From assembly GCA_017470005.1 (NCBI GenBank), contig JAFUFH010000003.1, positions 1 to 32,955 on the forward strand: a DNA stretch of 32,955 nt. Direction: 5' to 3'. Position numbers and translations under genes: made by a program. Numbering within the stretch: the stretch's first letter is position 1; each line of letters starts with the position of its first letter. The notes under the pieces were generated by a model that worked only from the letters and a program-made list of their open reading frames with translations, was not told where the DNA came from and searched no databases. Positions 1 to 32,955 of the stretch are shown piece after piece. This stretch comes from Bacilli bacterium (GTDB lineage Bacteria > Bacillota_I > Bacilli_A > RFN20 > CAG-288).

Positions 1-71
1 CAGTAATGCTTTATCGACATTCCGGAACTCTCTATTTCTTCCCTCAGTTTTCTGTAGTCATCCATCGTCAT
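1..71 (-). CDS. IS66-type accessory protein TnpA-like, N-terminal fragment
   Basis: Only 23 codons are inside the window; the gene continues past the left edge. The start is ATG at 71, chosen because AAAGGAGG (complement of 82-90) sits about 10 bases upstream; the second ATG at 65 is farther from it. The visible residues, including YRKLREEIESSGMSIKHY, match the pattern of IS66 accessory proteins: an acidic/basic helix, then S-G-x-S-x-x-x-Y/F before a helix-turn-helix. These are small DNA-binding proteins encoded upstream of TnpB and the IS66 transposase. With so little sequence, another helix-turn-helix transposase subunit is possible. Confidence 0.4.
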   Translation of the reverse strand, partial: MTMDDYRKLREEIESSGMSIKHY

Positions 72-150
72 ATCAAAAATGCCTCCTTTTGCCTACTATC
101 TTAGGCAATCAGAGACATAATAGGAATGACGCTAATTTAGTGACGCTTAC
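1..150 (-). mobile_element. Right end of an IS66-like insertion sequence (partial)
   Basis: Read on the minus strand from position 150 inward, the sequence starts GTAAGCGTCA and a second GCGTCA follows about 16 bases later. This resembles the terminal inverted repeats of IS66-family elements, which begin GTAA. The first gene inside is a short IS66 TnpA-like reading frame behind a strong ribosome binding site. The element runs off the left edge. Bases 151-158 would be the 8-bp target duplication if the outer end is at 150; the other copy is outside the window. The family assignment is from memory of the family's ends and was not searched. Confidence 0.55.
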
Positions 151-171
151 GACTAATTGTTAAATGAAGAT

Positions 172-207
172 AAACGAGAATCACATAGCTGTGGCTCTCG
201 TTTTTTT
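172..207 (+). terminator. Intrinsic terminator, upstream gene lost
   Basis: A 13-bp stem with one mismatch and one G-U pair (173-185 with 190-202, loop TAGC) is followed by seven T. It lies directly after the IS end, before the first complete gene, so it probably ended a transcript whose gene is now separated or displaced by the IS. It also argues against starting the next gene at the ATG at 157, because that reading frame would run through the terminator. Confidence 0.7.
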
Positions 208-270
208 CTATCTAAATTAAAACTACTGTTTTGCTTCGCTGTAAGTTCTATGATAAACTACACATGTATT

Positions 271-1224
271 ATGAAAACGAAGAAAAAATGTTTATTGCTT
301 ATCGCATCTATGATGACTTCATTTACGACCTCATGTAATCCTTCTGTTCTTAAGAAGAATATTTATATCGCTTGGAGTAACAAACAGGATAGTTATAGCT
401 TTACCTCTACTCTGAAAACAGTTGAGGCAATTGGTTGTAACCCTATTGTTTTAGACATGGTGAAATCCACTGATTTATCTTACCAAGATAATGCATTAAT
501 TGATGCGGTGGATGAACATGGAATTCTATATTCGGAACTAGCCCAAAAAGTGAAAACCAATATTTGGAAATGCTCAAATGTAGAAGAAATCGTTAAAGGT
601 GTGGATTGTGTTATCTTCCCTGGTGGATCAGATATTTGCCCAACTTTATGGAAAAATGAAGGGAAATGGCACGGAATAGAGGACGACACAGATTATTCGG
701 CGGAGAGAGATGTATCGGATTATCTTTTGATGTCTTATTGTTTAGAGAAAGATATCCCTATGTTTGCGATATGCCGTGGCATGCAGATGCTTTCTGTTGT
801 GTCGGGTGCAACGATGATCAATGATATCCCTACTTATTTTGATTCTTTAGGGAAAGAAGATGGGAATATTCATCGTGACAGTGAGAAAAAAGTCTTCGCT
901 TCTCACGATGTTGACATTATTGACCGTTCTTCTTTGCTTTATCAAATTACCAACACAGATACTCTTAAGAAGGTTCCTTCTTGGCACCATCAAGGAGTTT
1001 TATCCGTGGATAACACAAAATTAACTGTAACTGCTGAAACCGTTACGGATGGAGTGGAGATTGTCGAAGGCGTGGAAAGAAAAGATCTTTCTTTCTGTCT
1101 TGGGGTACAATTTCACCCAGAAGTCGCTGTTAGAAAAGTGATAGAAAAAGAAAAGGACGCCTCTAATTATATGGATATGGAATCTGCATCATCCTTTTTC
1201 AAAGCGCTTGCGAATTTTCAATGA
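271..1224 (+). CDS. Exported class I glutamine-amidotransferase-like hydrolase (peptidase C26/PuuD-like lipoprotein)
   Basis: 317 residues starting at M-K-T-K-K-K. An upstream in-frame ATG at 157 is rejected because it would read through a terminator. Residues 1-22 form a signal peptide ending T-T-S-C, a lipobox-like site with a suboptimal -3 residue. The rest is a class I glutamine-amidotransferase fold: PGGSD near residue 116, nucleophile Cys168 in AICRGMQML, WHHQG near 240, and His282/Glu284 in FHPEV. This motif set fits gamma-glutamyl hydrolases such as PuuD (gamma-glutamyl-GABA hydrolase). The known family members are mostly cytosolic, so an exported lipid-anchored form is odd; it may act on external gamma-glutamyl compounds (inference). 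A -10-like TATGAT lies at 249-254 and there is no clear ribosome binding site. Confidence 0.8.
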   Translation: MKTKKKCLLLIASMMTSFTTSCNPSVLKKNIYIAWSNKQDSYSFTSTLKTVEAIGCNPIVLDMVKSTDLSYQDNALIDAVDEHGILYSELAQKVKTNIWKCSNVEEIVKGVDCVIFPGGSDICPTLWKNEGKWHGIEDDTDYSAERDVSDYLLMSYCLEKDIPMFAICRGMQMLSVVSGATMINDIPTYFDSLGKEDGNIHRDSEKKVFASHDVDIIDRSSLLYQITNTDTLKKVPSWHHQGVLSVDNTKLTVTAETVTDGVEIVEGVERKDLSFCLGVQFHPEVAVRKVIEKEKDASNYMDMESASSFFKALANFQ

Positions 1225-1338
1225 TATCATTAAAAAAGAGTAAACAAAGAGTAGATTATTATAATTAAAACTTGTAAAAGAATTACTGAATTGTCAATTT
1301 CAATTAAATTGTAAAACTAGGATAGTGATAAACTTAAA

Positions 1339-1365
1339 AAGACCCAAATAATGGGTCTTATTGTT
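1339..1365. terminator. Bidirectional terminator between convergent genes
   Basis: A perfect 7-bp stem AAGACCC/GGGTCTT (1339-1345 with 1353-1359) has T-rich sequence after it on the plus strand and TTTTT on the minus strand. It serves the amidotransferase-like gene on the plus strand and the lipoprotein gene that ends at 1375 on the minus strand. Confidence 0.8.
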
Positions 1366-1374
1366 GTTTTAAAA

Positions 1375-2529
1375 TTATATTTGCACAATGGATGGAATCA
1401 CTTGGCTAATAACTTGTTCTAAGAATTCATCAGGATCAGTAAATACTGTGGGTTCGTCAGACTCCGATGGTTCTCCTTCGGGTTTACCATGATGAGAATA
1501 CCCTTCGACTTCAAATTCCATACTTGCGGTATGAACGTAATTTCTTTGTTGATCCGCTTCTTCCTCAAAATAGACGGTACTATATTCAAACTCTTCCATT
1601 TCTTTGGTTTCTTTATCTAAGTGTAACGTTCCTTTAATGATTCCAGGGATGACATCGTTTTCCTGTAATACTTCCATATATTTATCTTCCTGTATTTCAA
1701 AAGATAATTCTGAATAATGGTCTGTTTCAGAAAATGTAATATGATTATTGTGGATAAATTTACTGATTTCTTCATCACTGCTATCTAATAAAGAAAGACA
1801 AATTTGATAATACAAAGAATCAATGGTTTCACAATATCCGGGTCCATCATAGATATTTACTCTAGAAAAAATATCACTTAATGTCTTTGTGGAATAAGCG
1901 CCAAACAAGATATCTTTTTCGATTGCCCCGTTGAAGGTACGATAATCTACATTGTCATCATCATAATAATCAGCAAAGAGATAAAAGTTTTGGATTTGAA
2001 GATTTGTTTCATCAAATTGGGCAGATAATTGTTGAATAAAACTCATTCTGGCATTATCTGTTTTTTCTTCATAGTCATCATTAGCAAACGCATTTACTGT
2101 AGCGGATTGAGTCAATAGATAAAAGCCATAATTTTGGCACATGATGTCAAACAAATTTGTGCCTTCTTCGTTGATGATTTCTTTGTAGGTTTCTTCATCT
2201 AAATTGTAATAATAACCGACGTTACCAGATCCTCTATAATTATAGAAATCGATATATTTGTCTTCTTCATTAATCACATTAGTATAGGAAGTGAAATTTT
2301 GACGATATTGTGTAAAAAATGCTTTTTCATTAAATGTGGATAAATCTTGTTTGGATAACAATAATTTAAGATGATCTACATCTTCTTGATTGTCGATAGA
2401 GGAGGTTGTAGAAATGTCTTCACTGATAGAGGAGGCGGTAGTATCCTCACTGATCGAGGAGGTAGAAGTGTCATTACAGGACACTAATCCGATAATAAAA
2501 GGAATTAATAATAAAATGCTTTTTTTCAT
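1375..2529 (-). CDS. Unrecognised lipoprotein with Ser/Thr/Glu-rich linker
   Basis: 384 residues. I do not recognise the family. Residues 1-18 are a lipoprotein signal peptide with lipobox L-V-S-C, so the mature protein should be anchored to the outer face of the membrane. Just after the cysteine there is a low-complexity linker made of about three copies of an SSISED-like unit. The body is acidic and rich in aromatic residues, with no Cys apart from two isolated ones and no motif I can assign. The start is well set: GGAGGTG lies about 7 bases upstream. It is divergent from the Nif11-type peptide gene at 2780, with 250 bases between them. Confidence 0.8.
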   Translation of the reverse strand: MKKSILLLIPFIIGLVSCNDTSTSSISEDTTASSISEDISTTSSIDNQEDVDHLKLLLSKQDLSTFNEKAFFTQYRQNFTSYTNVINEEDKYIDFYNYRGSGNVGYYYNLDEETYKEIINEEGTNLFDIMCQNYGFYLLTQSATVNAFANDDYEEKTDNARMSFIQQLSAQFDETNLQIQNFYLFADYYDDDNVDYRTFNGAIEKDILFGAYSTKTLSDIFSRVNIYDGPGYCETIDSLYYQICLSLLDSSDEEISKFIHNNHITFSETDHYSELSFEIQEDKYMEVLQENDVIPGIIKGTLHLDKETKEMEEFEYSTVYFEEEADQQRNYVHTASMEFEVEGYSHHGKPEGEPSESDEPTVFTDPDEFLEQVISQVIPSIVQI

Positions 2530-2665
2530 CTTTTACACCTCCAACAAACCATCATTGTGACATCTTTTATGACATAAGAACGAAAGTACATATGCTTTTT
2601 TTGGTTAACTGTGATAAGTTTTTTTAACTTTCTTAAATATATTATCAAATAATGGTTAGAAATTC

Positions 2666-2681
2666 GCTCATTATTAAATGA
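2666..2681. other. Small palindrome in divergent intergenic region
   Basis: CTCATT and AATGAG form a 6-bp inverted repeat with a 4-base centre. The 250 bases between the lipoprotein gene (minus) and the peptide gene (plus) otherwise hold AT-rich promoter DNA and the sigma-54-like element at 2722. This could be an operator, but nothing else supports that. Confidence 0.25.
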
Positions 2682-2721
2682 GTTATTATTTTTTTTGTTA
2701 TGTAAATAACTTTTTGTATTG

Positions 2722-2737
2722 TGGCACTTTTGTGGCA
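2722..2737 (+). promoter_or_regulatory. Sigma-54-like -24/-12 promoter, copy 1 (peptide 1)
   Basis: TGGCAC-TTTTG-TGGCA. The GG (2723-2724) and GC (2735-2736) are separated by exactly 10 bases, as sigma-54 promoters require (consensus TGGCAC-N5-TTGCA), with a single mismatch. Transcription would start near 2748, 32 bases before the peptide start. The element can also be read as a direct repeat TGTGGCA with an 11-bp pitch, so an operator for another regulator is the alternative. Confidence 0.6.
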
Positions 2738-2779
2738 AATCATATGTTAAAATGAATTTGCTAAAGGAGAAAAGCAGAT

Positions 2780-3079
2780 ATGAAAGAAGAATTATTAAAA
2801 GGATTAACTGAAGAACAACTTGCTAAAGTGAAGGCGTGCAAAAACAATGAAGAAATCATAAAAGTTGCCAAAGAAGAAGGCTTCGAATTAAACGAAGAAC
2901 AATTAGCTGCTATCGCTGGTGGTGGAGTTTGCAGCAGTCTTACTCGCACTTGCCCTGAGTGTGGCGAATACTGGGATATCCATTCCTATGGAAATAGATG
3001 GGAATGCCGAGATTGCGGTTGTTGGTGGGATAAGAATGGAATCCTCGAACACGGCAAAAAATATAAGAAGAAAAAATAA
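2780..3079 (+). CDS. Nif11-type leader peptide with Cys-rich zinc-ribbon-like core (RiPP precursor candidate)
   Basis: 99 residues. The start is preceded by AAAGGAG at a good distance. Residues 1-48 have the features of Nif11-type leaders: a Lys/Glu-rich amphipathic helix containing LLKGLTEEQLAKVKA, then ELNEEQLAAIAGGG, ending in a Gly-Gly(-Gly) cleavage-type motif. The core after it has six Cys: V-C-S-S, T-C-P-E-C-G and E-C-R-D-C-G-C. The C-P-x-C-G and C-x-x-C pairs about 13 residues apart look like a zinc ribbon. The tail is very basic (KKYKKKK). No lanthionine, radical-SAM or cyclodehydratase enzyme and no peptide exporter lies nearby; the next gene is a HipA-like kinase with the same promoter type. 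The leader is assigned by pattern recognition. The product could be a RiPP or a metal-binding peptide. Confidence 0.75.
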   Translation: MKEELLKGLTEEQLAKVKACKNNEEIIKVAKEEGFELNEEQLAAIAGGGVCSSLTRTCPECGEYWDIHSYGNRWECRDCGCWWDKNGILEHGKKYKKKK

Positions 3080-3110
3080 TTTTCAAGCCATCTTAATCGT
3101 AGAACAAATA

Positions 3111-3133
3111 AAGCCGCACAGTTGCGGCTTTTA
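3111..3133 (+). terminator. Terminator of peptide 1 gene
   Basis: A perfect 8-bp GC-rich stem AAGCCGCA/TGCGGCTT with loop CAGT is followed by a short T-rich tail. It separates the first peptide gene from the kinase gene, so each has its own transcript. The remaining 180 bases before 3317 hold AT-rich DNA and the next sigma-54-like element. Confidence 0.75.
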
Positions 3134-3275
3134 GTGTGCTGGTAAAGGATACACGATCAAAAAAGTGATGAATCATTGAAACACGCAGTCTTTTTATTTA
3201 TATAAGAGTTAGTGTTTCTTTTTAGAACAAATATTTTACAACGATATAATATTTTTTGAAATCAAGGGCTTTATG

Positions 3276-3291
3276 TGGCACTTTTATGGCA
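3276..3291 (+). promoter_or_regulatory. Sigma-54-like -24/-12 promoter, copy 2 (kinase)
   Basis: TGGCAC-TTTTA-TGGCA has the same geometry as copy 1: GG at 3277-3278, GC at 3289-3290, 10 bases between. The predicted start, near 3302, leaves only about 15 bases before the kinase start codon and no Shine-Dalgarno sequence. Confidence 0.6.
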
Positions 3292-3316
3292 GTATATGTT
3301 TTAAAATGATACTGTC

Positions 3317-4522
3317 ATGAATAGAATTGAAGAATATATTTTGATGTATCAAGATGATGAAGTCCTTTCTTTTCGTGTGTCTTTTGGTGAAAGAAATCGT
3401 GTCCAAGTTTTAGAAAAATTAGAACATTTTGAAAAAGCTCCTTTCGGTATGAAAGAAGAGACGAAACAAGAAGAATTGGATCGAATCCTTTATAAGTTTT
3501 TCAATGGACGAACTTTGGCTTGTACTAGATGGGATTATGAAGACATCATCAAAAACACGGGATGTCATGATGATTTTGAATTATCTTTTAAAGGTCATGG
3601 TCTTTCTTTGAGCAATCATTATTGGTATAAAAAACCTGGAGAAAAACTAAAATATAAAGATATCAACTTTTTCACAAACAAATGGGATGATAGTTTTGCT
3701 AGGGCGGTTTTAAGCGGCAATTATGAAGCCTTAAAAGGGGTGGATTTAAATGTTCCCGATATCGTCACTTGCGGTAAAGCGATCAAAGGTTGGCTTTGTG
3801 AAGACAAACCTAGATTATATAAACTCGGAATTCTAAAAGATCATAACCAAGAATGTTTATCTGAGGTTTTGACCTCTAAACTCGCACAAAGATTATTGAA
3901 AGAAGATGAAGTGTTGGATTATGAATTGACGGAAATCTATGGTAAATATGCTTCGGTTTCAGAAGTGATGATTAAAGAGGATGAAGAATTTGTCACTTTT
4001 AGCGATATTTTTCCGGAAGAAATTCAAAAACTTTATCATTGCAGAAGAAGAGATAAAGATAGTGAAAAGAAGTTCTTACAATCAGTAAAGGAAATCCCTA
4101 TTCCTGGATTACCTACTTACTTTGTAAAACTATTTTGTTTAACTAGTTTATGTTGTTTATCTGATTTGCACTTAGATAACATTGCCGCGATTCGAAATAC
4201 GAAAACAGGCAAGATGAGAACGGCTCCCTTCTTTGATTTAGCTGGAGGGTTTGGCAGTTCAGTAAGAGGGAAAGAATTATTATTGACTCTGAATCAAGCA
4301 GTCTTATTCTTGATTTGTTTCGGATTTGGAAGCTTTGATCCGGAGTGGGATTATTCTTGGTATAAGAAAGAAAGATTGATTGGATTTGAACAAGAAATAC
4401 AAGAAATTCTTTCAAAGAGTGATTACTATTCCGAAACACTGATTGAGAATATTATTACCATATATCAACAACAAAAGTTCGCTTTAGACCAAACTTCTAA
4501 TATTTCTTTGACAAGAGAGTGA
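3317..4522 (+). CDS. HipA-like protein kinase between two Nif11-leader peptide genes
   Basis: 401 residues. The C-terminal half has the active-site pattern of HipA-fold kinases: a catalytic loop LSDLHLDN with Asp283, His285 and Asn288, then PFFDLAGGFG with a metal-binding-type Asp307. A candidate ATP-binding lysine (Lys169 in LYKLG) and the following Glu179/Glu183 helix fit. The N-terminal part resembles HipA-like proteins widespread in gut Firmicutes (GLSLSNHYW, then a W/F-rich stretch). There is no HipB-like antitoxin gene beside it, so a classical toxin-antitoxin role is not supported. It sits between two leader-peptide genes with the same sigma-54-like promoter, so phosphorylation or another modification of these peptides is a reasonable inference, not shown. 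The start ATG lacks a ribosome binding site. Confidence 0.7.
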   Translation: MNRIEEYILMYQDDEVLSFRVSFGERNRVQVLEKLEHFEKAPFGMKEETKQEELDRILYKFFNGRTLACTRWDYEDIIKNTGCHDDFELSFKGHGLSLSNHYWYKKPGEKLKYKDINFFTNKWDDSFARAVLSGNYEALKGVDLNVPDIVTCGKAIKGWLCEDKPRLYKLGILKDHNQECLSEVLTSKLAQRLLKEDEVLDYELTEIYGKYASVSEVMIKEDEEFVTFSDIFPEEIQKLYHCRRRDKDSEKKFLQSVKEIPIPGLPTYFVKLFCLTSLCCLSDLHLDNIAAIRNTKTGKMRTAPFFDLAGGFGSSVRGKELLLTLNQAVLFLICFGFGSFDPEWDYSWYKKERLIGFEQEIQEILSKSDYYSETLIENIITIYQQQKFALDQTSNISLTRE

Positions 4523-4535
4523 CACTTTTGTGGCA
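4520..4535 (+). promoter_or_regulatory. Sigma-54-like -24/-12 promoter, copy 3 (peptide 2)
   Basis: TGACAC-TTTTG-TGGCA. The -24 GG is GA here, but the -12 GC (4533-4534) and the 10-base spacing are kept. It begins at the stop codon of the kinase gene. The start would be near 4546, and AAGGAG follows at 4557-4562. Confidence 0.5.
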
Positions 4536-4572
4536 GTTGGAGTGTTATGATATAAAAAGGAGCTGAGATAAT

Positions 4573-4761
4573 ATGAGACGAGAGCTATTAAAAGGATTAA
4601 CCGAAGATCAAATCGAGAAAGTAAAAGCTTGCGATGATATTAAGGACTTGATGCAGCTTGCCAAAGACGAAGGGGTAGAACTAAATGATGAGCAGTTAAA
4701 TGCGATCTCTGGTGGAGCATGTTCTTCCTTCGATGATAATGATGGAATAAGAGTGCCTTAG
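4573..4761 (+). CDS. Second Nif11-type leader peptide, short core (RiPP precursor candidate)
   Basis: 62 residues, with AAGGAG 10 bases upstream of the start. The leader is clearly a paralogue of the first peptide: RELLKGLTEDQIEKVKAC, then VELNDEQLNAISGG. The part after Gly-Gly is only 14 residues, ACSSFDDNDGIRVP, and shares just the C-S-S start with the first core. That leaves a conserved leader with divergent cores, the usual sign of peptides handled by one enzyme. The short core has one Cys and two Ser, so lanthionine chemistry would be limited; phosphorylation by the adjacent kinase is possible (inference). Confidence 0.75.
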   Translation: MRRELLKGLTEDQIEKVKACDDIKDLMQLAKDEGVELNDEQLNAISGGACSSFDDNDGIRVP

Positions 4762-4818
4762 TGTAGGAATTCACAATAAAATAGCAAAAATTGATATAAA
4801 ATACGTTTTTAGGTTATC

Positions 4819-4845
4819 CATAAGATGTCTAATGAACGTCTTATG
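4819..4845. other. Stem-loop without T-tract after peptide 2
   Basis: CATAAGATG pairs with CGTCTTATG (one G-U pair) around a 9-base loop. It lies between the stop of the peptide gene and its terminator at 4872. It may be a 3'-UTR structure or a partial terminator. Confidence 0.35.
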
Positions 4846-4871
4846 AAATAAAAAAGAAAATTCAAGCAAAT

Positions 4872-4894
4872 AGCCTCGCAAGAGGCTTTTTAAT
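4872..4894 (+). terminator. Terminator of peptide 2 gene
   Basis: A 6-bp stem AGCCTC/GAGGCT with a GCAA tetraloop is followed by TTTTTAATTT. It closes the peptide/kinase cassette. Confidence 0.75.
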
Positions 4895-4987
4895 TTGATC
4901 AAAAACGTAAAAGAAAAAAAGATATGTTATTTTCTAATAAAAAACCATTTATTTTAAATATAAGTGATTATATTGATTAAAATATTA

Positions 4988-4993
4988 TATAAT
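4988..4993 (+). promoter_or_regulatory. -10 TATAAT nine bases before a start codon
   Basis: The consensus hexamer lies only 9 bases before the ATG at 5003, with no good -35 and no Shine-Dalgarno sequence. Transcription would start about at the start codon, giving a nearly leaderless mRNA. Confidence 0.45.
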
Positions 4994-5002
4994 TAGTGAG
5001 AT

Positions 5003-8000
5003 ATGAAGAGCGCTTTATTGTTAGTTTCTATTTTTGGATTGATGTATGGAAGTGCAGCTAGTGGATCTGCCCCAACTAAATCTTTCATGAGTGATAAAAC
5101 GGAAGTTTCGGTTGATTTGGAAGTTCCTGGTGCAGAAGCTTTGTGCCAAACCGATGACGGTTATGTTTGGATTGGTCAATATTCGGGCTTAACTAGATAT
5201 GATTCCAAAGAATATGTGACTTATAAAAGTTTTGTCGAGAATGGAGAAGAACATTCTATTATCAATGTTAGGTCTTTGGCTTCTAAAGAAAACACCTTAT
5301 ATATTGCTACTTCTGAGAACATCTATAAGTATGAGAATTATCAATTCTCTTCTATCGATGTCGATGTAGGAATCGTAAAAGACATCATCTTAGATGAAAC
5401 CAATGATTTGCTTTATATCTCTTGTAATAAAGGTGCCATCATTTACGATACAGAAACAAAGACAGCGACAAAAGCAACTAAAACGGACAATGTAAGTGTT
5501 AATGATATCGCTTTAGATATTGAGAGAGATAATTTCTATTATCAAACGGATGTAGGTGTCTTTGATAAAAACGGAAAAGAGATTTATTTGAATCCCCGTA
5601 TTTTAGACATGTACACTTATGATGATGTCTTATATATTGGCATAGATGATGGTGTTATCCACCGGTATGATATGGCCAAAGAGGAATTCTTAGCGGATAT
5701 CACGGTATCTGATCAAATCAATAAAATGCTCTATTCCGAAAGCGAACAGATTTTGTTTGTCGCTTGTGAAAAAAAGGGCCTTTATTGTGTCAACTTAGCT
5801 GGAGATGAACCTAGCATCTCTGTTGTGAACGATTTAGAGAATAACAGCCAATTGGTGGATTTGATGATCGATTATGAAGGCAACTTATGGATTGCCTCTC
5901 ACTATATCGGTGCCTCTGGTGTCTCTATCATCACAAAGAACGCCCTTTTGGAACTTCTTTGCGACGATGAGATTTGGAAGACATTAAAAGAACCGCCTTC
6001 CTTTGATAGAAATATCTATGCTTTGGAACGCTATGGGGATATCTTATATATCGTTGCCGCTCAACGTATCTATCTTTATGACCTGAAGCTAGGTAAAATC
6101 TTACCGGATAATGTCATCATGGAAACCATTGATGCATATGCGGACCAAAAGACTGCAGAGGGCAAGATTGAAAAAGATGAGAATTATGTTTTCACTTATG
6201 CCCCTAAGGATGTCGAGATATTCAATGACAAAGTGTATTTTGCAGTATCTAGTATCGGTTTGATTGAATATGATCCACAATTAGGCCAAGTGAACATATT
6301 TGATTCTGTTTACATCTCTGCAAATGTCGATAAGTTGGTTGGTGATCCAGATATGACTCTAACCAACACCATGAGATCTTTGAGAAGCTTTGGCCAATAT
6401 CTAGCTATCGGATCCTCTCGTGCTGTGATGAAGTTCGATGGGACAAAATTCTCTATCATGAGAGTGGAAAAGAATGTCTTATATATCAACAAAGCGAAAG
6501 ACGGGAAATTAATCTATGATTGTACGAATGGTCTCTTCACCGTCGACGATGAATTCACGACCATTACCGAGATTCCTACGGTTAAGAATATCACGGGTAA
6601 TAGATTAAAATTCTTAGTAGATGGCGATGCAATCTACTATACATTGAATAGCCGTTTGTTCCGATTAGAACAAATAGATGGAGAATATACTTCTACGGAA
6701 GTGGTCATTCCTTATGTCAAAGGGTCCCTGGTAGAACTTTCCAAGATTGAAACTACCAATACCGCTGGTGAAAAAGCAGTTAAATATGTTATTGCCAGTC
6801 AAAATCAAATCTACATTGCGGATACTTTGGATGGTGAAAGATTAGAGAATTACGAATTCTATGATTCTACTAACGGACTTCAACCTATCATCGCTAACAC
6901 ATCTGGTTATTATGATGAAGAAGAAAAGAAATATTACTTCCAGTCTACGAATGGTATCTTCGTCTATGACTTCAATAAGACAAGCGACACTGCTATCCCT
7001 GTAAAGGTAGGAGTTTCTTCTATCGACTTAGATGGCACAGAATATTACGGAAATCGTATTCAACTCAGCAAAGACACTTATCGTGTCACCATCAATCTTT
7101 CTATCTTTGGCTTTAGACCGAACAAAGGTTACACCGTCTATTACAAGATGGATGGAATCGATAGCGAGTACCAAATCGCTTCCGGTAATGAAAGAAGTAT
7201 CAATTACACCAACTTACCTGGTGGCAATTACACCTTCCACGTATATGCCGTTGATGAGTACGGTCAAATCTCGAATCAAGTAGAGATTCACCTAGAAAAA
7301 GAAAAGTATATTTACGAACATATTTGGTTCTGGATTGTTGTAGCTCTCTTGGCCTTGCTTGTTGTTGTCGGTATCACATTCTTAATCATCCGCTCTAATA
7401 ACAAACGAGCCTTAAGAAAACAGTTAGAATACAAGAACATCACCTTAGAATCCATCCAAGCTATCGCAAGGACTATCGATGCTAAGGATGAATATACGAA
7501 CGGTCATTCCACCAGAGTTGGTTATTATTCCAAGTTGATTGCGGAAAACTTAGGAATGAAGCAGGAGGAAGTCGATAACATCTATTACATCGCTTTGTTA
7601 CACGATATCGGTAAAATCGCAATTCCCGATAAGATCTTAAATAAACCCGGAAGACTGACAGATGAAGAATTTGCTGTCATGAAGAGCCACACCACAAGAG
7701 GCGCTAAGATCTTGAAAGGCATCTCTACTATTCCTTATATTGTAGAAGGCGCAAAGTCTCACCATGAGAAATATGATGGCACCGGATATCCAGAAGGATT
7801 AAAAGGCGAAGAAATTCCGTATATTGCTAGAATCATCTGTTGCGCAGACTGCTTTGACGCTATGGCATCTAAGAGAGTCTACAAAGAACCATTCTCTTTA
7901 GATAAAATCATCAGTGAGTTCAAACGTTGCTCGGGCACTCAATTTGATCCTAAGATTGCCGAAGTTGTTGTCGAAATGATCATGAGCGGTAAGTTGAAAC

Positions 8001-8080
8001 CATATTCTGCGGAAAGCACTTATCTAGGAGAAGATGGTAAAACGCATCGTTTCGTGAAAGGAAAACAACCTACTGAATAG
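5003..8080 (+). CDS. Membrane sensor with beta-propeller (Reg_prop/Y_Y_Y) and HD-GYP phosphodiesterase domain
   Basis: 1025 residues. A signal peptide or anchor (1-20) is followed by a long external part with propeller-type repeats such as DGYVWIGQYSGLTRYD, like the sensor domains of hybrid two-component proteins. A Y_Y_Y-like domain (about 675-765) and one transmembrane helix (about 773-796) follow. The cytoplasmic end is an HD-GYP domain with His867-Asp868 in LLHDIGK and Gly928-Tyr-Pro in HEKYDGTGYPEGLKGE. HD-GYP domains hydrolyse cyclic di-GMP (some act on other cyclic dinucleotides). The known metal and substrate motifs look intact. The propeller probably binds an extracellular ligand, perhaps a glycan product, and controls phosphodiesterase activity (inference). 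Two GGDEF proteins in the window could make the substrate. A propeller normally seen on histidine kinases coupled to HD-GYP is less common. Confidence 0.85.
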   Translation: MKSALLLVSIFGLMYGSAASGSAPTKSFMSDKTEVSVDLEVPGAEALCQTDDGYVWIGQYSGLTRYDSKEYVTYKSFVENGEEHSIINVRSLASKENTLYIATSENIYKYENYQFSSIDVDVGIVKDIILDETNDLLYISCNKGAIIYDTETKTATKATKTDNVSVNDIALDIERDNFYYQTDVGVFDKNGKEIYLNPRILDMYTYDDVLYIGIDDGVIHRYDMAKEEFLADITVSDQINKMLYSESEQILFVACEKKGLYCVNLAGDEPSISVVNDLENNSQLVDLMIDYEGNLWIASHYIGASGVSIITKNALLELLCDDEIWKTLKEPPSFDRNIYALERYGDILYIVAAQRIYLYDLKLGKILPDNVIMETIDAYADQKTAEGKIEKDENYVFTYAPKDVEIFNDKVYFAVSSIGLIEYDPQLGQVNIFDSVYISANVDKLVGDPDMTLTNTMRSLRSFGQYLAIGSSRAVMKFDGTKFSIMRVEKNVLYINKAKDGKLIYDCTNGLFTVDDEFTTITEIPTVKNITGNRLKFLVDGDAIYYTLNSRLFRLEQIDGEYTSTEVVIPYVKGSLVELSKIETTNTAGEKAVKYVIASQNQIYIADTLDGERLENYEFYDSTNGLQPIIANTSGYYDEEEKKYYFQSTNGIFVYDFNKTSDTAIPVKVGVSSIDLDGTEYYGNRIQLSKDTYRVTINLSIFGFRPNKGYTVYYKMDGIDSEYQIASGNERSINYTNLPGGNYTFHVYAVDEYGQISNQVEIHLEKEKYIYEHIWFWIVVALLALLVVVGITFLIIRSNNKRALRKQLEYKNITLESIQAIARTIDAKDEYTNGHSTRVGYYSKLIAENLGMKQEEVDNIYYIALLHDIGKIAIPDKILNKPGRLTDEEFAVMKSHTTRGAKILKGISTIPYIVEGAKSHHEKYDGTGYPEGLKGEEIPYIARIICCADCFDAMASKRVYKEPFSLDKIISEFKRCSGTQFDPKIAEVVVEMIMSGKLKPYSAESTYLGEDGKTHRFVKGKQPTE

Positions 8081-8102
8081 GTTTTCTCACTAAAATACAC
8101 TT

Positions 8103-8132
8103 AAAAAAGTCAGTGAATTCACTGACTTTTTT
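8103..8132. terminator. Perfect palindromic bidirectional terminator
   Basis: A 30-base perfect palindrome (A6-GTCAGTG-AATT-CACTGAC-T6) lies between convergent genes and ends in six T on either strand. Confidence 0.9.
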
Positions 8133-8135
8133 GAT

Positions 8136-8660
8136 TTATAGTACTTTGGTCATCTCATCAAGGATGGTTTTGATAAAAGCTATCATATATTCTCTTGTCC
8201 AGGTCTGGTTAAAAGGTGGAAGATGGACAAAGAGAGTGTTTCCTTTTGTCTTTCCTAAGGCTTTAAAATAGATATAATTGCAAAGGTAAAGACCTGGATC
8301 AGTGGAGATAGAGCAAGGGTAGCCTTTTTCTAAAAGAGATTGGTGAAGAGCGTCTACATCTAGGTTTGTGTATCTTTCTTTGGCCCTTCCTTCGATGGTA
8401 TCTTTAGAAAGAATGACTTTGTTTATATCTGGAGTGGTGTGTTGGACTTTGTTGTGCGCTCTCACTTCTAATTGCGGTTGCTTTATTTTGTTATTTAAGC
8501 CAAGACACAAAAGAGCATCAGCATCTGCTTTTTTGAGGAAGAAATCAACCGCAGAATAAGAGACTTCTAAAACCTCCCCTCCTAATGAAGAAGCAATTTC
8601 TCCGCTAGGGTTCTCTTTGTTAGATAAAAAGGGACCAAAGCCTGTGATGATGATTTTCAT
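8136..8660 (-). CDS. pcp: Pyroglutamyl-peptidase I-like cysteine peptidase (C15), short form
   Basis: 174 residues against about 200-215 for typical Pcp. The N-terminal ITGFGPF and NPS motifs are present. The likely triad is Glu65 (in LEVRAHN), Cys127 (in DPGLYLCNY) and His146 (in FVHLPP). The enzyme removes N-terminal pyroglutamate from peptides in the cytoplasm. The shortening falls between the NPS motif and Glu65, where about 25 residues of the usual core are missing. The triad spacing (62 and 19 residues) is close to the family's. TATAAT (8668-8673) lies 7 bases before the start codon with no ribosome binding site, which suggests a leaderless mRNA. Confidence 0.75.
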   Translation of the reverse strand: MKIIITGFGPFLSNKENPSGEIASSLGGEVLEVSYSAVDFFLKKADADALLCLGLNNKIKQPQLEVRAHNKVQHTTPDINKVILSKDTIEGRAKERYTNLDVDALHQSLLEKGYPCSISTDPGLYLCNYIYFKALGKTKGNTLFVHLPPFNQTWTREYMIAFIKTILDEMTKVL

Positions 8661-8667
8661 ATTGACT

Positions 8668-8673
8668 ATTATA
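8668..8673 (-). promoter_or_regulatory. -10 TATAAT seven bases before pcp start
   Basis: On the minus strand the consensus hexamer ends 7 bases before ATG, so the transcript start would coincide with the start codon. No clear -35 is seen. Confidence 0.45.
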
Positions 8674-8778
8674 TAAATTTCATCGTTCTATTCCTACTTG
8701 TTTAAGAAAGCTAGGACAATAAATATAATTTATTAGACATTATAAAATTATTTGTTTGATAGACATAAAGTATTTTTG

Positions 8779-8787
8779 TGATAAAAT
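8779..8787 (+). promoter_or_regulatory. Extended -10 promoter of the GGDEF gene
   Basis: TGATAAAAT fits an extended -10 (TGnTAAAAT). A possible -35 TTGATA is at 8756-8761, with a long 20-base spacer. The start would be near 8794, about 38 bases before the gene. Confidence 0.4.
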
Positions 8788-8831
8788 ATAGCAATCAAAC
8801 GGAAACATTTGATTAGATTCGAAGTGTATAT

Positions 8832-9920
8832 ATGGAAATTATAACTAATTATTTATTACAAAACTGGGGAATGATCCTAGTACTCATCGCGTTTATCATC
8901 ATGCTCCAAATCACCGTTTTCTTAGATAGAAAAACGGTATTCCGCATGTATATTTTGATTGGATCTGTTTTTCTTCTTTCTCTCATCGTCTTTGTCGAAT
9001 TCTATTTAGCGGACATCAAACAATATAACGAGGCTAGAACCGTGATGATGGCAATCCGATATAGCGCAACGCCAATCCTCATCGGTTTGATTCTATATAC
9101 TCTGGTGAAAAAAGCACGTTTATATGTCATTCTTCCCGCCTTTGTCTTCGCTATCGTAAATGTTATTTCTATCTTCACAGGAATTGTCTTCAAGATCAAT
9201 GATGCTGGGGAATTACAACGCGGCGCTCTTGGATATTTACCCTATGTAGCAGTCGGGTTATATAGCGTCGCTTTGATTTATGTTCTCATCCGTCAAAGCA
9301 ACAAACAAATCACGGAAATTGTTCCGATTGCTTTCCTTGCGTTTTCTTTGTTTTCTGGTATTATTTTCCCGTTCTTTATGGGAAAGGATTATTCCAAGAT
9401 ATTCTGTACAACCATCGCGATTGCTCTCTTTGTTTATTATGTATTCTCTATTCTACAACTCACAAAGAAAGACGCACTTACAGGACTGTTCAACCGTCAA
9501 GCTTATTATTCCTTCATCAGCACAAACAGCAAAGATATCACAGCCGTAATCTCTATCGATATGAATGGATTAAAGACCATCAATGATGTGGAAGGACACA
9601 TGGCTGGTGATGAAGCGTTAACTACCATTGCAAACTGCTTCAAGAAATCCGCAAAAGCAAAGCAACCTGTTTATCGTATCGGCGGGGATGAATTCATTAT
9701 TCTTTGCAAAAAGACTTCAGAAGAAGAATTGATTCAATTGATTGATCGCATCAAAAAGAAAGTCTCAGAAACCAAATATCATTGCGCTATCGGATATTGC
9801 TATTTGCCTGGCACAAACAAAGATATTGAAAAAATGATCAAACAATCCGATAAGATGATGTATGAAGATAAAGCAAAATATTATCTTCAAACAGGTAAAG
9901 ATAGAAGAGGAGAAGCCTAA
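8832..9920 (+). CDS. Membrane diguanylate cyclase (GGDEF)
   Basis: 362 residues. About seven transmembrane helices fill residues 1-210, followed directly by a GGDEF domain (about 213-355). The motif R-I-GGDEF at 284-288 is intact, as are DALTGLFNR and SIDMNGLK, so it should make cyclic di-GMP from two GTP. The inhibitory I-site (RxxD five residues before GGDEF) is absent, so product feedback through it is not expected. The gene is next to the HD-GYP protein, and the two may set a local cyclic di-GMP level. The membrane part resembles 7TM sensor modules, with ligand unknown. Confidence 0.85.
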   Translation: MEIITNYLLQNWGMILVLIAFIIMLQITVFLDRKTVFRMYILIGSVFLLSLIVFVEFYLADIKQYNEARTVMMAIRYSATPILIGLILYTLVKKARLYVILPAFVFAIVNVISIFTGIVFKINDAGELQRGALGYLPYVAVGLYSVALIYVLIRQSNKQITEIVPIAFLAFSLFSGIIFPFFMGKDYSKIFCTTIAIALFVYYVFSILQLTKKDALTGLFNRQAYYSFISTNSKDITAVISIDMNGLKTINDVEGHMAGDEALTTIANCFKKSAKAKQPVYRIGGDEFIILCKKTSEEELIQLIDRIKKKVSETKYHCAIGYCYLPGTNKDIEKMIKQSDKMMYEDKAKYYLQTGKDRRGEA

Positions 9921-9922
9921 AT

Positions 9923-9946
9923 AGCTGCCCTAGTGGCAGCTTTTTA
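9923..9946 (+). terminator. Terminator of the GGDEF gene
   Basis: A 7-bp stem AGCTGCC/GGCAGCT with a 5-base loop is followed by TTTTTA. It starts three bases after the stop codon. Confidence 0.8.
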
Positions 9947-10048
9947 TGATTAAATGAATTCATTATTTTTTATTCGTTTGTAGAATTGAAGGTACATTTT
10001 CTTATTTGTAAGTTGTATGATATGGATATCTATGCGGAGGATTTCTTT

Positions 10049-13000
10049 ATGAAAAAAGGTTCCAGAATCGTAGCTTTGTTTGCTTTAGCCATCGGATTAA
10101 CCTCTTGTTCTATCTTTGATTTTGATAAAAAGAGCAATAGCAACACCACTCAAGATACCGCTCAAGAAGAGCTGAAGGATTTTGAATTTATTAAAGATGA
10201 TAAGCTCACATGGAGAGAAGAAGATTATGGTAGTTTTTACTCTCTTACTTTGGTAGAAGGAGAATCCTATCAAATCAAATCTACTATCGATGACAAATTA
10301 GGAAATGCCTACGAATTAAAATATGAAATCGATGATGAATCTACTGGTTTTACGGTCTCTTCAAAAGGATTGATTACCGCAGATAAGAGCATTGATAAGA
10401 CAGAGATTGGTAGTGCCTATGCAAGATTGTATAAGAAAGGTTCTTCTAAAATCATCAAATCTCAATATGTTATTGTCACCATTCGTAAAGCCAACGAAGA
10501 ATATGTAGAGGCCTCTATCAATGATGAAGAATTAGATTTTGATTCTAGTACAAAAACCTATACCCTGAATTTGGATGCTGGAGATAGCTATTACATTGCT
10601 ATTAACACTAAGACCAATACCGAGTTCAAAAAAGAGTTTTCTTTGACCAATGATTCTTATGCCGACTTTATGTCTGTCAACGAGAATGGTATGATCACTA
10701 CTTCTGGAGAAATCACGGAGAACAAAACTGGAAAAGTAGCGATTACTTTCCGTAGCACAAAGACATCTGTTGTCTTAAACACTTTATATTTGGTGGTCAA
10801 TATCACTCCGAAAGGAGATGTAGTAGAGAACACCTTAGTGGTTAAAAACGCTCAAAACAGTCAAGAAATCAAAGAGAATGATGTGATATCTCTTTATGTT
10901 GGAGAAAAGATTACATTAAAGATCCAATATAACAAGGTGGATAAAACAAATGTGATTTCCACTCAAGATAACGTGGTTTCTATCGATGGAGAAACGAATA
11001 CCATCACGGCTGTAAGTGCTGGAGAAGCTAGTATCGTTGTCACTGTCGAAGATAAGAGTCTTGCTTTCAAGATTCAAGTTCAAACCAATTCCTTAGATCA
11101 TATCTATGCTCTTAATGAAGGAGATGACTTTGTTATTCATAACGGAGAATTATATATTCTTTCTAAGGTATATGCGGTTTATGAAAGTGGAAAGGAAGAA
11201 GAGATCACTTTAACTAGCGGGTTAACTTACACCATCTCTGATTCTAGTAGCACACATAAATCTTTAGTTCTTTCTTATACCAAAGACAGTGTCACCAAGA
11301 CAGTGACTTATTCGGTTCGTTTCTTTGTGAGTAAAGAATATCAAGGAGACACTACCGCTTATTATTTTAAAGATTATGGAAGAGCTCAATATGCTCAATG
11401 CAAATATCTTCTCAACGAAGGAAATCTAAAGTTCTTAGTTATCCCTGTTTGGTTTAACAATTCTTCTAACTTCTTCACGGAAGGACAAAAGACACAGATT
11501 AAAGAAGATATCCAAGCCAAGATGTTAGAAGAGAAGACGGATACCAATTATTGGTCTGTCAAATCTTATTATGAAGAAGAATCTCATGGCAAATTAAAGA
11601 TTTCGGCTACTGTCACTGATTTCTATGAGAGTGATACAAGCTCTGTCAATTACACCGATACCGGAGATAGCAGCGCTACGTTCAATTTGGCTCAAAAAGC
11701 ATCTGAGTGGTACTTTGAAAACAATCCTAGCGATGATATATCCAATTATGATGCCGATGCAGATGGCAAAGTGGATAGCGTGATTCTCTTCTATGGCGCC
11801 AACTATTACGGTCATTCTACGGATGTGATGAAATCTGTCGCTTACGCCTGGGCGGACAGTACCAATTCTAGAAATTATAATACGGGTGCTTTCTGTCCTA
11901 TCGGCGGTATTTATGGATTCAATAAATCTAGTTCTACTACTACTCAATTGGAAGCATCTGACCTCTCTAGTGTAAATCCTTCCGCTTTTATCCGCGGTTC
12001 GAATCACATCATCCACGAAATCGGTCACCAGTTTGGTGCCAAAGACTTATATGAATATGCCGCACCTGGCGAAACTAAGAATTATCCTGCCGGTCAATTC
12101 TCTATGCAAGACAACAATAGTGGCAGTCATGATCCTTATCACATGAATGTGTTCGGTTGGACAAAACCTGACATCTATGCTTCTAAAGATTATGATGTAG
12201 GTCAACAAATCACCATCGCTGTGGATGATTTCCAATCTTCAGGTAACAACATCATCCTTTCAAGAGATTGGAATGAATATAATTCCTTATTTGATGAATA
12301 TATGATTTTAGAATTGTTCACTCCTACCGGATTGAACGAATTTGATGCTTCTAGATTGAGAATGAACGATGTTGGCTTCAGAGTGTGGCATGTCAATTCT
12401 CTCTTAGATAACGGAAATCAAAATATCCACGATACGGGATCCCAACAGATTAAGAATTCCAATATTGACCGCACTTCTGAATTTGATTTAGTGCATCTCA
12501 TTCGAAATGATGAGGACGCTCAAATGGATTGCCAAACCGGAATGAAAGGTAGCGATCTCTTTAAAGAGAATGATGAATTCTCTGTTTCTAAATTCTCTAA
12601 GCAATTTGTCAATCGCGATAGATTAGATAATGAAGAGAAATTAGGATGGGATTGTAAGGTAGAAAAGATCTATCAAAAAGAGGATGGTAAATACACCGGT
12701 ATTGTCACTCTTACTAGAGTGGATTCCACAAGAACTCAATTCAAAGCCCAAACCACAATGAGCAATGATATCCCCGCACCCTCTGGAAACACAAATGAAA
12801 TTGGTAAACTCATCTTTAACAATGAGAATGTCTTGATGAATTACGCTTTCAACCAATCCGAGGTCTATAGCGGCGAAAGAGCGATTGATGGAAAAGGTAT
12901 CTCTTTATTTGGTGCGGAAGAAGGAGATGGTGGATCCTTAGAGATCTCTATCAAGGATAAAGAAGGTTATACGACTTATATCAACTCGATCAAACTGGTC

Positions 13001-13252
13001 TATTACGTCATGACCAATGGTGTCTTAAAGGCAATAGTGGAAGGAAATGAGTTGTCTTATACTTCCTTCGAAGGCCCCGAGAGTGACGCAACTTCTCCGG
13101 ATGGATCACACGCGCATAACATTGGTAGAATTTATGAAGTGAACGCAAAGAGCGTGAAACTTCAAAACTGCTTTAAAGGCACCATCAATCATCTCAGTAA
13201 AATTCTCATTCAATCTATGGAAGTCGAATATTCTCTTATTCCTAACAATTAA
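10049..13252 (+). CDS. M6-like zinc metalloprotease lipoprotein with Ig-like N-terminal domains
   Basis: 1067 residues from the ATG preceded by CGGAGGA; an in-frame ATG at 9986 has no ribosome binding site and lacks the signal peptide start. A lipoprotein signal ends G-L-T-S-C. Residues about 30-400 hold tandem bacterial Ig-like (Big_2-type) modules, for example VSIDGETNTITAVSAGEASI. The catalytic part contains His656-Glu-x-x-His660 in HEIGHQFGAKDLY, the zinc-binding HExxH motif, then a VFGW-type segment typical of M6 (immune inhibitor A-like) peptidases. A jelly-roll-like C-terminal part follows. It should act at the cell surface on external proteins. Its substrate is unknown. It has its own terminator and looks monocistronic. 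Confidence 0.8.
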   Translation: MKKGSRIVALFALAIGLTSCSIFDFDKKSNSNTTQDTAQEELKDFEFIKDDKLTWREEDYGSFYSLTLVEGESYQIKSTIDDKLGNAYELKYEIDDESTGFTVSSKGLITADKSIDKTEIGSAYARLYKKGSSKIIKSQYVIVTIRKANEEYVEASINDEELDFDSSTKTYTLNLDAGDSYYIAINTKTNTEFKKEFSLTNDSYADFMSVNENGMITTSGEITENKTGKVAITFRSTKTSVVLNTLYLVVNITPKGDVVENTLVVKNAQNSQEIKENDVISLYVGEKITLKIQYNKVDKTNVISTQDNVVSIDGETNTITAVSAGEASIVVTVEDKSLAFKIQVQTNSLDHIYALNEGDDFVIHNGELYILSKVYAVYESGKEEEITLTSGLTYTISDSSSTHKSLVLSYTKDSVTKTVTYSVRFFVSKEYQGDTTAYYFKDYGRAQYAQCKYLLNEGNLKFLVIPVWFNNSSNFFTEGQKTQIKEDIQAKMLEEKTDTNYWSVKSYYEEESHGKLKISATVTDFYESDTSSVNYTDTGDSSATFNLAQKASEWYFENNPSDDISNYDADADGKVDSVILFYGANYYGHSTDVMKSVAYAWADSTNSRNYNTGAFCPIGGIYGFNKSSSTTTQLEASDLSSVNPSAFIRGSNHIIHEIGHQFGAKDLYEYAAPGETKNYPAGQFSMQDNNSGSHDPYHMNVFGWTKPDIYASKDYDVGQQITIAVDDFQSSGNNIILSRDWNEYNSLFDEYMILELFTPTGLNEFDASRLRMNDVGFRVWHVNSLLDNGNQNIHDTGSQQIKNSNIDRTSEFDLVHLIRNDEDAQMDCQTGMKGSDLFKENDEFSVSKFSKQFVNRDRLDNEEKLGWDCKVEKIYQKEDGKYTGIVTLTRVDSTRTQFKAQTTMSNDIPAPSGNTNEIGKLIFNNENVLMNYAFNQSEVYSGERAIDGKGISLFGAEEGDGGSLEISIKDKEGYTTYINSIKLVYYVMTNGVLKAIVEGNELSYTSFEGPESDATSPDGSHAHNIGRIYEVNAKSVKLQNCFKGTINHLSKILIQSMEVEYSLIPNN

Positions 13253-13270
13253 ATCTAAATAACAAGATAG

Positions 13271-13305
13271 ATAGTCACCTCTTTAACGGGGGTGACTATT
13301 TTAAT
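13271..13305 (+). terminator. Terminator of the metalloprotease gene
   Basis: A 9-bp stem ATAGTCACC/GGTGACTAT (13271-13279 with 13291-13299) is followed by TTTTAATTT. After it come almost 300 bases without a gene, holding a T/G-rich stretch, the LytTR-like repeats and the 5'-UTR of the GH3 gene. Confidence 0.8.
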
Positions 13306-13450
13306 TTAGTTTCTTGGTTTTAAGAAGTTCCATAAATTTTTATATACCTTATATATAGGATAGTCGCTTTGAAAAAGTGCCTATTTTTCCTGTTTTTGTT
13401 TTTGTTTTGTTTAAATCCTTGTTTGGATGGCGTTGTATTTAATTGCAAGG

Positions 13451-13478
13451 TTATGCAATGAAAATGTAATCTTACGCA
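13451..13478 (+). promoter_or_regulatory. LytTR-like direct repeat upstream of GH3 gene
   Basis: TTATGCA at 13451 and TTACGCA at 13472 are 21 bases apart, two helical turns, as in AgrA/ComE-type sites (9-bp repeats with 12-bp gaps). A -10-like TATAGT follows at 13508-13513, 36 bases after the second repeat starts, and there is no good -35, as in activated promoters. The same arrangement occurs at 20586. The LytTR regulator is encoded just downstream of this gene. Confidence 0.55.
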
Positions 13479-13528
13479 AATTTAAACCTCCAAAATTTGG
13501 GATTGAATATAGTATTGGCGTATCACGC

Positions 13529-13569
13529 AAAACGTAGCAAAAAGTCTTTCAGCAACTTTTCTATGTTTT
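13529..13569 (+). other. 5'-UTR hairpin of the GH3 gene
   Basis: AAAACGTAG plus AAAAGT pairs with ACTTTTCTATGTTTT with a small bulge, about 14 bp around a 9-base loop. It lies between the predicted transcript start and the ribosome binding site at 13579-13585. It could stabilise the mRNA or affect translation. Confidence 0.4.
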
Positions 13570-13594
13570 GACAGCAATAAAGGAGAATATTTTT

Positions 13595-16500
13595 ATGGTT
13601 AAAACGCCGTTCTTAGATTCTTTCTTAGATCAGGAAGTTGTCGCAGGGTACACCTGGGGTAACATCCTTGAGTTTTGGTGGATTGGTCTAATCATCCTTA
13701 TCGTCGCTGCTCTTGCTGTCGTGGGAACCTATTTTGCTTTAAACTGGTTCTTTGGCCGCAACAAATTTAAAGATGGCGATAAAGAAAAAGTAGAAGACTA
13801 TGACAAAGCCCCTAAGGGAGAAAAAAAGGAAGTTGCCAAGACTACTTCCGGTCCTGCAAAGAATGTTATTAAGTGGAAGAGAATGAGAGCTTGGTTCATC
13901 CCAACCGTCCTTGTTTCCGCTATCATTCTTGCACCTGTCGTCTCTTTCTTACCCACTTCCGCTTTTGCAAACTTAATATTCACTCTCGGTGGTTCTCATG
14001 TCGATATCGTCGACACCGAAACTTCTAGACAAGCTGCCGCTGAAGCAGAAAAAAATGTTGTCTCCATTCAAGAAGAAGGTACTGTCCTTTTAAAGAATAG
14101 AAATCAAACCTTACCTCTCAACTTAGAACAAAACAAGAAGGTTAACATCTTCGGTTCTTGCGCCTTTGGTTTATTCTACGGTAATGGTGGTTCTGGTTCC
14201 TTCCAGACCGATGGCCGTGTCAAAGGCTTCCCTAGAACTGCTTTAAAGCTTGAACAAGCCATGAAGGATGAAGGTTTTGAAATCAACAACAACATCTTCA
14301 ACATGATCAAGAATTACTATTCTAGCAACAAGAAAACCATCTCTGTCGCAGAAAGTGATTACGACATCCAGTGCGGTTTCAACAAATATGGCTATTCTGA
14401 AATCGTCAGCAGTAAAGCCCCTTATGACTTTGAACCTCCTGTCAGCGCTTATGAAACTCCTATGGATGAATTGGGAGGCAAAACCTTATTAGAAGACGCC
14501 TTAGAATTCTCTGATACCGCCATCTTCTGTATCACTAGACGTGGTAGTGAAGATGAAGATATGAGAATCGGTGATTTACAACTCAAGCCCAACGAAATCG
14601 CCGCTATCGATATGTTAGAAAGCAACTTCCAGAAGGTCATCATCTTACTCAACGTTCCTACCGTCATGGAAACCGAATTCTTAGATGACTCTGAAATCGA
14701 TGCCGCTATCTATATGGGTCACCCCGGCTTAACTGGTACCAAGGCTATCGCTGAAATCTTGGCTGGTAAAGTCAATCCTTCCGGTCACTTAGTCGACACT
14801 TGGCCTTATGATGTCAAGAGCGCTCCTTCTTATCAAAACTTCGGTAACGACACTACCTTAACTTATTCTTCTGGTGCCGCTGCTAGATCTAGATTCACCA
14901 ACTACATCGAAGGCATCTATGTCGGTTATCGTTATTATGTCACTGCCGCCAAAGAAGGTTTCATCGATTATGAAGATGAAGTCCAGTATTCTTTCGGTCA
15001 CGGCTTATCCTACACTACCTTCGACAAATCTATTGCTAACTACGTCGTCGACGAAGAAAAACAAACTGTCGAAGTCACTGTCGAAGTGAAGAACACTGGC
15101 TCTCTTGCTGGTAAGGATGTCATTCAACTCTACACTCATGCTCCTTACACCAAGGGCGGTATTGAAAAACCTTATTACACCTTAACTGCTTTCCAAAAGA
15201 CTAACCTCATTGAACCTGGTGAAACCAAAGCGTACAAATTAGAATTCGACTATAGAGATTTGGCTTCTTGGTCCACCGAAAAAGGCTACTACGTTTTAGA
15301 AAAGGGTGATTACGAATTCTCTGTCAGAGAAAATGTTTGGGATCTTGCCCAGACTGCTGTCACTGGTAGAGAAAACACAAGAAAATTAACTCTTGCTAAC
15401 GATGTTGAATTCAAGAAATCCTATCAAACTGGCAAAGAATATAAGAACATCTTCCAAGATGTCGAATTCGGTGGCGGTGTCGAAGCCAACACCTACTTAT
15501 CCAGAGCCGACTTCGAAGGAACTTGGCAGAACAAAGCCGACATCTCTCTTGCTTCCAACCCTGATGCTAGCCACTTCCCTGGCGGAGCTAGCAACAACTC
15601 TGGTCCTAACACCTTCACTCTTGTCGACAATCAAATTGACGAAGATATTAAACCTCAAGAAGTCGCAGGTGATTTGACTCTCAGAGACTTAAAAGATGCG
15701 GAATGGGATGATCCTAGATGGGAATCCTTGCTCAATCAAATGAGCTATGGCGATATGGAAAAACTCATCGAATACGGTGGTTTCCAAACTGCAGCTGTCG
15801 AATCTATCGACAAAGCTCAATCTGTTGACTATGATGGTCCTGGTGCCGCGTTCCACTCTGGTACTGGTCACCCCAGTGAAGTTATCGTCGCCTGCTCTTG
15901 GTCTGGTGAAGTCGCCAAACTTATGGGCGAATCCATCGGTAGAGAAGGTGCGGCTCGTGGCTTGACCGGTTGGTATGCTCCTGGTATCAACACTCACCGT
16001 TCTCCTTTCGGCGGACGTAACTTCGAATATTATTCCGAAGATCCTCTCATTGCTGGTATCATGGCTGGTCACACCGCTCAAGGTTCTATGAAATATGGTG
16101 TTTACACCTATGCCAAACACTTCTTACTCAATGAACAAGAAGCTAGCCGTTCTGGTGTCTTCTGCTGGGCTAGTGAACAAGCTATCAGAGAAATCTACGC
16201 TCGTGGCTTTGAAATCTATGTTGACTTAGGTGGTATTGGTATCATGTCCTCCTTCAACTGTGTCGGATCTTATTGGGCTGGTGGTAACAAAGCCTTACTC
16301 ACCACTCTCTTAAGAGAAGAATGGGGATTCCATGGTGTTGTCGTCACTGACTATGCCGGCAGCGACTACATGGCTACCAATATCGGTTTAGTTGCTGGTA
16401 ATGATATTTGGTTAACTCCTAACCAATTGAACAACACCAACAAACCTAGCAGACTCCGTACTTTACTCCCTCACGATGGTCCTATCTACATCAGAAGAGC

Positions 16501-16609
16501 GGCAAAGAATATCCTCTTTGCTTGCGCTCACTCCAACAATGTTTGGACCCTCGATGATTATAAAGCTGTTGGCATCCCTGAAGTTGTCAAAGCTGGTGAT
16601 GGTCATTAA
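13595..16609 (+). CDS. Membrane-anchored glycoside hydrolase family 3 (beta-glucosidase-like), permuted domain order
   Basis: 1004 residues from the ATG behind AAAGGAG at 13579-13585. Two transmembrane helices (about 18-42 and 90-125) frame a Lys-rich loop, so the loop is likely cytoplasmic and the enzyme faces out. The order is unusual. The GH3 alpha/beta sandwich domain comes first (about 160-470, with EGTVLLKN, GSGS and GHPGLTG), then an Fn3-like module (about 490-600). The TIM barrel is last (about 650-1000), with KHFLLNEQE and nucleophile Asp919 in VVTDYAG. Such reversed GH3 proteins are known in rumen bacteria (Butyrivibrio, Ruminococcus albus). It probably cleaves beta-linked oligosaccharides at the cell surface. 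Codons often end in C, unlike most neighbours, which suggests high expression. Confidence 0.88.
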   Translation: MVKTPFLDSFLDQEVVAGYTWGNILEFWWIGLIILIVAALAVVGTYFALNWFFGRNKFKDGDKEKVEDYDKAPKGEKKEVAKTTSGPAKNVIKWKRMRAWFIPTVLVSAIILAPVVSFLPTSAFANLIFTLGGSHVDIVDTETSRQAAAEAEKNVVSIQEEGTVLLKNRNQTLPLNLEQNKKVNIFGSCAFGLFYGNGGSGSFQTDGRVKGFPRTALKLEQAMKDEGFEINNNIFNMIKNYYSSNKKTISVAESDYDIQCGFNKYGYSEIVSSKAPYDFEPPVSAYETPMDELGGKTLLEDALEFSDTAIFCITRRGSEDEDMRIGDLQLKPNEIAAIDMLESNFQKVIILLNVPTVMETEFLDDSEIDAAIYMGHPGLTGTKAIAEILAGKVNPSGHLVDTWPYDVKSAPSYQNFGNDTTLTYSSGAAARSRFTNYIEGIYVGYRYYVTAAKEGFIDYEDEVQYSFGHGLSYTTFDKSIANYVVDEEKQTVEVTVEVKNTGSLAGKDVIQLYTHAPYTKGGIEKPYYTLTAFQKTNLIEPGETKAYKLEFDYRDLASWSTEKGYYVLEKGDYEFSVRENVWDLAQTAVTGRENTRKLTLANDVEFKKSYQTGKEYKNIFQDVEFGGGVEANTYLSRADFEGTWQNKADISLASNPDASHFPGGASNNSGPNTFTLVDNQIDEDIKPQEVAGDLTLRDLKDAEWDDPRWESLLNQMSYGDMEKLIEYGGFQTAAVESIDKAQSVDYDGPGAAFHSGTGHPSEVIVACSWSGEVAKLMGESIGREGAARGLTGWYAPGINTHRSPFGGRNFEYYSEDPLIAGIMAGHTAQGSMKYGVYTYAKHFLLNEQEASRSGVFCWASEQAIREIYARGFEIYVDLGGIGIMSSFNCVGSYWAGGNKALLTTLLREEWGFHGVVVTDYAGSDYMATNIGLVAGNDIWLTPNQLNNTNKPSRLRTLLPHDGPIYIRRAAKNILFACAHSNNVWTLDDYKAVGIPEVVKAGDGH

Positions 16610-16625
16610 AAAATAAAACACAAAC

Positions 16626-16667
16626 GAACCCCGAATCCTCTGTGATGCGGGGTTCAGTGTTTTTATT
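16626..16667 (+). terminator. Terminator of the GH3 gene
   Basis: A perfect 8-bp GC-rich stem GAACCCCG/CGGGGTTC (16626-16633 with 16648-16655) is followed by a T-rich run. It separates the GH3 gene from the two-component genes. Confidence 0.8.
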
Positions 16668-16681
16668 TCTTGGCAAAAGTG

Positions 16682-16687
16682 TATAAT
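16682..16687 (+). promoter_or_regulatory. -10 TATAAT eight bases before the regulator start
   Basis: The consensus hexamer is 8 bases before the ATG at 16696 and no ribosome binding site is present, so the mRNA would be essentially leaderless. No good -35 is visible. Confidence 0.45.
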
Positions 16688-16695
16688 GTTTAACT

Positions 16696-17424
16696 ATGAG
16701 TGATACCAACATCAAAATTGCTATCGTTGAAGATTCTGTAGAAGATTTAGATCTCTGTGTTTCTCTCTTAAACCGCTACAGCAAGGAAAAGAATTTATCT
16801 TTAGATATTCAAACTTTTTCCAGTGGCGATGCTTTTTTAATGGTGTTTAAAAGTCAATTTGATTTTTTGATCTTTGATATCAACCTCTCTGCGATGAACG
16901 GCATTGATGTGGCAAGAAAAGTTAGAGAAAAAGATGAGGAAGTCATCATTATGTTCACCACCAATCTTGCCAAATACGCCACCAAAGGCTATGAGGTAGA
17001 TGCGATCGATTTTGTCTTAAAGCCCCTCTCCTATCCTTCGTTTTATTTAAGATTGGAAAGAGTGATGAAAAAGCTCTCTAAGAAAAACGATAAATTCATC
17101 GTGATTCCTAGCGATGGCGGCTATAATAAAGTGGAAACCAATTCCATCTTGTATGTAGAAGTTATGTCTCACGATATCCTTTTCCATCTCAAAGATGGGA
17201 AGAAGATAACCACCACAGGAACCTTGAAGAAATTTGAAGAAGAACTAAAAGCTTATTGGTTTATCCGTTGTAATTCTTGTTATCTTGTCAATGCGCACAA
17301 CATCAAACGTGTAGAAAAGCTTGACATTCAATTGGTAAACGGGGAAACTATTGCAATATCACATCCAAAGAAGAAAAGTTTTATGGCAGAAATGAAGAAA
17401 TATATCATGAAGGAGGGAAACTAA
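16696..17424 (+). CDS. LytTR-type response regulator (AgrA/ComE-like)
   Basis: 242 residues. A receiver domain (1-120) has the acidic pair Glu12/Asp13, phosphoacceptor Asp61 in LIFDINLSAMNG, and Lys109 in LKP. A LytTR DNA-binding domain follows (about 135-240), with the core FIRCNSCYLVN and NIKRVE. Such regulators bind direct repeats with about 21-bp pitch. It is followed after 3 bases by the histidine kinase gene, so they form an operon. Likely targets are the GH3 gene just upstream and the CBM lipoprotein gene downstream, both with matching repeats. A regulator responding to a peptide is the usual case for AgrA, but no AgrD/AgrB pair is seen here. Confidence 0.9.
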   Translation: MSDTNIKIAIVEDSVEDLDLCVSLLNRYSKEKNLSLDIQTFSSGDAFLMVFKSQFDFLIFDINLSAMNGIDVARKVREKDEEVIIMFTTNLAKYATKGYEVDAIDFVLKPLSYPSFYLRLERVMKKLSKKNDKFIVIPSDGGYNKVETNSILYVEVMSHDILFHLKDGKKITTTGTLKKFEEELKAYWFIRCNSCYLVNAHNIKRVEKLDIQLVNGETIAISHPKKKSFMAEMKKYIMKEGN

Positions 17425-17427
17425 ACT

Positions 17428-18765
17428 ATGGATCTAAACATGCTATTAAATATGTTTATCTCTTTCACTGTGGAGATTCTTGTCGCCTGTATCTTACTCA
17501 TGAAACATAAGCTAGCTTTCCGTTTCAAGCCTTATATCTCTATTCCTATCGGATTGTTGATTGCTTGGTCAGGTGCTGCTATCAATATTATTATCATGCA
17601 TTTCTTCATGAAACCTGAACAGTGGACAGAAGTGATCAATATTGTCGTCTATGCCCACCCTATCATTACTATTTATGGAGGCCTATTGTTCGCTTATAAG
17701 ATTCGACCGATGAATCTCTTGCTCCTTCTTACGGTCGCCTACACTTTCCAACACATGGCCTATCAGATGGGAATCATCGTCTTAGATACTGGTTTGAACG
17801 TAGAAATCTTTAAAGCTGTAGAAGGTAATTATGACACCTATCAAGTCATCTACAATGTCATTCTTTATTCGGTGAAAGTTGCTGTGTATGTGGGATGTTA
17901 TTTCTCTATTGCTCGTCTTTACATCAAATATTCCAAATATATTCTCTCAAAGTTATTCATCATCATCTTAGGTATTGTCGTGTTCTTAGTGGTCAATGTT
18001 GTCAACGTTTATGTCGCAAACAACTTAGGATGGAATGTGAAATTGAGAGGAATTTTGGCGGGCACACTAATCGTCTTCTGCCTCCTCTTTGACTCTTTGG
18101 TTGTGGGTGGATTCCGCGTGGTGGAACACCGCCAAGAAACCATGCTCATCAAGGCTTCCTTCAACGCCAAGGTCAGACAACAAGAGATGATGGAAAATAC
18201 GATCAACTTCATCAATATGAAGTGCCATGATCTCAGAAAAGAATTGCGCAGATTAAAAGCCAAAAAAGGAGAGTTGACAGATGAAGATTTTGCTCTATTA
18301 GAAGAGTCCTTAAACTTCTATGACAGTTCGGTAAAAACCGGTAATGGCAACATCGATGCTCTCATTCAAGATAAGCTCATCTATTGTCATTCTGTCGGCA
18401 TTGAATTCACTTCTCTTGTGGATGGTGACGCCTTTAAAGATCTCGCCTTCAGCGATGTGTATTTCCTTCTCACGAACATCATTGATAACGCCATTGAAGC
18501 TACAGAAGCGATTGAAGCAAAAGAACACCGTGTTATCTCTTTAACTGCCGCTAGAAAGCAAGGCGTGCTGATGATTGAAGAAACCAATTATTATCAAGGA
18601 GATATCTCTATCAATAATGATGGTTCTATCAAAACCACCAAGACAGAGGATAAGAAGTATCATGGCTTTGGTACTAAGTCTATTGTCTACATCGTCAAGA
18701 AATATAATGGTACGATGGAATATGAGACAACCGATGGTATCTTCAGAATCAGAATCGCAATTTAA
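17428..18765 (+). CDS. Membrane histidine kinase, AgrC-like (GHKL ATPase)
   Basis: 445 residues, with AAGGAGGG just before the start. Six or seven transmembrane helices span residues 1-225. The dimerisation helix has His267 in NMKCHDLRKEL as the likely phosphorylated residue. The GHKL ATPase end has LLTNIIDNAIEA (N box) and a glycine box HGFGTKS. It should phosphorylate the upstream LytTR regulator. The signal is unknown. The location inside a polysaccharide block, with its likely targets on either side, suggests a signal linked to glycan availability or cell density (inference). Confidence 0.9.
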   Translation: MDLNMLLNMFISFTVEILVACILLMKHKLAFRFKPYISIPIGLLIAWSGAAINIIIMHFFMKPEQWTEVINIVVYAHPIITIYGGLLFAYKIRPMNLLLLLTVAYTFQHMAYQMGIIVLDTGLNVEIFKAVEGNYDTYQVIYNVILYSVKVAVYVGCYFSIARLYIKYSKYILSKLFIIILGIVVFLVVNVVNVYVANNLGWNVKLRGILAGTLIVFCLLFDSLVVGGFRVVEHRQETMLIKASFNAKVRQQEMMENTINFINMKCHDLRKELRRLKAKKGELTDEDFALLEESLNFYDSSVKTGNGNIDALIQDKLIYCHSVGIEFTSLVDGDAFKDLAFSDVYFLLTNIIDNAIEATEAIEAKEHRVISLTAARKQGVLMIEETNYYQGDISINNDGSIKTTKTEDKKYHGFGTKSIVYIVKKYNGTMEYETTDGIFRIRIAI

Positions 18766-18779
18766 ATTAACGAACATAG

Positions 18780-18806
18780 GGTGTCTTTTTTCAAAGACAC
18801 CTTTTT
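18780..18806 (+). terminator. Terminator of the two-component operon
   Basis: A 9-bp stem GGTGTCTTT/AAAGACACC with a short TTTC loop is followed by five T. Confidence 0.85.
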
Positions 18807-18848
18807 CATATGATTAATACCAGGATGATTCCTTGGTCACTACCATAG

Positions 18849-18930
18849 GCATATCCCATGGGATATGCGGCGACTTACAATAGAGTTGCCGTCTGTGGCA
18901 GAGACTGATGAGGCCTCCTGGTTTTTCTTA
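18849..18930. other. Structured non-coding segment with perfect 20-bp palindrome; possible tnpB 3'-end remnant
   Basis: A perfect 20-base palindrome (18849-18868, centre CCATGG) is followed at once by an 8-bp stem CGGCGACT/AGTTGCCG with one G-U pair, then a GTCT/AGAC stem. The segment is richer in GC than the flanks and has no gene. In one frame it reads as a short stretch (YNRVAVCGRD then stop) that resembles the tail of some tnpB genes, whose 3' ends give rise to omega RNA. A remnant of an IS200/IS605 element is my preferred but weak explanation. An independent small RNA or an operator are others. Confidence 0.3.
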
Positions 18931-18966
18931 CGCAGGCATGCGGAAGATGACTTCGGGAATGACAAA

Positions 18967-19009
18967 AAGCTGTAAACGAATGATTCTATACCTCCCTCAT
19001 CTACAGCTT
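18967..19009 (-). terminator. Terminator of the DUF4143 ATPase gene
   Basis: On the minus strand AAGCTGTA and TACAGCTT form an 8-bp stem around a 27-base loop, followed by TTT. It lies just past the stop codon of the ATPase gene. The long loop makes it weaker than the other terminators here. Confidence 0.5.
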
Positions 19010-19029
19010 CTTATTTGTTGTATGGTATG

Positions 19030-20379
19030 CTAACTATTGAGGAATCTTTTCAATAAGAACGTCAGGAAATAAGGGAAAGTATAGAATTTCCCATTGAATC
19101 CAATGTTCTTGTTTCCCAATTTGATTCCAAATCTCACATCCTGATATTTTTCTTCGTCTATCAACTTATTCAAAGAAATGGTCGAACCGTCATTCGCCTT
19201 CACTTCCACAGGAACAAGGGAGTCCTTGTCCCTGACAAAGAAGTCCATTTCCAGGCGTCCTTTCTCATCTTTGTAAAAGAACAAGTCATATCCCGCTTTA
19301 GAAAGCATATCACCTACGATATTCTCATACAGGGCTCCCTTGCAGGTGTTGAAATTCTTGTTTTGTCTTAAATCATCCTGGGCCTGCTCATCCAAGGAAC
19401 CTATCAACAGTCCCGTGTCCATGAAATACAGACGAAAATGATTTGGATGATAATGCCCTCTCAAAGGCAAAGAAGGTTCCTCCAGACAATAACTGATATT
19501 CACAATGCCGGAATTGACCAACCAGTCAATGACTCCGACATAATCCTTGCTTCTTGCATTCGTTCTGACCTTGGTGATGAAGAATTTCTTGTTCTCATTA
19601 CCAAGAAAGACCGGAATTTTTCGATAGACATCCAGAATCCTTGCCTTATCCAGTCCTCCCGCATACTTGGTGATGTCTTCCTCATAATCCCTGATGATCT
19701 GCCTTTGTTGATTCAGTATCCCGGCAAAATGATTCTGTCTGATATAAGTCTTGACAATTTCAGGCATGCCACCGATGACAAGATAATCCCGGAACAGCTC
19801 CGACAAAGCATCAAACACTGCCTTAGGAAGAGGCTTTGCTTCTTTCATGTAGGAGAACAAGTCATCGATCTGTTCTTCCTTATATCCTTTTGCCCAAAGG
19901 AATTCCTCAAAGTCCATCGACCTCATGAGGTAATCCTCTTTGTTTCCCACAGCGTTCGATTCAATCTCCTGATAGTTGATTCCCATCAACGATCCAGAGC
20001 AGATGACATCAAACCTTCCATCTTCCCTGAAGCACTTCAAAGAAGTGGCACCTTTGGATACCACCTGTATCTCATCAAAGAAGATCAATGTCTTCTTGGG
20101 AACAAAGACAAAGGAGGGGTTGACAAAAGAGATTGCCTTGATGATCTTGTCTACACCATAGCCACTATCAAAGATTGTTCTGTATTCCTCCATGAGAGCA
20201 AAATTGATTTCCAAGAAGTGATCATAGTTTTCTCTGGCAAATCTACGAATGGATTCTGTTTTTCCTATCTGTCTTGCCCCTTGGACAATCAGGGGCTTGT
20301 GATATGGTTTGTTTTTCCACTCCAAAAGAAAAGAATCTATCTTTCTTTTTAGATATAAATCAGTCTGAATATCCGCCAT
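19030..20379 (-). CDS. AAA ATPase with DUF4143 C-terminal domain
   Basis: 449 residues. The start is set by AGGAGGG about 6 bases upstream. A P-loop GARQIGKT (34-41), a Walker B LIFFDEIQ (about 96-103) and the sensor-like ICSGSLMG place it in the AAA_14 family. The second half has the DUF4143 features (FRLYFMDTGLL, ALYENIVGDML), ending in a nuclease-like fold pattern (FFVRDKD...VPVEVKA) that resembles restriction-endonuclease-like cores (D...ExK). These proteins are widespread and often in many copies; their role is not established. It interrupts the carbohydrate block on the opposite strand, by eye looks richer in G and C than neighbours, and has a unique repeat array upstream. This suggests recent transfer (inference). 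Confidence 0.85.
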   Translation of the reverse strand: MADIQTDLYLKRKIDSFLLEWKNKPYHKPLIVQGARQIGKTESIRRFARENYDHFLEINFALMEEYRTIFDSGYGVDKIIKAISFVNPSFVFVPKKTLIFFDEIQVVSKGATSLKCFREDGRFDVICSGSLMGINYQEIESNAVGNKEDYLMRSMDFEEFLWAKGYKEEQIDDLFSYMKEAKPLPKAVFDALSELFRDYLVIGGMPEIVKTYIRQNHFAGILNQQRQIIRDYEEDITKYAGGLDKARILDVYRKIPVFLGNENKKFFITKVRTNARSKDYVGVIDWLVNSGIVNISYCLEEPSLPLRGHYHPNHFRLYFMDTGLLIGSLDEQAQDDLRQNKNFNTCKGALYENIVGDMLSKAGYDLFFYKDEKGRLEMDFFVRDKDSLVPVEVKANDGSTISLNKLIDEEKYQDVRFGIKLGNKNIGFNGKFYTFPYFLTFLLKRFLNS

Positions 20380-20404
20380 CTATACTGCCCTCCTGTAATG
20401 ATTT

Positions 20405-20516
20405 TACATTTTTCCCACCTGAATATCCATATATTTATACATTTTCCCCAGTCAAAAGCGTTTGTTCGATTACATTTTTTCCAAATTAATCAGCTCATTT
20501 AGATACATTTTCCCCA
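20405..20516 (-). repeat. Four-copy 13-bp repeat array with exact 33-bp period
   Basis: The motif TACATTTTCCCCA (minus strand TGGGGAAAATGTA) occurs at 20405, 20438, 20471 and 20504, every 33 bases. Copies differ only at two T/C positions. The 20-base spacers are unrelated. The array ends 25 bases before the ATPase start codon, with the ribosome binding site in between. The next 33-base positions on both sides lack the motif. It could be a set of operator sites for autoregulation. It is too short and its spacers too short to be a usual CRISPR array. Confidence 0.85.
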
Positions 20517-20585
20517 CATCATCCGTTCCTAACCCAGCTTCAATGAATTTGAAGCGTCCAAAAAGAAACCGACAAAAAATAAAGA

Positions 20586-20613
20586 TTATGCATAAATGTG
20601 ACAAGGTTATGCA
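20586..20613 (+). promoter_or_regulatory. LytTR-like direct repeat upstream of CBM lipoprotein gene
   Basis: TTATGCA at 20586 and again at 20607 are 21 bases apart. A -10-like TAGAAT follows at 20644-20649, 37 bases after the second repeat starts. The second copy shares CAAGGTTATGCA with the first copy of the GH3 site at 13446-13457. Confidence 0.55.
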
Positions 20614-20677
20614 GTAACTATTTCTTAAATTTTTGGCCTTTTTTAGAATGTATGCGATTTCAGGGACTCTATTTTGA

Positions 20678-20725
20678 GATTTTGGTTTCTTATGATTTCA
20701 CCAAACCAAAATCAAGAAAGAAACC
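20678..20725 (+). other. 5'-UTR hairpin with an alternative pairing
   Basis: GATTTTGGTTT (20678-20688) pairs perfectly with AAACCAAAATC (20703-20713). GGTTTCTT (20684-20691), which overlaps the left arm, can instead pair with AAGAAACC (20718-20725). The two structures exclude each other. The segment is in the predicted 5'-UTR, about 35-80 bases before the start. The left arm is shared, so the UTR might switch between forms, though it could be chance. Confidence 0.35.
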
Positions 20726-20758
20726 CTAAAGAGTATTTATAAAGAAAGGAATTACAAA

Positions 20759-22855
20759 ATGAAGACCAAAAGAAGATTGTTGCCGGTATTAGCGGGGATT
20801 GCTCTTTTATCTATGGGCATTGTCTCCTGTGGTGGAAGTGATGTTTCCAACACCACTACTGGAAATCCTACCGCCACTACAGTCAGTGAACCCGGCGAAG
20901 AAGAGAAGATTGAAATCACTGCTGCTGACAACAAGAAGGAAATCCAAGTTGGCGACACTTTACAATTGAGCGCTAGCGTGGATGGTGTTGCTTGGTCCAC
21001 CAAGAACACCGAAGTTGTCTCTGTCTCTGCTACTGGTTTAGTTACCGCCCTCAATCCTGGCTCTGCAAGAATCACCGCCAAAAAAGAAGGTTATGCCAAT
21101 GGCAACATCACCATCACTGTCCTCAAAGCTCCCGAAAGAGAGCCAAATTACACTCTTCGTTTAGAAGAAGCGGAACACTATGATCCCGATGATTTCTGGG
21201 GTATGGATTTATCCGCTTGGGGCATGGGTATCATGGGTCCTGGCGATTCCCCTGTGGAAGATAACAATGGCGCCACGGATGATGGCACCTCCCTTGGTTA
21301 TTTACAAGCGGGATGCAAAGAGACCATGAGATTCACCTGTGATAAAGCTGCCACTGTCGAAATGGGCGTCACTATGGCTTACAATGCCGAAATGAGCTTA
21401 GATGGTGTCATCTCTGTCAAATTCAATGGCAAAGAGATTTCTATGGCTGGTAAGGTCGTCGAAGGACCTGAAGATGGTGATACCAACAATTACTATGATT
21501 TCCACGCTGTCTCCTTTGGTAATGTGGATTTAGTTAAAGGCGAAAACGTTTTAGAAATCGAAATGATCGCACAAGCTCCTAATATGGATAAAGTTGTCTT
21601 CTACACCAATGAAACTTTAACCATCACCTCTATCCCTGCTGCGGTCAAACCTAAGATTGAAGTTGTCGAAGCGGACTTAGAAGTGGAAGTCGGTTCCACC
21701 GTCCAAATCGAAGTCAAGGACGATTTAACTGATCTTGTCTTCACCTCTGCTAATGATGCTATTGCCACTGTGGATGCTAGCGGTTTAGTCACTGGTGTTG
21801 CTAAGGGTAAGACCACAGTTGAAGTTTCCAAAGAAGGCTATAAGAAAGCCACTGTCAACATCACTGTCAAGAAAGCTCCTGTCGCTAATGAAGTTGTCTT
21901 AGAAGCAGAAGATGCTGTCCTTCCTGAAGGAACTTCTATCCAAGTCGAATCTGGCGATGCTTCTAGCGGTGGAAAATCTATCGGCTACTTCAGCGCTGGT
22001 CAAACCTTTGAACTCAAATACACTGCTGAGGAAGCTGTCGAAGCGAAATTAACCTTAGTTGCAGCTGCTTGCTCGATGAAAGAAGATTATTCTGGTATCG
22101 CCGATATGGATTTGGCTGCTGCCATGGAATTGAAGCTCAATGATACTGCTATTTCCTTAACAGGTAAGACTCTTCCTGGTACCGATGGCTGGAACTTCCA
22201 GAACTGGCAAGATGTCGATTTAGGCACTGTCAACCTCATTAAGGGCGAAAACGTCTTTACCTTCACCGCTCTTGCTCAAGGTCCTAACATTGACTGCTTG
22301 AAGTTGACTCTCCCTGGTTCTGATACTGGTAGCGTCACTGTCACTCCTGTCGCCGATAACACTGCTGATGAAGCTGGTGTCACCTACTTAGAATTCGAAA
22401 CTGGTGAATTCACTAGACCCGAAGGTGCAGATGCTGCTCAAAACTTAGTGGTCGAAGATAGCGACACTGCCCACGGTTTGAAATCCTTAGGTTACTTCAA
22501 TGCTGGTAATAGTGTTTCCTTGAAGTTTACTGCTTCCGCTGCTGGAGAAGTGGAATTCAGAATGACCGCCGCCTCCGCTAATGGTTCCTTCGATTTCAGC
22601 ACCTTTACCATGTCTGTTGTGGATCATGAAATCGGTACTGTCATGACCGCCTCCTTAAACGGTGAAGCCATCGATTTAAGCGATATTATCTTACCTGGCA
22701 ATGACACTGGTAGTTATCAGAACTGGCAGGATGTCAACTTTGGTAAGATCAAAGTCAAAGAAGGCGAAAACGTCTTAACCTTTGCTTCCACTGGTCAAGG
22801 CCCCAACCTCGATTGCGTCAAATTGACTGGTTCTGAAACTGTTGTTTTGTCCTAA
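20759..22855 (+). CDS. Lipoprotein with Big_2 and carbohydrate-binding (CBM6/35-like) modules
   Basis: 698 residues, with AAAGGA before the start. Lipoprotein signal ending I-V-S-C-G-G, then a Thr-rich linker. Modules in order: Big_2-like (about 45-120), CBM6/35-like (about 125-285), Big_2-like (about 295-370), CBM6/35-like (about 375-525), CBM6/35-like (about 540-695). The three binding modules share an L-E-x-E-D/A-E start and an ending of the form KGENVLxxxxxAQGPNxDxVxL. No catalytic domain is seen. It probably binds polysaccharide at the cell surface and presents it to the GH3 enzyme and the next esterase. Codons often end in C as in the GH3 gene, which suggests high expression. Confidence 0.85.
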   Translation: MKTKRRLLPVLAGIALLSMGIVSCGGSDVSNTTTGNPTATTVSEPGEEEKIEITAADNKKEIQVGDTLQLSASVDGVAWSTKNTEVVSVSATGLVTALNPGSARITAKKEGYANGNITITVLKAPEREPNYTLRLEEAEHYDPDDFWGMDLSAWGMGIMGPGDSPVEDNNGATDDGTSLGYLQAGCKETMRFTCDKAATVEMGVTMAYNAEMSLDGVISVKFNGKEISMAGKVVEGPEDGDTNNYYDFHAVSFGNVDLVKGENVLEIEMIAQAPNMDKVVFYTNETLTITSIPAAVKPKIEVVEADLEVEVGSTVQIEVKDDLTDLVFTSANDAIATVDASGLVTGVAKGKTTVEVSKEGYKKATVNITVKKAPVANEVVLEAEDAVLPEGTSIQVESGDASSGGKSIGYFSAGQTFELKYTAEEAVEAKLTLVAAACSMKEDYSGIADMDLAAAMELKLNDTAISLTGKTLPGTDGWNFQNWQDVDLGTVNLIKGENVFTFTALAQGPNIDCLKLTLPGSDTGSVTVTPVADNTADEAGVTYLEFETGEFTRPEGADAAQNLVVEDSDTAHGLKSLGYFNAGNSVSLKFTASAAGEVEFRMTAASANGSFDFSTFTMSVVDHEIGTVMTASLNGEAIDLSDIILPGNDTGSYQNWQDVNFGKIKVKEGENVLTFASTGQGPNLDCVKLTGSETVVLS

Positions 22856-22888
22856 TCATAGTTGAGTTGTCAATGAAAGGAAAAGGGG

Positions 22889-22915
22889 GAGGGCTTGGTT
22901 TATAGCCAAGCCCTC
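22889..22915 (+). other. Strong intercistronic hairpin before the esterase gene
   Basis: A perfect 10-bp GC-rich stem GAGGGCTTGG/CCAAGCCCTC with a 7-base loop ends 14 bases before the esterase start codon. It lacks a T-tract, so it is a poor terminator; it may protect the upstream mRNA or tune the expression of the next gene. Confidence 0.6.
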
Positions 22916-22929
22916 TCATTAAATGAAAT

Positions 22930-24558
22930 ATGAAGAAAAAATTATTATTACCTCTTTTATTTGCCTCATTATTCGCTGTTTCTTCTTGCGGAGGTTCCAC
23001 TACTACCTCTGGAGATCCCGCCACAACGACTACCCCTACTAGTACAACAGAGCCTGAAACAAAAACAGCAAGAAAGATTTTAAAAGCCTCCTTAGAGAAA
23101 GACACTGTAGAATGCGGTTATAAAACCAAAGTTCTTTGCGATGTAGAAGGCGTCACTTATCGCAGTGATAACACTGCTATTGCTACCGTGGATGCCCAAG
23201 GAAACATCACCACAGATGAAGGTGGTATGGCTTATATCACTGTCAGCAAAGAAGGGTATTTCGATAGAGTGTTAAAGCTCTTCGTCGATGATTATGACAC
23301 TGTCGACTATCTTGTAGAAGGCTTTGAATTTGGCCCTGCTATTGTCGGTGTGAAATTAAATTTCCCTGAGAAAGTCAAAAAAGCGGACTTGCAAGGCAAA
23401 CAATTCAATGTCAAGACCAACAGAGGAAATCGTACGGTAAGCTCTGTAGATCTTTGCGACCAAGAAGGTCAAATCATCAACGCCGAAGAATCCCGTTATG
23501 TCCGTATCTCTTTAGAGACGAGCTATAGCGGTTGGGGTGTAGAAAATAGCGCAGCTTGCTTCACCTATGCTAACAGCAAGAATAGCTGGGCTAACAATAT
23601 CACTGCCGAAGTTCAGTTAGCAAACGGTCAAACATTAATGGCTGGCGATATTGAATATGATAGTTCCTTCAAGTTCAATGTCATCCGCTCTCGTATCTCT
23701 TTATCTACTAGAGATTGGGGAGAAGCCAAATCTCACACTGCCGAAGGATACACCTTAACATATAAAGACTATCAAACAGATGCTTTAAGAGAAGATGGTG
23801 TTTTGAATCCTCTGATCATCTGGTTGCACGGTATGGGTGAGGGCGGAACGGATCCTGATATTGCTTTATTAGGTAATGATGTCACCGCCTTAGGCGAAGA
23901 GAAGATTCAATCTCACTTTGTCAAAGGAGACCAAAAGGGTGCTTATGTCCTTGCCGCTCAAACTCCCACCATGTGGATGAATAGTGGCACAGGTCAAATC
24001 AATGGTGGAGTAGGCCATTCTATCTACACCAAGAGCTTAAAATCTTTGATTGACAATTATATCCAAGAAAACGGCGATATCGACACCAATCGTATCTATA
24101 TCGGCGGTTGCTCTAATGGTGGCTATATGACCATGGAAATGGCGGTCACCTATGGTGATTTCTTCAGAGCATTCTATCCTTGCTGTGAAGCCTATAGTGA
24201 TTCCTTCGTCACCGATGAAGACGTCGAAAAGTTAAAAGACTTATCGATGTGGTTTATCCACGCAGCTAACGATACCACCGTCGATCCTTATGGCTTTACT
24301 ATTCCTACTTACCAGAGACTTATGGAAGCCGGTGGAAAAGATATTCATCTCTCCTACTTTGTTGATGTCCGCGGCGTAGATTGCAATCCTAGAGGTAACA
24401 ACTATCAAGGTCACTTCTCTTGGATCTATATCTTCCGCGATGAAGTCGAATTCGATCAAGAAGATTCTGAAAACGTTGCCGCTCCTTCTACAAAAGCCGT
24501 CAAAGATGCCGCTGGCAACAATGTCAATCTCTTTGATTGGATGGAAGCAATGAAGTAA
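22930..24558 (+). CDS. Esterase lipoprotein (alpha/beta-hydrolase, CE1/PHB-depolymerase-like)
   Basis: 542 residues. A lipoprotein signal ends S-S-C-G-G, then a Thr/Pro-rich linker. One Big_2-like module (about 55-120), an N-terminal beta-rich domain (about 125-260), and an alpha/beta-hydrolase domain (about 265-530). The domain has Ser395 in GGCSNGGYM, Asp448 in HAANDTTVDP and His495 in QGHFSW, a complete triad. WLHGMGEGG is the oxyanion segment. Such surface esterases remove acyl or feruloyl groups from plant polysaccharides, but the substrate here is not known. It shares the transcript of the CBM lipoprotein or has no visible own promoter; it lacks a ribosome binding site. Confidence 0.8.
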   Translation: MKKKLLLPLLFASLFAVSSCGGSTTTSGDPATTTTPTSTTEPETKTARKILKASLEKDTVECGYKTKVLCDVEGVTYRSDNTAIATVDAQGNITTDEGGMAYITVSKEGYFDRVLKLFVDDYDTVDYLVEGFEFGPAIVGVKLNFPEKVKKADLQGKQFNVKTNRGNRTVSSVDLCDQEGQIINAEESRYVRISLETSYSGWGVENSAACFTYANSKNSWANNITAEVQLANGQTLMAGDIEYDSSFKFNVIRSRISLSTRDWGEAKSHTAEGYTLTYKDYQTDALREDGVLNPLIIWLHGMGEGGTDPDIALLGNDVTALGEEKIQSHFVKGDQKGAYVLAAQTPTMWMNSGTGQINGGVGHSIYTKSLKSLIDNYIQENGDIDTNRIYIGGCSNGGYMTMEMAVTYGDFFRAFYPCCEAYSDSFVTDEDVEKLKDLSMWFIHAANDTTVDPYGFTIPTYQRLMEAGGKDIHLSYFVDVRGVDCNPRGNNYQGHFSWIYIFRDEVEFDQEDSENVAAPSTKAVKDAAGNNVNLFDWMEAMK

Positions 24559-24588
24559 TAATCTTTGTAAATACTCCTTTTATGAAGA

Positions 24589-24636
24589 GAGGCTATCTCT
24601 GCAGTGAATCCACTGTTAGATAGCCTCTTTTGTTTT
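24589..24636. terminator. Terminator between convergent genes
   Basis: A perfect 10-bp stem GAGGCTATCT/AGATAGCCTC with an inner CAGTG/CACTG stem is followed by TTTTGTTTT on the plus strand. On the minus strand the tail is poorer. It ends the carbohydrate operon and the transporter operon. Confidence 0.85.
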
Positions 24637-26677
24637 ATCCGTGATAAACAATCTTATCTTCGATGAGTTTCTGATAATTGTTTACATCCCACCAAACACC
24701 AGGGGTGGTGATGTTCTTTTCGACAGGTTTTTGTTGAGAAGCTCTGATGGCTTGAACAACAGCATAATAACCAAGCTTATAAGAATCTTGTGCGATAGAA
24801 CCTAATAATAACGGCTTACCATTTTCTTCCATCCAGGAGATTTGTCTATCTCCAGCATCGTATCCGACAAAGATCATATCATTGTATTGGCTCAAACCAG
24901 ATTGAATCGCATCATAGATTTGAGTGATGACAGGTTCAGCTGTCATGAAGATAGAGCTAGCTCCTTTTTCGCGGAGGAAATCAAGAGCGTTTTTATAGTT
25001 GTTGTTATTGACATCGGGTTTGACTTGAATCTCTACTTCTACTCTTCCTTTGGTGTGAACATCCCCTTCCGCGAGTTCTAAGAACTTATCGACAAACCCT
25101 TGAGTTCTCTCATAAGCGGAGACCGTTTCATCATGTTGAATGACGCCAACGATATAAGAATCGGTAGAGGAGATGATATCTTCTTTGACATATTCAAATA
25201 AGTGTTCGGCAGCTAATGCTCCTCCGCCATAGTTATCATTTAAGACGGCGGAAACAATGGGGTTTAATCCAGAATCTTCTAAGGTCTGATAATCTTTTGG
25301 CCAGACACCAGAATCGAATTGAACGACAGGAATATTCGCTTCTTTGGCTTGAGTCAATAAGTCTGCAAAGCCTTCTCCGATACAAGAGAGGGCGATGCCA
25401 TCGACTTTGTTAGAGATGGCGGTTTGCAATAAGTTTCTTTGAATCGGTAAGTTTGCAGGAGTCTCTTCGGCAGGGCCACGGAATGTGAGTTTATAACCTG
25501 ATTCCTCACAAGCCTTTGTCGCTCCCGCTTGCACGTTCTTCCAGAAGGCGTGAGTCTCTCCTTTTGCGATGACCGCAATGACTTTTTCTTTGGCATTTTG
25601 GAATGTGACAGCAAAGATCGTACCGATGATCATCGAGAGAATGAGAGCGCCGGAGATAGAAGAGGTGATAATCACTCTCTTCTTGCTGATTTTCACACTC
25701 TTAAAGTGTTCGATTCTCTTCTTTTTAGCAACATCAAATAAGATAGATAAGATGACGATGACACCCGTTAATACATAAGTGACATAAGTGGAATTGAGAG
25801 AGATATTCATCTTAGGTAATAAGAAGTTGAGACCGACACGGATCACAACCAATAAGAAACTACCTAATAAAGTACCAAAGATTGAGGCACTACCTCCTGC
25901 GGCGGCTGTTCCACCGATATAAGTGCCAGCGATCGCTTCTAGCTCCATACCATTTCCGCTAGCTGCGACAATGGTGGCAAAGGAAGAGGCGTAGAAGATG
26001 GCGGCAACACCAGTGAAGATACCGCAGATGATATAAGCGATAAATTTGTATTTGATGGTGTTGATACCGGATAGACGAGTAGCTTCTTCATTGCTACCGA
26101 TAGAAAGGATATATCTTCCTATCTTCGTCTTATACATGATCATCATCGCAAGGACAGCAAAACCAAATAACCACACGACACCGATAGGGAACCCATTCAA
26201 ATTCGAGAAAGTGTGATTGAACCAAGTGTTAGCGGGGAAGATGACATTTGGGATTTGGACGATGATTGCCGAGATTCCTCTAATGGCCATCATCGTACCT
26301 AAAGTAGCGATGAAAGCGGGAACTTTTAATTTAGCAACTAAGAAACCGTTGAGAGCCCCGATAAGTCCACCAAAGATGATCATTAAAGGAATCGTAAGGA
26401 ATAAAGGCATTCCAAATTCGTGAAGTCTACCCGCAATCAAAGCGGATGCGATACAAACAGCACCGACAGATAAATCAATTCCTCCGGTAGCGACCACAAA
26501 AGTCGTACCTAAAGCTAAGAAAGCATAAGGGACAAAAGATTGCATCATGGAGAGGATATTATAGCGGTCAACAAAGTTTGCATTGGTGATGGTGAAGAAC
26601 AAGAAAAGAACAACCAAGGTGGTGAATATGACGATGTTCTGCTGTATAAATTTCAATACATTTTGTTTCTGATTCAT
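24635..26677 (-). CDS. CUT2 sugar ABC transporter, permease fused to substrate-binding protein
   Basis: 680 residues. Residues about 1-330 are an RbsC-type permease with LGTTFVVATGGIDLSVGA, the family's signature, and about eight helices. An added transmembrane helix (about 336-362) leads into a periplasmic-binding domain of the RbsB type (about 365-680), which faces out. Fusion ties the receptor to the permease; Gram-positive bacteria usually use a separate lipoprotein here. The start overlaps the ATPase stop (ATGA), so the two are translated together. The substrate is a monosaccharide by family; which one cannot be told. Confidence 0.88.
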   Translation of the reverse strand: MNQKQNVLKFIQQNIVIFTTLVVLFLFFTITNANFVDRYNILSMMQSFVPYAFLALGTTFVVATGGIDLSVGAVCIASALIAGRLHEFGMPLFLTIPLMIIFGGLIGALNGFLVAKLKVPAFIATLGTMMAIRGISAIIVQIPNVIFPANTWFNHTFSNLNGFPIGVVWLFGFAVLAMMIMYKTKIGRYILSIGSNEEATRLSGINTIKYKFIAYIICGIFTGVAAIFYASSFATIVAASGNGMELEAIAGTYIGGTAAAGGSASIFGTLLGSFLLVVIRVGLNFLLPKMNISLNSTYVTYVLTGVIVILSILFDVAKKKRIEHFKSVKISKKRVIITSSISGALILSMIIGTIFAVTFQNAKEKVIAVIAKGETHAFWKNVQAGATKACEESGYKLTFRGPAEETPANLPIQRNLLQTAISNKVDGIALSCIGEGFADLLTQAKEANIPVVQFDSGVWPKDYQTLEDSGLNPIVSAVLNDNYGGGALAAEHLFEYVKEDIISSTDSYIVGVIQHDETVSAYERTQGFVDKFLELAEGDVHTKGRVEVEIQVKPDVNNNNYKNALDFLREKGASSIFMTAEPVITQIYDAIQSGLSQYNDMIFVGYDAGDRQISWMEENGKPLLLGSIAQDSYKLGYYAVVQAIRASQQKPVEKNITTPGVWWDVNNYQKLIEDKIVYHG

Positions 26678-28167
26678 TGTGCGTTCCTCACTGCATATTT
26701 CATGATGTTTTCTTGACTTGCTTCGGAAATGTCGAGTATCTTGCTGATAGAGCCTTCTCTCATGACAGCAACTCTATCGCATAACTGAGTGATTTCCTCT
26801 AATTCCGAAGAGATGAGAATGATAGATTTACCTAGTTGAACGAGTTCTTTGATCTTAGAATAAATCTCACTCTTTGCACCGATATCAATTCCTTTGGTGG
26901 GTTCATCAAAGATGAAGATATCCGCATCTTTTAATAACCATCTAGCGATGATACATTTCTGTTGATTTCCACCAGAAAGAGATTCCATCTTACTTAAGAT
27001 GGAGGGATATTTTATATTCAACTCGTCTTTATATTTCTCCGCTTTTTCCATCATGACTTTATCATCTAAAAGCATGAATTTTGTGTTATTATCCAAAGAG
27101 GAGATGACTTCGTTTGCATAGATGGAGTGATCTAAGAATAACCCGAACTGTTTTCTATCCTCGGATAGATAACAAATGCCGTGTTCTATAGCATCCTTTG
27201 GAGAATGTATATCTATTACTTTCCCATCTTTTTCTATCTCTAGCGCTCTGACTCTATCCGCACCAAAGATCGCTCTAGCTACTTCGGTTCTGCCGCTACC
27301 CATCAAACCAGCAAAGCCTAAGATTTCTCCTTGTTTTAAATCAAATGAAATCTTATGAAGCTTTCTCGATTCCATTTTCTTCACATTCAAAACGATAGGG
27401 GCATTTTCTTTCACTTCACTCTTTTCTTTCACAGTCCAAGTGATCGCTCTACCAATCATCATTTGGATGATCTTTGCTCTGTTTGCTTCTTCTTTGGAAA
27501 GGGTATCTACAATGTTTCCGTCACGAAGAACGGAAATCTTATCGGAAATTCTAAGAATCTCATCTAATTTATGGGAAATATAGATTAAAGAAACTCCTTT
27601 TGCTTTTAATTTCTCTATCATGAGGAATAGATCATCGACTTCTTTGGAAGAGAGAGCGGTAGTAGGTTCATCTAACACTAAAACTTTCACTTCTTGAGAG
27701 ACATTCTTTAAAATCTCTACCATCTGCATTTGAGCGATGCTTAATTCTTTCACAGGAGTATAAGGCTTTAAATCCATATCGTATTCATCAAATAATTCCT
27801 GGCACTTTTGATTCATCGCTTCATCATCGATAAAGAATCCTTTTTTGATTTCTCTTCCGATGAAGATGTTTTGAGCGATGGTCAAATCTTTCATCAAGAA
27901 TAATTCTTGATAAACCATGCGAATTCCTAAAGCCTGGGCTTGAGATACATTTTTAAAATCGATATTTTCTCCTTCAAAACAGATGGTTCCGCTATCTTGT
28001 TTGATGACACCGCAAAGAATCTTAGTCAAAGTTGACTTTCCGGCACCATTTTCTCCGACGATAGAATGAACTTCCCCTTTATCAAAGGAAAGAGAGACAT
28101 CCGTTAAAACAGGATTTTGGTGAAAGCTTTTGTTGATGTGACTTAAAGAAATAATCGTATCGTTCAT
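26674..28167 (-). CDS. CUT2 sugar ABC transporter ATP-binding protein (RbsA/MglA-type)
   Basis: 497 residues with two ATPase halves. The first has Walker A GENGAGKST (38-46), a changed signature LSIAQMQ and Walker B VLVLDEPTTAL. The second has the signature LSGGNQQKC and IFDEPTKGID; its Walker A region is changed (GLMGSGRTE), as usual in this family. It energises import through the fused permease encoded 4 bases overlapping downstream. A sigma-54-like element lies 34-49 bases upstream of its start. Confidence 0.9.
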   Translation of the reverse strand: MNDTIISLSHINKSFHQNPVLTDVSLSFDKGEVHSIVGENGAGKSTLTKILCGVIKQDSGTICFEGENIDFKNVSQAQALGIRMVYQELFLMKDLTIAQNIFIGREIKKGFFIDDEAMNQKCQELFDEYDMDLKPYTPVKELSIAQMQMVEILKNVSQEVKVLVLDEPTTALSSKEVDDLFLMIEKLKAKGVSLIYISHKLDEILRISDKISVLRDGNIVDTLSKEEANRAKIIQMMIGRAITWTVKEKSEVKENAPIVLNVKKMESRKLHKISFDLKQGEILGFAGLMGSGRTEVARAIFGADRVRALEIEKDGKVIDIHSPKDAIEHGICYLSEDRKQFGLFLDHSIYANEVISSLDNNTKFMLLDDKVMMEKAEKYKDELNIKYPSILSKMESLSGGNQQKCIIARWLLKDADIFIFDEPTKGIDIGAKSEIYSKIKELVQLGKSIILISSELEEITQLCDRVAVMREGSISKILDISEASQENIMKYAVRNAQ

Positions 28168-28200
28168 AAATAAATGTTCAACCTATTATAAATATTTATG

Positions 28201-28216
28201 CGCCACAGAAGTGTCA
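28201..28216 (-). promoter_or_regulatory. Sigma-54-like -24/-12 promoter, copy 4 (sugar transporter)
   Basis: On the minus strand TGACAC-TTCTG-TGGCG, with the -24 GG as GA as in copy 3, the -12 GC kept at the right spacing. The start would be near 28190, 23 bases before the ATPase gene. The agreement between this and the three copies in the peptide cassette argues for a common regulator. Confidence 0.5.
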
Positions 28217-28401
28217 CAGTTTTCAAATTATTACAAAAATAATATAAATTTCTACAACAATAAGGGAAAGAGAAAGATATTATACTTTGATAATTGTCTT
28301 AAAGTTGGTATATCTTAAAACACTTTTGTTTAAAGGAAAGTATTTATTTTTTTAAGTGATAATATCGATATATCTCCTATTTCATTTATTCATATTTAAT
28401 C

Positions 28402-28431
28402 TTGATATATAAAAATATTTACTGCTATAAT
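28402..28431 (+). promoter_or_regulatory. Sigma-A promoter of the large lipoprotein gene
   Basis: TTGATA (28402-28407), an 18-base spacer and TATAAT (28426-28431). The start would be near 28438, about 22 bases before the gene, with GGAGGG in the leader. The rest of the 290-base divergent region is AT-rich. Confidence 0.7.
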
Positions 28432-28459
28432 TGTGAAATACTTTTTGGAGGGTAAACCT

Positions 28460-30730
28460 ATGAAAAACAAATTAACCAAATACCTTCTTCTATCTGCGAT
28501 GTCATTAACACTTGTCGGATGTAATGCTCCAGAAGAGAAACCAATCACAAACAAAGACGAATCCACTATCATCAAGAACGCCAAAAACACAGACGAATAC
28601 ATGAAGAAACAGGATTATAAATCCATCGCCTATGCTTTTATTTACAACATCAAAGACGGACTCAGTTCTTATGAATCTGAAACCAATGGTAGTGTCAAAG
28701 CCAAAGTCTTATTCTTTGATTATGACATCAAATTCAACAGTCTCACTTATAAGAAGGGAAACGCCTTCTATGCCAAAGATCATTCCACTTCTACTTTTGT
28801 CACCATTAAGAATGAATTCTACATGGTAGACAAAGAGAAAATCTTAGTCTCTAGAGAAGAAAACAAATATGATGTCTACACTTGTGCGGATTTCCAAAAG
28901 ACTTCTTATTCTATGAATCAATATACGGTCATGGGTTATGTCTTCAATGATGAATCTATCTTAAAGACAGAACTTGTTTCGGATAAAGAGGATGTCATCT
29001 CCATCAAATACACGTTGGATAATGATTTGGCTACCAATCTTGTCAAAGTGGATATGAAAAACAATGGAGATTTGACTTCTTATCCTTCTTTCAAGAAAGT
29101 AGAAGTCACTCTCGCCATGAAGAAAGATTTCACTCCTATCTCTTATTCTTTCAAAAGCACTTATGATGCTGCTAAACCTGTTATCGGTGCTTCTGAAGTC
29201 ACTCAAGAATGTGAATGTGTCTTCTCCAAAGTCAACGAAGAGGTCACCATTCCTAATGAAGCTTTCTTAGCGGATAAATTAGGTGCAAAACCTAGCGAAT
29301 GGATTCCTAAGGGAGAAGAGAGAGATATCAAGACAGAATTGTTAGAGTCTGTGAAGAATCTAGACTTCGCTAAAGGTGTTGGTCTCAACGGAAATCTCAC
29401 ACTCAACTTAACGGAAACCCCTATTGTCTTAACGATGGGAGCCAATATCAAATTCGATATCGATCGTATCTCTAAAGATAAGATCTTTGATCTTCTTTCC
29501 TTCTATGCCAAGTTAGAAGGTGATTCTAACTTCAATTCTCTTATCAGCATGGTCAAAATGGTCGCTGGAGATAAATTAGGAGAATACAAAGATATCTTAG
29601 ATAACTTCAAGAGTGTTGAAATCATCTATGATGGACAAGGTTCTCTCTATCTTGTTCCTACCAATCAAAGTGATTTACACACCACTATCGTAAAGGTGAA
29701 AATCACAGATATCCTCGACCTTTTGTTAAAACAAATCAATGTTTATAACTTGGTCCAAGGATTGAACAAAGATGTTGTTACTTTCAAAAAGAATGAAGGT
29801 TCTAAAGAAGGCGATTATCAAATCGAAATCTCTTTGAATGAGGAAATCAAGAAATCTCTCAAAGATAAGATTGATACTTTCTTAGCGGATTCTCAATACG
29901 CTTTAATTGGAATGCTCTTAGGTTACAAAGACTTTGATGGCTTAAATATTAAGGTCAACGTCGAAAATAACGCCTTTAAGAACATGGATGCTGCTCTCTC
30001 TTATGTGAAGAAGGGTAATGAATCTGAAGGACAACCGGATGAAGTCAAGACTCTTCTCTCGCTCCATTTAGATGCAAGCAATCAAACATTCAATTACGCT
30101 CCTGAAATGGAAAAAGCAAAGAAGTTATACGATGATTATGTCGCTTCTCAACCCATCAAGTCTCGCTTCAATAACTTGCTTGAAAATGTCTATGTCAACA
30201 AGGCTTATCTTGTGAATGTGAAGAAGGCATTAGAAGAATACAACGCCTTAAGTGATACTCAAAAAGCCTTTGTTGGTACAGAGGTTGGTCGTCAATTAGG
30301 TGGTGTCATTGAAAGTGTCGAAAATATCTTAACCTTCTTAGATGTCTATAAGAAATATGATCTCACTCATCTTACCAATGCCGATATCTTTGCTCTTGCA
30401 ACAGCTTATAGTGTTAAGAGTTTAGATTCTAGCTTATTGAAAGCGGAAATCGGAGAAGAGGATTATTCCAAGTTAAATGATCTTGGTACTCTTGTCGATT
30501 ACTCTAGTTTAGATTCTGCTATCACTAAGATGAATGGTGATGATGAAAATGCTTGGGGGCTCACTGAAAAGGAAATTAAAGATGTCAAATTGATCTTAGA
30601 CATCGCTTCTATCTTGACTTCTACTTACAGCCAAGTTTACATGAAGTTACTTGCTGCAGGAAAAACGATGTCTGTCGATGATTTGAAAGTGAAGATCAAC
30701 AATCTTTACAACAAACTGAATCAGGATTAG
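28460..30730 (+). CDS. Large unrecognised lipoprotein
   Basis: 756 residues from the ATG behind GGAGGG; the in-frame ATG at 28433 lies inside the promoter and is rejected. Lipoprotein signal ends L-V-G-C. I do not recognise the family. The body is Lys/Asp/Glu-rich, with alternating beta and helical segments and no catalytic motif that I can see. The final 180 residues look helical. It may be a surface binding or structural protein. The gene is divergent from the sugar transporter operon and not obviously linked to it. Codons often end in C. Confidence 0.8.
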   Translation: MKNKLTKYLLLSAMSLTLVGCNAPEEKPITNKDESTIIKNAKNTDEYMKKQDYKSIAYAFIYNIKDGLSSYESETNGSVKAKVLFFDYDIKFNSLTYKKGNAFYAKDHSTSTFVTIKNEFYMVDKEKILVSREENKYDVYTCADFQKTSYSMNQYTVMGYVFNDESILKTELVSDKEDVISIKYTLDNDLATNLVKVDMKNNGDLTSYPSFKKVEVTLAMKKDFTPISYSFKSTYDAAKPVIGASEVTQECECVFSKVNEEVTIPNEAFLADKLGAKPSEWIPKGEERDIKTELLESVKNLDFAKGVGLNGNLTLNLTETPIVLTMGANIKFDIDRISKDKIFDLLSFYAKLEGDSNFNSLISMVKMVAGDKLGEYKDILDNFKSVEIIYDGQGSLYLVPTNQSDLHTTIVKVKITDILDLLLKQINVYNLVQGLNKDVVTFKKNEGSKEGDYQIEISLNEEIKKSLKDKIDTFLADSQYALIGMLLGYKDFDGLNIKVNVENNAFKNMDAALSYVKKGNESEGQPDEVKTLLSLHLDASNQTFNYAPEMEKAKKLYDDYVASQPIKSRFNNLLENVYVNKAYLVNVKKALEEYNALSDTQKAFVGTEVGRQLGGVIESVENILTFLDVYKKYDLTHLTNADIFALATAYSVKSLDSSLLKAEIGEEDYSKLNDLGTLVDYSSLDSAITKMNGDDENAWGLTEKEIKDVKLILDIASILTSTYSQVYMKLLAAGKTMSVDDLKVKINNLYNKLNQD

Positions 30731-30734
30731 CAAA

Positions 30735-30760
30735 AAAAGACCAAGGCGACTTGGTCTTTT
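30735..30760. terminator. Bidirectional terminator, convergent genes
   Basis: A perfect 11-bp stem AAAAGACCAAG/CTTGGTCTTTT with a GCGA loop provides a T-run on both strands. Confidence 0.9.
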
Positions 30761-30766
30761 CTAATG

Positions 30767-31963
30767 TTAACGCAAAGCCTTTAAGTATTGTTTTCTATCG
30801 TACATCATCTTGTCCGCGCGATAGAAGACAGATTTAAATGCCTTGTCATTCTCTTTATCATAGAAAGAGATGCCAGAAGAGATAGAGGCCTCATTCTTTT
30901 TGACATTTTGTTCAATCATCTTCATGAATCCATTATGTCTAATCTGAGCTTCTTTGACTATTTCTCCTTCTAAAACGGCAACAAATTCATCACCACCGTA
31001 ACGATAGATAGAATCTTCAGGGAAGAAATTGCGGATGAGATTAGCAGAGTCAATGATCAACTCATCTCCCTTTTGATGTCCGAAGCGATCGTTGACACTC
31101 TTTAATCCGTTGATATCAAAGACAACTACAGCGAAGTCTTCCATCTCTTCTCTTCCGATTCTTTCATCGATGGATACTTCTTCTTTAACGAAAGCATAAC
31201 GGCTACGCACATTGGTAAGAGCGTCTTTATAAGCGATAGTGATGGCTTCATCTAATTCGTGTTCTTTCTCTTCTTTGATGGAGGATTCTTTTTCTAATTC
31301 TGCCTTAATTTTCTCTTTGGTGTCACTGACGGAGAAGGAATCTAAGATAGCGACACCGATGAGACAACCGATAGAATAGAAAGGAATATAAGGATCACCA
31401 AGCTGAATGGCGATACAGACAATCATGACGGCACTGAATAAGACAATAGCTAAATGTCTTCGTTGTAATTGTCTCTTTCTAATTATGACAATCATAGAGT
31501 AAATTGCGATGATTACATACATAGCAATTTGTAACCACAACATGATATGTCTTGCTTCATAGGCGGTGTAAACTGCGTTTTCATCCACGGAGAAGAGAAC
31601 GGGAAGGAAGAAGTTAAGAATCAATAAAGCAATCTCAGCTGCTAAGAAAGAGACACCAACCCATTTCAAAATATTGGAGAATATCTTATTTCCCTTTAAA
31701 TAATGGATGACAAAGAGGGTCCAGAACATGATGGTAGCACCCATAGAAATGAAATAAATAAAGGTATCAATATAAAGAGGAACACTCCATTTTAGAGACT
31801 CAAAAACACCCCAAAAGATATCTGTGAGATAAAAGAAAGCGATAGAAATCAAAAACATGCGGTAGGAATGAATCGCAGCGATATGATCTTTTTTGGTGAA
31901 CATATCGATATTGGTTAATATATGAATGGTCAAGGCGACTCCAACGAATACAGAATAAGGCAT
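30767..31963 (-). CDS. Membrane diguanylate cyclase (GGDEF)
   Basis: 398 residues. AAGAAGGGA lies before the start. About six or seven transmembrane helices fill residues 1-215, then a short charged coiled-coil-like linker (about 220-245, rich in Glu and Lys) and a GGDEF domain. YRYGGDEFVAV is intact, as are DALTNVRSR and DINGLKSVNDRFGH, so it should make cyclic di-GMP. The I-site position reads FPED; the Arg is missing, so product inhibition through it is unlikely. It has no close partner gene. TATAAT is at 31991-31996 on the minus strand. Confidence 0.85.
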   Translation of the reverse strand: MPYSVFVGVALTIHILTNIDMFTKKDHIAAIHSYRMFLISIAFFYLTDIFWGVFESLKWSVPLYIDTFIYFISMGATIMFWTLFVIHYLKGNKIFSNILKWVGVSFLAAEIALLILNFFLPVLFSVDENAVYTAYEARHIMLWLQIAMYVIIAIYSMIVIIRKRQLQRRHLAIVLFSAVMIVCIAIQLGDPYIPFYSIGCLIGVAILDSFSVSDTKEKIKAELEKESSIKEEKEHELDEAITIAYKDALTNVRSRYAFVKEEVSIDERIGREEMEDFAVVVFDINGLKSVNDRFGHQKGDELIIDSANLIRNFFPEDSIYRYGGDEFVAVLEGEIVKEAQIRHNGFMKMIEQNVKKNEASISSGISFYDKENDKAFKSVFYRADKMMYDRKQYLKALR

Positions 31964-31990
31964 GTTTTATCCCTTCTTTTATTAGACAAT

Positions 31991-31996
31991 ATTATA
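31991..31996 (-). promoter_or_regulatory. -10 TATAAT of the second GGDEF gene
   Basis: On the minus strand the consensus hexamer is 27 bases upstream of the start codon, with a ribosome binding site in the leader. No good -35 is seen. Confidence 0.4.
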
Positions 31997-32187
31997 TAGA
32001 CAAATGTAGAATAATATAAAGCTTTTTTCAATATATTTATACTTTTTTATTCTCTAGGAATTTACTTTTTTAAATCTTAGTTCTTTCTTTTTTTGCAGGA
32101 CTACTTAGGGGATTTATTTCTTTACAAATGCTTTTCTAAATAAGCCGTTTATTAGCGATTGAATAGTCTCCGCTTCCACTCATTTTG

Positions 32188-32203
32188 TGGCACTTTTATG
32201 AGA
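32188..32203 (+). promoter_or_regulatory. Degenerate sigma-54-like element, no adjacent gene
   Basis: TGGCACTTTTATG agrees with copy 2, but the -12 GC is replaced by AG, so it is probably not functional. The 350 bases from 32040 to 32388 otherwise hold only AT-rich DNA and the hairpin before the tnpB gene. Confidence 0.25.
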
Positions 32204-32354
32204 ATGTTTGAAAAACATTGACAGGATGTTAACATTCAATAAGAAGCTATGGATTTTCCTTACCTAAACGACTAAAATACAGTTAAACAAGAATAGATTT
32301 CAGCGAATATAGATTATACTTCAACCCTCCTTCTTCTCTCTTCCATTACATACA

Positions 32355-32381
32355 GTCATTCTGTCCTGATGACGGAATGAC
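32355..32381. repeat. 11-bp hairpin upstream of tnpB
   Basis: GTCATTCTGTC pairs with GACGGAATGAC (one G-U pair) around a 5-base loop, 8 bases before the tnpB start. IS200/IS605 elements carry imperfect palindromes at their ends, where the transposase TnpA binds, so this may be the left-end palindrome. Confidence 0.4.
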
Positions 32382-32388
32382 GTTTGCC

Positions 32389-32955
32389 ATGGAAGAAAAC
32401 ACTGTAAAGTCATACCGATCCATCCGATTCCACTTCAAGGGGAATGAGTCTCAACTGAGACTCTTCTCCTTCCTTTCCCATATTGCAAAGAACGTCTACA
32501 ACTACGCCCTCTTCATTTTGATGGATGATTATGACACAACAGGAAAGCTAATGTCGAAATATGACCTTGATTCCATCTGTAGGCAGAATGATAACTTCCA
32601 TATCATCAACACCTCCACTGCACGAATGACCGTGTTTAGGGCATATGAGAATTTCAAGAGCTATCTTTCCCTCAAGAGAAAGGATGAGAGGGCAAGTAGA
32701 CCAAGGTTCCTTCCTAAGAATGGGGAGACCACCATCACTACTTCCTCCTTCAACACCATAGAGATAAAAGGGAAAACCTATGTGAAGATGCCGCTTTCTA
32801 ACGATATGAGAACAGGAAGGGTGTTCTCACGTTGCTATGGAGATCCTCTCATTGACGAATGGCTCAATAGGCTTGATAGGAAAGATACCGAGAAGTTCTA
32901 TCTTCCCGTTCCCAAAGTCATAAAAGACAAGAACATCAAGACGGTCACCATCAGG
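32389..32955 (+). CDS. tnpB: TnpB-family protein (IS200/IS605 OrfB), N-terminal part
   Basis: 189 codons are open to the window's right edge with no stop, so the gene is partial. An in-frame alternative start is at 32377. The visible sequence fits TnpB N-termini: a KSYRSIRFHFKG beta strand, AKNVYNYAL, a helical span ending in RPRFLPKNG, SSFNTIEIKG and KNIKTVTI. TnpB is an RNA-guided DNA nuclease in transposons. The catalytic RuvC motifs and zinc finger lie outside the window. By eye it is more GC-rich than typical neighbours, and similar to the DUF4143 gene in that respect. Confidence 0.65.
   Translation, partial: MEENTVKSYRSIRFHFKGNESQLRLFSFLSHIAKNVYNYALFILMDDYDTTGKLMSKYDLDSICRQNDNFHIINTSTARMTVFRAYENFKSYLSLKRKDERASRPRFLPKNGETTITTSSFNTIEIKGKTYVKMPLSNDMRTGRVFSRCYGDPLIDEWLNRLDRKDTEKFYLPVPKVIKDKNIKTVTIR

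What the first reader, a model, noticed from the sequence alone, without database searches (positions are those of the whole stretch)
2722..4761. Two Nif11-leader peptides flanking a HipA-like kinase: candidate new RiPP-type cassette
The leaders of the peptides at 2780 and 4573 are clear paralogues, both ending in GG followed within two residues by C-S-S, while the cores differ. The only gene between them is a HipA-like kinase with its catalytic Asp283/Asn288/Asp307 in place. No standard RiPP enzyme or exporter is nearby and no HipB antitoxin gene is present. Each of the three genes has the same promoter-like element. The simplest inference is that the kinase modifies or controls the peptides.
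Basis: partly seen in the sequence, partly recalled or inferred. Interest (0 to 1): 0.82.

Follow-up and report, generated by a model that had tools for sequence, protein, structure and literature searches.

The report
HipA-like kinase in peptide-natural-product system
A kinase of the HipA fold, best known from bacterial dormancy toxins, turns out to be a conserved part of a gut-bacterial pathway that makes, modifies and exports small peptides, and this window holds a detached piece of that pathway whose remaining parts lie elsewhere in the same genome.

Summary
The window has two Nif11-type leader peptides (99 and 62 aa) flanking an intact HipA-fold kinase, each gene behind the same promoter element. 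The genome encodes 11 such peptides and one second kinase (53% identical), which sits in an operon kinase – radical SAM/SPASM maturase – Nif11 peptide – HlyD-like protein – NHLM exporters. Related kinases form one clade (100/100), separate from ordinary HipA-like kinases. 26 of 34 members have a Nif11-type peptide and 21 of 34 the maturase within 2.5 kb; 0 of 59 ordinary ones have either. All 29 kinase-bearing genomes of the order carry the peptides, and 27 carry the maturase. An operon in Clostridia with a kinase only 31% identical keeps the arrangement. Peptides are of two kinds: a short basic-tailed one next to kinase/maturase (window pep2 has this leader) and many CxxC…CxxC cores (pep1). 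So the window is a satellite kinase–precursor set of a dispersed RiPP-type system. That the kinase phosphorylates the precursors is likely but not shown. I found no report of a HipA-family kinase in a RiPP pathway in the papers searchable here.

The parts
2720..2737 (+). Promoter element of pep1: TGTGGCACTTTTGTGGCA, two TGTGGCA copies 11 bp apart, followed by TATGTTAAAAT at 2743-2753 as -10
2780..3079 (+). pep1, 99 aa: Nif11-type leader (1-48) ending AGG, then GVCSS and a CxxC-x14-CxxC zinc-ribbon-like core ('type B')
   Evidence: Pfam Nif11 above cut-off; 11 peptides of the family in the genome; all 4 Cys invariant in 23 type-B peptides
3274..3291 (+). Promoter element of the kinase: TGTGGCACTTTTATGGCA (1 mismatch), -10-like TAAAAT at 3302-3307
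3317..4522 (+). HipA-fold kinase, 401 aa, catalytic residues intact (K169, D283, N288, D307)
   Evidence: AlphaFold and Foldseek, alignment of 30, tree
4518..4535 (+). Promoter element of pep2: AGTGACACTTTTGTGGCA (1 mismatch), overlapping the kinase stop codon; -10-like sequence about 4546-4556
4573..4761 (+). pep2, 62 aa: leader of the short 'type A' kind that sits between kinase and maturase in complete operons; core ACSSFDDNDGIRVP, without the [KR]RK[IF][ED][SD] tail of most type-A cores

Best explanation
The three genes are a satellite of a Nif11-leader RiPP-type system dispersed over the genome. The element TGTGRCACwTTTGTGRCA switches on the peptides and the kinase together (shown as a shared element; the regulator is unknown). 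The peptides are made with a roughly 48-residue leader ending in GG. Enzymes encoded elsewhere in the genome, a radical SAM/SPASM maturase and NHLM exporters with a C39 protease domain, modify them, cut after GG and export them (inferred from the families and the conserved operon). The HipA-fold kinase is one of the system's dedicated enzymes (shown by synteny, co-occurrence and a separate clade). Most likely it phosphorylates the precursor peptides on Ser/Thr, the best candidates being the S/T next to the conserved Cys just after GG, or the near-invariant S/T at leader position 10 (inferred). Its own neighbour pep2 and the CxxC-core peptides are the expected substrates.
For: (1) The only kinase paralogue in the genome is in an operon with a rSAM/SPASM protein, a Nif11-type peptide, a HlyD-like protein, NHLM ABC1 (TIGR03796, 844 bits) and ABC2 (TIGR03797, 658 bits). 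(2) 26 of 34 related kinases have a Nif11-type peptide and 21 of 34 the maturase within 2.5 kb, against 0 of 59 ordinary HipA-like kinases. (3) The RiPP-linked kinases form one clade (100/100). (4) In 279 genomes of the order, all 29 kinase genomes have the peptides and 27 have the maturase. (5) Three Lachnospiraceae with a stand-alone kinase have the maturase (67-69% identical) elsewhere in the genome. (6) A Clostridia operon with a 31% identical kinase and a 55% identical maturase keeps the arrangement, with CxxC-core peptides between the genes. (7) The promoter element is shared across genomes: at most 2 mismatches before 47 of 83 peptides and 11 of 34 kinases, against 3 of 195 other operon genes. 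(8) 79 of 79 parsed cores have a Cys within 5 residues after GG, followed within 3 residues by S/T in 77. (9) Kinase catalytic residues are invariant.
Against: No substrate or phosphorylation is shown. Seven genomes have the maturase without a detected kinase, and 18 have peptides without it (several are incomplete), so the kinase is not always required. Leader scores are below the NCBIfam cut-off. Pep2 lacks the usual type-A tail. The window kinase has Lys154 where 29 of 30 rows of the alignment have Trp, so this copy may be specialised or drifting. HipA relatives are known to phosphorylate translation factors (established knowledge), which would fit a regulatory role. Fisher tests ignore shared ancestry.
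Confidence: 0.6

Rival explanations
1. The kinase is a regulator or self-protection factor: like HipA it phosphorylates a cellular protein (for example an aminoacyl-tRNA synthetase or a regulator), so that peptide production is tied to growth arrest, immunity or feedback; the peptides control it rather than being its substrates.
For: Fold matches are HipA and CtkA. HipA relatives have protein targets (established knowledge). The kinase can stand alone yet is co-regulated with peptides. C65-type operons also carry STAS and STAS-APH proteins typical of regulation. Some maturase loci lack an adjacent kinase and have a response-regulator gene next to the maturase instead.
Against: The kinase gene is most often directly next to the precursor and maturase genes (2-600 bp), the usual place for a tailoring enzyme. 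There is no HipB-like partner in the window.
Confidence: 0.3
2. The window cassette is a decaying or orphan remnant: kinase and pep2 were left behind by an operon that lost its maturase and exporters, and only the C65 locus works.
For: The maturase and exporters are missing here. Pep2 has lost the type-A tail. Kinase W154 is K. The window kinase sits on a long single branch.
Against: All three genes are open, with intact catalytic residues and near-perfect promoter elements. Stand-alone kinases recur in G113/G120, G211 and Lachnospiraceae.
Confidence: 0.2
3. A HipA toxin-antitoxin or defence module that happens to lie between unrelated peptides.
For: HipA fold. Weak match to the PADLOC candidate PDC-M03A (E=2.6e-10).
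Against: No HipB. The neighbourhood is conserved with the peptide system, and the generic HipA-like kinases, some from the same genomes, form another clade without it.
Confidence: 0.05

Closest known systems
Nif11-derived / NHLP precursor systems (Haft, Basu and Mitchell 2010, PMC2887384; TIGR03798, TIGR03793, TIGR03794, TIGR03796, TIGR03797)
   Same: Multi-copy precursors with a Nif11-type leader ending in GG, and the same two-ABC NHLM exporter with a HlyD-like protein
   Different: Described with YcaO/TOMM or LanM enzymes; here the maturase is radical SAM/SPASM and there is a HipA-fold kinase. The HlyD-like protein is short (130 aa against a 421-position model).
Prochlorosins (ProcA/ProcM; PMC10783134)
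   Same: Works alike in layout: one enzyme set, many precursors with a shared Nif11-type leader and diverse cores
   Different: No LanM found at this locus; cores carry CxxC...CxxC or a short basic tail
HipA (HipBA) and CtkA kinases
   Same: Fold and catalytic residues
   Different: No HipB; separate clade; operonic with a peptide maturase and exporter; residue 150, where I recall HipA's autophosphorylated Ser, is mostly Val (from memory)
Class V lanthipeptide kinase LxmK and other RiPP-associated kinases
   Same: A kinase-fold enzyme working within a peptide pathway
   Different: LxmK is only a marginal structural match (9dk3, E=2.4e-3); no LxmY-like partner was noticed, though it was not searched for specifically

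Membership tests
HipA-family kinase (fold) | HipA fold with catalytic Lys, Asp, Asn and Asp | tested here: met
   best PDB matches are HipA and CtkA; residues invariant in 30 relatives
HipBA toxin-antitoxin | HipB-type HTH antitoxin gene next to hipA | tested here: not met
   the upstream gene is pep1; no HTH family match among the genes scanned
Nif11-leader RiPP precursor | TIGR03798 above its cut-off | tested here: not met
   26.8 and 12.8 bits against 32.3
Nif11-leader RiPP precursor | Pfam Nif11 PF07862 above its cut-off | tested here: inconclusive
   pep1 24.9 against 23.8 (met), pep2 13.9 (not met); pep2 is a clear homologue of pep1
Nif11-leader RiPP precursor | Leader ending in GG, with a divergent core | tested here: met
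NHLM-exported peptide system | TIGR03796 and TIGR03797 exporters linked to the precursors | tested here: inconclusive
   present at C65 and, by similarity to those two proteins, near most related kinases (24 of 34 for ABC1), slightly below the equivalog cut-offs (844.5 against 853.3; 658.5 against 709.4); absent from the window itself
RiPP | Post-translational modification of the core shown | not testable with these tools
   needs mass spectrometry
Lanthipeptide (prochlorosin-like) | LanM or other lanthionine synthetase | not tested
   none seen at C65 or in the window; the genome was not searched for LanM
PADLOC PDC-M03A candidate defence | Strong match to the model and its system context | tested here: not met
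   partial match, E=2.6e-10 over 152-328 only

The most novel reading that the evidence does not exclude
A new class of RiPP in gut Firmicutes in which a HipA-fold kinase phosphorylates Nif11-leader precursors, with a radical SAM/SPASM enzyme acting on the conserved Cys after GG; one enzyme set serves a dispersed family of up to about 25 secreted zinc-ribbon-like peptides under one regulon.
Probability: 0.4. Interest if true: 0.9.

Novelty: new variant of a known kind. Interest (0 to 1): 0.72.

Why it matters
HipA-fold kinases are studied as persistence toxins acting on translation. A clade of them dedicated to a peptide-maturation and export pathway would give the fold a new role, supply a new type of tailoring enzyme, and open a large untested family of exported CxxC-core peptides in rumen Bacilli and Lachnospiraceae. 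The enzyme-substrate link can be tested by simple co-expression.

Tried and rejected
Chance or artefact for the promoter element was rejected by the reversed-pattern control. Toxin-antitoxin/HipBA was rejected (no HipB, conserved context). Binning contamination as the reason why only G000 of 23 family genomes has the system was made unlikely: infC on contig C92, which carries three of the peptides, is nearest to the same genus (up to 81%); this was not shown for C6 or C65 themselves, and one long protein of the window had no near match in the genus. Recent duplication of the two kinases was rejected: they do not pair in the tree. A zinc-ribbon fold for pep1 was not confirmed: model confidence is low (pLDDT 67.8) and Foldseek gave no significant match. 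Paper searches for HipA with Nif11, RiPP with 'HipA-like kinase', HipA with lanthipeptide, and HipA with radical SAM/SPASM gave none; HipA with RiPP and 'biosynthetic gene cluster' gave two papers that look unrelated from their titles.

Full report
What is there. Window 2780-3079 encodes a 99-aa peptide (pep1), 3317-4522 a 401-aa kinase and 4573-4761 a 62-aa peptide (pep2), all on the + strand. Pep1 passes the Pfam Nif11 cut-off; pep2 does not, and neither passes TIGR03798. Their leaders are 60% identical. The kinase is barely seen by Pfam (HipA_C, E=0.039). A confident model (pLDDT 91.5) matches HipA (3fbr, E=1.4e-8) and CtkA, and the catalytic residues are invariant in 30 relatives.

The rest of the genome. 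The same genome has 11 peptides of this family on six contigs and one other kinase of this family, 53% identical, on contig C65. There the order is: kinase; radical SAM/SPASM protein (464 aa); Nif11-type peptide (62 aa); short HlyD-like protein; NHLM ABC transporter with C39 peptidase; second NHLM ABC transporter; STAS protein; STAS-APH protein.

A regulon. All 11 peptide genes and both kinase genes have TGTGRCAYWTTTGTGRCA about 54-60 bp (peptides) or 40-43 bp (kinases) before the start, followed by a -10-like sequence. In the whole genome there are 19 sites with at most one mismatch and 26 with at most two; the reversed control has none. The 7+4 bp direct repeat overlapping the -35 region suggests an activator of the OmpR/PhoB type (inference from repeat geometry). 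The same element precedes several lipoprotein and secreted-protein genes, so the regulon is wider than the peptide system.

Conservation. Within the window's own family (23 genomes) only this genome has a close kinase, and none of the other family members has the maturase or the peptides at the thresholds used. Across the order (279 genomes) 29 genomes have it, mostly rumen Bacilli of another family. I fetched the neighbourhoods. Counting the window, C65, 28 loci of the order, three Lachnospiraceae and one Clostridia locus (34 in all), 26 have a Nif11-type peptide and 21 the maturase within 2.5 kb. Of 59 ordinary HipA-like kinases (22-29% identical) none has either. Some of the 34 are cut by contig ends, so these are minimum values. 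The genomes are related, so the Fisher p-values are only indicative. The Clostridia locus L157, with a kinase 31% and a maturase 55% identical, still shows kinase – peptide – maturase – two peptides – HlyD – ABC1 – ABC2. The tree puts all 34 in one clade with full support, apart from ordinary HipA-like kinases. The window kinase does not pair with the C65 kinase.

Co-occurrence. All 29 kinase genomes have the peptides and 27 have the maturase. Seven genomes have the maturase without a detected kinase (one of these maturases is only 43% identical), and 18 have peptides without the kinase. The kinase is thus tied to the system but may be dispensable for it. Lachnospiraceae with stand-alone kinases have the maturase elsewhere in the genome, as in the window's genome.

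Two peptide kinds. Type A (23 parsed) is short, has a leader like ...CDDxxDLLQLAKDEGVEL..., mostly lies next to the kinase or maturase, and in 17 of 23 ends like [KR]RK[IF][ED][SD]. Type B (56 parsed) has CxxC-x(13-26)-CxxC in 56 of 56 and occurs in arrays and scattered copies. Peptides of both kinds reach at least 25 per genome. Both kinds share a Cys within five residues after GG (79 of 79), with an S/T within three residues of it (77 of 79). Pep2 has a type-A leader (83% identical over 46 residues to the type-A peptide of L104) but an unusual tail; pep1 is type B. The window order kinase – type-A peptide is that of complete operons such as L086, L089 and L096 with the maturase and exporters removed.

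Mechanism. Shown: gene order, co-occurrence, shared element, intact kinase and exporter families. Inferred: leader-guided modification, cleavage at GG by the C39 domain, export, and phosphorylation of precursors by the kinase. The alternative that the kinase, like HipA, acts on a cellular protein and gates or protects the producer is not excluded (about 0.3). The adjacent placement with precursor and maturase, and the lack of a HipB partner, favour direct action on peptides.

Known relatives. Nif11-derived and NHLP precursors with NHLM exporters were defined in 2010 (PMC2887384), with TOMM or lanthionine enzymes; that paper mentions a large Ser/Thr kinase beside Burkholderia NHLP clusters but, in the text searched, neither HipA nor radical SAM. 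Prochlorosins show the one-enzyme, many-precursors layout (PMC10783134). Paper searches in the held open library found no HipA-family kinase in a RiPP pathway (one search returned two papers that look unrelated by title); subscription papers are not covered, so novelty is provisional.

Caveats. TIGR03798 and the NHLM equivalog cut-offs are missed, the latter narrowly. Pep1's core is called zinc-ribbon-like from its cysteine pattern; the predicted structure is poor and had no significant match. The window kinase has Lys154 where 29 of 30 alignment rows have Trp. The peptide search profile used for the neighbourhoods was built from this genome's own 11 peptides, so very divergent precursors would be missed.

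Noticed in passing
G000 contigs C58:4085, C51:23724(-), C72:5478, C65:11655, C88:10074(-): The same promoter element precedes large lipoprotein or secreted-protein genes (the C58 one has a Peptidase_S41 domain), so the regulon includes extracellular proteins besides the peptides.
   Followed up: partly
L052 (G000:C26:1500-7119, - strand; element at C26:6945): Two 47-aa peptides of the form MxxEKKYLKPxxEVIxFxDEDxIRTS alternate with ~500-aa secreted proteins; the first is directly behind the promoter element. They may be another exported-peptide family of the regulon.
   Followed up: no
L215:8718-9482, L216:10229-10990, L218:10818-11573, L225:11136-11900: Where the maturase has no adjacent kinase, a gene with a response-regulator receiver domain (Pfam-tested in L215 only) lies just upstream of the maturase or its peptide, a candidate regulator of the system.
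   Followed up: partly
window 16696-18765: LytTR response regulator and GHKL histidine kinase pair, next to a glycoside-hydrolase-like gene at 13568-16609; no evidence links it to the peptide element.
   Followed up: no
L087 and L088 (G062, G074): The system can be split: kinase plus exporters at one locus, while in G074 kinase plus type-A peptide plus maturase sit at another (L104).
   Followed up: partly
L016:8203-9668: STAS protein followed by a STAS fused to an APH/TIGR02172-type phosphotransferase at the end of the exporter operon; a second kinase-like protein of unknown role, conserved in many of these operons.
   Followed up: no
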